A DNA stretch of 56,880 nt from a virus. The position numbers and the translations under genes were made by a program. Below the pieces are notes generated by a model. It was given only the letters and a program-made list of their open reading frames with translations. It made no database searches and had not been told where the DNA came from. Within the stretch, counting starts at the first letter, position 1, and the number at the start of each line of letters is the position of its first letter. Positions 1 through 56,880 of the stretch are shown here, piece after piece. The stretch lies in IMG/VR virus record IMGVR_UViG_3300032285_002671, positions 1 through 56,880 of that record; one strand, given 5' to 3'.

Positions 1-284
1 TTATAATTAGTTATATATTGTCCTTCTTCAAACCCGTAAAGTTCTAAGTCTTTTTCAGGTGTAAGATTAATTTGATTATTTAATATAGAATAATTACTAA
101 ATAAACTAGTATAGTATAATAGATTTTGATTTAGATCATATATTGTATATTCAATATAATTAACACTAGAAGTAAAATCATTTTCAATATCAAAACTAGA
201 AATTAGATTTTGATCTTCATTTGAATATGTTTGTAACTCTAAAGTTATAGGGTCAATATTTTGTATGTTAATTATTTTATCCAT
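1..284 (-). CDS. Partial structural-region protein of unknown function (C-terminus beyond window)
   Basis: The reading frame opens with ATG at 284-282 and runs off the window at base 1, giving 94 residues beginning MDKIINIQNIDPITLELQ. The start overlaps the stop of the upstream gene as TAATG, which suggests translational coupling. It is rich in Asn, Tyr, Thr and Ser with short beta-strand-like stretches, as in tail and baseplate proteins, and it is the last gene of the baseplate block seen here. I do not recognise a family. A virion protein is inferred from position only. Confidence 0.7.
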   Translation of the reverse strand, partial: MDKIINIQNIDPITLELQTYSNEDQNLISSFDIENDFTSSVNYIEYTIYDLNQNLLYYTSLFSNYSILNNQINLTPEKDLELYGFEEGQYITNY

Positions 285-628
285 TATTTAGGTATACTAT
301 TACTTAAATTCAATATTTGTTGGTTTAATTCTAAATTTTGCTCTCTTAAAAACGTAATTTCATCAATTAAAGCTTGTATATTATCTCCTTGAAAAGTACC
401 AGCGTATTCTTGACTCGTCTTTATAATATATTCATGAGAATTAGTATCTCCAAATTTAGGAATATCAAAGAATAATTGATTATATGTTTGAAAAAAACCG
501 GGTATGTCCGTAGGAGTTATAGATGCTGTAGTAGGTATAGGCACAGTTAATTGAGTAAAAGAAGTATCAATTACTTTTTTATACTGATTTTTTTCAAATA
601 CTTTTTTATTTAAATTAATTTGAGCCAT
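284..628 (-). CDS. Small baseplate-region protein with C-terminal coiled coil
   Basis: A 114-residue protein of unknown family. Residues about 80-114 are a predicted amphipathic helix or coiled coil (IDEITFLREQNLELNQQI), while the middle is Thr/Pro/Asp-rich and probably extended. It overlaps its upstream neighbour by one base and its downstream neighbour by one base, so it is translated within the baseplate operon. A small wedge or connector role is inferred from position; nothing enzymatic is visible. Confidence 0.75.
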   Translation of the reverse strand: MAQINLNKKVFEKNQYKKVIDTSFTQLTVPIPTTASITPTDIPGFFQTYNQLFFDIPKFGDTNSHEYIIKTSQEYAGTFQGDNIQALIDEITFLREQNLELNQQILNLSNSIPK

Positions 629-1752
629 TATCCGTTAACTATTTTAAAATAATAATCATTATCTAATACTATTGTACTACCATTAATAGTTGTTTTAATT
701 AATATTTTGTAATAACGTTCTGGTTGTAAACCATTCATGTATATATCAAAATAACTACTATTACTATCCGCACTAACTTGTGTATAATTACTATCAAAAT
801 CTATTATATACTCATTAGTATCTAAATCTTTTATAGCATAATATGACGCTGTAGGTAAATAATAATTAGTAGTATAAACTGATGCTGTTTGAAATAATTT
901 TGCTGGGTATTGTGGTCTACAATTTATTCTAAATCTATTAATACTTTCTGGGTAGAATACTCCTGGATTTTCTAATATAGATGCATATATTTGAGCTGTA
1001 TTAATTATAGTTTGTGTTGAAGATCCTGTATTAAATGTATAATCTCTCCATTTAAATTCTAATTCTGGTGGGTAGATAGTATGAGTATCTATTGAAAAGA
1101 ATTTTAAATCAGGTTGTATAGATTGTGAAGTAGAAAATTCAAGACTAGAATCCCATTTAACTATAAATCCATTATTTGGTAAAAATGAGCCTGACCATGC
1201 TTTAATTATATCTGTAACGTCAACGTTAAAATCTTTATTACTTCTAATATCATATGATTGAGAAGCTACTACATTTAAAGATACATTTGAAGATCCAGTA
1301 AACCATACTCCTCCTCCTTTATTTGTACTTAAAAAAGAAGCAGTAGCTCTAGCATTAAAACTAGATGTAGTCCAAATACTTCCACTAGCATAATTAGTCC
1401 AAGTCCAGCTTACTCCATCAGTTGTTATAGGACTATCACCATAATGTCCACTACCGTTATTCCAAGAACTAGATATTGGGTATACATAAACTGTACTATC
1501 AAATATTATTCCATCTGCGTTAGCAATATAACATCTTAAATTAGACTGCCAAGTTGATGAACTTATTTTAGTTGTTAAAATATCATTAATTTCAGTTTGA
1601 TCAAATGCTATTAAAAATCTAGAAACATTATTACTTCCATCTATAGCTAGAGGAGTTCCTACTTCTATAATAGAATCTAATCCAGTATTAGCTGATGGAT
1701 AATACGAGTATATAGTAGCGTCTTTATAAGGATATAATTTATATATTGCCAT
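628..1752 (-). CDS. DNRLRE-like beta-sandwich tail/baseplate protein
   Basis: A 374-residue protein. The N-terminus (KDATIYSYYPSANTG, residues about 10-24, followed by SRFLIAFD) and the motif DVTDIIKAWSGS near residue 185 resemble the DNRLRE / carbohydrate-binding-like beta-sandwich found in cell-surface and phage tail proteins. The rest is Ser/Thr/Tyr-rich and probably beta-structured. It lies just downstream of the gp6-like wedge gene with a 2-base gap. A peripheral baseplate or receptor-contacting role is inferred; the DNRLRE assignment is moderate. Confidence 0.75.
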   Translation of the reverse strand: MAIYKLYPYKDATIYSYYPSANTGLDSIIEVGTPLAIDGSNNVSRFLIAFDQTEINDILTTKISSSTWQSNLRCYIANADGIIFDSTVYVYPISSSWNNGSGHYGDSPITTDGVSWTWTNYASGSIWTTSSFNARATASFLSTNKGGGVWFTGSSNVSLNVVASQSYDIRSNKDFNVDVTDIIKAWSGSFLPNNGFIVKWDSSLEFSTSQSIQPDLKFFSIDTHTIYPPELEFKWRDYTFNTGSSTQTIINTAQIYASILENPGVFYPESINRFRINCRPQYPAKLFQTASVYTTNYYLPTASYYAIKDLDTNEYIIDFDSNYTQVSADSNSSYFDIYMNGLQPERYYKILIKTTINGSTIVLDNDYYFKIVNG

Positions 1753-1754
1753 TT

Positions 1755-3611
1755 TTATATTGTTACAATTTTACCTTGAATATCGGTGTTAGGATATTTA
1801 ATTTCAAATATAGAAGGATCTAAACTAGGATATATAGTATTATTTTGTGTAGCTCCTTTTAAATCGTAAGCATATTGAGAGTATCCTAAACTAGTACCTA
1901 CTTTATTCACTACATCTACTGATTTAACAGTTTGAACTCCTTCAATTTTATCTAACAATAAATATAAATCCTTCAATAATATTGGTTGATTTATTAACCA
2001 TTTATCTATAGCAAAATAATTTTGTAAAGATTGGATACATGCTATTAATACTTCATTACTATTATAATCAGGTAAAACTGTTATTTCAAAATTTATTCCA
2101 ATATTAACAATAAAACCATCTTTTATTCTAATAGAATCTCCAATAACTCTATTTTGAGATAAATAAGTTGATAAATTTTGTTTTAAAGTACTAGAACAAA
2201 TATTTAAATTTTTATTTATATCATATGTTAAAACATATAAATCTAAAGTTGAAGGAGTTTCACCTAAATGTATATTTTGAGCTTTAACTGATTCAATATA
2301 TGCTTTAGCTATTACTCCATACTGAGATGGCATACTTAATACTCTAACTAAATAATCATCTTGAGTTACTGTTCTTTGTTGTGTAGCAAAATTTGCTATT
2401 GAATTTTGTCTTAATTCTTCGATAGTATCTCCGTCTTGTCCTCCATTTGCAGCTGCTGGGTTATTAACAGCTATAGATGAAAATATAGCGTTAGCTGTAG
2501 TACTATTTAAATTAGGAGTAACAAATGTTGGATTATTAATTAAAGTATTAATAGTATTAGCAGGTACATTTGCATTTACTCCTCCGCCAGTTAAATATCT
2601 AACGGTTAATGTAGTATTTGAAGGAGCTATACCATAAGTTTTAGTAAATATAAAGTTAGAAGGAGAATAAGCAGTTGTTAATTTACTTTGTTCTGATGGT
2701 AAACCTAAACCAACATTAAACGGATTAGGTGTTATTTCTTCATCATCATCACTTGTTGTTCCAGCTCCAAATTGAATTTGTAATGATCCTGAGTTAATAA
2801 AACGTGTAGCAAATCTACGTTGTACTTTTTCTAGTTTTAATAAATACGGAGCATCTCCATTATTAATTGCTGAGTTTGGATCATTAGTATTAGTATTTTT
2901 AATATTTTTATATACTGTTTCTTGAGCTAAATAATCTACTTCATACCAAATATTACCATTACTATCAGTAATATCTAATATACCAATTAAATTTTCAGTA
3001 TTTATATTTACTGTACTAAAAGATTGAGGTGCCCCAAAACTAAATGTAGTAGTATTGATAGTAGCAGATATAGCTTTGCGAGTCTTTTTTAATAAGAAAT
3101 AAGCAGGTTCATTACCTGATAAACTATATACTGTTACTTCTGTAGGATCTACTGAGCTAGATGTTGAAAAATCTATAGGATCTTGAATAAGAAAATTAAT
3201 AGAACCAGATGAATTTGATTTAACAGATGTATTTGGTGAAAAATATAATGAATATGAAAAATCAGGTATTTTTACACTTCCACTAGTGATAGCAGGTACT
3301 TGTTGATATATATCTATATCTGTCACTGCTACTCCTGTAACATTTGGTTTATATCCAAACATATAAGCTAATTCATATAAATTATTAGTTTGTCTGGCGT
3401 ATTGTAAAAATGTTTCTTGTATTTGATTATCTTGATAAAAAGATAAAACATCTCCTACATATGCGGCCATTTCCATAAATGCCATACCTGGTGAAGATGG
3501 ACTAAAATCATTATATGTAGTTGGAAAGTAAGTTTTAGTAAAATCTATAAGTGCTTGTCTTAATTCACTAAAATCTTTATTAATATATTTTATATCTCTT
3601 TTATCAGCCAT
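1755..3611 (-). CDS. Baseplate wedge protein, T4 gp6-like (baseplate J family)
   Basis: At 618 residues this is close to T4 gp6. The N-terminal block is characteristic: YINKDFSELRQALIDF (about residues 9-24), then FSPSSPGMAFMEMAAYVGDV and a run of helices ending with MFGYKPN. Further on, GGQDGDTIEELRQNSIANF followed by TQDDYLVRVLSMP is the conserved baseplate-J core. In T4, gp6 dimers bridge wedges around the baseplate. It overlaps the gp25-like gene by one base, and that order (gp25 then gp6) is typical of T4-like phages. Assignment is strong. Confidence 0.93.
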   Translation of the reverse strand: MADKRDIKYINKDFSELRQALIDFTKTYFPTTYNDFSPSSPGMAFMEMAAYVGDVLSFYQDNQIQETFLQYARQTNNLYELAYMFGYKPNVTGVAVTDIDIYQQVPAITSGSVKIPDFSYSLYFSPNTSVKSNSSGSINFLIQDPIDFSTSSSVDPTEVTVYSLSGNEPAYFLLKKTRKAISATINTTTFSFGAPQSFSTVNINTENLIGILDITDSNGNIWYEVDYLAQETVYKNIKNTNTNDPNSAINNGDAPYLLKLEKVQRRFATRFINSGSLQIQFGAGTTSDDDEEITPNPFNVGLGLPSEQSKLTTAYSPSNFIFTKTYGIAPSNTTLTVRYLTGGGVNANVPANTINTLINNPTFVTPNLNSTTANAIFSSIAVNNPAAANGGQDGDTIEELRQNSIANFATQQRTVTQDDYLVRVLSMPSQYGVIAKAYIESVKAQNIHLGETPSTLDLYVLTYDINKNLNICSSTLKQNLSTYLSQNRVIGDSIRIKDGFIVNIGINFEITVLPDYNSNEVLIACIQSLQNYFAIDKWLINQPILLKDLYLLLDKIEGVQTVKSVDVVNKVGTSLGYSQYAYDLKGATQNNTIYPSLDPSIFEIKYPNTDIQGKIVTI

Positions 3612-4018
3612 TAGTTGAATTGTATTTGTAAATTATCGTTTATACCTGTATCTTTAATTGAATAAAACATTTCTACAACTATTGCATTATCATCTTCGTA
3701 TTGAAGAATATTTAAATTATTAATTATAACACTAGGAAAATATGTAGCTACTAAGCGTTGTATATCTTCCTTTAAAAAATCGGTAGTATTATTGCTAATT
3801 TGTTCAAAAATATAACTTCTTAAGTTAGCGCCAAAATTTGGTCTTAAGTATCTTTCAGTAGTATTAGTTAAAAAAAAGTTAATTAAATTATTTTTTATAG
3901 CATCTTTTGTTTGATATGATGAACCAAATACTCCTGGTTTATTGAAAGGTATAGTTATACCTATAGCCAATCTAGGCTTTAAATCAATAGGATATATTTT
4001 TTTAGCATTAAACGCCAT
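3611..4018 (-). CDS. Baseplate wedge protein, T4 gp25-like (GPW/gp25 family)
   Basis: A 135-residue protein of normal length for the gp25/gpW lysozyme-like wedge family. Visible family features are a start rich in basic and aromatic residues, DAIKNNLINFFLTNTTERYLRPNFGANL (about 38-65, the conserved helix with the P-x-F-G turn), and a C-terminal strand pair DDNAIVVEMFYSI. In T4 this protein links the wedge to the sheath. It is coupled to both neighbours by one-base overlaps. Confident call. Confidence 0.93.
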   Translation of the reverse strand: MAFNAKKIYPIDLKPRLAIGITIPFNKPGVFGSSYQTKDAIKNNLINFFLTNTTERYLRPNFGANLRSYIFEQISNNTTDFLKEDIQRLVATYFPSVIINNLNILQYEDDNAIVVEMFYSIKDTGINDNLQIQFN

Positions 4019-4368
4019 TATTTAGTATTTAAAAGTCCCATTATTTGGTTCATATTTAACTCACCAGGTGGTAAAGATGATCCTTCTGCTGCGGTATTCA
4101 TTGGTCTAGGTACAAAAGAGTTAGTATTAAAACTAATAGTATCTTGACCTACACCTGCTGTTTCATTTAATATTTCCATATATTTTTGACGTTTATCAGC
4201 TGCTGGAATAACATTTGATAAATTTTCTGTAACAGCTCCATAATTTCCTGCGCTAGCTTGTTGTATTTTAGGCGCTTTAACTGCTTCTAAAAGAATATCT
4301 TTCAATTCTTCTTGAATTGCTTCTTTTACTGCTTGTTTAATAATTTTTTTAAAATCATTTGCTTTCAT
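4018..4368 (-). CDS. Small baseplate-region protein with helical N-terminus
   Basis: A 116-residue protein beginning MKANDFKKIIKQAVKEAIQ, a charged amphipathic helix resembling the N-termini of packaged or scaffold-associated proteins in this phage (compare the gene at 18175-19146, MKQLQLKKIIKEEL). The C-terminal half is Asn/Gly/Pro-rich and ends in NQIMGLLNTK. No family recognised. Because of the N-terminal resemblance it could be a prohead-associated or cleaved minor virion protein rather than a baseplate part. Confidence 0.7.
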   Translation of the reverse strand: MKANDFKKIIKQAVKEAIQEELKDILLEAVKAPKIQQASAGNYGAVTENLSNVIPAADKRQKYMEILNETAGVGQDTISFNTNSFVPRPMNTAAEGSSLPPGELNMNQIMGLLNTK

Positions 4369-4386
4369 ATAATTATAAATATTTGA

Positions 4387-5340
4387 TTAGTTAGCTTTTA
4401 AATTATCTTTATCGATAATAAATTTAAGTTCGTCTATTAATGTTTGTTGATTTTCTGTAAAGGATAATGCTGTTTCAATAAGTTTAATACCACTTGAATT
4501 AATAGCTACAGCTTTTATGCGATTAACTGTTGGAGTATATGGTACTGTTTCAATTTGAAATTCAAATCCTTTATATGAATATGGATTAGTTTGTCCAATT
4601 GTATTATTATTTTGTTGTTCAGCTATAGCAGATAAATTATTAGATATTGGTACTAAATTTGATGTAGGGTCACATTTTGATAATAAAGCATCTAATGAAT
4701 TTAATATATTAATAATAACAGTTATAGTTATACTAACTAAACTTATTGCTAAAGATGTATTATCTATTATAGATTTATATTTATCTATTTTAGGTTTATT
4801 ATCTCGTATTAAATCTTTTAATTTAGATAAAGCCACAACTGGGGCCCCAGATAATGCAGGTGGTGGAGTAGCTGCTAAAGTACTTTCAGCTATAGGAATT
4901 ATAGCGTCTGTTGTTAATATTAAATTAGAAATAATATCATAAGTTAATGATACTCCTGTTAAAGTCACGGCAGTTGCATTTAATGATGAACCTATTTGAT
5001 TTAACATATTTACTATTTCATTACGTTTTTGAATTAACGATTTTAATAAATCATTATTAGGACATAAATCTGGTAGTTTAGGTTTTTGTGCTTTTAACTC
5101 ACTTAAACCAGCTTGAGTAGCAATTGTTATTAAAGCAGGTAATATAGTAATTAATAACGTTTTACCTTGATTTAAAATACGATTTTGTAAAGCAGCTGCA
5201 CCTGTTGGTTTTAAATCACTAGAGGTAGCATTATTAATATCAGTTTCACTAGTACCTAAAGTATCTCCAATACTAGCGTTTGTTTCTCTAGTTTGTTTAT
5301 CTTTTGCTCTTTCTTGCTCTTTTTGTTCAGTACTAGTCAT
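4387..5340 (-). CDS. Virion-associated helical protein of unknown function
   Basis: A 317-residue protein. After a charged start (EQKEQERAKDKQTRETN) come long hydrophobic Ile/Leu/Thr/Ala-rich helices (for example TLLITILPALITIATQ near 60 and ISLVSITITVIINILNSL near 200) and a beta-like C-terminus. The alternating hydrophobic helices resemble tail-tube-interior or membrane-interacting virion proteins, such as tape-measure fragments or pore formers, but no family is recognised. It sits between the spike-like gene and the 4018 gene in the baseplate operon. Confidence 0.7.
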   Translation of the reverse strand: MTSTEQKEQERAKDKQTRETNASIGDTLGTSETDINNATSSDLKPTGAAALQNRILNQGKTLLITILPALITIATQAGLSELKAQKPKLPDLCPNNDLLKSLIQKRNEIVNMLNQIGSSLNATAVTLTGVSLTYDIISNLILTTDAIIPIAESTLAATPPPALSGAPVVALSKLKDLIRDNKPKIDKYKSIIDNTSLAISLVSITITVIINILNSLDALLSKCDPTSNLVPISNNLSAIAEQQNNNTIGQTNPYSYKGFEFQIETVPYTPTVNRIKAVAINSSGIKLIETALSFTENQQTLIDELKFIIDKDNLKAN

Positions 5341-5341
5341 A

Positions 5342-6574
5342 TTATATTACGAATACGTCTTTAGATTTTAAAGAATTTAAATTAGATGCTAATTGTTGTA
5401 ACAAAGCAGCAGTTTGAGAAGCATTAGCATTTATTGGACCTAAAGGAGTTCCAGGAGCTGTACTTACTGTTGTTGCTGTTATATTCATAAACGTAACTAA
5501 TGAATTAACTAACTGTTGTAATAATTTTATAGTTGAATCACCTAATAATACTGATTCTGTAGCATTTTTAGAACCTAAATATAAAGTGTTAGATTGTATT
5601 GTAGTAATATCTGTATCTATATTTATACTATTAATAGCATTTAAATTAATAGATTTATTAGAACTTAATAAAATATGATCTACAGTCGAATTAAATATTA
5701 AACGTCCTGAATTTAAGATTATTTGTTTTCCAGTATATTGATCTGGTGATTGAGGTGGATTAGATTTATAACTAAAATAATTAGATGATGCTGCTTTTAA
5801 TGGTATTTTTTGAGTACTTGTAGCATAAATAGAAGAATCATCATTATTAATATCTTCTAATATCGGAACCCAACCCTCTTCTGTTTGTTTACCTTGACCA
5901 TTTTTAATTATTAAAATAGGATCTCCATTTGAACCTGTTGTAGACCAATTGTTAGATTTATCTTTTACAGTAGAACCAAATCTAATACTATTTCCCCATC
6001 TACCTTCAGTAATAATATCCCCTTCAAAAGGTAATAACGGATGAATATTAGAGCGTTCTTTAAAAGTATTACCTAAATTTATTTCAGTTGATTTATCTGT
6101 AATTCTTCTAGCACTACCTCCTTGAGTTTGAATATAATCTTTATTTTGATTAGCATTTAATTCGTAAGGATTAGTAGGAAATCCATTATGATGTGGGTGA
6201 TTCCATAACGATACTATACTAATATAATACTTCTTTTTAGAAGATGAAAAATTAGCTAAACCAGTATCTGGTAAATCTATTAAATAAATAATCTCATTAA
6301 TTAAAGGATATTGTTTATTATTAGGATTAATAGGATAAGCGTATCCTTCAACACTTGAATCATATGGTTTATCAGCACTTATATATTCTACTACACCTAA
6401 TCCGTTCCATTCTCCGTAATCTTTAAATTTAGGATTAGAACTATCTAATATTATATTTTTAACCCTAACAGGAACTATTATTTGTTGTAAAGCTGTTTGT
6501 AAATTAGCATTAAAATTATTGCTACTTTTATTAGCACTAAACTTACTATTTAAACCACCAAATCCGTACTTCAT
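5342..6574 (-). CDS. Baseplate hub/spike protein with OB-like N-terminus (gp5/VgrG-like, no lysozyme domain)
   Basis: A 410-residue protein. Residues about 28-110 resemble the OB-fold start of gp5/VgrG-type spikes (VPVRVKNIILD, then GLGVVEYISAD). Residues about 285-345 carry short repeated strands (GRLIFNSTVDHILLSSNKSINLNA, then IQSNTLYLG) like the beta-helical needle of membrane-piercing spikes. No lysozyme catalytic region is visible, so cell-wall cutting must come from another protein. The C-terminal 60 residues are helical. Immediate neighbours are gp6- and gp25-like proteins, which supports a hub position. Confidence 0.72.
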   Translation of the reverse strand: MKYGFGGLNSKFSANKSSNNFNANLQTALQQIIVPVRVKNIILDSSNPKFKDYGEWNGLGVVEYISADKPYDSSVEGYAYPINPNNKQYPLINEIIYLIDLPDTGLANFSSSKKKYYISIVSLWNHPHHNGFPTNPYELNANQNKDYIQTQGGSARRITDKSTEINLGNTFKERSNIHPLLPFEGDIITEGRWGNSIRFGSTVKDKSNNWSTTGSNGDPILIIKNGQGKQTEEGWVPILEDINNDDSSIYATSTQKIPLKAASSNYFSYKSNPPQSPDQYTGKQIILNSGRLIFNSTVDHILLSSNKSINLNAINSINIDTDITTIQSNTLYLGSKNATESVLLGDSTIKLLQQLVNSLVTFMNITATTVSTAPGTPLGPINANASQTAALLQQLASNLNSLKSKDVFVI

Positions 6575-6918
6575 TATTTGCTTTCCTTTTCAATTTTTTC
6601 AATTTCAGCTAATAATTGTGCTTTCTCAGCTTCTGATATTCCGAATCCTCCATCCTCATTTGATGTAGCATTGGACATAGCTCGTTGAATAATAGTTGCT
6701 ACTTTAATTAATTGTTCATCATTTTTTACATCTATTTCAAGATATTCTTTAATTAACGGAACAATTAATGTTGCATCAGCAATACTTTCTACTAATGGTT
6801 TTAATTCTGATATTAAAGCAGAAATTTGCTTAGATTTCTTTTTTTGGTTTTCATATATTTCTTCTAATAAACTAGAAAATGTTTTTTTACCAAATATTAT
6901 TTTATCAAAGTCAGCCAT
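6574..6918 (-). CDS. Small helical baseplate-operon leader protein
   Basis: A 114-residue, nearly all-helical, charged protein (LLEEIYENQKKKSKQISALI; C-terminus EAEKAQLLAEIEKIEKESK). It is the first gene of the baseplate operon and overlaps the spike gene by one base. The upstream sequence has an AT-rich box ATATTTATTATAAAATA at about 6921-6940 on the minus strand that may be a late promoter. Family not recognised; a chaperone or small structural role is a guess. Confidence 0.72.
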   Translation of the reverse strand: MADFDKIIFGKKTFSSLLEEIYENQKKKSKQISALISELKPLVESIADATLIVPLIKEYLEIDVKNDEQLIKVATIIQRAMSNATSNEDGGFGISEAEKAQLLAEIEKIEKESK

Positions 6919-6952
6919 ATTTATATTATTATTTTATAATAAATATAGATAT

Positions 6953-7654
6953 TTAAAACTTTACATATCCATTCTCTAAATAAAACGCATAACCGCGTTT
7001 AAATATATCATATAATAATCCTGCGATTTTAGTAATTTTAGGAGTTTTAATATCAATAATTTCTCGTATATAAATATATAATGCTTTTTTATTAAAAATA
7101 TCTAGATGCTCACGTTTACGAAATAATTCTAAAATAGCATCAGCTGCTTTAGCGTCGTTTTCTTTAGGAAATAATTTAAAAATATTACCGGTACAATATT
7201 CTACATATTGATCTATAAACCAATATAATTTATCATGATTATCGTTAGTATTTACGATATAAGTTAACGATTCATCATCATCTATATTATCAATATTAAT
7301 TTTATCTATACGTTTTTTATAGTTTTTAGTATTATTAATTATAAGATAACGTTTAGCTATAGTTCCAAAGTATGAATAAGCCTTAGCTCCTTTACTAGGA
7401 TCAAATAAATGAATCTTAGATAATAAAAATGTTATTACCTCATGTTGTAAATCCTCAATATTATCTACTTCTGTATAATAAAATTTAAAAGTATGAATAA
7501 TATTTTCAGTTAGTTTAAAAAACGCTGGGTGGATTTCGTTATTATATATTTTACTTTTTTCCGCTGAAGATAAAGTATTATTATACTTAACTATTGCAGC
7601 TTCTGTTTCTGATGTAAAATATATTACTGAGGTTTTCTTTTTAGTTTTAGCCAT
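6953..7654 (-). CDS. Late-transcription sigma factor, T4 gp55-like
   Basis: A 233-residue sigma-70-family protein of the small phage type. The region-2 signature is LQHEVITFLLSKIHLFDPSK followed by AYSYFGTIAKRYLI (residues 69-104), which matches the T4 gp55 pattern DPSKG-AYSYFGTIAKNY. T4 gp55 directs host RNA polymerase to late promoters together with the sliding clamp. The gene sits just upstream, in transcription order, of the baseplate operon it would be expected to switch on. No clear region 4 is seen, as in gp55. Confidence 0.88.
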   Translation of the reverse strand: MAKTKKKTSVIYFTSETEAAIVKYNNTLSSAEKSKIYNNEIHPAFFKLTENIIHTFKFYYTEVDNIEDLQHEVITFLLSKIHLFDPSKGAKAYSYFGTIAKRYLIINNTKNYKKRIDKINIDNIDDDESLTYIVNTNDNHDKLYWFIDQYVEYCTGNIFKLFPKENDAKAADAILELFRKREHLDIFNKKALYIYIREIIDIKTPKITKIAGLLYDIFKRGYAFYLENGYVKF

Positions 7655-7655
7655 A

Positions 7656-7934
7656 TTAAAAATTTCTCAACTTATATTGGTTTATAATTTCTTGAATTGC
7701 TTTTATTTTTTCAAAAAACCAACCTATTTCGTCGTCATTTTTAAATATACCTTGCTCGTCAATTTCTTTAAGTTTCTTATCAGTTTCGTAAATAACGTCG
7801 TTCATTCTATTCATATATTCTCTATATGAATAAATGATATCTTCGGCTTTTTCATTTTTACGAAGTAAGTTAAAGGTCGTATATCCTAAGATTACGACCA
7901 AAACACTTAAAACACTAATTAATACTATTATCAT
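7656..7934 (-). CDS. Single-pass membrane protein
   Basis: A 92-residue protein whose first 24 residues form one hydrophobic segment (MIIVLISVLSVLVVILGYTT), followed by a soluble charged helix (NEKAEDIIYSYREYMNRM). Topology is probably N-out/C-in. It overlaps the HD-hydrolase stop by an ATGA junction and lies one base upstream of the sigma gene, so all three are cotranscribed. Function unknown. Confidence 0.72.
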   Translation of the reverse strand: MIIVLISVLSVLVVILGYTTFNLLRKNEKAEDIIYSYREYMNRMNDVIYETDKKLKEIDEQGIFKNDDEIGWFFEKIKAIQEIINQYKLRNF

Positions 7935-8803
7935 AAATTATCTAACATATTTTTTAAACTATCACTTTTTATAGTTGATAAAGCTTTAGTTTTAGCTGGT
8001 AATGATTTAATTTTTTGTTCTGTTGATTTTTTATTATCTAAATCACTTGGTGTTTCAAATAATTTATCATACGACGATTTAATTGAATCAGACTCGGTTG
8101 TTTTTTTCTTATCTAATGTAAAATTCTTTTCTGGCTTAGACACGTTACCTTTAAGTTTAGGCAACCATTCTTTTTCAAACTCAATCCTAGCTGCCATTAA
8201 ATCAGCTTGATGAATAATATAAACTAATGATGTACGTGGTTTAGTTTCTGGTAAATATGATGTTAAATACGGTTTATTTGAATCATCATATAACCCATCA
8301 TGTAATTTAATTGCTAAAATTTCGTTTTTAGAAGCAAAAATACCATGTGTTGTTAACATATATAATCCTCTATCTGGGATAGACATATATTCTAAACGAT
8401 CATTAAATTTATATTCTTCTCCTAATTTATCTCTACGCCATTGATCCGTTTGAGGAATATAAGATTCATGATTCTCATCACCCATTTTACCTAAGTCATG
8501 ATTAAGAGCTGAAAAGACCAATTCTTCACGAGTATAAGTAGAAGTATCTACCCCCATTTCCTCCCAGATATTATGTACTTTAATAGCACATTGCACTACT
8601 CGATTAACATGGTCTATATATCCTCCTGGAAATACATTATGATATTCTTTCTTATAAGATGCAGGCATTAATATAAGACGATCTTGATATTTCTTATAAA
8701 ACTCAAGTAATTTATCTTTACGTTCTCCTGTAATCTCATTTTCTATTAAAGTAATAATAGAATTCCAGTTTTCTTGAATCTGTTCAGCTGTTAATTTTTC
8801 CAT
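7931..8803 (-). CDS. HD-domain phosphohydrolase
   Basis: A 290-residue protein with an HD metal-binding signature: H65 in GGYIDHVNRVV, H102-D103 in SALNHDLGKMG, H153 (TTHG) and D201 in IIHQADLMAARIE. HD proteins hydrolyse phosphoester bonds in nucleotides, nucleic acid ends or second messengers; the substrate cannot be told from sequence. The C-terminal 80 residues are Lys/Ser-rich and probably flexible. The start follows AAAATAAAAGTT, a leader shared with several genes here. T4-like phages often carry such a gene near the late sigma. Confidence 0.85.
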   Translation of the reverse strand: MEKLTAEQIQENWNSIITLIENEITGERKDKLLEFYKKYQDRLILMPASYKKEYHNVFPGGYIDHVNRVVQCAIKVHNIWEEMGVDTSTYTREELVFSALNHDLGKMGDENHESYIPQTDQWRRDKLGEEYKFNDRLEYMSIPDRGLYMLTTHGIFASKNEILAIKLHDGLYDDSNKPYLTSYLPETKPRTSLVYIIHQADLMAARIEFEKEWLPKLKGNVSKPEKNFTLDKKKTTESDSIKSSYDKLFETPSDLDNKKSTEQKIKSLPAKTKALSTIKSDSLKNMLDNL

Positions 8804-8826
8804 AACTTTTATTTTTATTAAATTTT

Positions 8827-9027
8827 TTATTGTAATCCGTATCCTTCGTCAGCAGATAGTGGTTCTTGTTGGATGAGTGATTTTACTTCTGCTAATATTT
8901 CTTCAGTAGCTTCGATAGTATCGAAATATTCTTCAATAGGTTGTTGTCTACTTACCATAAATCTTAAATTCTTTAATTGCGCCTCGATATTCTCTATCTT
9001 ACGCGTTGTTAATTCTCTATATCTCAT
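8827..9027 (-). CDS. Small helical protein of unknown function
   Basis: A 66-residue predicted helical-hairpin protein (TTRKIENIEAQLKNLRFMVSR then TIEATEEILAEVKSL). It has a long leader of about 95 bases that is purine-rich on the transcribed strand, and two TATAAATA-like boxes lie just before the start (9030-9050). A plus-strand frame crosses it but shows no protein-like composition. No family recognised. Confidence 0.75.
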   Translation of the reverse strand: MRYRELTTRKIENIEAQLKNLRFMVSRQQPIEEYFDTIEATEEILAEVKSLIQQEPLSADEGYGLQ

Positions 9028-9121
9028 ATTTATAATTATTTATACGTTCTATCCCCTAACCCGTTATCTATCCTCCCTATTCTCAGTTCCTTATTCTTCT
9101 TTTATTCCTATACTCGTAATA

Positions 9122-9153
9122 GTAATATATGATATTATTTATACAGAGCCAAA
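9122..9153 (-). promoter_or_regulatory. Bacteroidota-type promoter (variant -7 box)
   Basis: On the minus strand TTTG (9153-9150) is followed by exactly 20 bases and then TATATTAC (9129-9122). It overlaps the 3' end of the gene at 9155 and would serve the gene at 8827-9027. The last two bases of the -7 box differ from the other 37 copies. Confidence 0.55.
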
Positions 9154-9154
9154 C

Positions 9155-9613
9155 TTAGGTTAAATTTTTTTCAACTATATTTTTAATTTTTACTAAAAAA
9201 GAACATTTTTCATATTCTTCAATATCTTCAAAATATAATATAGCATAGTTTAATGACTGTAATACTTTTATATTTGAATTATTTTTTAATACAGTAAAAT
9301 CTAAATCTCGCTCTACATCAATTTTTCGTATAAATTCATACGCTTTATTGTATATAATAAACTCTCCAGCGTCATTAACGTCATTTATGTTAAAATCTAA
9401 GAAAGTGGTTTTAAACGTATTTAAAAGAGTCTTATTATATATATTATAATTATTAACCAATTTATAAAACATTCCTAACCAAACTACTGGATGTTCACGA
9501 TATTTATCAAAAAATTCTATCCTAGCTTTCAGATCATATTGATCTAAAGCATCAATTCCTAAATCATCATAACTAGATGATTCAAATAATCCGAATATTT
9601 TATTTATGTCCAT
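9155..9613 (-). CDS. Protein of unknown function
   Basis: A 152-residue mostly helical protein (RIEFFDKYREHPVVWLGMFYKL, followed by KAYEFIRKIDVERDL). It lies two genes upstream of the HD hydrolase and the sigma factor. By position it could be a late-transcription accessory protein, but no gp33-like motif is visible, so this stays a guess. A terminator follows the lipoprotein gene upstream, so this gene must rely on read-through or an unseen promoter. Confidence 0.75.
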   Translation of the reverse strand: MDINKIFGLFESSSYDDLGIDALDQYDLKARIEFFDKYREHPVVWLGMFYKLVNNYNIYNKTLLNTFKTTFLDFNINDVNDAGEFIIYNKAYEFIRKIDVERDLDFTVLKNNSNIKVLQSLNYAILYFEDIEEYEKCSFLVKIKNIVEKNLT

Positions 9614-9627
9614 AATAAAAGAGAAAA

Positions 9628-9667
9628 CCCCAACTAGTTTCTAATACGTCTATTAGTCTTAGTTGGG
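9628..9667 (-). terminator. Hairpin with U-tract
   Basis: On the minus strand CCCCAACTA pairs with TAGTTGGGG, with an inner CTAAT/ATTAG pair, and is followed by TTTTCTCTTTT. It lies between the lipoprotein gene and the gene at 9155. Because it is directly upstream of that start it may attenuate it. Confidence 0.7.
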
Positions 9668-9710
9668 GATGCTAATATAAGTTATGCCTTAGGCTATTCC
9701 TTTATTTAGC

Positions 9711-9750
9711 AAAAAAACCACAGGGCTGATCTTACGGGAAGCATCGTGGT
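9711..9750 (-). terminator. Intrinsic terminator of the lipoprotein gene
   Basis: On the minus strand ACCAC and GTGGT close a hairpin with an inner GCT/AGC pairing, followed directly by seven T. It starts 7 bases after the stop of the lipoprotein gene and is in tandem with a second hairpin at 9628-9667. Confidence 0.8.
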
Positions 9751-9756
9751 ACTTTA

Positions 9757-9948
9757 CTACTTAACTTCTGTAGTATCTACAGTTTTTTCCATTTCTGCGT
9801 GAATTGAATCTTCAATTTCAAAAATACCCATAGTATCTTCTGATACTTGAGCTGAATCTCCACCCATTAAACCTGATTTTGTTGTTGTGTTGTTTGAACA
9901 CGATGCAAACACTGTTGCAATTGCGATTGTTAATAATACTCTTTTCAT
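9757..9948 (-). CDS. Small secreted lipoprotein
   Basis: A 63-residue protein with a lipoprotein signal: MKRVLLTIAIATVFASC, with the lipobox Cys at residue 17, followed by an Asn/Thr/Ser-rich linker and an acidic tail. It would be exported by Sec, lipidated and held in the inner or outer membrane. It has its own promoter and two terminators, making it a stand-alone unit. Possible roles are superinfection exclusion or spanin-like lysis function; neither is shown by sequence. Confidence 0.82.
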   Translation of the reverse strand: MKRVLLTIAIATVFASCSNNTTTKSGLMGGDSAQVSEDTMGIFEIEDSIHAEMEKTVDTTEVK

Positions 9949-9966
9949 TTTTTGTTTTTTACTTTT

Positions 9967-9998
9967 TAAATATAATATAAATATCTTTATTCTCCAAA
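9967..9998 (-). promoter_or_regulatory. Bacteroidota-type promoter
   Basis: TTTG (9998-9995), 20-base spacer, TATATTTA (9974-9967) on the minus strand. It is placed just upstream of the lipoprotein gene at 9757-9948 and overlaps the 3' end of the gene at 9987. Confidence 0.75.
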
Positions 9999-11069
9999 TT
10001 CTATATCTATAATATTAGTATCTGCTACTGATGATAATAATCTGTTTATGTTATTAATAATAAACTGTTTAGTTATATTTGCTTCCTCTCCACTTTTATA
10101 ATTCATTCTTAAACCTGATGCTAATTTTAACCAATCTTGATCCCAATATATCTTTTTAGATTTAAATAAATTATTTAATGTTTTTAAATTATTATTTTCC
10201 ATTAATAATTCATTAAATTCTGTTTTTGAGAAATTATCATGATTATAATATTCATTCATTAATAATGCTAATCTAAGTATAGTTAAATCGTCTAATATTA
10301 GATTAGATATCATTTCAAAAGCTAATTTAACATTTCCTCTATCATTATTAAAAATCATTTGTCTTAGAATTTTTTCATAATCTTTATCTAATTCTATACC
10401 GTTTTTATTTAAATCAATAAATATATCTTCATCAAATATTATTTTAATATCTTTATCTAATAACTCAATTATATCCATAATACTATCCATTAAACCTGTT
10501 TTATCTCTTTTAAAGATAAGATTTTTAGTAGGAGTAATTTTCATAAATTCGTTATAAGTTTTAGGATCAATTGTACTTGATGATTTAAAATTCTTATCAT
10601 TAAGATTAATATAGAATAAATCTTTTTTAATATCATTAAGATACTGAGAATTATATTGTAATAATTTTATAATTTTATCTTTTAGTAAAGATTCTTCAGG
10701 TATTAATAAGACATCCATTAACTTAATATCTTTAGTTAATTCATCAAATCGTTTTCTACTAATCAGAATACATGTACTTTGTTCAATACGAGATGTTCTT
10801 TTTAGATTATGCTCGCCCATATACTCTTTTAACTTAAATCTAGGTATATTACTTAATTTACCAGTATATATTACATCTTTTGGTTGTATTTTATATTGAA
10901 AATTTTTAATTTTTGAAATACCATCTGTAACTTTTTGAGTATAAGAACTATCAATAATTCGTTCTTTATTCCATCCAATACTATAATTTATATTTGATCC
11001 GTTTGTATTTGATCCATTTCGAACGTACATATATACTTGACGAGTATCATTAATTTTTATTTTTTTCAT
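9987..11069 (-). CDS. Protein of unknown function next to the MoxR/VWA genes
   Basis: A 360-residue protein. The N-terminal part is mixed alpha/beta and basic (YKIQPKDVIYTGKLSNIPRF), the C-terminal 200 residues are helical and Ile/Leu/Asn/Asp-rich. No catalytic motif seen. It is transcribed after the AAA+ ATPase gene, from which it is separated by a terminator and its own promoter. Because MoxR-type ATPases usually act on neighbouring gene products, it is a candidate client or partner. Confidence 0.75.
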   Translation of the reverse strand: MKKIKINDTRQVYMYVRNGSNTNGSNINYSIGWNKERIIDSSYTQKVTDGISKIKNFQYKIQPKDVIYTGKLSNIPRFKLKEYMGEHNLKRTSRIEQSTCILISRKRFDELTKDIKLMDVLLIPEESLLKDKIIKLLQYNSQYLNDIKKDLFYINLNDKNFKSSSTIDPKTYNEFMKITPTKNLIFKRDKTGLMDSIMDIIELLDKDIKIIFDEDIFIDLNKNGIELDKDYEKILRQMIFNNDRGNVKLAFEMISNLILDDLTILRLALLMNEYYNHDNFSKTEFNELLMENNNLKTLNNLFKSKKIYWDQDWLKLASGLRMNYKSGEEANITKQFIINNINRLLSSVADTNIIDIEFGE

Positions 11070-11080
11070 AATTTTTATTT

Positions 11081-11112
11081 TAAAAATATTATTTAATTAT
11101 TATTAAGCCAAA
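11081..11112 (-). promoter_or_regulatory. Bacteroidota-type promoter
   Basis: TTTG (11112-11109), 20-base spacer, TATTTTTA (11088-11081) on the minus strand, 12 bases upstream of the ATG of the gene at 9987-11069. Confidence 0.75.
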
Positions 11113-11116
11113 TTTA

Positions 11117-11143
11117 AATAAAAATAGCTCCATATAGGAGCTA
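11117..11143 (-). terminator. Intrinsic terminator after the AAA+ gene
   Basis: On the minus strand TAGCTCC-TATAT-GGAGCTA is followed by TTTTTATTT. It lies 24 bases beyond the stop of the AAA+ gene, immediately before the next promoter, giving a terminator-promoter junction. Confidence 0.8.
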
Positions 11144-11166
11144 AATTTATAAAATTAAAACACAAT

Positions 11167-12351
11167 TTATTTAGTTAAATACTTGACTAAATCTTTATTT
11201 AACATTAACAAACTAAACTTATTTGGATTTGAATTGTAAATTGATTTTATCATTTGATAACAAACATCTGTTTCAAATATTCCATCTGTAACAACTTTAC
11301 CTAATCTATCAATTATTTCACGTTCAATTTTATTTGATTTAGAAAATACTTCTAAATAATTAGAAATACGTGTTCCTAATGTTGATGCGATATCTGCTCT
11401 ATAATTTGTATCTTTAGAAACTAAAGATTTTAATGTACTTAAAACATATTTTTCATCTTGTTCAAATATATTTTGAGGAGAAATCATTTTATCTAATTTA
11501 TTATTAATAAACATAGTAAATAAACTAGCAAATTCTTGTCCAACACTTCCTTCACCAATCATTTGAATTAATGGTAATTGATCATCAAACGACTTAATTG
11601 AAGAAATAGAATTAAAAAACATAACTATACTACGAGCGTTAATTTCTTTTGTAACTAACTCTGGATGCATTAATAAAAAATTAATACATCTATTATCTAA
11701 ATTATTTTCTTCAGCCCACTTACCCCAACATTTTAAATCAAATTTTAAATTAGCTGAGATAAATCGTGTTTTTTGGGCGTTATCAATACTATTAACTATA
11801 TAATCACCATTATCTGGATTAGATGTTAGTATAATATGCCAATCTTTTGGTAACTTCCAACTAATATATTGTTGTCTATCGATTAGTTCCATTACAGCTT
11901 GAATAAACCTAAAATCAGCTCTATTCCAATCGTCTAATAATAAAATTCCTCCATTTGTTTTATTACTAATCCATTCAGGTGGACAATAACTCATTCTGTT
12001 TTTACCAGTTGATTTAAATCCTAATTTAAGATATTCATCAAAAGCGTGTTCATCAACCCAACTTTTTTCATTATTTGATTCAACTTCAAATTGACGAATT
12101 GGAAAACCTACTAAGTCACCAATTTCTTCAATTTGAGCTAAATTTAATTTAACAAAATTTAATTTTAATTCTTCAGCTAATTGTACAATAGAAGATGTTT
12201 TACCAATACCACTATCTCCTACTACTTCTACAGATACTGGTGGTTTGTTCTGATCTTGTAAAAAACGATTATTTGAAATAATGTGATTTAAAAAATCTTT
12301 TAACTCATTAGCATTAAGTGATAATGCTTCAGTTTTTGATGATTTTGACAT
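11167..12351 (-). CDS. MoxR-type AAA+ ATPase
   Basis: A 394-residue AAA+ protein. Walker A is GDSGIGKT (45-52), Walker B is GGILLLDDWNRAD (135-147), and sensor 1 is LTSNPDN (175-181). The asparagine-containing sensor and the KNG-GILLLDD arrangement are typical of the MoxR branch, which remodels proteins together with VWA-domain partners. A VWA/metallopeptidase protein is encoded two genes upstream (13114-14349), so the two probably act as a pair. Its cellular target is not evident; virion assembly or takeover of a host complex are possible. Confidence 0.87.
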   Translation of the reverse strand: MSKSSKTEALSLNANELKDFLNHIISNNRFLQDQNKPPVSVEVVGDSGIGKTSSIVQLAEELKLNFVKLNLAQIEEIGDLVGFPIRQFEVESNNEKSWVDEHAFDEYLKLGFKSTGKNRMSYCPPEWISNKTNGGILLLDDWNRADFRFIQAVMELIDRQQYISWKLPKDWHIILTSNPDNGDYIVNSIDNAQKTRFISANLKFDLKCWGKWAEENNLDNRCINFLLMHPELVTKEINARSIVMFFNSISSIKSFDDQLPLIQMIGEGSVGQEFASLFTMFINNKLDKMISPQNIFEQDEKYVLSTLKSLVSKDTNYRADIASTLGTRISNYLEVFSKSNKIEREIIDRLGKVVTDGIFETDVCYQMIKSIYNSNPNKFSLLMLNKDLVKYLTK

Positions 12352-12384
12352 AACTTTTATTTTTGTGTTTTAATTTTAATAATA

Positions 12385-12415
12385 TAAAGATATCATATAA
12401 AATCTAAAGGGCAAA
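12385..12415 (-). promoter_or_regulatory. Bacteroidota-type promoter (19-base spacer)
   Basis: TTTG (12415-12412), 19-base spacer, TATCTTTA (12392-12385) on the minus strand, upstream of the AAA+ gene. It is the only one of the 38 copies with a 19-base spacer. AGAT and ATCT arms flank the spacer. Confidence 0.72.
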
Positions 12416-13114
12416 ACTTACTTTATTTTTTTGTAAAGTGTAATTTACTTTTTTCATTATATAATAATAACGTTTTGATTCATCATTATCCTCAAATAAT
12501 GGTTTAATATCTGTTCTATGTTTATATTGCTTACCTACTCTTGTATCGAGAGCATATCTAGCTTTATATGATAAAATAATAGATGGTTGAGTTAAATTAA
12601 TATCATATTCATAATTATTATGTACTAAAACAATAGGTATTATATCTCTTTTTTCTAAAAACGATTCTTGGAAAAAATCAATATTGTATCCGTCTATCCA
12701 TTCTCCTTTTTCATTTAAAATATTTTTTGAAAATAATAGTAATTTTTCTTTTAATAATTCATCAACTTTACTTACATCACCTGGTGCTCCATAATCATTT
12801 CCTAACCTAGGTGATAACCCAAAGAAATTTATTATTTGAGATAATTCTTCTTTACTAAATGATTCTGTTAAACTAAAATCAATATCTGATACTCTATTGT
12901 TATAATCTATATCTATTAATTGAAGTAAATAAAGAGCTATACTTCCTCCTAAAACAACTTTAGGAGACCATTGAGTATATGCTATAATACTATTAATATA
13001 CTTATCAGGCATACTATTAATAACAACATATATTTTATTGTTTTTAAAAATTAACTCGTTTTTATTTACAGAATGAATTAATTTTTCTTCATAGTTAAAT
13101 TTATTATTATTCAT
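12404..13114 (-). CDS. Nucleotidyltransferase-fold protein (putative)
   Basis: A 236-residue protein. The stretch VVLGGSIALYLLQL (53-66) followed by RVSDIDFSLTESF (76-88) fits the GG/S ... DxD core of the Pol-beta/MNT nucleotidyltransferase fold, which moves NMP groups onto proteins, RNA or small molecules. The second half contains YDINLTQPSIILSYKARYA, which may supply the third acidic residue and a helical lid. It overlaps the VWA gene by one base and precedes the MoxR gene, so it may be part of the same pathway. The family call is moderate. Confidence 0.65.
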   Translation of the reverse strand: MNNNKFNYEEKLIHSVNKNELIFKNNKIYVVINSMPDKYINSIIAYTQWSPKVVLGGSIALYLLQLIDIDYNNRVSDIDFSLTESFSKEELSQIINFFGLSPRLGNDYGAPGDVSKVDELLKEKLLLFSKNILNEKGEWIDGYNIDFFQESFLEKRDIIPIVLVHNNYEYDINLTQPSIILSYKARYALDTRVGKQYKHRTDIKPLFEDNDESKRYYYIMKKVNYTLQKNKVSFAL

Positions 13115-14349
13115 TATCTTTTAATTTGTACTTTAGCACCTGGTAAATCTTCATTAAATCTTCCTTTTTCACAAAACACCCATAAAACAGGTTTAATTGG
13201 TGTAATATTAGTACTACATTCTCCATCTGTTAAATAAATTAAGTTTTGATATTTATCTTTATGTTCAGATAGATATTCTAATACTGGATCAAAACTTGTT
13301 CCTCCTCTTCCTTTTACAGAAATCTCATCTCTATTACCTTTATATTTATAAACTCGTTGTATTTCAGCATCACATTCAATTATATCTATATCAGTACCTG
13401 TTTTATATATGTGATATATTTCATTAAAAAATTCTACTAAATCTTGATTAGAAACAGAACCTGATGTATCAATTGCTATTAACGTATTTTTACGTGGTTT
13501 GATACGTAAAGCTGGATTATCACTAAAACGTCTACTTGGTTTACGTCTTGTTTTTTTAGTAATAACTTTAATAGACATTCCATTAAAACGTCTTAAATAT
13601 GCTTTCCAATCAATAACTGGTTCTTCTACTTCATATAAATTCTTAATATACTCTTCTAATTCAGAAGGTATTAATCCTCTACTACGAGTTGTTTGTTCGG
13701 CTGCTTCTTTTAATTGATGATCAATTTGTTTAGCAATTAATTTTTTATCTGCTTCACTTAATCCTTCAAATTCCTTCCACATTTCATGACTACCCATTAC
13801 TGTTACTTCAGTACCGTCTTCTAATGTAATTTTAATTGGTGTACCAGAACCATTTGCTTCTTTAAGTGCACTATGAAATTTAGCAACATCACCATCTGGG
13901 CATTCTTTAATTTCTTTATCTAATAATTCATAATACTTTCTTGTACCAGCTTTTACAGGTAAATTTAATTCTTTAAATATACCTTCATTATATTCTAATC
14001 CATCCCATGTTGGACCTTTAAATTCATTTTGAATAAATTGATTGATTTCTAAATCTGCTGATATATTTAATAATTCTCTATCATTATATTCTCCTATCAT
14101 TGATAAATGATGAAATGCAATATGTAATAGTTCATGTTTTAATACAGCTACTTTTGTCATTTCGTCTTGTTTAGACCAAAACTCTGGATTAATCATTAAA
14201 GAAGTATTAATATTTTCACGACAAACACATGCTGTTTGAATATTTTTACTTATTTTTTTATTTAAACCAATTAAAAATAAACCATAAAATGGTTCTTTAA
14301 ACATTAATGTTTTAGAATATTTAGCTATTTCTGAATGTATGTTTTCCAT
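13114..14349 (-). CDS. VWA-like protein with N-terminal zinc-metallopeptidase domain (DUF2201-type)
   Basis: I place the start at 14349 (MENIHSEIAKY), which leaves one base between it and the upstream stop; a longer frame to 14394 would overlap that gene. The N-terminal domain has HELLHIAFHH (72-81), a zinc-peptidase HExxH, and the C-terminal domain has LIAIDTSGSVSNQDL, the MIDAS-type start of a VWA fold, with GRGGTSFDPVLEYL nearer the end. This domain pair is typical of proteins encoded beside MoxR ATPases. It likely serves as the adaptor or effector of the AAA+ protein encoded at 11167. Confidence 0.87.
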   Translation of the reverse strand: MENIHSEIAKYSKTLMFKEPFYGLFLIGLNKKISKNIQTACVCRENINTSLMINPEFWSKQDEMTKVAVLKHELLHIAFHHLSMIGEYNDRELLNISADLEINQFIQNEFKGPTWDGLEYNEGIFKELNLPVKAGTRKYYELLDKEIKECPDGDVAKFHSALKEANGSGTPIKITLEDGTEVTVMGSHEMWKEFEGLSEADKKLIAKQIDHQLKEAAEQTTRSRGLIPSELEEYIKNLYEVEEPVIDWKAYLRRFNGMSIKVITKKTRRKPSRRFSDNPALRIKPRKNTLIAIDTSGSVSNQDLVEFFNEIYHIYKTGTDIDIIECDAEIQRVYKYKGNRDEISVKGRGGTSFDPVLEYLSEHKDKYQNLIYLTDGECSTNITPIKPVLWVFCEKGRFNEDLPGAKVQIKR

Positions 14350-14350
14350 A

Positions 14351-14590
14351 TTATTTATCGTCTGATGAAGGGAGATATAAAACTGCAAATACAAGTGTTA
14401 AAAACATTAACCATAATGTTCCTAAAATACACCATGAAAGTGTTATAATGAATCTAACAATCCAAGATAACCAATTTGGTAAAAAATATAAATTTAAATT
14501 TACAATTTTCCGGGAACCGGAAATTATTGCTTGTAATGAGTAAATAAATACTCCCATAAGGCACATAAAGCCTAAAAATGCTATAATCAT
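14351..14590 (-). CDS. Small two-span membrane protein
   Basis: A 79-residue protein with two hydrophobic segments, about 1-22 (MIIAFLGFMCLMGVFIYSLQ) and 45-72 (IVRFIITLSWCILGTLWLMF), joined by a short basic loop. First gene of the VWA/NTase operon, one base before the VWA start. Function unknown; it could tether the VWA system to the membrane or act as a small holin-like protein. Confidence 0.75.
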   Translation of the reverse strand: MIIAFLGFMCLMGVFIYSLQAIISGSRKIVNLNLYFLPNWLSWIVRFIITLSWCILGTLWLMFLTLVFAVLYLPSSDDK

Positions 14591-14611
14591 AACTTTTATT
14601 TTTTAATAGTA

Positions 14612-14643
14612 TAAAGATATCATATAAAATTCGGCAAGCCAAA
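14612..14643 (-). promoter_or_regulatory. Bacteroidota-type promoter
   Basis: TTTG (14643-14640), 20-base spacer, TATCTTTA (14619-14612) on the minus strand, 22 bases upstream of the membrane protein start. It drives the 14590-12404 operon. Confidence 0.78.
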
Positions 14644-14649
14644 CTTATA

Positions 14650-14952
14650 TTAAAATTTTTCCCACTGTCTGGGCTCTAATGGTATTGGTGTAGTTAAATA
14701 TTGAATACCTATTTCTTTAGGTTCTTTTACTATTGTATTAGTCATGTGATAATAAATAGGTCCATCATATTTAGTATATAATGGATCCCTATTTATATCC
14801 CATTCTGTTATTCTTCGTTCACCATTCCATGAACGAAATTCTTTTGAAATGACTCTATGCCATCTTTGTTGTGATTCTAGATAAACTTCTAAACATTTGC
14901 CTGTGTCAAATTGATTAATTAATTTACCTGTTTGGCCTCTTTTTTCACCCAT
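14650..14952 (-). CDS. Protein of unknown function
   Basis: A 100-residue basic, Trp-rich protein (SQQRWHRVISKEFRSWNGER near 28-47). Its start follows AAATAAAGGTT, one of the few leaders here with a purine-rich, Shine-Dalgarno-like stretch. No family recognised. Confidence 0.75.
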   Translation of the reverse strand: MGEKRGQTGKLINQFDTGKCLEVYLESQQRWHRVISKEFRSWNGERRITEWDINRDPLYTKYDGPIYYHMTNTIVKEPKEIGIQYLTTPIPLEPRQWEKF

Positions 14953-14968
14953 AACCTTTATTTTAATA

Positions 14969-15000
14969 TAAAAATAAAGATCTTATTTTAAAAAGCCTAA
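14969..15000 (-). promoter_or_regulatory. Bacteroidota-type promoter with TTAG -33 box
   Basis: TTAG (15000-14997), 20-base spacer, TATTTTTA (14976-14969) on the minus strand, upstream of the gene at 14650-14952. A 6-bp dyad AAAGAT/ATCTTT flanks the spacer. Confidence 0.7.
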
Positions 15001-15009
15001 TCTTTTAAA

Positions 15010-15600
15010 TTATTTTATATCTGAACTTTCAATTAAGGTATAAGTGAAAGATGCACCGTGTACTTTTGCTGCCTCTTTAGCAATTACCATGAATGCATCA
15101 AAATCAGCTGATCTTTTAAATACCTGACAGCCTTCTGACCAGTTTTCAACATAAGTTGAATCAGCACCGGCTTTATGGATATTAATACCAAAAACACCAG
15201 TTTCAGTTTTGCTTTCATCATAAGTCATATCTTTATTAGCGTCTCTGTAAACTTTAACAGGTTTAGCTTGTTTCAAAGCTTCATATTTACCTTGATGTAA
15301 ACCAATAGTATGTGAACCTCTGTATTGACCTTCTACTAAACGAGCAACTCCATTCGCATTATGAAATTCTTTTACTCCTTTAGTACCTGGATCGGTTGTA
15401 CATGGCCATTGTTTAAATACCCATTCGCCATTAACTTTGTATGATACTGTCATAATATCATCAAAAACATTAGTAACTTTGTTACCTGTAGAAGAATTTC
15501 TAATTCCAACGATGTTTAAATCGTAATCTTTAGCTCCTTCGAACCATACATAACCTTTGCCTTTTACAGCATTTTCAATTTGTTCTCTTTTGTATGTCAT
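15010..15600 (-). CDS. Putative cell-wall enzyme, L,D-transpeptidase-like
   Basis: A 196-residue protein. GVFGINIHKAGADSTY (136-150) followed by NWSEGCQVF (153-161) resembles the HG...SxGC(x)R active site of YkuD-type L,D-transpeptidases, with H142 and C158 as the candidate pair. The usual Arg is replaced. L,D-transpeptidases act on peptidoglycan cross-links; phage relatives have been treated as endolysin-type or peptidoglycan-modifying proteins. No signal peptide is seen, so release would need a holin. It is coupled to the HExxH peptidase gene downstream by an ATGA overlap. Confidence 0.65.
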   Translation of the reverse strand: MTYKREQIENAVKGKGYVWFEGAKDYDLNIVGIRNSSTGNKVTNVFDDIMTVSYKVNGEWVFKQWPCTTDPGTKGVKEFHNANGVARLVEGQYRGSHTIGLHQGKYEALKQAKPVKVYRDANKDMTYDESKTETGVFGINIHKAGADSTYVENWSEGCQVFKRSADFDAFMVIAKEAAKVHGASFTYTLIESSDIK

Positions 15601-15992
15601 AGTTTTTTAGATTTAATACGGTAATAAATATGATTAACATATTTTTTTTCATTATCTCGCGCTTCTACTTCAAAAGGGTTATCCCAATAACCTACTTCTT
15701 TTTCATATTTAGAGTATAATCTATCTTGTCTATCACTAGGTAATTGTACATAATGAGTATATTCATGTATTATCATTCTTATTAAATGATTAACCGATTT
15801 TATTTGGTTAGAATACACTCGAATAGTATCATCACTAGGATCGTAGTCTGACCAAACTACGTTGTTTATACGCGAGATTTTAAGATTTGGGAGATAATTT
15901 TTTCCACGAGGTAAACCTATATAATGTGGGCACCATGATAAAATATCATTTGAAAGCTTTTTAAACTTATGCTTTGAACGTGGAAGTTTCAT
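15597..15992 (-). CDS. Zinc metallopeptidase-like protein (HExxH)
   Basis: A 131-residue protein with LIRMIIHEYTHYVQL, HEYTH at 76-80, followed about 28 residues later by NPFEVEARDNE (105-115), where a Glu could be the third zinc ligand. The arrangement resembles small phage peptidases of the SprT/IrrE class. It may be a cell-wall or capsid-associated protease. It directly follows the L,D-transpeptidase-like gene, so a shared role at the cell wall is plausible. Confidence 0.78.
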   Translation of the reverse strand: MKLPRSKHKFKKLSNDILSWCPHYIGLPRGKNYLPNLKISRINNVVWSDYDPSDDTIRVYSNQIKSVNHLIRMIIHEYTHYVQLPSDRQDRLYSKYEKEVGYWDNPFEVEARDNEKKYVNHIYYRIKSKKL

Positions 15993-15998
15993 AACATA

Positions 15999-16358
15999 CT
16001 ACTTAGTTTTACCCCATTTTTTACCTTTGCCTTTAGTTTTACATTGAGCTGGTGTAGGACGACATGATGGATATTTAGAGCGTTTTTCACCTTCTTTTCT
16101 ACCACATGCTTTACATTTTCCGTCTCTACAAGTATTACAATCAACCCATCCGCCTTCTTTACCTGATGGACCTTGACGTTTGAACCATTTATGAAGTGAT
16201 TCGTCTTCTTTTAAATTTTTCCAGATTTTACCTTTACGACATCTAACAATTGCTCCTGATTTATAAGCAGAAGGTTTATCATACTTACGATCAGCTATAC
16301 GTTTACAGCGATCTTCTACAAGTAATATCTCGTTTAGTATGTCTATTAGTTTAATCAT
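15999..16358 (-). CDS. DUF5872-like protein with putative capsid-targeting tag
   Basis: A 119-residue protein. The segment DESLHKWFKRQGPSGKEGGW followed by VDCNTC and CKACGRKEG is characteristic of the DUF5872-type small phage/bacterial proteins, with four Cys that could bind zinc, and a very basic tail. The N-terminus MIKLIDILNE matches MLKLTDILAE of the gene at 16612 and ends in L-x-E, the cleavage consensus of T4 prohead protease gp21. Packaging into the capsid is inferred. Confidence 0.78.
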   Translation of the reverse strand: MIKLIDILNEILLVEDRCKRIADRKYDKPSAYKSGAIVRCRKGKIWKNLKEDESLHKWFKRQGPSGKEGGWVDCNTCRDGKCKACGRKEGEKRSKYPSCRPTPAQCKTKGKGKKWGKTK

Positions 16359-16615
16359 GATTTATTTATTTTTACACGTAGATTACCTGTACCTTTTATA
16401 GTACGGTGCCACATATGTCTAGGAATAAATATTGGCTGATTAATAGAAGTAGGTAATTGGTTATCTAATTGTATTTTCCAATCTGTTTCACCAATTATCT
16501 CTACTAATCTATCTTCATTATCACGATGCCACATAAGTTCGATAGGATCTATATTTTCGTTAAATTCACGAATAATATACTTATCTGTAACTTCTATGTC
16601 AACGTACGGTCTCAT
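16355..16615 (-). CDS. Small cupin-like protein
   Basis: An 86-residue beta-rich protein with LMWHRDNEDRLVEIIG (28-43), IQLDNQLP, and a C-terminal PRHMWHRTIKGTGNLRVKI. This resembles a widespread small phage protein of cupin-like appearance in which the two WHR segments form facing strands. A metal site is possible but the full His set is not obvious. It overlaps both neighbours by four bases (ATGA). Confidence 0.7.
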   Translation of the reverse strand: MRPYVDIEVTDKYIIREFNENIDPIELMWHRDNEDRLVEIIGETDWKIQLDNQLPTSINQPIFIPRHMWHRTIKGTGNLRVKINKS

Positions 16616-16854
16616 TTAATTGGTTCCCACCAATTAGTACAATATTCATCAGCAGCATAAGGAATTTTATTTGTTCCTGCCCATTCTGCATAATAAGTAC
16701 TATCACAAACTTGTTCTTCTTTATCCCACCATTTACAATTAGCACAACAAGAACCACCTTTAGGTACTTTTAAACCCGCTTTATGAGTTGGAGGTAAAAC
16801 CATTTCACCGGGTCCTCCGTAGTTTTCAGCTAATATATCTGTTAACTTAAGCAT
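16612..16854 (-). CDS. Cys-rich small protein with putative capsid-targeting tag
   Basis: An 80-residue protein. Residues 1-10 are MLKLTDILAE, the tag shared with the gene at 15999. The body has GGSCCANCKWWDKEEQVCD and DEYCTNWWEP: five Cys in a C-x2-C-...-C-...-C order that could bind zinc or an iron-sulfur centre, similar to small Trp/Cys-rich phage proteins. If cleaved after LAE the mature part is about 70 residues. Role in the virion is inferred. Confidence 0.75.
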   Translation of the reverse strand: MLKLTDILAENYGGPGEMVLPPTHKAGLKVPKGGSCCANCKWWDKEEQVCDSTYYAEWAGTNKIPYAADEYCTNWWEPIK

Positions 16855-17207
16855 TTTAATTTATATAAAGTAGACTCTAATAATTCCATAACAGTATCAA
16901 TTTGGTTTTGGATATATGAATCTGTCATTTCTTCTCTTAAATCAGTAACTCTATTAACTAAAGCTTCAAAATAAGTAATTACCTGATTTTTATCAGTGTA
17001 CTCTAATAATGGATAATTTGAATATCCTTTTAATATACCATATTTACCTTGATGAGATTCTATTAAACCATCTACTAACTCAATTATTTCATCATAATAA
17101 TCATTTAAAGCTTTATGCTCAGCAAATGATGGTGTTTGTAAATGGAACACGTGTGCTTGTGTTCTAGAATGAAACAAGAAAGATACTAATTTTGCGAAAT
17201 TTTTCAT
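16842..17207 (-). CDS. Dps/ferritin-like helical protein (DUF5856-type)
   Basis: A 121-residue all-helical protein. SRTQAHVFHLQTPSFAEHKA (14-33), then YYDEIIELVDGLIESHQGKY, have the His/Glu spacing of Dps-like four-helix bundles, and the family is common in T4-like phages of marine and freshwater bacteria. Function could be iron or DNA binding or purely structural. It overlaps the Cys-rich gene by 13 bases. Confidence 0.78.
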   Translation of the reverse strand: MKNFAKLVSFLFHSRTQAHVFHLQTPSFAEHKALNDYYDEIIELVDGLIESHQGKYGILKGYSNYPLLEYTDKNQVITYFEALVNRVTDLREEMTDSYIQNQIDTVMELLESTLYKLKCLS

Positions 17208-17231
17208 TTTATTTTTTATATTATTTATATA

Positions 17232-18149
17232 CTACCAATACCCGCTAAATGATGTTTTAAATCCTAATAATTTAGCATATCTAGGTAAACGACATGACCA
17301 GTAACGAGCAGTTGTTCTATCTTTAGCTTGTGAACATCTCATTCTTTTTGCAAAAGCTTGACGAGCTTTAGGATTATTTAATTTAGCACGTAATCCGCCT
17401 CCGGCCATACCAAAAGAAACTTTCTTAATTCCTCCACCAGGTTTACGAACGTAAACATAGAATTTTTTAGACCCACCCCTATGTGGTTTTCCTAATGGTG
17501 GGTGTTTTTTATCTTTACCAGCTTCAGATATAGGTTCGTCTGCTATTTCTTCTTCGTCTTTAGCAAGAGCAGCGTCGTCATCATCTTCTAGGATCAAATC
17601 CAAAGGCACAACCTTTCCTTCGTATATACTAAATTTACCTAAATCTGTTTCAGTGATTAACTTTTTATCATCTCCGTACACGTTTAGTTTACCTTCGTTA
17701 TATAATGTACGAGCATCTTCCCATAAATCCAAAAATGCTTCAGAACCATATCTAAAAGTATTTTCCGTTAGTTGAATACCTTTACTAACATGGTATTTTA
17801 TATGTTGACTAAGCGCTAGTTCATTATGAGATTCACGTAAAAGTTCTGTGTTTAACGTTGGAGCTTTAGCAGAGCAACTGCCTCCACATCCACACCCACA
17901 ATCGTGTTTTATACCGCGTAATTTTAGTATTTCTTTAACTAAGGATTTAATTTTATTTTCAGAGATATCATCATATCTCTCGTCGGCATCCATGTTAAAT
18001 AAAAGATATTCTATCTCTTGTCTATCACTAGGTGTTAAGTTGTACTCCATAACGTATTCATTAACTAATCTAGTTCTATCACTAGAATCGTATGAATCCA
18101 TTTGATTTAATTTAGCGTATATTTCTTGCGCTATATCTTGTAAAGTCAT
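17232..18149 (-). CDS. Probable virion-packaged protein with Cys-rich segment and conserved basic C-terminus
   Basis: A 305-residue protein. Residues about 1-75 are helical and acidic, then DCGCGCGGSC (about 81-90) is a striking Cys/Gly cluster. The middle is helical with an acidic run (EDDDDAALAKDEEEIADE). The C-terminal 85 residues are basic (KKFYVYVRKPGGGIKKVSFG, later RYWSCRLPRYAKLLG), a domain I associate with structural proteins of T4-like aquatic phages. An AATATTTATA late-type box lies 12 bases upstream. Capsid interior location is inferred. Confidence 0.75.
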   Translation of the reverse strand: MTLQDIAQEIYAKLNQMDSYDSSDRTRLVNEYVMEYNLTPSDRQEIEYLLFNMDADERYDDISENKIKSLVKEILKLRGIKHDCGCGCGGSCSAKAPTLNTELLRESHNELALSQHIKYHVSKGIQLTENTFRYGSEAFLDLWEDARTLYNEGKLNVYGDDKKLITETDLGKFSIYEGKVVPLDLILEDDDDAALAKDEEEIADEPISEAGKDKKHPPLGKPHRGGSKKFYVYVRKPGGGIKKVSFGMAGGGLRAKLNNPKARQAFAKRMRCSQAKDRTTARYWSCRLPRYAKLLGFKTSFSGYW

Positions 18150-18160
18150 AAGTATATATG

Positions 18161-18177
18161 TTTATTTATAAATATTA
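18161..18177 (-). promoter_or_regulatory. Late-promoter-like box
   Basis: On the minus strand TAATATTTATAAATAAA, containing TATAAATA as in T4 late promoters, lies 12 bases upstream of the start of the gene at 17232-18149. Related AATATTTATA boxes occur before the genes at 18175, 41169 and 45386. No TTTG-N20 element is present here. Confidence 0.5.
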
Positions 18178-19146
18178 GAAAGATGGTATTTCTGGTAATA
18201 ATTTCTTAAAATTATTATTGAAATAATCATCGAAAGGTTTAATATTATTAGTTCCTTCACCTCGGCTATTATAAAAGTTAAACATAACTTCCATCATAGT
18301 AGGATACATTTCTCCAACATTAATACCGTTTGCGATTTTTGATGTTACTAAATAAATAGCATATCCTGTACCCCATTTAGAATCTTTTATTTCTTCACCG
18401 TCTTGTTTAGCCCAATCGTAATACGATGACCCATGAACTTTAACTATAATAACATATAATCCAGGTTTTGTAGTACCTGTTCCTGTTTTACCTAATGTAG
18501 TTGATGTATCAGTGTATTGACTTAAATCAGCTTTAGTATATGGTTGTAATCTTTGAGCTATCTCTGGAGTTAATTTAACTTTCTTAACAACCTCAATTGG
18601 AGTAATACCATTAGATCCATAAGCAAACGAATCTGGGTAATTTTGTCCATATACCGCTCCGTAGTTTTTATCACTATTTGAATAATCATGGTATAAAACT
18701 CTACTAGCAGTTCCGCGGCCTCCCGATTGATTACCAGCCCAAACATAAATTTTATCTTTAGAACTAACTGGGCTATCAAATGCTTTTCTACCTTGTGTGT
18801 TTAAAATACTTGGTTTTATTATATAACGAGCATCTCTAGTTAAGTTATACGATTCTTCTTTATTACAAGATACTAAACCGGTAATAGCAATAGTACATGC
18901 TATTATAACCTTATTCTTAAGATCTTCTTCCATGGGTGGCTTTGAAAACTCACCATTACGAAGTGTAACGATTCTGGTTTTACCCGTCTTTTCATCAGTT
19001 ATTTCAACATCCACCGTATCCTCCTCCGTATCTACACCTATGTCTTTTAGCGCGCTTTTTACTTTATCGGTAAGAGGTGCGTTTTGTTCCTCGCGAACAT
19101 TGTCAAGTTCTTCTTTAATAATTTTTTTTAACTGTAATTGTTTCAT
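18175..19146 (-). CDS. Putative capsid-targeted precursor with an embedded lipoprotein signal
   Basis: A 323-residue protein. Residues 1-20 (MKQLQLKKIIKEELDNVREE) look like a scaffold or capsid-targeting helix. At residue 72 a methionine begins MEEDLKNKVIIACTIAITGL followed by VSC, a textbook lipoprotein signal with a lipobox Cys at about 94. The remainder is a folded beta-rich domain (KIYVWAGNQSGGRG; GLYVIIVKVHGSSYYDW) of unknown family. Either the protein is processed in the prohead to expose a signal, or an internal start gives a second, secreted product of about 252 residues. Confidence 0.72.
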   Translation of the reverse strand: MKQLQLKKIIKEELDNVREEQNAPLTDKVKSALKDIGVDTEEDTVDVEITDEKTGKTRIVTLRNGEFSKPPMEEDLKNKVIIACTIAITGLVSCNKEESYNLTRDARYIIKPSILNTQGRKAFDSPVSSKDKIYVWAGNQSGGRGTASRVLYHDYSNSDKNYGAVYGQNYPDSFAYGSNGITPIEVVKKVKLTPEIAQRLQPYTKADLSQYTDTSTTLGKTGTGTTKPGLYVIIVKVHGSSYYDWAKQDGEEIKDSKWGTGYAIYLVTSKIANGINVGEMYPTMMEVMFNFYNSRGEGTNNIKPFDDYFNNNFKKLLPEIPSF

Positions 19147-19160
19147 TTGTTATTACTAAT

Positions 19161-19180
19161 GTTTACGTATAAATATTACT
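19161..19180 (-). promoter_or_regulatory. Late-promoter-like box
   Basis: On the minus strand GTAATATTTATACGTAAAC, 15 bases upstream of the start of the gene at 18175-19146. It shares the AATATTTATA core with the box at 18161. Confidence 0.45.
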
Positions 19181-19478
19181 GAATATACTATTAATGTATA
19201 TACTTTTGTCGACGTAGAAAAGTTATACTTTCTTACTTTTTGAATCTGTGTGGGTTTTATCCAAAAATGGCATTTTGGAATTTCGCTTGTATATTTGTAT
19301 ATACGGCTCGTGCCGGGTTTATCGTATTCGATGTGAGGGTCGGTCCAATTCATGCATACGTACCCCCTACGCGTGTATGGATATCAGCGCGCGTGTGCGA
19401 TACATACGCATATATACCGTATGTATATATACATGATGGCGTCCCGCGAGCGTACACCTCCAGTGCTTACCACCAACC
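19181..19478. other. Noncoding island of unusual base composition
   Basis: About 300 bases without a convincing gene. Base composition changes from AT-rich to mixed, with many CG and TAC/GTA steps, for example the alternating purine-pyrimidine run around 19386-19432 (GCGCGCGTGTGCG, then CATATATACCG and GTATGTATATATACATG). Two plus-strand frames cross it but lack protein-like composition. It separates the structural/packaged-protein block from the small-gene block and ends against a strong terminator. A replication origin, a structured RNA or foreign DNA are possibilities. Confidence 0.6.
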
Positions 19479-19510
19479 AAAAAAGGGCCGGGGCAACTAG
19501 GCCCCGACCC
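19479..19510 (-). terminator. Very strong intrinsic terminator
   Basis: On the minus strand GGGTCGGGGC-CTAGTT-GCCCCGGCCC (10 bp with one mismatch) is followed by TTTTTTGG. It ends the transcription unit of the small genes at 19762-19537 and protects the noncoding island from read-through. Confidence 0.9.
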
Positions 19511-19536
19511 TACCAATTAAACAAATAAACAATATT

Positions 19537-19608
19537 TTATTTGACGCGTGACTTTTTAATCGATTTAATTGCTCCCGTTAACGTTTTTGGTCTTGTTGCT
19601 TTCGCCAT
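19537..19608 (-). CDS. Tiny basic peptide (23 residues)
   Basis: The frame MAKATRPKTLTGAIKSIKKS (plus RVK) starts inside the 3' end of the gene at 19565 in another frame and stops 27 bases before the strong terminator. It resembles in size and basic character the 20-residue ORF at 24303. It may be a nucleic-acid-binding peptide, but its short length makes it uncertain. Confidence 0.4.
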   Translation of the reverse strand: MAKATRPKTLTGAIKSIKKSRVK

Positions 19609-19762
19609 CGTCTAATCTAATTATATAAAGTGTTAATAATCCAAATAAGCTGAACATTGTTAATCCAAATAACTGATGCTCGTCGCTTGTAATAATAATC
19701 AATAATGCTGCTTTCAATAAAAATAATAAAATAATCAAAAACACTAATTTAATTATACTCAT
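19565..19762 (-). CDS. Small two-span membrane protein
   Basis: A 65-residue protein with two hydrophobic segments (MSIIKLVFLIILLFLLKAAL and LTMFSLFGLLTLYIIRL) and a soluble Asn/Lys/Asp-rich tail. It has its own promoter module. Function unknown; membrane depolarisation or host-membrane modification early in infection are possible. Confidence 0.7.
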   Translation of the reverse strand: MSIIKLVFLIILLFLLKAALLIIITSDEHQLFGLTMFSLFGLLTLYIIRLDDGESNKTKNVNGSN

Positions 19763-19783
19763 AATATTTAAAATTTTATAATA

Positions 19784-19815
19784 TAATAATATGGTGAATT
19801 AATTATTACTCCAAA
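19784..19815 (-). promoter_or_regulatory. Bacteroidota-type promoter module
   Basis: TTTG (19815-19812), 20 bases, TATTATTA (19791-19784) on the minus strand, 21 bases before the membrane protein start. TTTGGAG overlaps the 3' flank of the gene at 19816. Confidence 0.75.
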
Positions 19816-20085
19816 TCAATCATTTAATAATTTAATTTTCTCTAATGTGTCATCGACTTCCTGCTCAGTTAACCAACCCAATACATCCTCAGTGATTGGT
19901 GTGCTATAACAAATAATCCAATCCTCAGCGGTACCTTTAATTACTGCTAATTCCCATAAGTTTTCTTTACCACCATATGAGAAATCATGTTGTACAATTG
20001 ACGCCCCATACCCATTTGGATAAAATGCTAAATACTGAATACCGGTGTGGTGAACTGTTTTGCTTGGTAAGTTTTTAAATGACAT
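19816..20085 (-). CDS. Small protein of unknown function
   Basis: An 89-residue soluble protein with a beta-rich first half (GIQYLAFYPNGYGASIVQHD) and a helical acidic tail (TEQEVDDTLEKIKLL). The composition is that of a small early phage protein that binds a host or phage enzyme. No family recognised. Confidence 0.78.
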   Translation of the reverse strand: MSFKNLPSKTVHHTGIQYLAFYPNGYGASIVQHDFSYGGKENLWELAVIKGTAEDWIICYSTPITEDVLGWLTEQEVDDTLEKIKLLND

Positions 20086-20120
20086 AATTTGTTTATTTAT
20101 TAATTGTTAAATTTATAATA

Positions 20121-20152
20121 TAAATATAAGATGAAATATAATATACTCCAAA
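20121..20152 (-). promoter_or_regulatory. Bacteroidota-type promoter module
   Basis: TTTG (20152-20149), 20 bases, TATATTTA (20128-20121) on the minus strand, upstream of the gene at 19816-20085. Confidence 0.78.
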
Positions 20153-20181
20153 TCAGTCATTAAATTATTTTAAGTGTAATG

Positions 20182-20210
20182 GTAACGGAGGCTCTTCATA
20201 CCCCCGTTAC
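20182..20210 (-). terminator. Terminator-like hairpin
   Basis: On the minus strand GTAACGG pairs with CCGTTAC around a 15-base loop, in the gap after the gene at 20232. The T-run after it is weak, so it may instead be an RNA-stabilising or processing hairpin. Confidence 0.55.
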
Positions 20211-20231
20211 TCATATAACACCAACCCAATT

Positions 20232-20468
20232 TTAATTTATAGTAATAAACAATTCGTTTTCAATTGTGTTCATAAAATCCCTAATTTTAATATCATCATC
20301 ACCACTAAAATCATCCTCATATGGATCTTTACCTGTTATTTCTCCTAAGCAATCCATCCATTCTTCTTCACCGGTAATGATTTCATTGTCATTATTTTCT
20401 AAATAATCTGCATCAATACCATTACGTGATAAGATGTCTAATACTTGTTCTTTAGTGAATTGTTTCAT
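20232..20468 (-). CDS. Small acidic protein of unknown function
   Basis: A 78-residue very acidic protein. It begins with a helical EQVLDILSRNGIDADYL segment resembling a small UBA- or SAP-like helix pair, followed by Asp/Glu-rich loops (GKDPYEDDFSGDDDIKIRD). DNA-mimic proteins have such composition, but nothing specific supports that. Confidence 0.75.
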   Translation of the reverse strand: MKQFTKEQVLDILSRNGIDADYLENNDNEIITGEEEWMDCLGEITGKDPYEDDFSGDDDIKIRDFMNTIENELFITIN

Positions 20469-20511
20469 GTGTTTTTTATTTATTTATTTATTTTTAAAAA
20501 ATTATTTAATA

Positions 20512-20543
20512 TAATAATATAATGAAATATTAATTACTCCAAA
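20512..20543 (-). promoter_or_regulatory. Bacteroidota-type promoter module
   Basis: TTTG (20543-20540), 20 bases, TATTATTA (20519-20512) on the minus strand, upstream of the gene at 20232-20468. Spacer flanked by AATGA/TCATT. Confidence 0.75.
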
Positions 20544-20549
20544 TCATTC

Positions 20550-20741
20550 TTAATAATTATCTTCTTCACCATTTAAAAATGATATATCAAAATCATCTAA
20601 TTTACCGTCAAATATATCTGTCAGTTTATGTATAAGAGCTTCACCTGACATTCCATCATCGTGAAAATTATCAATATACATTCCAACTAATTCTAGTTTT
20701 CTTGTGTTGTCAAATTCTTTTGTTTCAATAAAATCTACCAT
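20550..20741 (-). CDS. Small acidic protein of unknown function
   Basis: A 63-residue acidic helical protein (LVGMYIDNFHDDGMSGEALI; FDGKLDDFDISFL). It stands alone between two promoter modules. No motif recognised. Confidence 0.72.
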   Translation of the reverse strand: MVDFIETKEFDNTRKLELVGMYIDNFHDDGMSGEALIHKLTDIFDGKLDDFDISFLNGEEDNY

Positions 20742-20779
20742 AATGTTTATTTATTTATTTTTTGTAAAAATTTATAATA

Positions 20780-20811
20780 TAAATATAAGATGAATTTTTT
20801 AATACTCCAAA
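20780..20811 (-). promoter_or_regulatory. Bacteroidota-type promoter module
   Basis: TTTG (20811-20808), 20 bases, TATATTTA (20787-20780) on the minus strand, upstream of the gene at 20550-20741. Flanking arms AAGAT/ATCTT. Confidence 0.78.
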
Positions 20812-20855
20812 TCTTACTTTATTTATTTATTTTTTGTATATATTTTTGTATATGT

Positions 20856-20968
20856 GAGTCAGGTGTGGGTGTGTTCAGTTTTTTCCTACCCGACACTCTT
20901 ACCATTTAACACCCACGGTATGTTTGTCCTATACTATTGGTATATTAAATAACATCCACACCCGACAC
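20856..20968 (-). ncRNA. Candidate structured noncoding RNA
   Basis: Between the genes at 20550 and 21011 lie about 180 bases with no minus-strand frame. On the minus strand GTCGGGTGTGG (20966-20956) can pair with CCACACCTGAC (20868-20858) over 11 positions with one G-U, enclosing about 87 bases. It is GC-richer than its neighbours. It could be an sRNA, an untranslated leader or a terminator-like structure. Confidence 0.45.
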
Positions 20969-21010
20969 ACACGTTTTAAACACATTGTGTATTATACTTG
21001 TCCCACGTTA

Positions 21011-21196
21011 TTACCCTGCACATTCCACATAATAATAATCAGTACACGCGTCCATCCAATTCATATTATATTCGTCTTTACATGCGTTTGCTTCATCCAG
21101 TGTTAAATTTTTAAATACTATTTCTGAACTAACACCCACACCACGTACATATTCTTTTGTGAATTTACGTACCACATTATATTTTACATTTTCCAT
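21011..21196 (-). CDS. Small protein of unknown function
   Basis: A 61-residue protein with EIVFKNLTLDEANACKDEYN (25-44), a common phage pattern of strand then helix, and a C-terminal VECAG. It is one base downstream of the gene at 21198, so the two form a short operon. Confidence 0.72.
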   Translation of the reverse strand: MENVKYNVVRKFTKEYVRGVGVSSEIVFKNLTLDEANACKDEYNMNWMDACTDYYYVECAG

Positions 21197-21197
21197 A

Positions 21198-21440
21198 TTA
21201 TCTTCCCATTTTATATTTTAAATCAAACATGGGTGTAAATATCACCGGTTCTTCTATTTTCTTTTTCTCCGTCGTCTTTATCTCCGGTCTCTTTCTATCT
21301 AATAATTCCATAAACCTAAGATGTTCTCTACGTGCTTCTAATTCCTCTTTGTACTCACGTTCTGCTTGAATCATTACTCTTCTAAACATACTTAATGTTT
21401 GATCTTGTACCGTAGCACGATCTTTACCTTTTTTACCCAT
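21198..21440 (-). CDS. Small basic helical protein
   Basis: An 80-residue highly charged protein with one long helix (MIQAEREYKEELEARREHLR) and a Lys/Glu linker. Such proteins often bind nucleic acid or RNA polymerase, but no domain is recognised. First gene of a two-gene unit behind its own promoter module. Confidence 0.72.
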   Translation of the reverse strand: MGKKGKDRATVQDQTLSMFRRVMIQAEREYKEELEARREHLRFMELLDRKRPEIKTTEKKKIEEPVIFTPMFDLKYKMGR

Positions 21441-21477
21441 AATGTTTATTATTTATTTAATTGTTAAATTTATAATA

Positions 21478-21509
21478 TAATAATATAATGAATTATTTAA
21501 TTCGCCTAA
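21478..21509 (-). promoter_or_regulatory. Bacteroidota-type promoter module (TTAG)
   Basis: TTAG (21509-21506), 20 bases, TATTATTA (21485-21478) on the minus strand, upstream of the gene at 21198. AATGAA/TTCATT arms flank it. Confidence 0.7.
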
Positions 21510-21530
21510 TCTTTCATTTTTAATTAAAAT

Positions 21531-21553
21531 GGGGGAGCAACTCACACTCCCCC
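21531..21553 (-). terminator. Intrinsic terminator-like hairpin
   Basis: GGGGGAG and CTCCCCC form a 7-bp stem around a 9-base loop, followed on the minus strand by ATTTTAATT. It lies just upstream of a promoter module and insulates the gene at 21650 from those downstream. Confidence 0.75.
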
Positions 21554-21649
21554 ACTAACCATCAACCCCCGTTACCCAATATTCTTTTTAACCAATTGAT
21601 CAATGATACTTTGTATATCAAAGGAGTAATATTAATTACTCCAAATCAA

Positions 21650-21940
21650 TCAATTTGTTTCTTTATTATAAAATTTAAAACGTATTCCTGGGAAATCTGT
21701 TCTTTCCATTTTTGTTGTAACTTGTTTAAACTTAAACCCTTTAGACTCCATACTCGCTATTACTCTTTTAGTATTTTGTTCCGAGATCATTTTACCCCAA
21801 TCTCGATATCCTTTTGCGAATTTTACACTTACAACATTGTCTTTACGTGGGTCTGAGAATACTACTGAGTATTTAAATTTACCCTTAGTAACTTCATTTA
21901 ATGATTTCTTAAGTTCGGTGGTTACGGCTACTTTTTTCAT
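21650..21940 (-). CDS. Small basic protein of unknown function
   Basis: A 96-residue basic alpha/beta protein (KKVAVTTELKKSLNEVTKGK; FKYSVVFSDPRKDNVVSVKF). The repeated strand-helix pattern could be a small nucleic-acid-binding fold. A degenerate copy of the GGAGTAAT...ATTACTCC dyad follows its stop, but with no good -7 box. Confidence 0.75.
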   Translation of the reverse strand: MKKVAVTTELKKSLNEVTKGKFKYSVVFSDPRKDNVVSVKFAKGYRDWGKMISEQNTKRVIASMESKGFKFKQVTTKMERTDFPGIRFKFYNKETN

Positions 21941-21972
21941 ATTTATTTTATTTATTTATTAAATTTATAATA

Positions 21973-22004
21973 TAATAATATAATGAATTATTATATACTC
22001 CAAA
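21973..22004 (-). promoter_or_regulatory. Bacteroidota-type promoter module
   Basis: TTTG (22004-22001), 20 bases, TATTATTA (21980-21973) on the minus strand, upstream of the gene at 21650. Flanked by an 8-bp dyad ATAATGAA/TTCATTAT. Confidence 0.78.
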
Positions 22005-22017
22005 TCTTTCATTATAA

Positions 22018-22284
22018 TTACCAATCACCCCATTGTCCACCACGATAATATTCAAGAGCGTCACTCTCATCAAATACGAACCACATTCTCATTGGACCAT
22101 CTGCCCATTCTGCACTTTTCTCAAAAGATGTTTCAGCATCAATAATATCTTGAACACTATTAATAGTAGTAGAACTTTGACTTGAACACCTATCGCAATC
22201 TGTACTTGAATAATTAACCCACACTGGTAAATTTTTCTTAATACGTTTAACGGCTTCGTTTCGTGTCTTAAAATAATAATTCAT
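22018..22284 (-). CDS. Small protein with CxxC motif
   Basis: An 88-residue protein. TDCDRCSSQSSTTIN (28-42) contains a C-x2-C and the C-terminus is Trp/Tyr-rich (MRMWFVFDESDALEYYRGGQ). A single CxxC is not enough for a zinc site unless it dimerises. Function unknown. Confidence 0.75.
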   Translation of the reverse strand: MNYYFKTRNEAVKRIKKNLPVWVNYSSTDCDRCSSQSSTTINSVQDIIDAETSFEKSAEWADGPMRMWFVFDESDALEYYRGGQWGDW

Positions 22285-22305
22285 ATATTTATTAAATTTA
22301 TAATA

Positions 22306-22337
22306 TAATAATAAAATGAATTATTTATTACTCCAAA
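22306..22337 (-). promoter_or_regulatory. Bacteroidota-type promoter module
   Basis: TTTG (22337-22334), 20 bases, TATTATTA (22313-22306) on the minus strand, upstream of the gene at 22018. The -33 box lies inside the last codons of the gene at 22321, encoding its I-W-S-N-K end. Confidence 0.78.
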
Positions 22338-22698
22338 TCGTTCTTAAATGAAATTTTAAATTTTCATCATTTTGGTCCTCAAGTCTAATGAAATAATTCA
22401 TATGACCATATAAAGTAACCATCAAATGACTTATACTATTACATAAACAACATAGATTCCAATTATGTTCATTTGTAAATTCCATACTATCATTTTGGAA
22501 ACCATATTCATTTCTAGCTATTATTAATGCTAATTCATTAATAAGGTTACCATCTTCTATTTCATACCCAAATTGTTCACTATCAAATACTTCATATTCA
22601 GTTAGTAATTTAGGTATAATACTTTTATAGTATTTAAAATTACATTCATCTAATACTTGTTTAAGTAATTTTGAGTTAATCTCTAACACATTATCCAT
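22321..22698 (-). CDS. Protein of unknown function
   Basis: A 125-residue helical acidic protein with LCCLCNSISHLM (81-92) near the centre. The last five codons are part of the next gene's promoter module, so the C-terminus is constrained by DNA function. No family recognised. Confidence 0.78.
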   Translation of the reverse strand: MDNVLEINSKLLKQVLDECNFKYYKSIIPKLLTEYEVFDSEQFGYEIEDGNLINELALIIARNEYGFQNDSMEFTNEHNWNLCCLCNSISHLMVTLYGHMNYFIRLEDQNDENLKFHLRTIWSNK

Positions 22699-22719
22699 AT
22701 TATTTATTAATTTATAATA

Positions 22720-22751
22720 TAATAATAAGGTGATTATTTTAAATCACCAAA
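22720..22751 (-). promoter_or_regulatory. Bacteroidota-type promoter module
   Basis: TTTG (22751-22748), 20 bases, TATTATTA (22727-22720) on the minus strand, upstream of the gene at 22321. The spacer dyad here is GGTGATT/AATCACC, different from the common GGAGTAAT version but still paired. Confidence 0.78.
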
Positions 22752-22949
22752 TCTTTCATTATAAATTTTATTACATTCTGGGCATCCACACTCTGTTAGT
22801 TCTTCAATTCTAGCCCAATTAGTGGATAGTGCTGGTGTACCACATAAATTACCTTTACCACTCTCATAAATGTGGGCTGTATTACCCCACACATTACCTT
22901 TATTACCAAAAATTGAGAATTCAGGTTTTAAATCTTTAACTGCTACCAT
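22734..22949 (-). CDS. Small putative zinc-binding protein
   Basis: A 71-residue protein. NLCGTPALSTNWARIEELTE (35-54) followed by CGCPECN gives a C...C-x-C-x2-C set typical of a small zinc-knuckle family found in phages and plasmids. It ends in FGDLK, encoded by the promoter module. Role unknown. Confidence 0.75.
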   Translation of the reverse strand: MVAVKDLKPEFSIFGNKGNVWGNTAHIYESGKGNLCGTPALSTNWARIEELTECGCPECNKIYNERFGDLK

Positions 22950-22974
22950 ATATTTATTAATTAATTTTATAATA

Positions 22975-23006
22975 TAATAATAAAATGAAATTATAATTAC
23001 GCCAAA
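22975..23006 (-). promoter_or_regulatory. Bacteroidota-type promoter module
   Basis: TTTG (23006-23003), 20 bases, TATTATTA (22982-22975) on the minus strand, upstream of the gene at 22734. The gene at 22997 ends inside it (I-D-L-A stop). Confidence 0.76.
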
Positions 23007-23368
23007 TCAATCAATATTTTTTCTGGTCCATCATAATGTTTCACACTTAATTTTATTTTATTACCAATTACATCAATAGTGTAAATATAATCTTCACCTT
23101 GGTTGGATACACTTTCTATATCACATATATAAACGTCTCCAACATCTTGTTTTAATTTGGCTATTGCTGTAGCGAAAACACACCCAGCACCATTAAAATA
23201 TTCTCCTAATTTTGGGGAACCAGATATACCATTCCCTACTCTACCATTTGAGATAATGGATTTTAAATCATCACCTAAACCACCTTTAATGTAACCGTCA
23301 TAATGTTTGTACATTGCGCCGATTGCTTTACCATTTTCTTTAAAAATTACGGATGCTCTTGTAGCCAT
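22997..23368 (-). CDS. Conserved small phage protein of unknown function
   Basis: A 123-residue protein. The opening RASVIFKENGKAIGAMYKHY with DGYIKGGLGDDL resembles a small family widespread in phages and mobile elements that begins with a strand-rich domain and the YKHxDGYxxG motif. Function of the family is unknown to me. The C-terminus YTIDVIGNKIKLSVKH is beta-structured. Confidence 0.78.
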   Translation of the reverse strand: MATRASVIFKENGKAIGAMYKHYDGYIKGGLGDDLKSIISNGRVGNGISGSPKLGEYFNGAGCVFATAIAKLKQDVGDVYICDIESVSNQGEDYIYTIDVIGNKIKLSVKHYDGPEKILIDLA

Positions 23369-23402
23369 ATGTTTATTTTATTTATTTATTAATTTTATAA
23401 TA

Positions 23403-23434
23403 TAATAATAAGGAGTAATTTTAATTACTCCAAA
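23403..23434 (-). promoter_or_regulatory. Bacteroidota-type promoter module with perfect spacer dyad
   Basis: TTTG (23434-23431), 20 bases, TATTATTA (23410-23403) on the minus strand, upstream of the gene at 22997. The spacer holds a perfect 8-bp inverted repeat GGAGTAAT-TAAA-ATTACTCC. Confidence 0.8.
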
Positions 23435-23755
23435 TCAATCGTTATATGTTATAATTAATTTCATAACATCTTGAGTAAAGATATCTTTTAATTGATCATC
23501 AATTCTAGCATTTAGATCAATACCTAACTCCATATGATATTCTCTACATTTACCCCACTCTTTATAACCATTTATTTCTACTCCCATATATTTTATACCA
23601 TAAAGATCTATCCAATCATATTCATATTCTTCATCTTCAGTACGGTGAGTAATTTGTACTTCACAAATGGCTTCTATTAATGAGCCGATTTCAACTTTAA
23701 CTTCTACTGAAATTAATTGAATTTTACTTTTAATTTTAAAACGGTGTTGTACCAT
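23435..23755 (-). CDS. Small protein of unknown function
   Basis: A 106-residue alpha/beta protein with basic start (MVQHRFKIKSKIQLISVEVK) and an acidic, aromatic centre (HRTEDEEYEYDWIDLYGIKY). Ends with a helix containing IFTQDVMKLIITYND. No motif recognised. Confidence 0.75.
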   Translation of the reverse strand: MVQHRFKIKSKIQLISVEVKVEIGSLIEAICEVQITHRTEDEEYEYDWIDLYGIKYMGVEINGYKEWGKCREYHMELGIDLNARIDDQLKDIFTQDVMKLIITYND

Positions 23756-23796
23756 ATGTTTATTTTTTATTTATTAATTATTAAAATTTTATAATA

Positions 23797-23828
23797 TAAT
23801 AATATAATGAATTATTAATTACTCCAAA
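23797..23828 (-). promoter_or_regulatory. Bacteroidota-type promoter module
   Basis: TTTG (23828-23825), 20 bases, TATTATTA (23804-23797) on the minus strand, upstream of the gene at 23435. Flanking dyad AATGAAT/ATTCATT. Confidence 0.76.
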
Positions 23829-23839
23829 TCATTCATTTA

Positions 23840-24067
23840 TTAACTTAATACTAATACTTCTTTAGTATCTTCGTCTTCATCATTATCACCAATATCTATA
23901 ATTTTATCAGTTTGATGATAACCACTATACTTAGTTAATTCATAACCAATATTACTAATATCTCTAGCTAAAACGCTTCCCCAATAATCTTTAGATGGGT
24001 AACTAAATTTTACTTCAGTTTCAGGATCAAATCCTGATAATTCTTCAATTAACTCCTTTACTGTCAT
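23840..24067 (-). CDS. Conserved small phage protein of unknown function
   Basis: A 75-residue protein starting MTVKELIEELSGFDPETEVK, the hallmark start of a very common small phage/prophage protein family, followed by an acidic C-terminus. No biochemical role is known to me. It is transcribed just after the 55-residue gene at 24069, with a 1-base gap. Confidence 0.8.
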   Translation of the reverse strand: MTVKELIEELSGFDPETEVKFSYPSKDYWGSVLARDISNIGYELTKYSGYHQTDKIIDIGDNDEDEDTKEVLVLS

Positions 24068-24068
24068 A

Positions 24069-24236
24069 TTATTTTTTTAAATTAGAGTCTAAATATATAA
24101 TTGCTGTTTTAAGTGTTCCTTGTAAATACCCTACAATATATGCTGGGTTTTGTTCTTTTGAATCCCAAAGTCTATTTGATTCAGCTAATGCTTTTTCTAA
24201 TGCTTCTTTTAATGCATCTAATTCTAATTTATTCAT
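24069..24236 (-). CDS. Small helical protein (55 residues)
   Basis: Frame MNKLELDALKEALEKALAES then NRLWDSKEQNPAYIVGYLQG, with ATG at 24236-24234 and TAA at 24071-24069. It has normal phage codon use, a promoter module upstream (24265-24296) and is one base from the next start. Amphipathic helix, then a YIVGYLQG turn. Clearly a real gene although short. Confidence 0.8.
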   Translation of the reverse strand: MNKLELDALKEALEKALAESNRLWDSKEQNPAYIVGYLQGTLKTAIIYLDSNLKK

Positions 24237-24264
24237 ATATTATTTATTTATTAATTTTATAATA

Positions 24265-24296
24265 TAATAATATAATGAATTATTAAATACCCCTAA
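24265..24296 (-). promoter_or_regulatory. Bacteroidota-type promoter module (TTAG)
   Basis: TTAG (24296-24293), 20 bases, TATTATTA (24272-24265) on the minus strand, driving the genes at 24069 and 23840. Confidence 0.7.
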
Positions 24297-24302
24297 TCTT
24301 TC

Positions 24303-24365
24303 TTATTTTTTCTTTTTTAATTTCTTTTTAGCGGCTTGTAACGACGTTATCTTCTTTTTACTCAT
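24303..24365 (-). CDS. Tiny lysine-rich peptide (20 residues)
   Basis: Frame MSKKKITSLQAAKKKLKKKK with stop at 24303. It lies between a strong hairpin (24387-24419) and a promoter module. Like the 23-residue ORF at 19537 it is very basic. It may be expressed, but it is too short to be sure. Confidence 0.45.
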   Translation of the reverse strand: MSKKKITSLQAAKKKLKKKK

Positions 24366-24386
24366 TCAATTTTTTCCTACAAAATA

Positions 24387-24419
24387 TGTAGGGGAGTTAC
24401 TAAACTTCACTCCCCTACA
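24387..24419 (-). terminator. Strong hairpin, terminator-like
   Basis: An 11-bp perfect stem, TGTAGGGGAGT and ACTCCCCTACA with an 11-base loop, lies 17 bases after the AT-hook gene stop. On the minus strand it is followed by TATTTTGTAGG, a weak T-run. Confidence 0.7.
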
Positions 24420-24435
24420 ATTAATAAACATATGA

Positions 24436-24672
24436 TTAAATATTACTTGGTACTTTAACTTTTGGTCTTCCACGTTGAATTGGAATACCAGCTGCTAATT
24501 TGGCTTCACGTTCAGCCATTCTTTGTTGACGCTTACTAGTTTCATTTGTTGGGCGACCTTTTCTAATCCCCTCTCCTGATTCAATTTTTAATTGACGTTC
24601 AGCAATTCTTTGTTGTCTTTTTGACCCATTTACTACTGGGCGACCTTTACGTTTTGTTTCTAAATTTTCCAT
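24436..24672 (-). CDS. AT-hook repeat DNA-binding protein
   Basis: A 78-residue protein built of repeated units: KRKGRPVV (7-14), IRKGRPTN (36-43) and IQRGRPKV (65-72), each with an AT-hook-like (K/R)GRP core about 29 residues apart, joined by SKRQQRMAEREAKL-type helices. AT-hooks bind the minor groove of AT-rich DNA. In an AT-rich phage with AT-rich promoters it may coat DNA or regulate the promoter modules. A single AT-hook also starts the RadA-like protein at 27982. Confidence 0.82.
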   Translation of the reverse strand: MENLETKRKGRPVVNGSKRQQRIAERQLKIESGEGIRKGRPTNETSKRQQRMAEREAKLAAGIPIQRGRPKVKVPSNI

Positions 24673-24706
24673 TTTTATTTATTTTTTATTTATTAAATTT
24701 ATAATA

Positions 24707-24738
24707 TAATAATATAATGAATTATTAATTACTCCAAA
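24707..24738 (-). promoter_or_regulatory. Bacteroidota-type promoter module
   Basis: TTTG (24738-24735), 20 bases, TATTATTA (24714-24707) on the minus strand, upstream of the AT-hook gene. Confidence 0.76.
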
Positions 24739-24746
24739 TCAATCAA

Positions 24747-25145
24747 TTAACCAAATATAATTTCTTTATAAAATACGGTCTGTAAAATAACATCCGCTGT
24801 ATCCGCATCATCATTTTCCGTAATCATGTCTAATAAAAACTTTGTTGGGGCGGTTTGAACATTATTATGAACGTCTTCAAGTGTAATTGATTTAGTTTGC
24901 TCACTATCATCATCTTCCTCATCAACTAAAGTTAATTTACCTCCTGAACGTAAAATCTCCATTAATACATCCTCATAACAGACCATTATACCAGGTCTTT
25001 CTGTACCTAATTTAGTTTTAGCTACTTTGTAGTCGTTCTCATCACATTCAAGGACTAAACCATAACTACTAATGTAACCTAATCCATTACAAAGAGCATT
25101 ATAAAAATACTCTTCTGATTCTACTGGTGTTAATTTTATTTCCAT
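24747..25145 (-). CDS. Protein of unknown function
   Basis: A 132-residue acidic alpha/beta protein (KLTPVESEEYFYNALCNGLG; GIMVCYEDVLMEILRSGGKL). It has features of a small protein that binds other proteins: an acidic patch (DEEDDDSEQT) and a C-terminal helix. No family recognised. Confidence 0.78.
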   Translation of the reverse strand: MEIKLTPVESEEYFYNALCNGLGYISSYGLVLECDENDYKVAKTKLGTERPGIMVCYEDVLMEILRSGGKLTLVDEEDDDSEQTKSITLEDVHNNVQTAPTKFLLDMITENDDADTADVILQTVFYKEIIFG

Positions 25146-25168
25146 ATTTATTTATTAATTTTATAATA

Positions 25169-25200
25169 TAATAATATAATGAATTATTAAATTCGCCAAA
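25169..25200 (-). promoter_or_regulatory. Bacteroidota-type promoter module
   Basis: TTTG (25200-25197), 20 bases, TATTATTA (25176-25169) on the minus strand, upstream of the gene at 24747. Confidence 0.76.
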
Positions 25201-25485
25201 TCAATTATTAAAAACATTTTGGCCAGTTTCAGTATAATATCTCCAATACTTACGAGTTTCACCCCATACTTTACAACGCATGCGTACTCTTTTAATTTTC
25301 TTAGAATATAAAGCTCTCCTTAAAATATCAGCGTATTTCTTACTAGCTTCTTTCTTATGATCTATATAATAACCCCAAATATCTATTTGTATTTCTTTTT
25401 CAGTACGGAATGGATTATTATTTAAATAATCTACAATTTGTTGTTGATTATTTCTACTTCGTCTTTGGTTTTTAATTCTCCCCAT
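25201..25485 (-). CDS. Basic protein, possible winged-helix DNA binder
   Basis: A 94-residue very basic protein. QQQIVDYLNNNPFRTEKEIQ (14-33) followed by RRALYSKKIKRVRMR and VWGETRKYWRYY fits a helix-turn-helix with a C-terminal wing. It would be a small transcription or replication factor. The fold is inferred from pattern only. Confidence 0.65.
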   Translation of the reverse strand: MGRIKNQRRSRNNQQQIVDYLNNNPFRTEKEIQIDIWGYYIDHKKEASKKYADILRRALYSKKIKRVRMRCKVWGETRKYWRYYTETGQNVFNN

Positions 25486-25508
25486 ATTTAATTATTAAAT
25501 TTATAATA

Positions 25509-25540
25509 TAATAATAAAATGAATTATTAATTACTCCAAA
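25509..25540 (-). promoter_or_regulatory. Bacteroidota-type promoter module
   Basis: TTTG (25540-25537), 20 bases, TATTATTA (25516-25509) on the minus strand, upstream of the basic protein gene at 25201. Confidence 0.76.
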
Positions 25541-25546
25541 TCAGTC

Positions 25547-25930
25547 TTATAAATCATCTTCTTCATAATAATCATCTTCATCATCTTCATCATAATCAAC
25601 ATAAAAATATCCTTGATATGGACATGTTTCAGGTTGTTCATTAACCCATTCCCAATTTGGGTTTTCTGATAAGTTAGGTGTTATAAATGTTTTTCCTTCT
25701 TCATTAAATTCTAAATTAATACCGGCTTGTCTATCAGATCCTAAACCATTCATTTCAGCTAGTAATTCATAATAATCTTTACCACCAAATACACCATAAC
25801 CTTCATAATTGTCTTCATGCCATTTATTTCCCTTATTATCAGTCATATAAACATCAAATGTGGATCGGCCTGTGTAGTGATTGTTAATACTACGGTCTGT
25901 GTCTTGTGTAATCCAACTAAAAAATCCCAT
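25547..25930 (-). CDS. Conserved MGFFSW-type protein
   Basis: A 127-residue protein starting MGFFSWITQDTDRSINNHY, then YEGYGVFGGKDYYELLAEMN. This start is characteristic of a protein family found repeatedly in phages and mobile elements of many bacteria; its function is not known to me. The C-terminus is an acidic run of Asp/Glu/Tyr. Confidence 0.8.
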   Translation of the reverse strand: MGFFSWITQDTDRSINNHYTGRSTFDVYMTDNKGNKWHEDNYEGYGVFGGKDYYELLAEMNGLGSDRQAGINLEFNEEGKTFITPNLSENPNWEWVNEQPETCPYQGYFYVDYDEDDEDDYYEEDDL

Positions 25931-25964
25931 ATTTATTTTATTTAATTATTAAAATTTTATAATA

Positions 25965-25996
25965 TAATAATATAATGATTTATAATATACTCCAAA
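25965..25996 (-). promoter_or_regulatory. Bacteroidota-type promoter module
   Basis: TTTG (25996-25993), 20 bases, TATTATTA (25972-25965) on the minus strand, upstream of the MGFFSW gene. Perfect 8-bp dyad AATGATTT/AAATCATT. Confidence 0.78.
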
Positions 25997-26224
25997 TCAT
26001 TCAATTAATATTTTAGCTGCAACCCAACATAAATCAATATGGGTTTTATGACTATCACCAGATGAGTTTTTTAAATTTAGAATAGCTCCATTCTCTCCTT
26101 CTCGGGATAAAACATCAAAACCTATTCTAAAATCTCCTTTATTAACAAAAACTGTTGATTTTAAAATATTACCTCCGTTCTTAATAAAGTCACGAGCAGG
26201 TATTTCGTATATAAATGTGTTCAT
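25997..26224 (-). CDS. Small protein of unknown function
   Basis: A 75-residue beta-rich protein (GGNILKSTVFVNKGDFRIGF). Immediately follows the gene at 26226 (one-base gap). No motif recognised. Confidence 0.75.
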   Translation of the reverse strand: MNTFIYEIPARDFIKNGGNILKSTVFVNKGDFRIGFDVLSREGENGAILNLKNSSGDSHKTHIDLCWVAAKILIE

Positions 26225-26225
26225 A

Positions 26226-26450
26226 TTATTTTACTCTTGAGTCATAAACATTTACCATACTATCATAAAATGATTCTCTAACATCTTCCCACTTACCATC
26301 TCTACCCTCATTAATAAACATTATATTATTTTCCTTTTGTATAGTAGTATTATTACTAGGAGGAAAGAGTGAAAGTGCTATGTAACGTTTTTTCTTCTTC
26401 ATTTCTTTTAGCTTTAGAGCTATTTCCATTTCCGATAAATTATAATCCAT
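26226..26450 (-). CDS. Small protein of unknown function
   Basis: A 74-residue protein: a helical start (EMEIALKLKEMKKKKRYIAL), then a loop and an acidic aromatic C-terminus (DGKWEDVRESFYDSMVNVYD). Two-gene unit with the gene at 25997. Confidence 0.75.
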   Translation of the reverse strand: MDYNLSEMEIALKLKEMKKKKRYIALSLFPPSNNTTIQKENNIMFINEGRDGKWEDVRESFYDSMVNVYDSRVK

Positions 26451-26473
26451 ATTTATTTATTAATTTTATAATA

Positions 26474-26505
26474 TAATAATATAATGATTTATTTAATACG
26501 CCAAA
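26474..26505 (-). promoter_or_regulatory. Bacteroidota-type promoter module
   Basis: TTTG (26505-26502), 20 bases, TATTATTA (26481-26474) on the minus strand, upstream of the gene at 26226. TGATTT/AAATCA dyad. Confidence 0.76.
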
Positions 26506-26510
26506 TCAAT

Positions 26511-26759
26511 CTAAATAATTTCCTCATAATCATAATAATCTTCTTTTTCATTATATACCCCAATAATACTATATCCTTTTTCAATTAATGGGTTATCTAA
26601 TCCTTCTCGTTTCACCGCTTCAACTACCTCAATTCCCATAATATAATCTGGGCGATTCATTTTTTCAAAATGAGCGGGACATAATGTCATACAATTAGGT
26701 TCGTTTCCTGTAGCTTCAATTACTCGAGCAATTGCTGCTTTAATTTTTTCTATATTCAT
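26511..26759 (-). CDS. Small protein of unknown function
   Basis: An 82-residue alpha/beta protein (ARVIEATGNEPNCMTLCPAH, then MGIEVVEAVKREGLDNP). CMTLC and H could bind a metal. It is the last of three genes read from the promoter at 27154. Confidence 0.75.
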   Translation of the reverse strand: MNIEKIKAAIARVIEATGNEPNCMTLCPAHFEKMNRPDYIMGIEVVEAVKREGLDNPLIEKGYSIIGVYNEKEDYYDYEEII

Positions 26760-26764
26760 ATTAA

Positions 26765-26971
26765 TTAAAATAAATGTTTCATTAAAGCTTCATAAACAAA
26801 ATCCCTATCATCATTTATTAGTTCAAGTTGTTCTTCAGTCATTTCTACTCCATCATAGTCAGCATTTGAAATATAAGCATCACAAAAATCTGGGTAGTCA
26901 TCATAATCAATACCATCAAACTCGATATTATCGATTTTACTATAGTCTAATTCGTTTGTCATGTTATCCAT
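26765..26971 (-). CDS. Small very acidic protein
   Basis: A 68-residue protein dominated by Asp, Glu and Tyr (KIDNIEFDGIDYDDYPDFCD). Its start lies within the last codons of the gene at 26964, an overlapping ATGGATAACATG arrangement. A DNA mimic is one possibility for such composition; no specific evidence. Confidence 0.72.
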   Translation of the reverse strand: MDNMTNELDYSKIDNIEFDGIDYDDYPDFCDAYISNADYDGVEMTEEQLELINDDRDFVYEALMKHLF

Positions 26972-27128
26972 TTATTAAGTTAATTTCATTAGTAACATTT
27001 TTTATTTCATCTCTTATTGCTAAGAGTTCTTTGATTATTTTTTGTTCTTTTGTCCTTAATTTAACTAAACTTTTAGTTAAAGGTTCTAGTTCTTTTTCTT
27101 TTGCTGTCTTTTTTAATACTGCTTCCAT
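26964..27128 (-). CDS. Small coiled-coil protein (54 residues)
   Basis: Frame MEAVLKKTAKEKELEPLTKS then LVKLRTKEQKIIKELLAIRD, ATG at 27128-27126, stop at 26964. A long charged helix with heptad spacing. A promoter module lies at 27154-27185 and the next gene begins inside its last codons, so it is the first gene of a three-gene unit. Confidence 0.8.
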   Translation of the reverse strand: MEAVLKKTAKEKELEPLTKSLVKLRTKEQKIIKELLAIRDEIKNVTNEINLING

Positions 27129-27153
27129 ATATTTATTTATTAATTTTATAATA

Positions 27154-27185
27154 TAATAATAAAATGAACTATTTAATACGCCTAA
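27154..27185 (-). promoter_or_regulatory. Bacteroidota-type promoter module (TTAG)
   Basis: TTAG (27185-27182), 20 bases, TATTATTA (27161-27154) on the minus strand, driving 26964-26511. Confidence 0.7.
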
Positions 27186-27386
27186 TCAATCATTAAAAAA
27201 TATTTTACTTTTCGCTATTAATAATCCTAGACCAGCTGCAGCGTACATACTATTTTTATCTACTAGGAATGTTTCATTTGTTTTTAAATTACGTACTTTA
27301 AATTGTGTAGAGTATATTTCAACTACTTCAAAGTTAAATCCTTGAACAGTATTGCCTACTAAATCTCCTACTTTTAAATTATCCAT
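27186..27386 (-). CDS. Small beta-barrel-like protein
   Basis: A 66-residue protein, MDNLKVGDLVGNTVQGFNFE then VEIYSTQFKVRNLKTNE: five predicted strands like a small SH3/KOW barrel. Could bind nucleic acid or a protein. It has its own promoter module. Confidence 0.72.
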   Translation of the reverse strand: MDNLKVGDLVGNTVQGFNFEVVEIYSTQFKVRNLKTNETFLVDKNSMYAAAGLGLLIAKSKIFFND

Positions 27387-27406
27387 TTAATTAATTTTTT
27401 ATAATA

Positions 27407-27438
27407 TAAAAATAAGGAGTAATATTAATTACTCCAAA
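27407..27438 (-). promoter_or_regulatory. Bacteroidota-type promoter module with perfect spacer dyad
   Basis: TTTG (27438-27435), 20 bases, TATTTTTA (27414-27407) on the minus strand, upstream of the gene at 27186. Spacer GGAGTAAT-TAAT-ATTACTCC is a perfect inverted repeat. Confidence 0.8.
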
Positions 27439-27687
27439 TCAATCTAAATAATTTGATAAATAGTTTTTTAAATCTATAGCGTAATGTAATAATTCATTTT
27501 CAGCATCTTTATTTAATAAATTACTTTTAAGTAAACTAGTCACTGTTTGACCAATATATGTTAAAGCATTTACATTTTGTGATTCAAAGTCTCTTGACTT
27601 GAAACTAAGTTCAAATTGATCTGCTACTGACCAACCATGATCTGAGTTGATTAACTGTTTTGTTAATGTTTCTAAATTATAGTTCAT
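27439..27687 (-). CDS. Small protein of unknown function
   Basis: An 82-residue all-helical protein (LETLTKQLINSDHGWSVADQ; NKDAENELLHYAIDLKNYL). No motif recognised. Single gene between promoter modules. Confidence 0.75.
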   Translation of the reverse strand: MNYNLETLTKQLINSDHGWSVADQFELSFKSRDFESQNVNALTYIGQTVTSLLKSNLLNKDAENELLHYAIDLKNYLSNYLD

Positions 27688-27707
27688 ATTTTATTAATTT
27701 TATAATA

Positions 27708-27739
27708 TAATAATAAAATGAATTTATTAATATCCCAAA
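27708..27739 (-). promoter_or_regulatory. Bacteroidota-type promoter module
   Basis: TTTG (27739-27736), 20 bases, TATTATTA (27715-27708) on the minus strand, upstream of the gene at 27439. Confidence 0.75.
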
Positions 27740-27867
27740 TCTTTCTTATTTTTAATTTTACGATTATATTTTTTCTTATTTTTAGAAACTGTTTGACGTG
27801 ATGCAGCCCAGATTTCTTGTATTGTTAGAGTTACTTTTTGTATCTTATTATTTTTATTTAGTTCCAT
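27727..27867 (-). CDS. Small basic protein (46 residues)
   Basis: MELNKNNKIQKVTLTIQEIW then AASRQTVSKNKKKYNRKIKN. An upstream ATG in the same frame (27921) would translate the promoter module itself (27886-27917), so I place the start at 27867. Helix-turn-helix-like IQEIWAASRQTVSK with a basic tail suggests nucleic-acid binding. Confidence 0.68.
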   Translation of the reverse strand: MELNKNNKIQKVTLTIQEIWAASRQTVSKNKKKYNRKIKNKKDLGY

Positions 27868-27885
27868 ATTATTAATTTTATGATA

Positions 27886-27917
27886 TAAATATAAAATGAA
27901 ATTTATATAACTCCAAA
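27886..27917 (-). promoter_or_regulatory. Bacteroidota-type promoter module
   Basis: TTTG (27917-27914), 20 bases, TATATTTA (27893-27886) on the minus strand, upstream of the gene at 27727 and just after the RadA-gene terminator. Confidence 0.78.
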
Positions 27918-27923
27918 TCAATC

Positions 27924-27945
27924 AAAAAAGGCACGTTACCGTGCC
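27924..27945 (-). terminator. Intrinsic terminator of the RadA-like gene
   Basis: Perfect GGCACG-GTAA-CGTGCC hairpin followed on the minus strand by TTTTTTGATT; 36 bases beyond the stop at 27982. Confidence 0.9.
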
Positions 27946-27981
27946 TAATTTGATATAAATTAATAAATAAAACCTAGAAAA

Positions 27982-28803
27982 TTATTCTTCTTCTTCCTCG
28001 AACTCATTAACAGCTCCATACTCAATACGCATTGGACTTATTTGATAACTCATTTTTATTCCAGTGTTACCATTCCTGTTCTTAGAAAACTCCATATATG
28101 TTCCTCCACCCTCACTCTCTTTTTCTCTTCTCATTTCAATCATAGCATCAGTTAAATGTTTTAACTTATTACTACCTGCAAACTCTCCTGCTTTGGTTAC
28201 TTGTTGTATTAATAAAAACGTAGTGTATACGTTATTAGTATTTTCACCTTTATTATTTCTAACACATAAATCTACTAACCATGATTCAGCCATTTTTCTA
28301 TCCCAACCATTATCATCTCTAACTCCATCAATTACTTCGGCTATAGAATCTATTAAAATAACATCCCAACCTTGATTTATAACTTGTTCAATAACGTCTT
28401 TAGTATTATATTCTAAATAATCATTTGTAAATATAGTTTTAATAACACCAAATTGATTAAATCTTTGAGTATATTTAAACATTTGTCTACGACCCATCTC
28501 AGCACTAATAAATAAACATTTATTTCCTCTATTTGACAGTCCAGATAAAACATCTAATAATACAGTTGTTTTTCCTACTCCTGGATCACCACAACACATA
28601 ATATTACTAGATGCTGGGATTCCTTCTTCATGAGATATAAATTTATCTATGTTTTTTATCCCTGATCTCATTTGACGCATCATACGTGGGTCAATTTCTA
28701 GTGAATTTAAAGTTGTTATTTCTTTAAAATCAATAATAACTGGAGGGTAAGTAATTGAATCTAAACGTGGTCTACCACGTTTTTTAGGTGCATTTTCTAT
28801 CAT
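27982..28803 (-). CDS. RecA/RadA-superfamily ATPase with N-terminal AT-hook
   Basis: A 273-residue protein. Residues 7-13 are KKRGRPR, an AT-hook. The ATPase core has Walker A CGDPGVGKTT (71-80), Walker B DVILIDS (147-153), and LLIQQVTKAGEFAGSNKLKH then FSKNRNG, which match the RadA/Sms switch and KNRFG motif better than UvsX or DnaB. It lacks the RadA zinc finger and Lon-like domain. Likely role is strand-exchange or branch migration during replication-recombination. It has its own promoter and a strong terminator, implying independent control. Confidence 0.83.
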   Translation of the reverse strand: MIENAPKKRGRPRLDSITYPPVIIDFKEITTLNSLEIDPRMMRQMRSGIKNIDKFISHEEGIPASSNIMCCGDPGVGKTTVLLDVLSGLSNRGNKCLFISAEMGRRQMFKYTQRFNQFGVIKTIFTNDYLEYNTKDVIEQVINQGWDVILIDSIAEVIDGVRDDNGWDRKMAESWLVDLCVRNNKGENTNNVYTTFLLIQQVTKAGEFAGSNKLKHLTDAMIEMRREKESEGGGTYMEFSKNRNGNTGIKMSYQISPMRIEYGAVNEFEEEEE

Positions 28804-28838
28804 ATTATTTATTTTATTTATTTATTAATTTTATAATA

Positions 28839-28870
28839 TAATAATAAGATGAATATTTTATTACTCCAAA
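28839..28870 (-). promoter_or_regulatory. Bacteroidota-type promoter module
   Basis: TTTG (28870-28867), 20 bases, TATTATTA (28846-28839) on the minus strand, upstream of the RadA-like gene. AAGAT/ATCTT arms. Confidence 0.78.
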
Positions 28871-29007
28871 TCTTTCTTAAAATTTATTTCCCACCATAAA
28901 ATATATAATCTTTTTTCATTTCCTTCATTCCATTTCCATTCATAATGAAATAAAAATGAGAATCCATGTGATTTCCAAATGTTTATATTCCAGTTTTTTA
29001 TTTTCAT
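28861..29007 (-). CDS. Small Trp/Phe-rich protein (48 residues)
   Basis: Frame MKIKNWNINIWKSHGFSFLF then HYEWKWNEGNEKRLYILWWE, ATG at 29007-29005, TAA at 28863-28861. Its last codons (K-D-L-E stop) are the -33 box of the next promoter. Very aromatic. It is the final ORF of the tRNA locus. A real gene is likely because it ends on the module as many neighbours do. Confidence 0.65.
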   Translation of the reverse strand: MKIKNWNINIWKSHGFSFLFHYEWKWNEGNEKRLYILWWEINFKKDLE

Positions 29008-29020
29008 AGTTTTTAATTAG

Positions 29021-29098
29021 CAGTCAGGACAGGATTCGAACCTGCATGTGTGATACCCTCTGCCGAGAGACGCGATACTCCAATTACGCCACCTGACT
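29021..29098 (-). tRNA. tRNA-like RNA A with short anticodon loop
   Basis: Acceptor AGTCAGG/CCTGACT pairs perfectly. D arm GCG/CGC with GG in the loop, and T arm GCAGG-TTCGAAT-CCTGT. The anticodon arm is abnormal: TCTCT pairs with AGAGG around only four bases (CGGC), then an 11-base variable region. CCA is not encoded. An isotype cannot be assigned; it may not decode. Confidence 0.6.
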
Positions 29099-29152
29099 AT
29101 TTTGCTTTTCCGTTCACACCACCCCTTGGAGTTACAGTGACTGGTTGTTTTA

Positions 29153-29196
29153 TACTAAGTAAATCTACCAGAGAAGCGTGTCTCGATTTACTAGTA
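29153..29196 (-). ncRNA. Long hairpin between tRNA-like genes A and B
   Basis: On the minus strand TACTAGTAAATC pairs with GATTTACTTAGTA with one bulge, with an inner GAGA/TCTC pair. It lies about 7 bases after the 3' end of tRNA-like B. It may be a processing signal, a separate RNA or part of a longer structured transcript. Confidence 0.5.
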
Positions 29197-29202
29197 TCCG
29201 GG

Positions 29203-29323
29203 TAGTCAGGACAGGATTCGAACCTGTAACCAGTTTTCTAAGCTCTACGTGCAGGGTTTTCACTGCCTCGTACTGGTGTCTAATCGGACATACACAGCGT
29301 CTAACCAATTCCGCCACCTGACT
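29203..29323 (-). tRNA. tRNA-like RNA B with very large variable region
   Basis: Same acceptor (AGTCAGG/CCTGACT) and T arm (ACAGG-TTCGAAT-CCTGT) as its neighbours. The D arm GCGGAATTGGTTAGACGC is Leu-like. Length is 121 bases instead of about 85: the region before the T arm contains CCAGT...ACTGG enclosing TACG/CGTA and GCAG/CTGC pairs. The anticodon cannot be fixed. Either a tRNA with an insertion or a tRNA-like RNA. Confidence 0.55.
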
Positions 29324-29330
29324 AAGTTAT

Positions 29331-29550
29331 GAATCAATCAAAAGCACTTATTTTAAGTTCAGAAGGTCATCCATTTATTCCACACAATAATCTACAATTA
29401 GCAGTAATTTCATAAGAGATATTATCATGTTTTATGCTCGGACTTATACATGTTATCAGCCATTATAGAAGCAGGCCTATTATGAGTACTTACTAAAGGG
29501 TGGACTTCATTAGAGCCTAATCCCCAGTGGGTTTAACCAATGATTGATTC
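29331..29550 (-). ncRNA. Candidate structured RNA closed by a 10-bp stem
   Basis: A 220-base interval with no ORF, bounded by GAATCAATCA (29331-29340) and TGATTGATTC (29541-29550), a perfect 10-bp inverted repeat (11 with the next base). Internal short palindromes such as GGTTTAACC occur. Its position inside the tRNA locus recalls the stable RNAs C and D in the T4 tRNA cluster. Confidence 0.6.
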
Positions 29551-29575
29551 AATATTTTTAAAGAACGTTTTTTTG

Positions 29576-29690
29576 TAGTCAGGACAGGACTTGAACCTGT
29601 AAACCTACTTCCCATCTTCGGTTTTTTAACTCTAATGTTTAGAATGGGTCAAACCACATTAGAGTACGTATACCATTCCGCCACCTGACT
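29576..29690 (-). tRNA. tRNA-like RNA C with extended anticodon hairpin
   Basis: Acceptor AGTCAGG/CCTGACT and T arm ACAGG-TTCAAGT-CCTGT are normal, and a long variable arm AAACC/GGTTT suggests Leu/Ser class. The anticodon hairpin is a 10-bp stem ACTCTAATGT/ACATTAGAGT with a 17-base loop, twice the usual length. Total 115 bases. Possibly a tRNA with an insertion in the anticodon loop, or a non-decoding RNA. Confidence 0.55.
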
Positions 29691-29695
29691 ATATT

Positions 29696-29944
29696 TTAAT
29701 ATTCATCCAACATGTTAAGTTGTTTTTTTGCCATTTTAGTATCTTCTTCAGGATTTGATTTTAGTCCCAAACTAATACTCTCACCATAACAAGAACAACT
29801 TGGATTACCTTCTTTATTAACTCCAAAAGAGATAAACCCGGCACGTACTGGATTAAAATCTTTGAATTCTGAGTGTTGTAATAATTCAGAGAACACAATA
29901 ATTAATCCTTTGTTTGTAATTACATATTTTTGTTTTAAGTACAT
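29696..29944 (-). CDS. Small protein of unknown function between tRNA genes
   Basis: An 82-residue protein starting MYLKQKYVITNKGLIIVFSE. A longer frame to 29998 would translate tRNA D, so I use the ATG at 29944-29942. KYVITNKGLIIVFSELLQHS then GFISFGVNKEG gives a beta-rich fold; CSCYG may be a redox or metal pair. The stop lies 5 bases from tRNA-like C, so transcript processing must separate them. Confidence 0.72.
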   Translation of the reverse strand: MYLKQKYVITNKGLIIVFSELLQHSEFKDFNPVRAGFISFGVNKEGNPSCSCYGESISLGLKSNPEEDTKMAKKQLNMLDEY

Positions 29945-29966
29945 CTTTATTTTGCTATTTGTTTCG

Positions 29967-30041
29967 TAGTCAGGACAGGACTCGAACCTGCGACGCATAA
30001 GTTAAATCAATAACCCCGCTCTGCCACTGAGCTACCTGACT
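29967..30041 (-). tRNA. tRNA D, eight-base anticodon loop
   Basis: The most tRNA-like member of the array: acceptor AGTCAGG/CCTGACT, D arm GCTC-AGTGGCA-GAGC, T arm GCAGG-TTCGAGT-CCTGT. The anticodon stem is best as GGGTT/AACTT (two G-U) around an eight-base loop ATTGATTT. By standard numbering the anticodon would be UGA (Ser), but the extra base makes this uncertain. No encoded CCA. Confidence 0.72.
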
Positions 30042-30045
30042 GTTT

Positions 30046-30207
30046 TTATTTCTTTTTAAAGATATAACCTTCATAGGTTTTATCCCATACCCATCTAGTT
30101 CTACAAGTCCATACCCAAACTTGTAATCTCCACCAACGTCTTAACTTAACATGCCATGGATCTTTTTCCATTTCATCCATCAATTGTTGAACAACTTTAT
30201 TTCTCAT
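30046..30207 (-). CDS. Small Trp/Arg-rich basic protein (53 residues)
   Basis: Starts at ATG 30207-30205 (MRNKVVQQLMDEMEKDPWHV), since the longer frame to 30258 enters tRNA-like E. Then LRRWWRLQVWVWTCRTRWVW, remarkably rich in Trp and Arg, which may bind RNA, DNA or membrane. The stop is 5 bases from tRNA D. Confidence 0.62.
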   Translation of the reverse strand: MRNKVVQQLMDEMEKDPWHVKLRRWWRLQVWVWTCRTRWVWDKTYEGYIFKKK

Positions 30208-30221
30208 AACATTGTGTTTAG

Positions 30222-30303
30222 TAGTCAGGACAGGTACTGCCCCTGTGTTAGTATTCATTATATTCCTAACTCCCCCACTCGTGGGAACGCTTGTTACCTG
30301 ATT
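30222..30303 (-). tRNA. Degenerate tRNA-like RNA E
   Basis: The 3' half ACCTGTCCTGACT matches the other array members and the 5' end AATCAGG pairs with it except for one A-C mismatch. The T loop is GGCAGTA instead of TTCGAAT, and no normal D arm is seen; instead CCCAC/GTGGG and GTTAG/CTAAC hairpins occur. Probably a decayed or repurposed tRNA gene. Confidence 0.45.
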
Positions 30304-30317
30304 ATTTGAGGATGAGA

Positions 30318-30530
30318 AGTCCTCCGTGTTGTATAGTTACAATAGTATCGCTTATGTACCATACGGTAGCTCTATCTGCCTCAATTCCTTTCTCAATGGA
30401 ACAACACTTGCAACTTTTGAATACCCCCAGAGTTGCCAACTGTGCTAACCTACGCTTTAGCTGATTACTTTGAGCATTGTCAAGAGGCTTATCAGGTCTT
30501 CGTTCCATACTCGTGCACAAGTAGAGGACT
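30318..30530 (-). ncRNA. Candidate structured RNA at the head of the tRNA locus
   Basis: GAGGACT (30524-30530) and AGTCCTC (30318-30324) can form a 7-bp closing stem around about 200 bases, and GCAACT/AGTTGC pairs inside. Composition is GC-richer than coding DNA here. A 72-residue frame lies on the same strand but its codon use is unlike phage genes. It is the first element after the promoter at 30577. Confidence 0.5.
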
Positions 30531-30576
30531 AATATTTTTTATAATTAACATCTTTTTATTTATTAATTTTATAATA

Positions 30577-30608
30577 TAAATATAAGATGAATATTTTATA
30601 AAGCCAAA
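30577..30608 (-). promoter_or_regulatory. Promoter of the tRNA / structured-RNA locus
   Basis: TTTG (30608-30605), 20 bases, TATATTTA (30584-30577) on the minus strand. No other module is seen until 28839, so the RNA array appears to be one transcript of about 1.7 kb. Confidence 0.78.
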
Positions 30609-30612
30609 TCTA

Positions 30613-30879
30613 TTATTTTTTAGATAAATAAGTTAAAGTACTTATATCCTCTTGAGTTAATGACCTCTTATTACCCCATATTGTAGTAAGAATATCTAAT
30701 AATTCTGTTTCATTATGTGTTTGAGGATTTCCATTAAATAATTCAAACTCTTTAACTTCAATAGGTACATAACCTTCATCGTATAATTCATCAACTAATT
30801 CTTGTTTATCACTTGATGACAACCCCCAAAGTACATCATCTATGTCTACATCTACTGATACTGATACTGATCCTCTCAT
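30613..30879 (-). CDS. Small acidic protein of unknown function
   Basis: An 88-residue protein: a strand-rich acidic start (MRGSVSVSVDVDIDDVLWGL) and a helical remainder (SSSDKQELVDELYDEGYVPI). No family recognised. It follows the gene at 30882 with a two-base gap. Confidence 0.75.
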   Translation of the reverse strand: MRGSVSVSVDVDIDDVLWGLSSSDKQELVDELYDEGYVPIEVKEFELFNGNPQTHNETELLDILTTIWGNKRSLTQEDISTLTYLSKK

Positions 30880-30881
30880 AT

Positions 30882-31394
30882 TTAAAATTTAATTAAGTTT
30901 CCACATTTAATTTCTTTAATACCATCTATTTTTATAGTTCTAACTACAACATCATAATCTAGACCTTGATTGGTATTTTTACTTGGTTTTGATTTGAATT
31001 TATTAATTGTATCAATTTGTTCTGATGTAGCCTCAATACCGTCAATTAAATATTTTTCTACTTTAGCATCATTACAAGCGAAAAGTAAATATTTACAATT
31101 AGTATCTGACTTTTTAGCTACAATTGAACCATTAAAACCATCATTTACTTTTACAAACCAATTTTCTTTAGATTGGAAATTTGCTTCTTTTCCTTCTCTA
31201 GTTCTAGCATTATTAACCATGTTTTGGTAATTAGCATTTAATAATACTCTATAATTAACTATTTTAGTTACAATACAATCCTTAAGTGGATTATTTGTTT
31301 TGAGTAGTTTTTGTTCTACTTCAGCTAATACTCTAGCTGCTTTAGCTCTACCTCCATCGTTAATTAATTTGGTAATAACTTCTAATTTATCCAT
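30882..31394 (-). CDS. Protein of unknown function
   Basis: A 170-residue alpha/beta protein: GRAKAARVLAEVEQKLLKTN helix, then a basic middle (GKEANFQSKENWFVKVNDGF) and beta C-terminus. First gene of a two-gene unit behind its own promoter. Confidence 0.76.
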   Translation of the reverse strand: MDKLEVITKLINDGGRAKAARVLAEVEQKLLKTNNPLKDCIVTKIVNYRVLLNANYQNMVNNARTREGKEANFQSKENWFVKVNDGFNGSIVAKKSDTNCKYLLFACNDAKVEKYLIDGIEATSEQIDTINKFKSKPSKNTNQGLDYDVVVRTIKIDGIKEIKCGNLIKF

Positions 31395-31421
31395 AACCTT
31401 TTATTTATTAATTTTATAATA

Positions 31422-31453
31422 TAAATATAAGATGAATTTTTTAATTCTCCAAA
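31422..31453 (-). promoter_or_regulatory. Bacteroidota-type promoter module
   Basis: TTTG (31453-31450), 20 bases, TATATTTA (31429-31422) on the minus strand, upstream of the gene at 30882. The HNH gene ends within it (I-D-L-E-N stop). AGAT/ATCT arms. Confidence 0.78.
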
Positions 31454-32157
31454 TCTATTATTTTATTTTCTAAACTTAGAATTGCATATTTCCATTTAAA
31501 ACCACCTGCTGTTTTTTGTTTTCCTAAACAACAAGCACGAATATCTCCTTTTATTTTTTTATTTATTTCTTTAATAGAAACCCATTCTTGAATAAATTCA
31601 TCTTGTAAATTATATTGAAGGACAGGTTTGGTAGATTTAACCCAAGATTTTCTATTTTTAATACTTATTTTAAGATTTTCTATATGTTGAGAGCTAAATA
31701 TTTTACCTTTTTTAGTTCTACTCATTTTTTCTTTAACTTCTTCTGAGAATTTAGTACCTTTATTTCTACTAATACCCTTGTTTGACTGGCTTATTTTTTG
31801 TCTTAATTCAGGAGTCATAAAATTTTTAGGTTTGGATTTATTTTTAATTTTTAATACCCAATCTATTTTAATTTTTTCATATGTTCTATTTGATATTATA
31901 TATCGGTTGTTTTTATTTTTTTGTTTTCCAATAGACATCAAAAATAAAGCATACCATAACTTTTCATTATTAGGATAAATTTCTGTTAATAATCGGTGAC
32001 ATAGAAAATGCTCTCTTGCTGTTAATTCTACTAAATTTATTTTATCATTATTACCTCCCATACAACGAGGAATAATATGATGTTTTTCTTTATATCCTTC
32101 TAATTGACGTGATTTAGCTCTTTCTATAATTTGATTATAAATTTTTTGATAGTTCAT
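31441..32157 (-). CDS. HNH homing endonuclease with NUMOD domain (copy 1)
   Basis: A 238-residue protein. The HNH core is EKHHIIPRCMGGNNDKINLV (about 24-43) followed by TAREHFLCHRLL. A middle segment RQKISQSNKGISRNKG is NUMOD3-like and the C-terminus KPVLQYNLQDEFIQEWVSIK then RACCLGKQKTAGGFKWKY is NUMOD1. Homologous to the HNH gene at 33528. It would nick or cut DNA at a target gene and spread by copying itself. It sits next to DNA ligase, a common site for such elements. Confidence 0.92.
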   Translation of the reverse strand: MNYQKIYNQIIERAKSRQLEGYKEKHHIIPRCMGGNNDKINLVELTAREHFLCHRLLTEIYPNNEKLWYALFLMSIGKQKNKNNRYIISNRTYEKIKIDWVLKIKNKSKPKNFMTPELRQKISQSNKGISRNKGTKFSEEVKEKMSRTKKGKIFSSQHIENLKISIKNRKSWVKSTKPVLQYNLQDEFIQEWVSIKEINKKIKGDIRACCLGKQKTAGGFKWKYAILSLENKIIDLEN

Positions 32158-32231
32158 AATTTATTATTTCTAATAAATATATGATTTCCTATAAAATCTA
32201 ACCTATATTAAATATTTGCAATTTAGATTAG

Positions 32232-33329
32232 TTATTCAATGGAATTTCTATCTATTAATATAACTTTAGGAAAACGAGGTACCGGTATTTCTGTGGTTGT
32301 TAAACCAAAATATCGTACTGTTGCTTCAAGTCCAATAAGACTTTCTTTTTTTAACCATAATTCTTCTAAATATGAATGTTCTCCATTTACTGCTGATTCA
32401 AAATTATCAAATACTAATTTACCTACTTTTCCTGATAATTTTCCTACTCCTTCTTTAACATCTCGAATTATAAACTCAGCATCATCAAAAACTTTATTTT
32501 TTAATAAAAAATTTGAGCGTTTATTTTCATATTTCCCATCTAATATTCTTATTATTTGTCCTTCAAATCCTTCAGATATGTATTTATCATGATAAATTTG
32601 AATTTCATTTTCATTATATATTAAATCTATATTTGATATAACACATGTATCAGGAAATTCTTTATTATCATACATTTCTTTTAAAGAATTATATCTAGAT
32701 TGAAATATTTCATTACTAGACGCTATATCATATATAAAATATTTAATGTATTCTTTAGACTCAACTAAATCCTGAGGTTCAGGTTTTAATTTACGGACAC
32801 AACTTATAATTTTATTAAAATCAAACTCTTTATCCGTGTAAAGTTCTCCATCTAAAATAATATCAGGATGTTTTTCAAAAAACGATTCAAGTGATTTTAA
32901 TATATGAGGAGCAGATAGAAGTTCTTTACCGTTTCTACTAAACATACCTCCTGAATGTATGATACATCTAACACCATCATATTTTTTCTGAGATGCTACT
33001 GGGTATTTTATTTTATCTTTATAATCTTCCCATTTTTTAGCTAACATTGGTTTGAAATAAATTGGTGTATCAATTTCACTAATACTTTCAAACGAACCTG
33101 TTTCCATTCGTTTACGATGCATAGCTGTTGCTTCGGCTAATGCTTGTTGTTCTGCTGTAGTAGCGTTTTTCTTACCTACATTTTTTGCTTCGCAACACGT
33201 CCATTCAGATACTACTTTAAGACCATCAGTGTAACCTGATATTGTTCTGAAGCATGCTCCTTCAATTTCAATTTCCCATTGAAGTATTTTTTTATTAACA
33301 CTTCGTTTATATAATGTTTTTAATTTCAT
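32232..33329 (-). CDS. ATP-dependent DNA ligase
   Basis: A 365-residue protein. The nucleotidyl-lysine motif I is KYDGVR (116-121, K116 takes AMP); motif III/IIIa appears as DGELYTDKEFDF, motif IV as EGFEGQIIRI, motif V as LLKNKVFDDAEFIIRD. The N-terminal 80 residues (LQWEIEIEGACFRTISGYTD; KNVGKKNATTAEQQALAEA) look like a WGR-type domain seen in some phage ligases. It seals nicks in replication and repair, as gp30 does in T4. It is followed by a homing endonuclease. Confidence 0.92.
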   Translation of the reverse strand: MKLKTLYKRSVNKKILQWEIEIEGACFRTISGYTDGLKVVSEWTCCEAKNVGKKNATTAEQQALAEATAMHRKRMETGSFESISEIDTPIYFKPMLAKKWEDYKDKIKYPVASQKKYDGVRCIIHSGGMFSRNGKELLSAPHILKSLESFFEKHPDIILDGELYTDKEFDFNKIISCVRKLKPEPQDLVESKEYIKYFIYDIASSNEIFQSRYNSLKEMYDNKEFPDTCVISNIDLIYNENEIQIYHDKYISEGFEGQIIRILDGKYENKRSNFLLKNKVFDDAEFIIRDVKEGVGKLSGKVGKLVFDNFESAVNGEHSYLEELWLKKESLIGLEATVRYFGLTTTEIPVPRFPKVILIDRNSIE

Positions 33330-33349
33330 AACCTTTTAATTTTATAATA

Positions 33350-33381
33350 TAAAAATAAGGAGAATATTTTATGGAGCCAAA
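33350..33381 (-). promoter_or_regulatory. Bacteroidota-type promoter module
   Basis: TTTG (33381-33378), 20 bases, TATTTTTA (33357-33350) on the minus strand, 20 bases upstream of the DNA ligase start. Confidence 0.78.
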
Positions 33382-33384
33382 TCT

Positions 33385-33477
33385 TTATAATAAAGAAGCA
33401 TTTGTAAGGATAGATGCTAAAGTTATAATTAGTACAATTAAAACTGTTGAAATGATAATGATGTCTTTTTTATTCAT
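33385..33477 (-). CDS. 30-residue single-span membrane peptide
   Basis: MNKKDIIIISTVLIVLIITL followed by ASILTNASLL; ATG at 33477-33475, TAA at 33387-33385. One transmembrane helix with a positive N-terminus. A promoter module with the exact 20-base spacing lies just upstream (33500-33531), so this short ORF is very likely expressed. Role unknown; a small membrane-acting inhibitor is possible. Confidence 0.72.
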   Translation of the reverse strand: MNKKDIIIISTVLIVLIITLASILTNASLL

Positions 33478-33499
33478 AATATATTAGTTAATTATTGTT

Positions 33500-33531
33500 T
33501 AAATATAAGAAAGATTATTTTGATAACCTAA
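33500..33531 (-). promoter_or_regulatory. Bacteroidota-type promoter module (TTAG)
   Basis: TTAG (33531-33528), 20 bases, TATATTTA (33507-33500) on the minus strand, upstream of the 30-residue membrane peptide gene. Confidence 0.7.
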
Positions 33532-34313
33532 CTAATTTTATATCTCCAAATAAAATTACCTGCTGTTTTGCTAACTCCTCTAGCACAATTTTCAATAGAA
33601 CTTCTACTAATGTTGGTATTTATAGAAGCTTCATAAATACTATCCCATTCTTTTAATGAAATAAAATCAGAATTATATTGAATAACTTTTTTATATTTGA
33701 TATTTCGACTCCCTGGTGGAAATTTTTTTCCTTTATTATGGTTAGTATATCCTAATTTTCTACCTGATTTATTATATGTTACTTTATTTATTATTTTATT
33801 TGAATCTATATATTTCCAGTTAAACCCACCAGATGATTTTGTTTCTTCTCTAGCGCAACTTTCAATACCGCCCTTATTTATTTGTAAATATTTACTTGCT
33901 TCTGTAGGTGAATTAAAAGTTTTAATATATTCTCCTTGTAAAGTATATTGTTCTATTTGTTTTCTATTATCAAATCTTTCTTTACTTTGTATAGAATGTA
34001 TTTTATTCTTGAAATTTTCATATATTCTAGAACTAGTAGCATGTCGTTTTTGATTTCCTAATCCATTAATCATACACCACATAGCATAATACATTTTATT
34101 TTCTTGAGGTGTTCCTTTATATATTTCAACTAATAATCTATGACATATATAATGTTCTTTAGGTGTCAATAATACTAAATTATGTTTATTGTTTGAACCT
34201 CCTAAACTTTTAGGAATAATATGATGTTTTTCAAATAGTATTCCTTTATTCTTTTTTCTATTTAATTTTTGAGTATTACTTATAATACTGTTGTAAATTT
34301 TTTGATAATCCAT
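33528..34313 (-). CDS. HNH homing endonuclease with NUMOD domains (copy 2)
   Basis: A 261-residue protein related to the one at 31441. HNH core FEKHHIIPKSLGGSNNKHNL (about 27-46) and TPKEHYICHRLL. Two NUMOD1-like repeats follow: KQIEQYTLQGEYIKTF...GFNWKY and KVIQYNSDFISLKEWDSIYE...GNFIWRYKIS. Inserted between the receiver-domain gene and the membrane peptide, so both ligase-side genes are flanked by endonucleases. The upstream leader lacks the usual promoter module, as expected of a recent insertion. Confidence 0.92.
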   Translation of the reverse strand: MDYQKIYNSIISNTQKLNRKKNKGILFEKHHIIPKSLGGSNNKHNLVLLTPKEHYICHRLLVEIYKGTPQENKMYYAMWCMINGLGNQKRHATSSRIYENFKNKIHSIQSKERFDNRKQIEQYTLQGEYIKTFNSPTEASKYLQINKGGIESCAREETKSSGGFNWKYIDSNKIINKVTYNKSGRKLGYTNHNKGKKFPPGSRNIKYKKVIQYNSDFISLKEWDSIYEASINTNISRSSIENCARGVSKTAGNFIWRYKIS

Positions 34314-34394
34314 AATATTTTATTTACTATAAATACCATAAATTATCAAAATATTTATATTCTTAACCCATAATATTAAATATTCCTATTAAGT

Positions 34395-34814
34395 TTAGTT
34401 AGTTATAATAAAAGGTACAACCCAACGAGCACAGTTTTGTGGTAAACGATGAATGTGTCTGTAGTTATTAATCCATGCCATCATATTAGCACTTCCAACA
34501 GCGTTAGCTGAATGAACCATTACAAGACAAACCGGTGCTCCATTTAACCATTGTTCAACTAACCATTTAGTACAATCCATTCCTGTTTTTTCAGTTATGT
34601 TATTATAATCTAATGTGTAATTATGGTATACATTTGTGTGCCATTCTTGCATAGCTGAATCACCTAAATCGTGGTCTAATGAGATTAACTCAATATTTTC
34701 TAAGCCAATTTCAGTTATTTTATTTACGAACTCATCATAATTACGAACTACAATCCAATCACCTGCTTCTGGTTTTGGTGTTCTTAAATCATCTAAATAT
34801 ATTTTTTGTTTCAT
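34395..34814 (-). CDS. cREC-type receiver domain, cyclic-phosphate-processing family
   Basis: A 139-residue protein with IYLDDLRTPKPEAGDWIVVR (5-24), then NYDEFVNKI and LISLDHDLGDSAM (43-55). The paired acidic DD and D-H-D residues and overall order match the cREC_REC receiver-like family, which is found with RNA-repair and RNA-processing genes and is proposed to act on 2',3'-cyclic phosphates. Fits the RNA ligase, phosphoesterase and kinase genes transcribed just before it. Confidence in the family is good, in the reaction moderate. Confidence 0.8.
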   Translation of the reverse strand: MKQKIYLDDLRTPKPEAGDWIVVRNYDEFVNKITEIGLENIELISLDHDLGDSAMQEWHTNVYHNYTLDYNNITEKTGMDCTKWLVEQWLNGAPVCLVMVHSANAVGSANMMAWINNYRHIHRLPQNCARWVVPFIITN

Positions 34815-34815
34815 A

Positions 34816-35211
34816 TTATTTTCTTTTATCTGTTACTACAACCCAAGTTTTATAATTATCTAAATATACAATATCCGCTTTAAATCTTGATGTATAAAAA
34901 AATCCATCTGAGTATTTTACATAATCGTTTGACCTTAAAGCATCTTCTAATATTTTATATGTTGCTCCTTCTATAGTATAAACATAACGAACACAATTAT
35001 TATAATCATCAAAATAATAGATACGCATTTGATTATGTGTTGTTGCTGTTAAGCATTTAGTTCCATTATCTGTTCTATCTATATTAATAGAATATCCTTT
35101 TAGATTCATTTCATCTCTAATATCATAAAATGAGAATCCAAGAAAATTTTGAGCGTTTGATTTCGTTACCATCGTCCCGATGATAAGGAGTAGAAATATT
35201 AGTTTTTTCAT
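34816..35211 (-). CDS. Secreted protein of unknown function
   Basis: A 131-residue protein with signal peptide MKKLIFLLLIIGTMVTKSNA (cleavage likely after Ala-20) and a mature domain of beta strands (YSINIDRTDNGTKCL; MRIYYFDDYNNCVRYVYTIE). It resembles small periplasmic proteins of Bacteroidota. It is adjacent to a second exported protein at 35217, giving a pair. Confidence 0.75.
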   Translation of the reverse strand: MKKLIFLLLIIGTMVTKSNAQNFLGFSFYDIRDEMNLKGYSINIDRTDNGTKCLTATTHNQMRIYYFDDYNNCVRYVYTIEGATYKILEDALRSNDYVKYSDGFFYTSRFKADIVYLDNYKTWVVVTDKRK

Positions 35212-35216
35212 TGTTT

Positions 35217-35603
35217 TTATTTTACGTCTTCTACTTCAATAGATTGAATTAATGCTTTATTATCCCAAGCTAAATGTAAGTAAATATATCTTATAACATT
35301 ATCATTTTTATCAACTTGTGAACATGTGATCATTCGTCCATAATTATTTTCAGATACAAATCTAATGTGTAAATCCTTATCAAAGTATCTTTCTAATTTA
35401 TGTTGAGCATCTCGTTTATGTAATGCTGATTCCTTAATATGGTTTCCTATAATAACAAAATGTACATATGATTCCATGTGGTGTTCTAAATGAAATCTGG
35501 ATAATGCACTTACATATGGCTTTACATCAACATACGAATACTCTTTATCTTGTCCTAATGACAAAAAAGGTAATAATAAAAATAGTAATATAATTTTTTT
35601 CAT
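35217..35603 (-). CDS. Secreted protein of unknown function
   Basis: A 128-residue protein with signal peptide MKKIILLFLLLPFLSLG (signal peptidase I or II not decidable; the next residue is Q). Mature part EYSYVDVKPYVSALSRFHLE then MITCSQVDKNDNVIRYIYLH, a mixed alpha/beta domain. Pairs with the exported protein at 34816. Possible superinfection-exclusion or envelope function. Confidence 0.75.
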   Translation of the reverse strand: MKKIILLFLLLPFLSLGQDKEYSYVDVKPYVSALSRFHLEHHMESYVHFVIIGNHIKESALHKRDAQHKLERYFDKDLHIRFVSENNYGRMITCSQVDKNDNVIRYIYLHLAWDNKALIQSIEVEDVK

Positions 35604-35606
35604 AAT

Positions 35607-36314
35607 TTAAAAACTTGAACTTCCTTTTTTATTTCCACCACTACCATCTATTTTTTCTTCATGATGATCTTCAGGTAATGTTAATTTAGCAATTGGTTGC
35701 TTACTCATTATATTGATAATTTCAGTTATTGAATATGGTTGTATTTTATTTCCATCTACACCCACATCCATTGCCTTACCTTTAGATAATTTCTTATCTG
35801 AAGGTAAGTGGACGTGTCCATGTAAATGGATAACACCATCATTCATATTATGCCAACTAGCAATTGGATAATGCATTAATACAAAATCAAAATCTCCTTT
35901 ATATATTGGTGTACCCGGATTAATTGATACTGATAATCTTAAATACTCATTTACTGAACTAAATAAGCGTTGTATATTATCTCTATTACGTTCAATATGA
36001 TGATCGTGGTTACCTAATATTAGGTGAATGTTTTTACAATATATTCTATTTCTAAACTCTTCAATATTTTCAAACCCACCAAATGACCAATCACCCAAAT
36101 GAAATAATATATCATCCTCACCAACTATACTATTAATAGATTCAACAATATAATCATTCATATGATCTAGAGATTTAAAATCTCTTGTATTATATGTTGG
36201 AATATCACCATTAGCATCTCTCCACTTAGTTGTACTACGACATATATTACTATGTCCATAGTGTGTATCTGAAGTAAAATATACTCTTTGATTTGGTGTT
36301 ATTTTAATTTTCAT
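35607..36314 (-). CDS. Calcineurin-like metallophosphoesterase (copy 1)
   Basis: A 235-residue enzyme with the full motif set: SDTHYGHSNI (15-24), GDWSFGG (72-78), LGNHDHH (98-104), LMHYPIASW (149-157) and LHGHVH (163-168). Two metal ions activate water to cut phosphoester bonds. Placed upstream of cREC and downstream of the RNA ligase gene, so a 2',3'-phosphate or RNA-end processing role is likely. The C-terminal Lys/Gly/Ser tail is flexible. Confidence 0.92.
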   Translation of the reverse strand: MKIKITPNQRVYFTSDTHYGHSNICRSTTKWRDANGDIPTYNTRDFKSLDHMNDYIVESINSIVGEDDILFHLGDWSFGGFENIEEFRNRIYCKNIHLILGNHDHHIERNRDNIQRLFSSVNEYLRLSVSINPGTPIYKGDFDFVLMHYPIASWHNMNDGVIHLHGHVHLPSDKKLSKGKAMDVGVDGNKIQPYSITEIINIMSKQPIAKLTLPEDHHEEKIDGSGGNKKGSSSF

Positions 36315-36318
36315 AATA

Positions 36319-36350
36319 TAAAGATAAAATAAAATTTTTAAATAGCCAAA
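36319..36350 (-). promoter_or_regulatory. Bacteroidota-type promoter module
   Basis: TTTG (36350-36347), 20 bases, TATCTTTA (36326-36319) on the minus strand. It overlaps the start of the phosphoesterase gene very closely (4 bases), giving a nearly leaderless transcript for 35607-36314. Confidence 0.78.
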
Positions 36351-36356
36351 TCTATT

Positions 36357-37499
36357 TTAATGACTATCTCCTACGTCATGTTTTTCTCCATAAATTAAAT
36401 AATCTGGATTGATTACTTTAGCTACCAAATGACGATTACCACATACACTTTTAATAACAACACCTTCGTGTGGTACTTTAGTTCCTGGAATACCATCATA
36501 TAAAAATTTAGTTTGCAATTCTTGATACCAAGGTCCAACATATAATTCTTCTACGTGAGGTAAATTAAATACATTTGCAATTACGTGTTTAGTACGAATT
36601 GTATTTTGATACACTCCATCCTCAACAAAGTCAAATCCTGTAAATTGAATATCTTTTAATCCATAATCATAATTCTTTTGAATACCAGGACCATAAATCT
36701 CTCCATATAATATTACTCCATTGCCTATTACTTTTGGTCCGTGTAATTTAACATATGTCCATAACTTATCTTTAATATCATACTTATCAGCAATAGTTCT
36801 CCAAACATCTGTATCATAGAATCCTTGTGAATCGGAACCCTTCTCTACGTTGTGTGAACCATAAACGTATTCATATTCAATCCACTCATCAGCCAACCTG
36901 AAGAACTTCTTTACTTTATCCCAAAATGATAATCCTCTTTTCTTAACAATACCATAACGAGCATTAGTACCATGAATCTTACGGGTGATTTGAACAACAT
37001 CCAACCCACTAATAAACATTCCAGTAACGTTTTTAATGTTAGGGAATTTGTAATACACTCCAAAGTTTGGATTCTGATGATACTTAATCTTACGTCCTGA
37101 TGCTAATTGTACTTGTACAGCTGGTGGTTCGTATTTGAAAATATTCATTACTTCCATCATATCCTTACCTTCTGTGTAAGTATTTATATTACCTTTAGGT
37201 ATATATTTTAAAGGTATAATCAAACACTCAGAATATACTCCTCTTAACTTAACGGTACGTACACGTTGACCTTTACGTAAGTAATTAGTTACATTCATTG
37301 AATCAGATAATTCTTGAGGAATGACAGCATCTGTAGTTGCTACTACAACCAAACCGCCCTCAGAGTATTGTCCTTTTTGTATGATACAATTCCATCCTCC
37401 GATAACTGCTTGTTCGATGTTATCAGCTCCTGGGATTGCTTTAATTTCATTAATTTTTGCTACGTAGCAAACACTATTAGCGTTCTCGAGTTTATTCAT
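36357..37499 (-). CDS. RNA ligase, Rnl5 (DRB0094)-like
   Basis: A 380-residue protein. The first 100 residues form an OB-like domain (YVAKINEIKAIPGADNIEQA; GLVVVATTDAVIP), followed by the nucleotidyltransferase: motif I KIHGTNAR (174-181, K174 takes AMP), motif III region ILYGEIYG and motif IV HEGVVIKSV. An OB domain ahead of the catalytic domain is the layout of Deinococcus Rnl5-type ligases, which join nicked RNA ends. Together with the kinase and phosphoesterase genes it can form an RNA-repair pathway. Start after TAAGTT leader. Confidence 0.85.
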   Translation of the reverse strand: MNKLENANSVCYVAKINEIKAIPGADNIEQAVIGGWNCIIQKGQYSEGGLVVVATTDAVIPQELSDSMNVTNYLRKGQRVRTVKLRGVYSECLIIPLKYIPKGNINTYTEGKDMMEVMNIFKYEPPAVQVQLASGRKIKYHQNPNFGVYYKFPNIKNVTGMFISGLDVVQITRKIHGTNARYGIVKKRGLSFWDKVKKFFRLADEWIEYEYVYGSHNVEKGSDSQGFYDTDVWRTIADKYDIKDKLWTYVKLHGPKVIGNGVILYGEIYGPGIQKNYDYGLKDIQFTGFDFVEDGVYQNTIRTKHVIANVFNLPHVEELYVGPWYQELQTKFLYDGIPGTKVPHEGVVIKSVCGNRHLVAKVINPDYLIYGEKHDVGDSH

Positions 37500-37510
37500 A
37501 ACTTATATTT

Positions 37511-38269
37511 TTAATATTGAACTACTTCTGTGATATAATCTGTATTTTTATGTGCTGCAAACAAGGCATACTTTCCGTTTTGGTGAAATGTACAATAATA
37601 CGCACACACACCTTTGGTACTAAACTTATTAACATCATTAATACAATGAGGAGTTTTGTAAAATACAACATCGACTGGTTTTGTTAAATCCATATTATGT
37701 GTTCCACAACAATGTTCGCCCGTACTTTCAATCATTACTTGACTACCCGTCTTAATTCTATCCCATTCAATAGGCTTAACTTGCTTGCCGAATATCTTTT
37801 CTAAGACTGGCTTTTGTTCTGGTGTTGCAGCGTTAAACATTTCGTTGATTTCTTCTTGTGAAAAATGAACTGTTTGGTCTAGATTTATTCTTGATAAATA
37901 GTCATTCCTAATTATAGCTTTCCATTTAATACAAGCAATCTTGTGAATTTCTAATAGCTCTTGAGCTGTGATAACTGTTTTCATTTTATTTTCTGTTTTA
38001 GTTTTAACTTCAATACCACAATACTTTAAGAATGTATCTTTATCCCATTCATCAAAATATTCTCTGTTATGGTCGTTGTTGATAGGACCACTTGCATAAT
38101 TTGTTACCATACCTAACGTTCCAAATCGATTATTCACTAATACACAGTCACCATCAAACGGTGATATACTACTCACGGTAAGTAAATTATCAATTAAGAT
38201 TGATTTAATGTCATTAAATTGTGCTTTATTGCAACGCATTGCAATAGGTTTCATTTTACTTTCATTCAT
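37511..38269 (-). CDS. Protein of unknown function near the RNA ligase
   Basis: A 252-residue protein with two parts: an N-terminal alpha/beta region (FDGDCVLVNNRFGTLGMVTN) and a C-terminal Cys/His-rich one (STGEHCCGTHNMD; GVCAYYCTFHQNGKYALFAA). The CCGTH and CAYYC could bind zinc. The residues between 90 and 150 are helical. No family recognised. Directly upstream of the RNA ligase. Confidence 0.75.
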   Translation of the reverse strand: MNESKMKPIAMRCNKAQFNDIKSILIDNLLTVSSISPFDGDCVLVNNRFGTLGMVTNYASGPINNDHNREYFDEWDKDTFLKYCGIEVKTKTENKMKTVITAQELLEIHKIACIKWKAIIRNDYLSRINLDQTVHFSQEEINEMFNAATPEQKPVLEKIFGKQVKPIEWDRIKTGSQVMIESTGEHCCGTHNMDLTKPVDVVFYKTPHCINDVNKFSTKGVCAYYCTFHQNGKYALFAAHKNTDYITEVVQY

Positions 38270-38297
38270 ATATTTTATTTTTATTAATTTTATAATA

Positions 38298-38329
38298 TAA
38301 AAATATAATGAATTTTATAGGTAGCCAAA
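38298..38329 (-). promoter_or_regulatory. Bacteroidota-type promoter module
   Basis: TTTG (38329-38326), 20 bases, TATTTTTA (38305-38298) on the minus strand, upstream of the gene at 37511, also driving the RNA ligase. Confidence 0.76.
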
Positions 38330-38345
38330 TCCTTCTTAAAAAAAT

Positions 38346-38732
38346 TTATAATTTAACTTCAAATCTATTTCTCATTTGTTCTAATTTATCATCAGGTACA
38401 CCATGCTCATTAATACCACCATGACGATTCTCTACTATAAGTGAATATACTCTATAACTATATTTCTCGGCTAATTTATAATACACTTCCATTTCCCACT
38501 CCTGGGTAAAGGTGTTTGATACTGTTATTTGATATCCAACTTTCATCCACTCTTCACACTTACGTTGACAATCAGCATGAGCATCTTTTATTTTAGACCC
38601 ATCAAACTTATATTCTTGTGTTTTTGGGTCAACAAAATATTGGTCAGCTTCTAATATAATACCACCTAATGTTTTTGCAAATGTACTTTTACCTGCGCCA
38701 GGTAATCCTCTCAATAATATTAATGTTTTCAT
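38346..38732 (-). CDS. P-loop kinase, polynucleotide-kinase-like
   Basis: Start taken as ATG at 38732-38730, overlapping the upstream stop as ATGA; a frame to 38744 exists. 128 residues: GLPGAGKSTFAK (9-20, Walker A), EADQYF (about 28-33, acidic lid), QITVSNTFTQEWEMEVYYKL. Resembles the kinase half of T4 Pnkp and small nucleotide/nucleic acid kinases. A 5'-OH RNA kinase role fits the RNA ligase next to it; no phosphatase domain is present. Confidence 0.82.
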   Translation of the reverse strand: MKTLILLRGLPGAGKSTFAKTLGGIILEADQYFVDPKTQEYKFDGSKIKDAHADCQRKCEEWMKVGYQITVSNTFTQEWEMEVYYKLAEKYSYRVYSLIVENRHGGINEHGVPDDKLEQMRNRFEVKL

Positions 38733-39109
38733 TCGTCTAACCACCCTTCTTCTTGTAACATTCTTAAAAATTCTTTAAATTCTTTTTCGCCTTGCTCACA
38801 AACTGCTTCACGTAATTCTTCTAATGCCTCAGGATAATCCTTTAATACGCTTCTCATCCAAGTATCATTATCCCATACATCAGTTTTCCAATCTCCTGGT
38901 ACACGTTTATCAGTAAATTCAATACTAACTGAAAGGAATTCACCACCACTTCCATCTCTATATATCCTCTCGGCTTTAAAGACATATAACTTAGATTCAG
39001 CAACTTTACCAATATAATCAGTTACATCCCAAAATGTTGATTCTGGTTCTTCAATTGAATCTTCTTCACGTTTATACCAAACGCCATTAATTTGTATTCT
39101 ATCTTCCAT
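38729..39109 (-). CDS. Acidic protein of unknown function
   Basis: A 126-residue acidic protein (EESIEEPESTFWDVTDYIGK; KRVPGDWKTDVWDNDTWMRS) with a C-terminal helix (ALEELREAVCEQGEKEFKEF). First part beta-rich. No family recognised. Overlaps the kinase start. Confidence 0.76.
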   Translation of the reverse strand: MEDRIQINGVWYKREEDSIEEPESTFWDVTDYIGKVAESKLYVFKAERIYRDGSGGEFLSVSIEFTDKRVPGDWKTDVWDNDTWMRSVLKDYPEALEELREAVCEQGEKEFKEFLRMLQEEGWLDE

Positions 39110-39110
39110 T

Positions 39111-39359
39111 TTAATTAATTGTTTCTATTTCATATGTTCCACAAACAACATGTTTATATCCTATTTCATCATAAAAACTAACACATCCATTTTCATTAAC
39201 TCCATGGTGTTCAACAATGTATGAACGTTGTGCTCCTCCTACCTCATAGGTAATTTTATATCTATGTCTAGGCACCATTTCAGCTATCTTTATTATAATT
39301 CCGGTTGCAGCAATAACTAATACAATTATTGCTATAATATGTAATATTTTATTTATCAT
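39111..39359 (-). CDS. Single-span membrane protein with soluble domain
   Basis: An 82-residue protein: hydrophobic segment 5-25 (ILHIIAIIVLVIAATGIIIK), then a small beta domain (RYKITYEVGGAQRSYIVEHH). Located one base downstream of the glucosaminidase gene, so it may have a role in lysis or lysis control. Confidence 0.72.
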   Translation of the reverse strand: MINKILHIIAIIVLVIAATGIIIKIAEMVPRHRYKITYEVGGAQRSYIVEHHGVNENGCVSFYDEIGYKHVVCGTYEIETIN

Positions 39360-39360
39360 A

Positions 39361-39912
39361 TTATTTATTTTTTTCTATAATTTCTTTTAATTTTGAAATA
39401 TAATTAGGATCCTCAGCATACCGCTTACCTAAAAAATCAAAATATTCATTTCTAGATAATATTGGTATATAACATGCTGAATATAAAGCGTAATCAATGA
39501 CAGACTGTCTCCAATGTTTAAAAACAGCGTGTCCATCTTCTTCTCCAATATTAGTTGTTGGTCGAGTAGTAGCTACTTTCATTCCAAATAAATTATTATT
39601 TGAACGAAATATATGAGAAGTAAATCCACCTGTCTCTAATACTGCTTGAGCATATACAATATCAGGATACTGTACATTTAATGCTATTAAGTGTTCTTTC
39701 AATTTTTGTGGAGTGAACTTATCATAGTTATTTAAGATAATTACTTTTTCTTCAGGTGATAAATTCTGTAATACATCCCTACCCGATTTAAATCCAAAAT
39801 AATACGATGAACCTGCGCTTAAAACCGCTACTACTGATGTTACGATAATAATACGTCCTAAAACAGAGTGACGTTTAATATCTAATGTTTCGGAATCAAA
39901 TTTATATAACAT
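39361..39912 (-). CDS. Membrane-anchored glucosaminidase (GH73-like), candidate endolysin
   Basis: A 183-residue protein. Residues 18-40 form a membrane anchor or signal-arrest-release segment (LGRIIIVTSVVAVLSAGSSY). The catalytic domain has IVYAQAVLETGGFTSHIF (85-102), with E93 as the general acid, and SNNNLFGMKVATTRPT, typical of flagellar/phage N-acetylglucosaminidases, later YALYSACY. Cuts the glycan between GlcNAc and MurNAc. With the holin-like genes at 41169 and 44804 it forms a lysis set. It has its own promoter. Confidence 0.87.
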   Translation of the reverse strand: MLYKFDSETLDIKRHSVLGRIIIVTSVVAVLSAGSSYYFGFKSGRDVLQNLSPEEKVIILNNYDKFTPQKLKEHLIALNVQYPDIVYAQAVLETGGFTSHIFRSNNNLFGMKVATTRPTTNIGEEDGHAVFKHWRQSVIDYALYSACYIPILSRNEYFDFLGKRYAEDPNYISKLKEIIEKNK

Positions 39913-39936
39913 AACCTTTATTTTAAATTTATAATA

Positions 39937-39968
39937 TAAAAATAAGGAGAACTTTTTAGTTCTCCAAA
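39937..39968 (-). promoter_or_regulatory. Bacteroidota-type promoter module with perfect spacer dyad
   Basis: TTTG (39968-39965), 20 bases, TATTTTTA (39944-39937) on the minus strand, upstream of the glucosaminidase. Spacer dyad GGAGAACT-AAAA-AGTTCTCC is perfect, with a sequence different from other copies. Confidence 0.8.
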
Positions 39969-39978
39969 TCTTTCTTAA

Positions 39979-40680
39979 TTACCATCTAGCTCCTTTTAGT
40001 TGGCCTTCTGAAATTTCAGCATTTAAATATAATACAACATTATCTGTTAGTTTCTTTAATGCTTGAGTTTTTTCTTCAATCTCAACTCTTAATTCAGCTC
40101 CGAATTTTTCTAATAAACGTTCTTTGGCTAATTCTTTTAATTCATTAATAGGACGAATTTCATCAGCCCAACGTGCAATTAAATATCTATCAGTACTTGA
40201 TATACTAACACCATAACAATCAAATCCAATTGTTTCAGCATAGTTTTTAGCTTGTTCTTGACTATCAAATAGTAAATCCTTGTTATCTGCTCCTTTTAAA
40301 CGGTTATATTGTCTATTATAAGCATACCATTTTTCAACAATCCCAATAGCAAATGGATCAGGTGATTTATCATCATACCATACTTCTATTTTTGTAAAAT
40401 GACTTTCTTTAACTGAAAATCCGATTTGTTTCATTACTTCTAATGGAATAGGAGTTTTACTATATTTCTTAAAATCAACGTGTGTTGGACATAATGTTTT
40501 GAATATTGTTTCCATTGATTTATTAATATAAGGATATGGAATTGGTGATTCTGCTTTTCGAATAAATTCTAATTGAGAATCCATTCCTAATTCGTTAGCT
40601 AATTCTTTCCATTCATCTAATGCTTCAACTTGAAACATGATGTCATTTAATTCTTCATTTTGATAAATTTGTACAGCCAT
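39979..40680 (-). CDS. Protein of unknown function
   Basis: A 233-residue protein. The middle has an alpha/beta pattern (FTKIEVWYDDKSPDPFAIGI; YGVSISSTDRYLIARWADEI) and the C-terminus is a long charged helix (ELKELAKERLLEKFGAELRV). No catalytic motif recognised. Stand-alone gene with its own promoter. Confidence 0.76.
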   Translation of the reverse strand: MAVQIYQNEELNDIMFQVEALDEWKELANELGMDSQLEFIRKAESPIPYPYINKSMETIFKTLCPTHVDFKKYSKTPIPLEVMKQIGFSVKESHFTKIEVWYDDKSPDPFAIGIVEKWYAYNRQYNRLKGADNKDLLFDSQEQAKNYAETIGFDCYGVSISSTDRYLIARWADEIRPINELKELAKERLLEKFGAELRVEIEEKTQALKKLTDNVVLYLNAEISEGQLKGARW

Positions 40681-40698
40681 ATTTTTAATTTTACAATA

Positions 40699-40730
40699 TA
40701 AAAATAAAGTAAAATTTTATGGTAGCCAAA
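40699..40730 (-). promoter_or_regulatory. Bacteroidota-type promoter module
   Basis: TTTG (40730-40727), 20 bases, TATTTTTA (40706-40699) on the minus strand, upstream of the gene at 39979. 6-bp dyad AAAGTA/TACTTT. Confidence 0.78.
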
Positions 40731-40731
40731 T

Positions 40732-41169
40732 CTACTTTAAAGCAGATAATAAAGCTAATTTAATTGCAGATGATAAGGTTGTTTGTTGAAATGGAACCCC
40801 ATCATTTAATTCAAGTAACATAGCATTAGCAGTAGATTTATGTTCACCTGTACCTGTATGTTCTACACCATCTATATTCACTATAACTTTTACTTCAGTT
40901 ATTTTATTGTTTATAGCAAATCCAGCTATACGAAATGCATTTTCAGGAATACCAATATAACTTATATTTACAGTAACGGATTTACCTTTACATAAATCAT
41001 ATCCTCTATCTTGTAATATATCTTCAGTAATTTGTTTTACACCAAATAAAACATTTCTGTCTTCAATTTGCTTAACATCAGCAGTAGTGTAAACAGAATC
41101 TACTGAAACACATTGCCCCATACTAAGTAGAGGCAATGTGAATAGTATTATAAATAAAAGTTTTTTCAT
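40732..41169 (-). CDS. Exported protein of the envelope cluster
   Basis: A 145-residue protein with signal peptide MKKLLFIILFTLPLLSMG and a mature domain containing GKSVTVNISYIGIP and VKVIVNIDGVEHTGTGEHKS, a pattern of small outer-membrane-associated beta proteins. C-terminal amphipathic helix (PFQQTTLSSAIKLALLSALK). It is transcribed last in the envelope cluster, whose other members include a CsgG-like pore lipoprotein; a periplasmic partner role is inferred. Confidence 0.75.
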   Translation of the reverse strand: MKKLLFIILFTLPLLSMGQCVSVDSVYTTADVKQIEDRNVLFGVKQITEDILQDRGYDLCKGKSVTVNISYIGIPENAFRIAGFAINNKITEVKVIVNIDGVEHTGTGEHKSTANAMLLELNDGVPFQQTTLSSAIKLALLSALK

Positions 41170-41525
41170 TAGTTGTTAATAGTACTTGATAATGAATTAC
41201 CATCTTCTTCATCAACTTTTTGGATTAACATCTTATCTCTATCTTCTGAATTAAACCAATAGTCAACTACTTTATTTAAGTTACCTACAAAAGCACCTAA
41301 TAAGATTAGTAACATTTCTTTCCATGATTCTTGAATCACTATATCAAAAAATACAGCCATGTTAATTCCGAATATAATAAAGAAAAACAAGAATAATACA
41401 ATCCCTGTAATTTTCCATCTGTTGTTTTGCATTTGTTGTAACATAAAATAGAATCTATTTTTATCATCTACTTTTACAAACTCAGATTTTGGTTCTAAAC
41501 CTAATACTTCTTTAATTTTTGTCAT
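41169..41525 (-). CDS. Two-span membrane protein, holin-like
   Basis: A 118-residue protein: TM1 at 38-58 (ITGIVLFLFFFIIFGINMAV), TM2 at 68-86 (MLLILLGAFVGNLNKVVDYW), charged ends. The segment LLGAFVGNLNKVVDYWF resembles holin-like proteins of T4-like aquatic phages. One-base overlap with the exported gene at 40732. A late-type box AATATTTATA lies 16 bases upstream. Confidence 0.68.
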   Translation of the reverse strand: MTKIKEVLGLEPKSEFVKVDDKNRFYFMLQQMQNNRWKITGIVLFLFFFIIFGINMAVFFDIVIQESWKEMLLILLGAFVGNLNKVVDYWFNSEDRDKMLIQKVDEEDGNSLSSTINN

Positions 41526-41540
41526 AATTGTGTTGTTTAT

Positions 41541-41560
41541 TTGTTATAAATATTGTTAAT
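41541..41560 (-). promoter_or_regulatory. Late-promoter-like box
   Basis: On the minus strand ATTAACAATATTTATAACAA, about 16 bases upstream of the start at 41525. It shares AATATTTATA with the boxes before the genes at 17232 and 18175. Confidence 0.45.
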
Positions 41561-42674
41561 TTGAATAACCCGTTCGTACTATATAAAAATTAGTTGAACC
41601 ACCACTAGTCAATACTCCGGTAGTTGTTGATTGTGTTCCTGTTATAGTTGATCTTAAATCAGATGTAGTAGCTCTGATATTAGTATGTTCTGTTTGTGTA
41701 AGTATTCTATAGTTAGACATAGACCATACTTTTCCATTTCGCTTTTGAATTTGTAAGTAAATATCAGATACAGTAAAATTACTATTTGAATTTAAATCAT
41801 ATCTAAAATAATCAGGACCTACTATAGTACGTTTTGATAATATTAAACTACTATTATCAGAAGCATCTGCTGCTTGAGGTGATGGTATAGATAAAGTATC
41901 TAGCGTTAATTTCCATTCAGTTCCAGCAGGTGATGTCCTTGATATAGAGTAATCTCCAGTTAAGTTAGTCACATAAGATGTATCTAAAGTCCATGCTGAT
42001 GTAGTTACTACACCCAATTCACTTGCTTGTAATGAGTAGCTAGTTTGTCCAGGTCGTTTCCAAACAACTGCTAATCCTTCTCCACCACCATATTCTTGCA
42101 TTCTAGCTTTAAATGTATATTGTGTTCCAGCAGTTAATGTTATGTTTCCATATTGATAACCACTCATACCATGACCGCCGTAATACGATGTTACTAATGT
42201 TCCGTTTATAATTAAATCAGCACCATCATCTGAATTAATACCAAAACTATATGTTCCTGATACAGCAGGAGTAAATGTACCTGATACTTCTGTAGAGAAA
42301 AATTCTCCATTGTTTGGCACTGTCGCTCCAGCGTTTGATATTAATTGCCAATAAGTCCAGTTAAGTGATGTACTTGCTGCTATATTGCCACTCCATCTTA
42401 AAACAGTATTACTATAAGCAGTATTAAAACACTTATCCATTTCTGTTACACTAGTAGGGTAAGCAGCATATTGACCTGTATTTCCGTTTCCGTTATGTGT
42501 TGAATATACTTTAACAGTTGTACTACTTACAGTAGTGTTAGTTCGTTTATAGAGCATCACTCTTATACCATTTACCCCAGTATTATTAATACCATACACT
42601 TTTCCTGTTTGAGAGAAAGTTTGAGCATTAACAATAGATGTTATAAATAAAAATATAAATAATAGTTTTCTCAT
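41556..42674 (-). CDS. Exported PA14-domain protein with repeat module shared with the T9SS cargo
   Basis: A 372-residue protein with signal peptide MRKLLFIFLFITSIVNAQ. Residues about 25-45 look like an Ig-like start (GKVYGINNTGVNGIRVMLYK). A PA14 domain follows (FTPAVSGTYSFGINSDDGAD; YTFKARMQEYGGGEGLAVVW). The last 110 residues contain YFRYDLNSNSNFTVSDIY then FYIVRTGYSN, homologous to a segment of the 635-residue protein at 45386. PA14 domains bind carbohydrates or proteins; the D-N-S-N-S-N-F-T-V-S-D loop is dockerin-like. It ends exactly after this module and has no T9SS sorting domain. Confidence 0.82.
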   Translation of the reverse strand: MRKLLFIFLFITSIVNAQTFSQTGKVYGINNTGVNGIRVMLYKRTNTTVSSTTVKVYSTHNGNGNTGQYAAYPTSVTEMDKCFNTAYSNTVLRWSGNIAASTSLNWTYWQLISNAGATVPNNGEFFSTEVSGTFTPAVSGTYSFGINSDDGADLIINGTLVTSYYGGHGMSGYQYGNITLTAGTQYTFKARMQEYGGGEGLAVVWKRPGQTSYSLQASELGVVTTSAWTLDTSYVTNLTGDYSISRTSPAGTEWKLTLDTLSIPSPQAADASDNSSLILSKRTIVGPDYFRYDLNSNSNFTVSDIYLQIQKRNGKVWSMSNYRILTQTEHTNIRATTSDLRSTITGTQSTTTGVLTSGGSTNFYIVRTGYSN

Positions 42675-43918
42675 AACGTTAATTTAGCTCCAAATAATAT
42701 CTGATAATTTACTAATTGTTCTGTTACTGAATATGTTGTTCCTCCTGTTAATCCAAATCTAAACGCTTTTGTTAATTTATAATTCACATTTAAAAATGGT
42801 AATAATAGTGGTTTTGTTTGGAATATACTTTCAGTGTAGTATTTCATATAAGGAACATATACTGCCGCGAGTATAAATACAGCATCAATATTTTTAGTTA
42901 GTTGGCCTTTATACATCCCACCACCGATTGCTACTACTGTTGTTAATGGTTCTTTATTTAACATTCCATACATTGCACCTGCTCCATATAATCCTGTCAC
43001 TTTTTTGACATTGTCTATACGAATAAAAACTAATGTATTACTAAAACTATTAGGTAATATTGATACACTATTTGAAACTAAGTCAATATGTTTTCTAGCT
43101 GTTTTCTGTGTAATCCATGATTTAAATACCGATACATTACCTACCTTAGCATTAACAGTGAAGTCTATGGCTACACCAAGTGAGCGCTTTTTATCGCCGG
43201 TTATTTTGATAAAGCTAGTAGTTAATTTAGCGTCTTGTGCTGCGTCAGCTGCTCGTTGCATACCAACTATATCACCTGTAAGCATAATAGCTGGTTTGTC
43301 TTGTTTTGCTGTTGCTTTACTAGTTGATTTAGTAGAACTTGAAGATTGTTTTTGTTCTTCCTGTTTAGCTTCTTCTTGCTTTTGTTCTTCAGTTTTCTTT
43401 TCTTCAGGTTTAGATGTATTATTACCCTCACTACCACCTGAACTACTTGAACTTCTTGTTGCTGCAGAACCACCTGATACACTATTAGCAACTCCTGAAA
43501 CAGAATTAGTTGCTGTTGATGCTGCTGTAGATGCTGTATTTGAAGCTACATCTGTTATTGATGTTAACATTGAACTTAATGATACAACGTTATTTACAAC
43601 GCTATTAGATACGTTTAATACATTTGTAGTAATAGTTTGAACTCCAATTTGAGCACACGGATTACCTTTACCATAGCTGTTATATACATCATTAGCCCAG
43701 GTATCAAATGAACCATTTTGTAAATCAGATGGAGTGAATGTTTTAACTTGACCATAGTAATTCATTACAATAGGTAAGTTACCATTCAAATCAGATACAT
43801 TAATGCTCTTAACTTCCTTAGTACAAGGATCTATATAAGTGTAAGAGAAAGATTGGCCTTGAGCGGCCAATCCTGATAATATCAGTAATAATAGTAATAT
43901 GTTTTTATACCAACCCAT
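42671..43918 (-). CDS. Outer-membrane beta-barrel protein with low-complexity linker
   Basis: A 415-residue protein with signal peptide MGWYKNILLLLLILSGLAAQG. The N-terminal domain contains FTPSDLQNGSFDTWANDVYN. Residues about 100-200 are Ser/Ala/Thr/Gly- then Glu/Lys/Gln-rich (PEEKKTEEQKQEEAKQEEQK), a flexible periplasmic linker. The C-terminal 200 residues show alternating amphipathic strands (TTVVAIGGGMYKGQL; RFGLTGGTTYSV; ILFGAKLTL), as in outer-membrane barrels ending on a hydrophobic residue. It likely spans the outer membrane beside the CsgG-like protein. A large plus-strand frame (43005-43640) is a shadow. Confidence 0.75.
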   Translation of the reverse strand: MGWYKNILLLLLILSGLAAQGQSFSYTYIDPCTKEVKSINVSDLNGNLPIVMNYYGQVKTFTPSDLQNGSFDTWANDVYNSYGKGNPCAQIGVQTITTNVLNVSNSVVNNVVSLSSMLTSITDVASNTASTAASTATNSVSGVANSVSGGSAATRSSSSSGGSEGNNTSKPEEKKTEEQKQEEAKQEEQKQSSSSTKSTSKATAKQDKPAIMLTGDIVGMQRAADAAQDAKLTTSFIKITGDKKRSLGVAIDFTVNAKVGNVSVFKSWITQKTARKHIDLVSNSVSILPNSFSNTLVFIRIDNVKKVTGLYGAGAMYGMLNKEPLTTVVAIGGGMYKGQLTKNIDAVFILAAVYVPYMKYYTESIFQTKPLLLPFLNVNYKLTKAFRFGLTGGTTYSVTEQLVNYQILFGAKLTL

Positions 43919-44102
43919 TTATGTCTTCTTTAAAATCAAAATAAACATTGTCAATCGGTGTATCTACTCCTTTTATAATATCTATTTGATAATATGCTTT
44001 AATTTCTATAACAACATATAAACATAACGATAGTATAAGAACTACATATAAGTATTTTAAAAATCGTAATAATTCACTAACATTACTTTTCGAAAATACC
44101 AT
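43905..44102 (-). CDS. Small single-span membrane protein
   Basis: A 65-residue protein: one hydrophobic segment at 13-35 (FLKYLYVVLILSLCLYVVIE) and a charged C-terminus. It overlaps the CsgG-like gene by 20 bases and the barrel gene by 14 bases, which fits tightly coupled translation. Function unknown. Confidence 0.65.
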   Translation of the reverse strand: MVFSKSNVSELLRFLKYLYVVLILSLCLYVVIEIKAYYQIDIIKGVDTPIDNVYFDFKEDINGLV

Positions 44103-44820
44103 CTTTAATCATTTTTGAAACAACTCTAGAACATCCTGTTTCTAGAGCTTTTCTTGTTGAAATGCCTACTGTTGATTGCGCAAACTTCATTTCAAGAGAT
44201 TTCAAAAACGATTGACCATATTGTGTAGCTTCACCCATACCAGAACCAACTCTAATTTGTCCTGATTCAGCATCTACAAATCTTACCTGTAAACCTAAAC
44301 GTGTTGTTACTTGTAATTGTTTCTTACCAGCAGCATATGTTTCTTGTTCATCAACTGAGAAATCATATACTTCGATATAAACGAAATACTTAGCTAATTT
44401 AATTTTACCTTTACCATCTAATTTGTTTTCAGTAAAACCTTTTTTACTTGCTTGGAATTGTTTAACCATTTTAAGTTTAATTTCTTCTTTATCTTCAGTA
44501 AACTCAAATCGATTAGTTCCTTCTAAATAATCCAAAGCAATATTTGTTACACCTAATCCAACATTCTTTTCTTTTAATACCGGATACATGTTTAACACGT
44601 TATCATTAATACCAATTGATAAAATTTGGATTGGGATTTGTTTTCCATCATAATCACTAACTGTTTCTATAGATTGTTTCTTTTCAAAATCAGCTTGATA
44701 TGTTTCAGTTCTAGTTGTACCACAGCTTGTCATTGTTAGTATAAGTACTACTGCAGCGAAAAACGATAACCCTATAAATAGAGCCATAGCCACTTGTATT
44801 ATTTTATTTTCCTGTTTCAT
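44083..44820 (-). CDS. CsgG-like outer-membrane pore lipoprotein
   Basis: A 245-residue protein. Residues 1-33 are a lipoprotein signal (VVLILTMTSC, lipobox Cys near 33). The body matches the CsgG/curli-pore family: GLGVTNIALDYLEGTNRFEF, then KKQLQVTTRLGLQVRFVDAE and GMGEATQY, ending with KALETGCSRVVSKMI. CsgG forms a nonameric outer-membrane channel that exports curli subunits. No CsgA-like subunit is seen here. Phage CsgG genes exist in some marine phages as I recall, but pairing with a T9SS cargo is not known to me. Confidence 0.8.
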   Translation of the reverse strand: MKQENKIIQVAMALFIGLSFFAAVVLILTMTSCGTTRTETYQADFEKKQSIETVSDYDGKQIPIQILSIGINDNVLNMYPVLKEKNVGLGVTNIALDYLEGTNRFEFTEDKEEIKLKMVKQFQASKKGFTENKLDGKGKIKLAKYFVYIEVYDFSVDEQETYAAGKKQLQVTTRLGLQVRFVDAESGQIRVGSGMGEATQYGQSFLKSLEMKFAQSTVGISTRKALETGCSRVVSKMIKDGIFEK

Positions 44821-45058
44821 CTTCTTTCTTTTTACGGCTAAATTTATCTAACGAGTCAGCACCCATACCAGCAATAGTAATAGCAGTTACAGCATATACT
44901 AATTCGGGATTAGGATTGAAATCTTTCTGTGATAATGAGTTAATAGTCATAGTAACACATAAAAATACAGCTCCCATAAGCGCAATAACGGGTTTGATAG
45001 AGGTTGAACCTCTTTCATCTTTAAATAAATCTAATACCCATTGTTTAAAAGTTACCAT
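44804..45058 (-). CDS. Two-span membrane protein, holin-like
   Basis: An 84-residue protein with two hydrophobic segments, about 22-40 (IKPVIALMGAVFLCVTMTIN) and 52-68 (ELVYAVTAITIAGMGADSLD), a charged Lys/Glu tail, and N-terminal FKQWVLDLFKDERGST. This is a common layout for phage holins. Overlaps the CsgG-like start by 17 bases. Confidence 0.68.
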   Translation of the reverse strand: MVTFKQWVLDLFKDERGSTSIKPVIALMGAVFLCVTMTINSLSQKDFNPNPELVYAVTAITIAGMGADSLDKFSRKKKEDETGK

Positions 45059-45372
45059 GGTGCTTCTTCTTCCTTAGATTTTTCTTCTTTTTTCTTTTCT
45101 TCTTTAGCAGGTTTTTCTATTACTCTTTCTTTAATAATAGTTGTTGGAGCGGCTGATTGTTTTTGTTCGTTATTATTAGATAAATTAATAACTACAGGTG
45201 CTGCGGCTGGTGCTGCTTGTTCTGTTTTAGTTTCTTCTTTAACTTCTGGTTCAGCGTTAAAGAATGTTGTTGTAAACCAAGTACCTGCTCCAAGTACTGC
45301 TGTTGATAATGTACCGATGATAGTCTTCTTAAGACCACCCCATGTACCGTCGTTTGTTGTTTCTTCTGACAT
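45052..45372 (-). CDS. Membrane-anchored Pro/Ala/Lys-rich protein
   Basis: A 106-residue protein: one hydrophobic segment near 15-33 (KTIIGTLSTAVLGAGTWFTT), then a long Glu/Ala/Pro/Lys-rich disordered region (TEQAAPAAAPVVINLSNNNE) ending in a Lys/Glu run. This looks like a periplasm-spanning linker, as in TonB or spanin-like proteins. Likely couples inner and outer membrane in the envelope cluster. Confidence 0.7.
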   Translation of the reverse strand: MSEETTNDGTWGGLKKTIIGTLSTAVLGAGTWFTTTFFNAEPEVKEETKTEQAAPAAAPVVINLSNNNEQKQSAAPTTIIKERVIEKPAKEEKKKEEKSKEEEAPW

Positions 45373-45385
45373 AATCTATTTATTT

Positions 45386-47266
45386 TTATAAAATTGTTCC
45401 GTTTAATACTTTAGTTGTACCTAATACTTTACCATCACATTCAACTACTGCTAAATATGCACTTGGAGGTAAAGAACTTAAGTTAGCTGTGTATCTGTAT
45501 TGTCCTTTAGGCATTTTACCATCATATATGCTTGATACTTTATTACCATTCATATCAACAAAATATACTGAAGCATATGCTGCTGATGGAATGTTAAATT
45601 GTACTGCTACTACACCTGAAGTTGGATTAGGATAAACCATAATGTTAATTTCACCACTCATAGTAGCTACGTTTTTAGTTTTAAATACTTCAACTCTACC
45701 ATCTGTAGGTCTGATGCTTAAGTCTTTAGCTGTTTCATTACCAACGAATTTACGAGTTACATATAATGGTGAACCATTCCAATCTGATTTAGGCTTTTTA
45801 GCATAGAACTGTAATATAACAGCTTCTTGTCCGTCTTTAATTTTATTTTCTTCACTCATATCAACTCCACCCCATTCTACAACACCGTTATTAGCGTTAG
45901 TAAATGACATCCATTTAGAAGTAGCTTCTTTTGTAGTTACTCCTTTAAATTCTAATAAATCAGTATCGTATTTCATTGCTAACTGGACAGCCCCTAGGGT
46001 CTGTCCGTTAGTCAATACTTTTACAGGAATGTTTACTAAATTACCTTCTTCAACGTTTAATGTAGGTAAATTAACTTCCATTTCGTTTAAGTTAGCATAG
46101 TAATCAGTTGTTTGGTCTATAATAAAGTTAGGAGCATTTAATGGATTAGTTATCTTAATTGGAACTAATCTAGCCATGTGATATCCAGTTTCGTTTACGT
46201 CACCTGTTGCTAACACATATACTGTAATTGAATCAGTACCGGTTCTAATTATATATGAATAATTAGCTGTTCCTGGAAGTAACGTGCTATAGTTAATCAT
46301 ACTATCTTGAGTGATTGTGTTATAATCAGCTTGTGTAAAGAATCTTACATCAGGAACTGAGAATTTAGTAAATCTACCAGCGATTCTATTAAAGATTGTA
46401 TATACGTCTGATATTGAAATACCACCGTTATTGTTTACGTCTGATGTATGGAAATCAAATGCTTTTGGACGTTCAATACCCATTACAAATCTATTTACTT
46501 TCTGAGCATCTGCTGTAGTAACTACGTTACCTAATGTTAAAGTATCACCTTGTACTTCAATTTTACAAGTCCAATATGTAGTATCTACAATAGGGCTAAA
46601 TCCAAATTTACCACTTAAATCTGTTGTATCAACTGATATTAATGACCAGTTACCACCAGTTTTTGGTTGTTTCCATAAACCAACTAGTAGATTCTTAGTT
46701 CCAGTACCTGTTACGTTTTTAAATGAACCTGAGAAATTAATACTTGGTCTAACAAATATACCACCTGCGTTAAATTGTGTTAATGTTGTATCTTTACCAA
46801 TGTTTGTAGAAGCTATTGTTGGGTAAGTATTATCAAATGCTAACGCGTTTATTTTTGTTAAATATTGAAAGGTTGATGCAGTACTATGTTTAAAATTAAT
46901 ATTGAATAATTCACCTGATGGATATGTGTAATTTAAATCAGGTCCGTTATATACTGATGTGATTACAATTTTATCACCACTCACGTAGTATTGTAGGTAA
47001 TGAAGACTTGAATCAGCAGTTGTTAATGATACTATAGGGTTAGTAAACGCTACTGCATCATAGGTAATTTTAAATTGTAAAGCGGTAATTTTCGTTGCTG
47101 TTGTGTTATTGTAACATAATTTAACATTAGTTTCATTAGCAACAGATGAACCAACACTGTATGTTGGTTTGATAATAATTGAGTTTCCGTTAGGAGTTGG
47201 ACATGTTTGTGCTGTGACTAGCAGTGTCGTTGTAATCAACGATAGTAACAATAGTATTCTTTTCAT
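45386..47266 (-). CDS. T9SS cargo: cohesin-like/dockerin-like protein with type A sorting domain
   Basis: Start taken at 47266 (MKRILLLLSLITTTLLVTAQ, signal peptide); a frame to 47293 adds nine residues. In order: a beta-rich cohesin-like domain (about 40-150), repeat segments, a dockerin-like loop DVNNNGGISISDVYTIFNRI (about 280), SYIIRTG, a second cohesin-like domain (VPVKVLTNGQTLGAVQLAMK), and a C-terminal domain of about 80 residues with MVYPNPTSGVVAVQF, VYFVDMNGNKV and YLAVVECDGKVLGTTKVL. The last is the type IX secretion type A sorting signal used by Bacteroidota to anchor or release proteins at the cell surface. A terminator and a late-type box lie upstream. Confidence 0.9.
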   Translation of the reverse strand: MKRILLLLSLITTTLLVTAQTCPTPNGNSIIIKPTYSVGSSVANETNVKLCYNNTTATKITALQFKITYDAVAFTNPIVSLTTADSSLHYLQYYVSGDKIVITSVYNGPDLNYTYPSGELFNINFKHSTASTFQYLTKINALAFDNTYPTIASTNIGKDTTLTQFNAGGIFVRPSINFSGSFKNVTGTGTKNLLVGLWKQPKTGGNWSLISVDTTDLSGKFGFSPIVDTTYWTCKIEVQGDTLTLGNVVTTADAQKVNRFVMGIERPKAFDFHTSDVNNNGGISISDVYTIFNRIAGRFTKFSVPDVRFFTQADYNTITQDSMINYSTLLPGTANYSYIIRTGTDSITVYVLATGDVNETGYHMARLVPIKITNPLNAPNFIIDQTTDYYANLNEMEVNLPTLNVEEGNLVNIPVKVLTNGQTLGAVQLAMKYDTDLLEFKGVTTKEATSKWMSFTNANNGVVEWGGVDMSEENKIKDGQEAVILQFYAKKPKSDWNGSPLYVTRKFVGNETAKDLSIRPTDGRVEVFKTKNVATMSGEINIMVYPNPTSGVVAVQFNIPSAAYASVYFVDMNGNKVSSIYDGKMPKGQYRYTANLSSLPPSAYLAVVECDGKVLGTTKVLNGTIL

Positions 47267-47299
47267 AGTAAATAATTTTTTTATAAAGAGCAACCATAT

Positions 47300-47327
47300 A
47301 AAAAAACCAAGATACTAGAATAGTATC
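47300..47327 (-). terminator. Intrinsic terminator between thioesterase and T9SS cargo genes
   Basis: On the minus strand GATACTA-TTC-TAGTATC is followed by TTGGTTTTTTT. It separates the thymidylate synthase/thioesterase operon from the envelope cluster. Confidence 0.8.
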
Positions 47328-47332
47328 GCTTG

Positions 47333-47346
47333 ACTATAAATATTAT
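47333..47346 (-). promoter_or_regulatory. Late-promoter-like box before the T9SS cargo gene
   Basis: On the minus strand AATATTTATAGTCA, about 65 bases upstream of the start at 47266. The terminator hairpin lies between box and gene, so a late transcript would begin with that hairpin unless the box is unused. Confidence 0.35.
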
Positions 47347-47789
47347 AATTCTTCTTTTAATCGTTCTTCTTGTGTCAGAAGACCCTTTCCAAATTTTTTA
47401 ACACGATCATAATATCTTTTCTTAACACGTTCTGATATGACTAGTGGATTACCCTCATCATCAATTCTAACAAATTTAATATGAGTATGAGTAACTACAT
47501 CCTGTTTACCTGTATATACGTTATGCTTTCGCATTTCTATATACAGAGTAACAGATGTTTTACCAAATTCTTTTACCTCACCATATACTTTAATAATATT
47601 TCCTGATTTAACAGGTTTTTCAAATATTAAACTATCTATTTTAATAGTGACAACTCGAGGTGTATCACAAATTTGAGCAGCGTACGCCGCTGATGCTTCG
47701 TCAATAAGAGCCATAATATTACCTCCAAACATATTAGAGTGTACTCCTATATCTCCTGCTTTACAAATATGTGTTGATATTAATTCCAT
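47343..47789 (-). CDS. Acyl-CoA thioesterase, hotdog fold (YciA-like)
   Basis: A 148-residue protein: GDIGVHSNMFGGNIMALIDE (13-32), where N19 and the FGG motif with I-D-E match the active-site helix of YciA-type thioesterases; then a hotdog beta-sheet (VVTIKIDSLIFEKPVKSGNI). It splits acyl-CoA to CoA and free acid. A metabolic gene seldom seen in phages; possibly alters membrane lipid supply or releases CoA. Downstream end of the thymidylate synthase operon. Confidence 0.87.
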   Translation of the reverse strand: MELISTHICKAGDIGVHSNMFGGNIMALIDEASAAYAAQICDTPRVVTIKIDSLIFEKPVKSGNIIKVYGEVKEFGKTSVTLYIEMRKHNVYTGKQDVVTHTHIKFVRIDDEGNPLVISERVKKRYYDRVKKFGKGLLTQEERLKEEL

Positions 47790-47792
47790 AAC

Positions 47793-49031
47793 TTAATTAC
47801 TTAAAGGTGCTTTAATACTTGGGTGTGATTGATATCCTTCTAAAGTGAAATCTGTATTTACATAAGTAAAGATACCACCACCAACTCTCATTTGATTATT
47901 TTCATTAATGATTAGTTTCGGTAATGGAAATGGTTCTCTTGTACGGTTTGGAATTTTATATGCTTCATAATACTCAGACATACCTCCACCGAACGGCATT
48001 AGTTCATTAATGGCTTTGTTGTATAAACGACGACTCATTGCATCTTTTAACATTATCTCTCTTTCTTCTGGTGTATATTTTCTTCCGATTTGTTCTTTAG
48101 CTTGCTCAATATGATTTGAGTAAAGGTGTACGTCTCCTAAGTTTCCAATCAATTCATCTGGAACCATATTCACTTCTTTAGCGATAATCTCTAATAATAA
48201 TCCATAAGATGCTATATTAAAAGGAAGTCCTAAGAATGTATCTACGCTTCTTTGATTCCACATTAAAGAGATTGCTCGTGTTGGGATGTTATGGTAATCT
48301 AAAAATCCATGATGTCTGTTGTCATAATCAACAGTCCCATCTCTAGTTCTTTTTCTCATTAAATCTAATCTTTCATCTAAACTCAACTCTCTTGTATAAC
48401 ACTGGAATGAAAAATGACAAGGTGGAAGTACCATTTGGTCTAATTCACCTACATTCCAAGCATTAACCATTAATCGTCTTGAGTCTGGATTTGTTTTAAG
48501 GTCATTGATTAGGCTTGTGATTTGGTCTATTTCAATTAATTGCATATTAGATTCAAAATCATTATTCATGACACTTCCCATTTTGAACCAACTTCTCCAC
48601 TGTGCACCATAAATCGGTCCTAATTCACCCCACGTCTTAGCAAACTCATCATCTGTTTTGATTTTGTTGATGAATTCTTCTTGTGTTAATGGTTCTTCAG
48701 GGTATTTTAAATGAATAATATTACCATTTGAATCAATTTCACTAATTTTCTTTTTGTAATTAGAAAAGGAATCTCCTACCCAAATATGACAATCATTATC
48801 AACTAAATACTTAATATTAGTATCGCCACGTAAAAACCATAATAGTTCAGTTACGATACCTTTCATATACATCTTTTTGCATGTTAATAATGGAAACCCA
48901 TCTGACATTTTATGTCTTATTTGTCTTCCAAAAACAGATAATGTACTACCATTTCGAGTTTGTTTCTCTACACCATTTTCTAAAATATCCTTCAATAAGT
49001 TGTTATATTGAGGATCTATATTATTTTTCAT
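47793..49031 (-). CDS. thyA: Thymidylate synthase (ThyA family)
   Basis: A 412-residue enzyme: PPCHFSFQCY with nucleophile C205, RRLMVNAWN, GLPFNIASYGLL, DVHLYSNHIEQ. It makes dTMP from dUMP with methylene-tetrahydrofolate. Typical enzymes are about 260-320 residues; this one is longer because of insertions near 95-130 (KKKISEIDSNGNIIHLKYPE) and 150-180, before the catalytic core. AT-rich genomes need much dTMP. No intron is seen. Confidence 0.95.
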   Translation of the reverse strand: MKNNIDPQYNNLLKDILENGVEKQTRNGSTLSVFGRQIRHKMSDGFPLLTCKKMYMKGIVTELLWFLRGDTNIKYLVDNDCHIWVGDSFSNYKKKISEIDSNGNIIHLKYPEEPLTQEEFINKIKTDDEFAKTWGELGPIYGAQWRSWFKMGSVMNNDFESNMQLIEIDQITSLINDLKTNPDSRRLMVNAWNVGELDQMVLPPCHFSFQCYTRELSLDERLDLMRKRTRDGTVDYDNRHHGFLDYHNIPTRAISLMWNQRSVDTFLGLPFNIASYGLLLEIIAKEVNMVPDELIGNLGDVHLYSNHIEQAKEQIGRKYTPEEREIMLKDAMSRRLYNKAINELMPFGGGMSEYYEAYKIPNRTREPFPLPKLIINENNQMRVGGGIFTYVNTDFTLEGYQSHPSIKAPLSN

Positions 49032-49032
49032 A

Positions 49033-49575
49033 CTATATTGATTTTAAATAAAGTTCATACAATTGTTCTTCGGTTAGATACGCATACTTAGTGTACAATT
49101 CATTTTGTTCATTTACACATTCCCACATCCATTTATCTTCAACCCAAATAGACATAAAATCTTTTGCAATCCATTTAGCAAAATTAATAGCTGCTTCTTT
49201 TTCAAAAGCATCTTCCCAAGATGGAGGTGCTGATTCTGACATAAATTCTGGTTCGCAATTGGATATACCAATATCAATACCTGCTTGAATATTACAATTT
49301 TCAGGGCTCGTACAACATTCATCATCGCAATGCTCCTTTGTAACTGGGCAAGTATAGCTACTAGATGATTCTTTATACTCCTTTGCTTCATGAAAGAAGT
49401 AGCCCGAATGAATCTTACCCCCAATTCCAAATATCATATCATCTGCTTCCCAATGATATACTTTCTTTTCTTCATTTATGGATGTGATAGTTACATACTT
49501 TAAACCAGCCTCTTCTTTATCATAATCAAGAGCTTCTAGTTTATCACCCACTTTAAATTTTATCTCGTTATTCAT
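49033..49575 (-). CDS. Cys-rich protein of unknown function
   Basis: Start taken at 49575 (MNNEIKFKVGDKLEALDYDK). 180 residues: a beta-rich start, then TCPVTKEHCDDECCTSPENC (75-94) with six Cys, possibly a zinc cluster, then a Trp-rich helical C-terminus (WIAKDFMSIWVEDKWMWECV). The Cys cluster looks ordered. Function unknown. Part of the small-gene operon next to thymidylate synthase. Confidence 0.74.
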   Translation of the reverse strand: MNNEIKFKVGDKLEALDYDKEEAGLKYVTITSINEEKKVYHWEADDMIFGIGGKIHSGYFFHEAKEYKESSSSYTCPVTKEHCDDECCTSPENCNIQAGIDIGISNCEPEFMSESAPPSWEDAFEKEAAINFAKWIAKDFMSIWVEDKWMWECVNEQNELYTKYAYLTEEQLYELYLKSI

Positions 49576-49987
49576 ATGTTTCAGTTTTAGTATCACCTAT
49601 TGATGCTGTTCTAATTTTTGTTGGAACTCCCATTTTATCAAGCTCTTTAGATTTCGATGCAGGATCTAATTCATCCATAGAATCACATACGTATCTGTTT
49701 GGTTTTGAATTATCAAACCAGTAATGCATTCGTTCATCTAAAGTTAGCATTCGTTCTTCAATACTCAATTTAATCTTTTGCATCGGTTCTGGTTCTGATC
49801 TTTTAGGAACTACTCTTGTAAGAGGTTCTCTGTTAAACGTATATCCTGTAATATCTACGTATTTAAGTAATTCTTTATCACCTTCTACTGTGATGCCATA
49901 GTCTTTACCTCCAATTTTAATCATTGCAGTTTTGTATCCTAGCTTATTGGCAAGCCATTTTATAATTAGTATCGGTATTCTTTTCAT
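49568..49987 (-). CDS. Protein of unknown function
   Basis: A 139-residue protein; the basic N-terminus (KRIPILIIKWLANKLGYKTA) may be amphipathic, the rest alpha/beta with many Arg/Glu (MQKIKLSIEERMLTLDERMH). Overlaps the Cys-rich gene start by 8 bases. No family recognised. Confidence 0.74.
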   Translation of the reverse strand: MKRIPILIIKWLANKLGYKTAMIKIGGKDYGITVEGDKELLKYVDITGYTFNREPLTRVVPKRSEPEPMQKIKLSIEERMLTLDERMHYWFDNSKPNRYVCDSMDELDPASKSKELDKMGVPTKIRTASIGDTKTETYE

Positions 49988-49990
49988 AAC

Positions 49991-50104
49991 TTATTTTAAA
50001 TATTTAGTTTTAGTTTTTTCACAATATATACAATACATTATTTTACAATAACCGTCATAGCTAAACACTTTCCAGGTATGAATTCCTAAAGAACATTTAT
50101 TCAT
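49991..50104 (-). CDS. 37-residue zinc-ribbon-like peptide
   Basis: MNKCSLGIHTWKVFSYDGYC then KIMYCIYCEKTKTKYLK; ATG at 50104-50102 overlaps the upstream stop as ATGA, TAA at 49993-49991. C4 with H9, and C-x2-C (25/28), could form a small zinc site. Real gene likely because it is translationally coupled in the operon. Confidence 0.7.
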   Translation of the reverse strand: MNKCSLGIHTWKVFSYDGYCKIMYCIYCEKTKTKYLK

Positions 50105-50427
50105 ATTGTTGTTGTATCTATATTTTCAAATTCCTTTTTAAGTTCTAAGTATGTTTGATAGCGATTTTGTTTTAGTTTCTTTTTCCAATTTTCGACTTTA
50201 TCCATACGTGCTTTATATTCTTCGTCCGTCTCTTCAACGAAGCGAATGATTTCGGCTTTATGATATCCGTCCTCAAATTCATGTTCATCAACGAAATAAA
50301 AGTTTAATATATCACTATCTTCTAGATTAAGATGCTTGATATCTTTCCATGTAAAATGATAATCACTTTTCTCGTTAAAGATTTGACGTGATACTTTAAT
50401 CTTATTAGTATTGTTTATGTTGTTCAT
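50101..50427 (-). CDS. Small acidic protein of unknown function
   Basis: A 108-residue protein with FHFTWKDIKHLNLEDSDILN-type start region and a helical C-terminus (EEYKARMDKVENWKKKLKQN). The strand segment DILNFYFVDEHEFEDGY recurs in phage small proteins. Operon member. Confidence 0.75.
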   Translation of the reverse strand: MNNINNTNKIKVSRQIFNEKSDYHFTWKDIKHLNLEDSDILNFYFVDEHEFEDGYHKAEIIRFVEETDEEYKARMDKVENWKKKLKQNRYQTYLELKKEFENIDTTTI

Positions 50428-50433
50428 ATCTTT

Positions 50434-50622
50434 TTAATTTAAGACCCATTGCAGCATTTTGATTCGATCTGCAGTAGTCGTAATATCCATAAGCATATCT
50501 ATATTTTGTTCTGAGTCAATACCTCCATATCGCTCTTTCATTTGAATCCTTTCTTCATGTATTGAATCTAATTCAAGTTGTAAGGTTTCTATCTTTTTAA
50601 GTATTTGTTCTTCAGTTTTCAT
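50434..50622 (-). CDS. Small coiled-coil protein
   Basis: A 62-residue helical protein with heptad pattern (EEQILKKIETLQLELDSIHE). Likely a dimer. Operon member; function unknown. Confidence 0.72.
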   Translation of the reverse strand: MKTEEQILKKIETLQLELDSIHEERIQMKERYGGIDSEQNIDMLMDITTTADRIKMLQWVLN

Positions 50623-50626
50623 GATC

Positions 50627-50824
50627 TTATTTATTTTCTTCTTTAAAGATATTATACAAACTATCTACTTGGTCTCGACATTCTTTACAAGCTGTTTCAA
50701 TCGCTATTAATCGTTTCTCTATTTCGGGAGATATATTTTCTCTTCTAATCAATTCAACATTCCTAAAGATTCTTGATGTGGAATGTGTATTATTATGAGC
50801 AATCATTAAAACGTTTTTATTCAT
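50627..50824 (-). CDS. Small protein of unknown function
   Basis: A 65-residue helical protein (RRENISPEIEKRLIAIETAC). Four bases between genes on each side; operon member. Confidence 0.72.
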   Translation of the reverse strand: MNKNVLMIAHNNTHSTSRIFRNVELIRRENISPEIEKRLIAIETACKECRDQVDSLYNIFKEENK

Positions 50825-50828
50825 ACTT

Positions 50829-51206
50829 TTATATTGTTTTAAGTAATTGAAGAATTGCTTCAGAAGAATAAGACATTTTTGCTAGTTTAATAGCCGTTAT
50901 AACTTGCTCTTCAGTATAAGTTTTTTCTTCTTTTAGCTCTGTATTAGTTTCTCCCGGTTTGATTAGTCTAGCATATTCATTATCTATTTTACTATATACG
51001 CCCTCATTATTAGTTCCATAATGAAAATTATATACTATCTCAAACTCTACATCCCTACCACTATCTTCATCATCCAAAAAATAGTACTTTAAGTATTTTG
51101 GATCGATTAAATATAAACCACCTAAACAAGGCATACCTGTAAAATCTAAACCACTTGGTTCCTCAACATACCATTTTTGATTTTCTTTTTTTAATCTTCC
51201 TTTCAT
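50829..51206 (-). CDS. Small protein of unknown function
   Basis: A 125-residue protein, beta-rich first part (KGRLKKENQKWYVEEPSGLD; YFLDDEDSGRDVEFEIVYNF) and a helical C-terminus with TEEQVITAIKLAKMSY. The C-terminal helix is of a common phage type. Overlaps the gene at 51203 by four bases. Confidence 0.75.
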   Translation of the reverse strand: MKGRLKKENQKWYVEEPSGLDFTGMPCLGGLYLIDPKYLKYYFLDDEDSGRDVEFEIVYNFHYGTNNEGVYSKIDNEYARLIKPGETNTELKEEKTYTEEQVITAIKLAKMSYSSEAILQLLKTI

Positions 51207-51424
51207 AGTAATCTCCCTTCTCCATTTTCATACCATTTTTCAACACTACCATACTTGGCAATCATACTATTCGTTTCAGCTTCAACTTTACGATATGCAT
51301 CTCTCCACTTTTGTTTAGTTTCTTCATCAGCATCTTTACTGTATGTGCCAGATTGAATCTGTAATTCATCTATTTCATTATCTGTTAAATGAAATGGGTT
51401 TTTTGGTTTAAAGTTTGTTTTCAT
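51203..51424 (-). CDS. Small protein of unknown function
   Basis: Start taken at 51424 (MKTNFKPKNPFHLTDNEIDE). 73 residues, helical, charged. A frame to 51439 exists but would overlap the upstream gene further. Confidence 0.7.
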   Translation of the reverse strand: MKTNFKPKNPFHLTDNEIDELQIQSGTYSKDADEETKQKWRDAYRKVEAETNSMIAKYGSVEKWYENGEGRLL

Positions 51425-51629
51425 AATTATCACACTCATTTAAAAAATTCCTTTTGATATCATACTGACCTATAAATTCGTTTACAGTATCTGTATGGAA
51501 TCCAACACCCACTAATAATCCTTTTATGGCATCAGATATCTCTTCCATATTCGCATCCCATGGAAGTTCTGCTGTTAGCTTTCTTCCGTGAAGTTCAATT
51601 GATATGATTGTTGGTTTTTCTTTTTTCAT
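51408..51629 (-). CDS. Small protein of unknown function
   Basis: A 73-residue alpha/beta protein (TIISIELHGRKLTAELPWDA; EISDAIKGLLVGVGFHTDTV), with a strand-strand-helix pattern common in small phage proteins that bind other proteins. Its ATG overlaps the upstream stop. Confidence 0.75.
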   Translation of the reverse strand: MKKEKPTIISIELHGRKLTAELPWDANMEEISDAIKGLLVGVGFHTDTVNEFIGQYDIKRNFLNECDNYENKL

Positions 51630-51856
51630 TTTTCACCTCCGTGTGTTTCGTTTTGAAATTTTGTATATAATTGTTGAATCATATTTACCTCATTTGGATG
51701 AGATTTATCATAAATTCTACACCAATTTGCAAATTCTAACATTCTTTCATATTCCATTTCTTTGGCTTCTTTTAACAATTCATCAATATACTTTTGTTGT
51801 ACTGATACAAATGGGGTAAGCCAATTTACTGCGTATTCTACTGCTGTTTGTTTCAT
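51626..51856 (-). CDS. Small protein of unknown function
   Basis: A 76-residue helical protein (AVEYAVNWLTPFVSVQQKYI). It resembles small phage proteins beginning MKQTAVEYLVE, which occur widely; role unknown. Overlaps the HAD gene by four bases. Confidence 0.77.
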   Translation of the reverse strand: MKQTAVEYAVNWLTPFVSVQQKYIDELLKEAKEMEYERMLEFANWCRIYDKSHPNEVNMIQQLYTKFQNETHGGEK

Positions 51857-52416
51857 ATCAAATATTTTAATATTTTTTTCTTAATACCACTTTGTTTTAT
51901 TCCTTCATTAGAACGAGGAGTTAATACGAAATTACTTAATCCATGTCCATCATTAAACTTAGGAGACATATTCAAATCATCTACGGCTACCCAATGTGTT
52001 ATTTCTGGATTGAGCTCTAAATACTTTTCAATTTCTAAGATTCTTGCTTTACGAGACCATCCTTTATAATTAAACAATGATGCTGTTAATGAATCAAACT
52101 CTATAAGATTAGGAGTTTTAGCAATAGGTCTTTTAATAATACCTTGCAATGTATAGTAATCTCCTAGCTCTTCTACAGTCGCATGAAGCTTCCAATCAGA
52201 ACTAACTACAATCTCTGCTCCCGTTTCTGTTAAGATATCATTTAATACTTTAATTGCTTTAGTATCAAAGTCATCAAATCTATACTCAACCGGAGGTTCT
52301 ATATCCATTGATATGGGATTGTCTTTGGTATAAGTTTGTTTTCTTTTCTTATACCTACTACCCCAGTTGCCCCATAAGCATATTACTCCATCGTTGTCTA
52401 AGAATATAACTTTCAT
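51853..52416 (-). CDS. HAD-superfamily hydrolase of the RNA-repair (SAK) type
   Basis: A 187-residue protein: VIFLDNDGVICLWG (3-16; D7 nucleophile, D9), ETGAEIVVSSDWKLHAT (motif II, near 71-87), WVAVDDLNMSP (near 143-153). The pattern VIFLDxDGV...IVVSSxW resembles the HAD domain found in 'Swiss Army Knife' RNA-repair proteins. It would remove a phosphate from a small molecule or RNA end. Relation to the RNA ligase/kinase cluster is inferred. Confidence 0.8.
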   Translation of the reverse strand: MKVIFLDNDGVICLWGNWGSRYKKRKQTYTKDNPISMDIEPPVEYRFDDFDTKAIKVLNDILTETGAEIVVSSDWKLHATVEELGDYYTLQGIIKRPIAKTPNLIEFDSLTASLFNYKGWSRKARILEIEKYLELNPEITHWVAVDDLNMSPKFNDGHGLSNFVLTPRSNEGIKQSGIKKKILKYLI

Positions 52417-52417
52417 T

Positions 52418-52615
52418 TTATTTTTGTTTATCTAATTCTTTTAATAAAGAATCTGCATACTTAACAGCTATTTCATCAAGTGCTGGCTGAGTAGCTCTTA
52501 CACCTGCAAGTAGCCCTTGTAAAGCTAAACCAGCAAAGTATTCTCTTTTGGTTAATCCTTTTTGAATAGCCCTTTCACCTTCATAAGCAAATGCTCCTTT
52601 TTCTCCGTTTTCCAT
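52418..52615 (-). CDS. Small protein of unknown function
   Basis: A 65-residue helical protein (REYFAGLALQGLLAGVRATQ). The segment KREYFAGLALQGLLAG is shared by a well-spread family of small phage proteins of unknown role. First gene of the operon that extends to 47343. Confidence 0.78.
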   Translation of the reverse strand: MENGEKGAFAYEGERAIQKGLTKREYFAGLALQGLLAGVRATQPALDEIAVKYADSLLKELDKQK

Positions 52616-52633
52616 ATTATTTATTATTATATT

Positions 52634-52665
52634 TAAAGATAAGATAATTTTTTAAAATAGCCAAA
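52634..52665 (-). promoter_or_regulatory. Bacteroidota-type promoter module
   Basis: TTTG (52665-52662), 20 bases, TATCTTTA (52641-52634) on the minus strand. Drives the operon 52615-47343, which includes HAD hydrolase and thymidylate synthase. Confidence 0.78.
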
Positions 52666-52669
52666 TCTT

Positions 52670-53233
52670 TTATAATACTTCATCAATAACACCTAATTTT
52701 AAGGCTTGTTTAGAATCAATATACCAATCGTGTTTCATATCATATATAGATTGTAACTTATCCTTTGATATCTTTGTATTTTCTAAAGTATGTTCTTCAA
52801 TCATCTTTTGTAAACGTTTTGCTTCGATTACTTCATCCTCCATATCTTTAACAGTACCTCTTACACCACCACTTACTTGATGATAAAGATAAGTTGATTT
52901 TTCATATCCAATTCTTCTATGCCCAGCAATCGCAATTAAGAATCCGCAACTCATTGCACAACCTGTTACGATTGTATAAATGGGTGTATTTGATTTTTCC
53001 ATAATTGAAAGAAGTCCAAAACATTGATATACTTGCCCACCATACGAATCGATATATATTTTAATTGGTTTAGGTTGGTATATAAAATCATACAATGCAG
53101 ATATCTTTTTAATTTCAAAATCCGATTCATTAATTTGAATGATTGCTTTTGTTAGTTTATTAATCGAATCTTGATCAACTTGACTGGCTAAATATAAATT
53201 TCTATCTAGCGGCTTTGGTATTTGTACTTCCAT
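52670..53233 (-). CDS. clpP: ClpP-like serine protease
   Basis: A 187-residue protein of normal ClpP length: IDSYGGQVYQCFGLL (61-75), VTGCAMSCGFLIAIAG (89-104, catalytic S95), YHQVSGGVRG (117-126, H118) and DWYIDSKQALKLGVID (third residue about D169). In the phage it could process capsid proteins or destroy host regulators; ClpP needs an ATPase such as host ClpX. The T4 prohead protease is a different family. The gene lies next to a tRNA. Confidence 0.9.
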   Translation of the reverse strand: MEVQIPKPLDRNLYLASQVDQDSINKLTKAIIQINESDFEIKKISALYDFIYQPKPIKIYIDSYGGQVYQCFGLLSIMEKSNTPIYTIVTGCAMSCGFLIAIAGHRRIGYEKSTYLYHQVSGGVRGTVKDMEDEVIEAKRLQKMIEEHTLENTKISKDKLQSIYDMKHDWYIDSKQALKLGVIDEVL

Positions 53234-53251
53234 AATTATTTTTAATTTTTG

Positions 53252-53324
53252 AACTCAGGACAGGATTCGAACCTGCATCTACCTAGCTACAATGCTAGGG
53301 CGTTACCAATTACGCTACCTGAGT
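53252..53324 (-). tRNA. tRNA, probably Thr (UGU), with shifted eight-base anticodon loop
   Basis: Seventy-three bases: acceptor ACTCAGG/CCTGAGT, D arm GCG-TAATTGGTAA-CGC, T arm GCAGG-TTCGAAT-CCTGT. By position U33 UGU A37 gives Thr. The anticodon stem pairs best as CCTAG/CTAGG around eight bases (CATTGTAG) rather than seven. No encoded CCA. It is the only member outside the 29-30 kb array and has a slightly different acceptor. Confidence 0.8.
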
Positions 53325-53332
53325 TAATATTA

Positions 53333-54160
53333 CTATCTTACTGCTTTAAACAATGCTGGTACTTGACCATATTGAGGCAATACTCCATTCCATTTCTGGA
53401 TAAATTGTTGTTGTAATAGATTATCCGTTAAGGTTGTTTGACGTAATCTATTAGCTTCTGCTTCTGCCCTAGCTGTTGTAATCATTGCTTGAGCATCACC
53501 TTCAGCACGAGCTACTTTAATTTTAGCTTGAGCTTCTGCTGTCTTTACTTGATTCTCAGCTTGAAGTGCTTGTTGTACTGCATTATTCTTAGCATTAATA
53601 GCGTTCTTAAATGATTCTGGATATACTAAGTTACTTGTTAATTGCTGCACAATAAATCCTTCTGCAGTTAATCTACTATGTAGATCCTTCATAACTAATG
53701 ATTCAAACTTTTGTCTATTACTAATTAAACTATCGGCATTAAATTCATTAGCTGCTACACGAAATACATCTTGTACTGTTGTCTTTAAAAATGCTACCTC
53801 TAATTCTTCTAAGTCTTTTCTATATTTTCTATAAATGTCCGGAGCTCTATCTGATACGATATTGTAATTGATAATTGGATTTACTGCAAACTCACTACCA
53901 TCTTTTGAGTTAACTACGAATCCATGCTCTCCAGTGTATTCAACGTGACGAACAAATGTTGGCCATTCAATAACTGTTGATGTAAATGGATTGTAAAAGG
54001 TCCATCCTGTAACATACACGATGTCATTTACTCCTTTGTCATCACCGAAATAAGAAACTTTCATACCTACATGTCCAGCATCAATACGTGAACAACTTGT
54101 TGTGGTGAATAATGCAATGATACCTAGTACCATTAACATTGATTTTATTTTATTTTTCAT
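53333..54160 (-). CDS. SPFH (prohibitin/stomatin)-family lipoprotein
   Basis: Start taken at 54160 (MKNKIKSMLMVLGIIALFTT); a longer frame to 54232 would overlap the upstream gene. 275 residues: lipobox FTTTSC, SPFH domain (GHVGMKVSYFGDDKGVNDIV; GFVVNSKDGSEFAVNPIINY), then a coiled coil (QVKTAEAQAKIKVARAEGDA) and AEAEANRLRQTTLTDNLL. SPFH proteins form ring assemblies in membranes and control proteases. A phage-encoded, lipid-anchored version beside ClpP is unusual; possible roles are protease control or protection against host defence. Confidence 0.87.
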   Translation of the reverse strand: MKNKIKSMLMVLGIIALFTTTSCSRIDAGHVGMKVSYFGDDKGVNDIVYVTGWTFYNPFTSTVIEWPTFVRHVEYTGEHGFVVNSKDGSEFAVNPIINYNIVSDRAPDIYRKYRKDLEELEVAFLKTTVQDVFRVAANEFNADSLISNRQKFESLVMKDLHSRLTAEGFIVQQLTSNLVYPESFKNAINAKNNAVQQALQAENQVKTAEAQAKIKVARAEGDAQAMITTARAEAEANRLRQTTLTDNLLQQQFIQKWNGVLPQYGQVPALFKAVR

Positions 54161-54162
54161 AA

Positions 54163-54372
54163 CTATTTTACAAATATAAATTTTACAAAGATTTTCCAGT
54201 TTAAAGAGATAACATACAGAAGAATTATACATCCAACAAAGAATGCAATTGTACTTGGCATGTTTACAAATGGAATAATAATGTATTCACATATACTCCA
54301 AGTAATTGCAACTTGAAGTAATAAAAGTAACGCGAGATTGCGTTTAAAGAAGTTTTCTATTTTTTGTTTCAT
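54163..54372 (-). CDS. Small two-span membrane protein
   Basis: A 69-residue protein with two hydrophobic segments (LALLLLLQVAITWSICEYII and STIAFFVGCIILLYVISLNW). It is two bases upstream of the SPFH gene start and may be its membrane partner. No motif recognised. Confidence 0.72.
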   Translation of the reverse strand: MKQKIENFFKRNLALLLLLQVAITWSICEYIIIPFVNMPSTIAFFVGCIILLYVISLNWKIFVKFIFVK

Positions 54373-54373
54373 T

Positions 54374-54550
54374 TTAGATATTTTTCAATTGTACAAAAAG
54401 ATTTTGAGATATTTCATTAAATTCATATTTCCTATCTGGGTAAGTAGTTTTAATTTTAGGCCCATTAGGAAATTCAGTTTTAATTGAGTCACCAACTGAT
54501 TTTAATTGTTCAAGTGTTGGTATTTTTAATTTTGGTTCAAAATAAATCAT
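54374..54550 (-). CDS. Small protein of unknown function (58 residues)
   Basis: MIYFEPKLKIPTLEQLKSVG then DSIKTEFPNGPKIKTTYPDR; ATG at 54550-54548, TAA at 54376-54374. It has a promoter module upstream (54570) and a normal protein-like composition; read first in a unit with the membrane and SPFH genes. Confidence 0.78.
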   Translation of the reverse strand: MIYFEPKLKIPTLEQLKSVGDSIKTEFPNGPKIKTTYPDRKYEFNEISQNLFVQLKNI

Positions 54551-54569
54551 ATTATTTAATTTTATAATA

Positions 54570-54601
54570 TAAAGATAAAATAAAAATTTTAATATGCCAA
54601 A
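54570..54601 (-). promoter_or_regulatory. Bacteroidota-type promoter module
   Basis: TTTG (54601-54598), 20 bases, TATCTTTA (54577-54570) on the minus strand, upstream of the genes at 54374-53333. Confidence 0.78.
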
Positions 54602-54607
54602 TCTTTT

Positions 54608-55252
54608 TTAAGAAAGACTTATTTGTATAGGCTTATTTGTTGGATTGTATCCTAAAGTACAAGTACTAGCATTAATAAATGTAATACCATCTTGTTCTTT
54701 TATTCCGTATCCTTCATGAATATGACCAAATATATGTAATTTTGGTTTGATATTTAATACTTTATTATATAAATCCAAACAACCTACATTCCACATATCT
54801 CTCGCAGTATAATCTAATATATACATCGGAGGCCCATGAGTAATAAGAACATCAGTATCTGTTGGAATCATTTCCCATTTATCAGCTAATTCTTGACCTC
54901 TTCTCCTATTAAATGCCCAATTAAAAAATTCAGGTTGCCAAGGTGAACCATAAAATTTAACACCATCAATAATAATCTCACTATCTTCTAAATAATGAAT
55001 ATTTTCAGATAATGACTTTATCATATCAACAGTCCATGGATGTTTATATTCAAATGACATATCATGATTACCAGCGATAAAAACAATATGTTTAAATTCT
55101 TTTGATTGTTTTTCTAACCAATTAAAAAAATCTTCCACTTCATGTGGTTTACCTCTACCTGTAAAATCACCAGCATGAACTAATATATCACCTTTTGGTA
55201 ATATAAGTTGTTCATGCATTGTATGTGTATCTGATATTAATACTAATTTCAT
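54608..55252 (-). CDS. Calcineurin-like metallophosphoesterase (copy 2)
   Basis: Start taken at 55252 (MKLVLISDTHTMHEQL), overlapping the upstream stop as TAATG. 214 residues: SDTH (7-10), LVHAGDFTGRG (32-42), IAGNHDMSFE (60-69), ITHGPPMYI (130-138), FGHIHEGYG (165-173). More compact than the phosphoesterase at 35607. Substrate unknown; small phosphoesterases of this kind cut nucleotides or cyclic nucleotides. Confidence 0.9.
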   Translation of the reverse strand: MKLVLISDTHTMHEQLILPKGDILVHAGDFTGRGKPHEVEDFFNWLEKQSKEFKHIVFIAGNHDMSFEYKHPWTVDMIKSLSENIHYLEDSEIIIDGVKFYGSPWQPEFFNWAFNRRRGQELADKWEMIPTDTDVLITHGPPMYILDYTARDMWNVGCLDLYNKVLNIKPKLHIFGHIHEGYGIKEQDGITFINASTCTLGYNPTNKPIQISLS

Positions 55253-55503
55253 TATGCTTCTCCCATTGGTTTTTTCCAACCTATAGATTCTGGTTCTTTA
55301 ATATTTTTAGTTGCTTCTGTTATAGCATTTATTAATTGTATATGGGCAATCATTAGATTTTTAATATCCTCATTTTGTCTTCCTTGTTCTGAGTCTAATT
55401 CCTCTAATTCTTTTTGAATTTTCATAATGTGTATAACACATCCTAATAAAAATAATACTGCTAAAAACAGTACTATACTAATTGTAATTAATGCTGCTAC
55501 CAT
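55252..55503 (-). CDS. Single-span membrane protein
   Basis: An 83-residue protein: hydrophobic segment 1-26 (MVAALITISIVLFLAVLFLL), then a coiled-coil-like cytoplasmic part (MKIQKELEELDSEQGRQNED). Overlaps the phosphoesterase start by one base. Confidence 0.74.
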   Translation of the reverse strand: MVAALITISIVLFLAVLFLLGCVIHIMKIQKELEELDSEQGRQNEDIKNLMIAHIQLINAITEATKNIKEPESIGWKKPMGEA

Positions 55504-55685
55504 ACTAAATAATGTATATATGCTAAAGTCATTCCTGCTGATAAAAAAATTGTTAAAGCAATAGCTGATAAAACAATATTTAAAAGTCTTTTCTTTTGAA
55601 TATCAGTAATAAATAATCCTTTTGGAAACCAAGCTGCTAATTGGAATGCCCATCCCGTTAACATTAATGCTGTAAATGTACTCAT
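55497..55685 (-). CDS. Small two-span membrane protein
   Basis: A 62-residue protein with hydrophobic segments 3-20 (TFTALMLTGWAFQLAAWFPK) and 34-58 (LLNIVLSAIALTIFLSAGMT). Next to another membrane protein; the two may form a complex or be holin-like. Confidence 0.7.
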   Translation of the reverse strand: MSTFTALMLTGWAFQLAAWFPKGLFITDIQKKRLLNIVLSAIALTIFLSAGMTLAYIHYLVW

Positions 55686-55873
55686 ATTTTACTTTTTGTA
55701 TTAAATTCTATTTGTTTAACTAATTGTTCAGCATGAGATTCATCAATTTTTTTAGATGATATCATACTTTCTTTTAAGATTTCAATTTCCTTTTTTAAGG
55801 ATTCATTTTCTTCTAAAAGTTTTTTATATTCTCTTTTGAGTTTAAAATACTCCTCTACCATTATTAACTGCAT
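55682..55873 (-). CDS. Small coiled-coil protein
   Basis: A 63-residue helical protein (EYFKLKREYKKLLEENESLK), start at 55873 or at the Met four residues in (55861). Overlaps the next gene by four bases. Confidence 0.7.
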   Translation of the reverse strand: MQLIMVEEYFKLKREYKKLLEENESLKKEIEILKESMISSKKIDESHAEQLVKQIEFNTKSKI

Positions 55874-55874
55874 T

Positions 55875-56444
55875 TTAATCCCACCACCCTTCTATATCTT
55901 GATCTAGTATACGGAATAATAACTTTCTTGCTTTGCGTTGTCTATTATGTGACATATTTGAAGCAATTCTATAATCTCTTTCTACTTGATCAATACCTTC
56001 TTCATTTATATCTAACCAACCCTCACCCTTTAATACTCTTTTGTAATCTAATGGATATGCTAAAAAGTATTCTTGGAATTGTTCATCAGTAATTTTAAAG
56101 TCAATAGAATAAGAACCTCTATCATTAGTAACTTGTATTATCTTTGTATTATGATATTCCATACACTCATGATCATAAGAGTCTTCTTTGATTTTTTCTA
56201 TTAATCTAACACAAGTCATCATACGTTGAGCATCTTTTTGTGCTTGTGTATGACGATTATGTCTACCTATATACTCTGCTTGATGTTTTAATTTAGTTTG
56301 AAGTATTGTATAAATATACCAACTATCCCAATCTTTGTCTTTCCAAAGTACTGGAATCCATCTATAAAGATTATAGAATCTATTGTATATCCAATTGATA
56401 TACCATCCAACATTTTGCCATAAAAACTTTTTTAATTTATCCAT
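55875..56444 (-). CDS. Protein of unknown function conserved in phages
   Basis: A 189-residue Trp/Tyr-rich helical protein (LWQNVGWYINWIYNRFYNLY then IPVLWKDKDWDSWYIYTILQ) with a C-terminal KARKLLFRILDQDIEGWWD. It resembles phage proteins of this layout that I have seen without function. It may be membrane- or RNA-associated. Confidence 0.76.
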   Translation of the reverse strand: MDKLKKFLWQNVGWYINWIYNRFYNLYRWIPVLWKDKDWDSWYIYTILQTKLKHQAEYIGRHNRHTQAQKDAQRMMTCVRLIEKIKEDSYDHECMEYHNTKIIQVTNDRGSYSIDFKITDEQFQEYFLAYPLDYKRVLKGEGWLDINEEGIDQVERDYRIASNMSHNRQRKARKLLFRILDQDIEGWWD

Positions 56445-56692
56445 AACATTTCTAATTTATAAGGGGAAGCACGTTGTATCATATCAAACTTACTTTCCTC
56501 TTGTAATGGTTTAGCATCATCAAAATTATTTGAAAATACTAATTTACCACCTTTTAACCCTACCCAAACTTGAGCCATATCATTCATGACTATATATTGT
56601 TTTGGTATTTCAAATTTTCTATACTTACGTTTTTTAATCAGGTAGTAATCCTGCTTTTTCGATTGTTGTCCAAATTCGCTCATACCAAACAT
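56432..56692 (-). CDS. Small protein of unknown function
   Basis: An 86-residue basic alpha/beta protein (DYYLIKKRKYRKFEIPKQYI, then VWVGLKGGKLVFSNNFDD). The first ATG lies 59 bases inside the upstream gene, more overlap than any neighbour; an internal start is possible but none fits better. Overlaps the next gene by 13 bases. Confidence 0.65.
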   Translation of the reverse strand: MFGMSEFGQQSKKQDYYLIKKRKYRKFEIPKQYIVMNDMAQVWVGLKGGKLVFSNNFDDAKPLQEESKFDMIQRASPYKLEMLWIN

Positions 56693-56864
56693 TCATTTTA
56701 GAACCTTCTAAATAACTATCTCCTTTATAACCTGCTAAGGTTTTTTTAGATAAAATAAGCAAACACCAATCTAATAATTCGTCTGCTTTTTCAATTTCAT
56801 GTTCTCCAAGAGCTTCTTTAGCTCGTGTATAATAATCTACAATAGATAATCTTGTTTTTTCCAT
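56634..56864 (-). CDS. Small helical protein of unknown function
   Basis: A 76-residue helical protein (SIVDYYTRAKEALGEHEIEK). The start follows AATAAAGGTT, a purine-rich leader like that of the genes at 14650 and 39361. It is the upstream-most complete gene of the window. Confidence 0.75.
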   Translation of the reverse strand: MEKTRLSIVDYYTRAKEALGEHEIEKADELLDWCLLILSKKTLAGYKGDSYLEGSKMNVWYERIWTTIEKAGLLPD

Positions 56865-56880
56865 AACCTTTATTAAATAA

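What the first reader, a model, noticed from the sequence alone, without database searches (positions are those of the whole stretch)
45386..47266. Phage gene carries a type IX secretion sorting domain
The 635-residue ORF has a signal peptide, two cohesin-like domains, a dockerin-like calcium loop and an 80-residue C-terminal domain (MVYPNPTSG...) that fits the type A T9SS signal. T9SS is a Bacteroidota-only system that places proteins on the cell surface. A lytic T4-like phage using host T9SS to export its own protein would be a new way to reshape the host surface, for example to block other phages or prevent debris from binding progeny. It also ties the host to Bacteroidota with T9SS. A homologous region in a second phage gene suggests the use is established.
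Basis: partly seen in the sequence, partly recalled or inferred. Interest (0 to 1): 0.92.

Follow-up and report, generated by a model that had tools for sequence, protein, structure and literature searches.

The report
Phage surface scaffold exported by T9SS
A family of viruses of Bacteroidota bacteria carries genes for a cellulosome-like docking scaffold with swappable sugar-binding modules, and one scaffold protein ends in the bacterium's own export tag, so the virus probably decorates the surface of the cell it infects.

Summary
The tag is real. The minus-strand ORF 45386-47266 (626 aa from ATG) has a signal peptide, two cohesin folds, an X-dockerin-like middle and a C-terminal type IX sorting domain (PF18962 E 4.7e-7, above cut-off). 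It is not chance or contamination: related virus records carry one PF18962 domain above cut-off in 37 of 42 cases, including the cultured Flavobacterium phage immuto.

The gene belongs to a conserved same-strand module: cohesin-CTD scaffold, small membrane proteins, an exported protein weakly like CsgG, a probable outer-membrane protein, an exported lectin-dockerin protein and a small exported protein. No relative was found in 84,980 bacterial and archaeal genomes. The second gene's homologous region is the dockerin part, not a T9SS tag. Its lectin module is swapped between phages (PA14, C-type lectin, LamG, GEVED). In immuto the scaffold is split into two adjacent genes, which implies that the pieces assemble.

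Best reading: the scaffold leaves by host Sec and T9SS, and cohesin-dockerin contacts hold the lectin at the infected-cell surface. Export is well supported, assembly plausible, purpose open. T9SS cargo in phages was reported in 2019 and 2020; the phage cohesin-dockerin module appears new.

The parts
45386..47266 (-). Scaffold gene: signal peptide, cohesin 1, X-like domain, dockerin-like, cohesin 2, type A T9SS CTD (626 aa)
47207..47266 (-). Signal peptide MKRILLLLSLITTTLLVTAQ
   Evidence: read from sequence; hydropathy check positive in 77 of 80 relatives
46826..47134 (-). Cohesin 1
   Evidence: PF00963 17.1 bits, E 2.0e-4, below cut-off; cohesin fold in model
46547..46735 (-). X-like beta domain between cohesin 1 and dockerin (limits approximate)
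   Evidence: model strands 178-239; collinear with the Coh-X-Doc structures 4fl4 and 3kcp
46367..46540 (-). Dockerin-like helices with calcium-loop motif DxNxxGxISISD
   Evidence: Dockerin_1 E 0.14 here; relatives reach cut-off
45689..46081 (-). Cohesin 2
   Evidence: PF00963 28.1 bits, E 8.2e-8, over cut-off
45422..45637 (-). Type A T9SS C-terminal sorting domain
   Evidence: TIGR04183 26.2 bits; PF18962 E 4.7e-7
45052..45372 (-). Small protein: one predicted membrane segment, then a Pro/Ala/Lys-rich tail
   Evidence: conserved in position across the module loci
44804..45058 (-). Small protein with two hydrophobic segments (holin-like by eye)
   Evidence: conserved in L016
44083..44820 (-). 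Exported lipoprotein-like protein, weakly like CsgG
   Evidence: at least 372 viral relatives; PF03783 sub-threshold in one relative only
43905..44102 (-). Small membrane protein of 65 aa
   Evidence: 57% identical in L002 and L005
42671..43918 (-). Exported protein with low-complexity linker and barrel-like C-terminus; probable outer-membrane protein
   Evidence: present in 59 of 59 flanked loci
41556..42674 (-). Exported lectin-dockerin protein: PA14 domain about 42024-42311, dockerin-like region about 41739-41927, no CTD
   Evidence: PA14 E 2.7e-13; swap pattern
41169..41525 (-). Small membrane protein that lies between scaffold and CsgG-like gene in other loci
   Evidence: 72-81% identical in L013, L014, L016
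40732..41169 (-). Small exported protein of 145 aa, partly similar to the CsgG-like family
   Evidence: present in 59 of 59 flanked loci

Best explanation
This is a phage-encoded surface-display module. During infection the scaffold is made with a Sec signal peptide, crosses the inner membrane, and is carried across the outer membrane by the host type IX system, which reads its type A CTD; like other type A cargo it is then anchored at the cell surface or released. Its cohesins bind, probably with calcium, the dockerin end of the exported lectin protein, which has no CTD of its own in any relative tested, so the lectin's sugar-binding part ends up at the infected cell's surface. Shown: the domains, the CTD, the signal peptides, conservation and purifying selection, the module, the lectin swapping and the gene split. 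Inferred: actual T9SS export, cohesin-dockerin pairing and surface assembly. Least certain: the benefit, most likely changing what binds the infected cell (superinfection exclusion or receptor masking, or holding cells and progeny together on glycans).
For: CTD over curated cut-off in 37 of 42 records, exactly one per record, and TIGR04183 in 30 of 34 rows. Two cohesins per scaffold, records 34 of 34. Best structural matches are the CipA Coh-X-Doc scaffoldin and cohesin-dockerin complexes. Five core genes together on one strand in 52 of 59 flanked loci. Signal peptides on the main proteins. Scaffold split into Coh1-Doc and Coh2-CTD genes in immuto and other loci. Lectin middles swap while dockerin ends stay. 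dN/dS about 0.1-0.26, CTD included. Away from tail and lysis genes in immuto. Host of immuto is Flavobacterium, a genus whose members generally have T9SS (own knowledge).
Against: No experiment. Dockerin scores are mostly below Pfam's cut-off, and no complex was modelled. The host of the window phage is inferred from a relative. One clade lacks both CTD and lectin-dockerin gene, so T9SS export is not essential to all such modules. How the lectin protein crosses the outer membrane is unknown. The CTD part of the model has modest confidence.
Confidence: 0.62

Rival explanations
1. The proteins are virion parts (fibre or decoration adhesins), and the CTD is only an Ig-like domain borrowed from host proteins, not an export signal.
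For: Phages often carry Ig-like and lectin domains on virions (general knowledge); the module holds lectin domains.
Against: Conserved signal peptides would remove the proteins from the cytoplasm where virions assemble. In immuto, tail fibre and spike genes lie about 80 kb away. The CTD sits at the extreme C-terminus with the conserved YPNP start and, in most relatives, a Lys-Ile-Ile-Lys-like end.
Confidence: 0.1
2. The module is a lysis or outer-membrane disruption system: a CsgG-like pore, holin-like small proteins and surface proteins prepare the envelope for release, as proposed for the phage Melnitz curli pore (PMC9004378).
For: Small holin-like membrane proteins lie inside the module. 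In the L039 clade a gene that reads as a lysozyme/chitinase lies beside the CsgG-like gene. Precedent proposal.
Against: immuto has its annotated holin and chitinase elsewhere (gp79-gp80). Lectins, cohesins and a CTD are not needed for lysis. CsgG membership is only weakly supported.
Confidence: 0.12
3. The scaffold is exported by T9SS, but cohesins and dockerins do not pair with each other; they bind host or environmental ligands, and the lectin protein acts separately.
For: Cohesin and dockerin modules outside cellulosomes often have unknown partners (general knowledge); dockerin scores are weak.
Against: Co-conservation of two dockerin-bearing genes with the cohesins, the gene split, EF-hand-like loops, and absence of the lectin-dockerin gene in the same clade that lacks the CTD.
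Confidence: 0.16

Closest known systems
T9SS cargo of Cryophage (PMC7468147) and of BACON-domain crAss-like phage cluster 2 (PMC6949934)
   Same: Phage-encoded proteins with type A T9SS sorting domains; one Cryophage cargo has a PA14 domain; surface change or superinfection exclusion was suggested there
   Different: Those are variable single cargo genes or BACON proteins; no cohesin-dockerin scaffold or conserved multi-gene export module is described in the passages read
Flavobacterium phage immuto gp13-gp19 (MW353176)
   Same: Same module; about 30 window ORFs match this genome, largely collinear
   Different: Scaffold split into two genes; lectin is C-type; annotated only as hypothetical, cohesin-domain or lectin-domain proteins
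Cellulosome scaffoldin (CipA of Clostridium thermocellum)
   Same: Cohesins with an X-dockerin dyad; best structural match
   Different: No dockerin-bearing enzymes seen; lectins instead; exported by T9SS in a Gram-negative host; viral
Pelagimyophage and Melnitz curli-like clusters (HTVC008M, PMC7029224, PMC9004378)
   Same: Phage-encoded exported adhesin-like gene set; HTVC008M has a PA14 plus curlin-repeat protein beside CsgG and CsgF
   Different: True CsgG and CsgF and curlin repeats; no cohesin, dockerin or T9SS CTD in the proteins scanned

Membership tests
T9SS type A cargo | N-terminal Sec signal peptide | tested here: met
   sequence; hydropathy and cleavage-site check on relatives, 77 of 80; no SignalP available
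T9SS type A cargo | C-terminal domain matching PF18962 or TIGR04183 at the protein's end | tested here: met
   PF18962 over cut-off; TIGR04183 20.9 bits as protein, 26.2 as frame, cut-off 23; family-wide 37 of 42 records
T9SS type A cargo | Host with T9SS | tested here: inconclusive
   relative immuto infects Flavobacterium; host of the window phage is inferred only
T9SS type A cargo | Secretion and CTD cleavage by PorU | not testable with these tools
   needs experiment
Cellulosome-type scaffoldin | Cohesin domains | tested here: met
   two per protein; PF00963 and fold
Cellulosome-type scaffoldin | Dockerin domain | tested here: inconclusive
   E 0.14 in the window protein; 25 of 33 records at E<=0.05, 3 over cut-off
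Cellulosome-type scaffoldin | Dockerin-bearing carbohydrate-active enzymes | tested here: not met
   the dockerin-like partner genes scanned carry lectin-type domains, no enzyme domain; so it works like a scaffoldin but is not filed as a cellulosome
Curli (type VIII) secretion | CsgG PF03783 match | tested here: not met
   no match in the window protein; one relative 18.9 bits against cut-off 20.8; hhalign not significant
Curli (type VIII) secretion | CsgF and curlin repeats | tested here: not met
   none in Pfam scans of the module proteins, whereas HTVC008M proteins match both

The most novel reading that the evidence does not exclude
A lineage of T4-like phages of Bacteroidota builds its own calcium-dependent, cellulosome-style docking platform on the infected cell through the host T9SS, and swaps lectin heads on it to change which glycans, cells or competing phages the cell binds.
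Probability: 0.45. Interest if true: 0.87.

Novelty: new variant of a known kind. Interest (0 to 1): 0.72.

Why it matters
If true, these phages do not only enter and leave through the host surface: they re-equip it during infection with a modular adhesin built on cohesin-dockerin docking, using the host's own surface secretion route. It would be testable at once in a cultured phage (immuto on Flavobacterium sp. LMO8), would explain a gene set found in hundreds of environmental viral contigs, and would link T9SS biology with superinfection exclusion or cell aggregation. It also parallels the unexplained curli genes of pelagiphages.

Tried and rejected
A first structure model from 12 close homologues was useless (pLDDT 47.6); a deeper alignment gave 73.8. 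The CsgG identity was tested by Pfam, PDB profile search and hhalign and is only suggestive. PDB sequence search with the scaffold found nothing significant. A contamination or chimera reading was rejected because the module recurs in an isolate genome and in many contigs. The idea that the second gene is another T9SS cargo was rejected (one CTD per record). A weak dockerin hit in immuto gp191 looks like an EF-hand in an unrelated protein. Upstream regions were read by eye for promoter motifs without a clear result.

Full report
Observation. The minus-strand ORF 45386-47266 encodes 626 aa from ATG; 635 aa counts from an upstream TTG. Pfam finds Por_Secre_tail (PF18962, E 4.7e-7, residues 544-612) and Cohesin (E 3.9e-7, two stretches), both above curated cut-offs. 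Dockerin type I scores E 0.14, below cut-off. TIGR04183 is 20.9 bits in a protein scan and 26.2 bits (cut-off 23) in a six-frame search. The protein starts with MKRILLLLSLITTTLLVTAQ, a typical Bacteroidota-style signal peptide.

Relatives. Sixteen viral contigs encode a relative; all but one of the matches (a truncated frame in L015) are essentially full length at 72-77% identity. The only annotated phages in a 50,697-record collection with a relative are the immuto isolates on Flavobacterium sp. LMO8, 30% identical over 88% of the protein. In immuto the protein is two adjacent genes: gp14 (cohesin 1, X, dockerin-like; no CTD) and gp15 (signal peptide, cohesin 2, CTD; PF18962 5.4e-9, cohesin 6.4e-9). 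About 30 window ORFs match immuto, including a baseplate wedge protein (48%) and thymidylate synthase (58%), largely collinear. The window is thus a fragment of a T4-like phage related to Immutovirus, which points to a Bacteroidota host without proving it.

Module. The best conserved gene, an exported protein at 44083-44820, has at least 372 relatives in viral contigs. None was found in 84,980 bacterial and archaeal genomes by the same pattern-plus-tblastn scan, and the scaffold gave none either. That scan is of limited sensitivity. Among 59 loci with enough flanking DNA, 59 have a cohesin gene, 59 the probable outer-membrane protein, 59 the small exported protein, 53 a CTD, 52 the lectin-dockerin gene, and 52 all five, always on one strand. 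Many of these loci are near-duplicates: the scaffolds collapse to 29 at 88% identity. Curated models agree: PF18962 over cut-off in 37 of 42 records, exactly one per record; Cohesin in 34 of 34; Dockerin_1 in 25 of 33 at E<=0.05, in both scaffold and lectin genes, but over cut-off in only 3. TIGR04183 hits 30 of 34 aligned rows.

Structure. A model built on 34 diverse sequences (mean pLDDT 73.8) gives as best solved matches the cohesin-X-dockerin end of the C. thermocellum scaffoldin (4fl4, 3kcp; E about 1e-7; that these chains are CipA Coh-X-Doc is my own knowledge) and then many cohesins, several from cohesin-dockerin complexes. The match runs over about 320 columns, with poor global superposition (TM about 0.4 by target), as expected of hinged modules. 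The CTD region has the expected run of strands but modest confidence, and was not searched alone.

Variation. The lectin gene keeps its two ends (a short N-terminal domain, and the X-dockerin) while its middle is PA14 (window, L009, L016), C-type lectin (immuto, L060), C-type lectin with an inserted LamG (L002, L013) or GEVED (L054). This is the pattern of an adhesin head under exchange. The scaffold is under purifying selection (dN/dS roughly 0.1-0.26 in close pairs, the CTD included). In one clade (the L039 group) the cohesin protein lacks the CTD and the lectin-dockerin gene is absent. A neighbouring lipoprotein there shows a sub-threshold CTD-like match (E 0.097), and a gene that reads as a lysozyme/chitinase lies beside the CsgG-like gene. 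T9SS use is therefore a property of most, not all, of these modules.

Mechanism. Signal peptides on the main module proteins and the location away from tail and lysis genes in immuto argue for action at the envelope of the infected cell. Type A CTD proteins are moved across the outer membrane and handled by the PorU, PorV, PorQ and PorZ attachment complex (PMC11205867). Since the lectin protein never has its own CTD, the simplest route to the surface is docking to the cohesins of the CTD-bearing scaffold, before or after export. The split in immuto, where Coh1-Doc lacks a CTD and Coh2-CTD is its neighbour, supports physical association (gene fusion argument). Export is well supported but not observed, pairing is inferred, and function is open: superinfection exclusion or receptor masking, adhesion or aggregation, or help with lysis.

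Known work. Phage-encoded T9SS cargo was described in Cryophage (PMC7468147) and in a BACON-domain phage cluster (PMC6949934), and UniProt already labels one homologue of this protein as a sorting-domain protein. I found no paper on a phage cohesin-dockerin module in the held library, which lacks most subscription journals. The nearest functional parallel is the curli-like cluster of pelagimyophages and Melnitz, where the HTVC008M cluster also contains a PA14 plus curlin-repeat protein. The new part is the conserved, apparently virus-only, cellulosome-like display module.

Noticed in passing
L095:7585-8910 (Pelagibacter phage HTVC008M): The protein next to the phage curli genes carries PA14 plus curlin repeats, both over Pfam cut-offs; a lectin on a possible phage amyloid, parallel to the lectin-dockerin gene here.
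   Followed up: partly
L039:8239-8607: In the clade without CTD, a lipoprotein next to the cohesin gene has a weak CTD-like match (PF18962 E 0.097): possibly another anchoring route.
   Followed up: partly
L097 (immuto about 49-60 kb): immuto also carries a cluster of annotated glycosyltransferases and sugar transaminases, perhaps another surface-changing set.
   Followed up: no
window 34816-35603: Two adjacent small exported proteins with signal peptides, unknown function.
   Followed up: no
window 53333-54232: Lipoprotein that by eye resembles SPFH/band-7 (prohibitin-like) proteins.
   Followed up: no
window 47343-47789: Hotdog-fold thioesterase (4HBT, E 3.2e-15) encoded just upstream of the scaffold; also near it in L012 and L014.
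   Followed up: partly
window 31441-32157 and 33528-34313: Two similar proteins with an HNH-like KHHIIPxxxGG motif, probably homing endonucleases.
   Followed up: no
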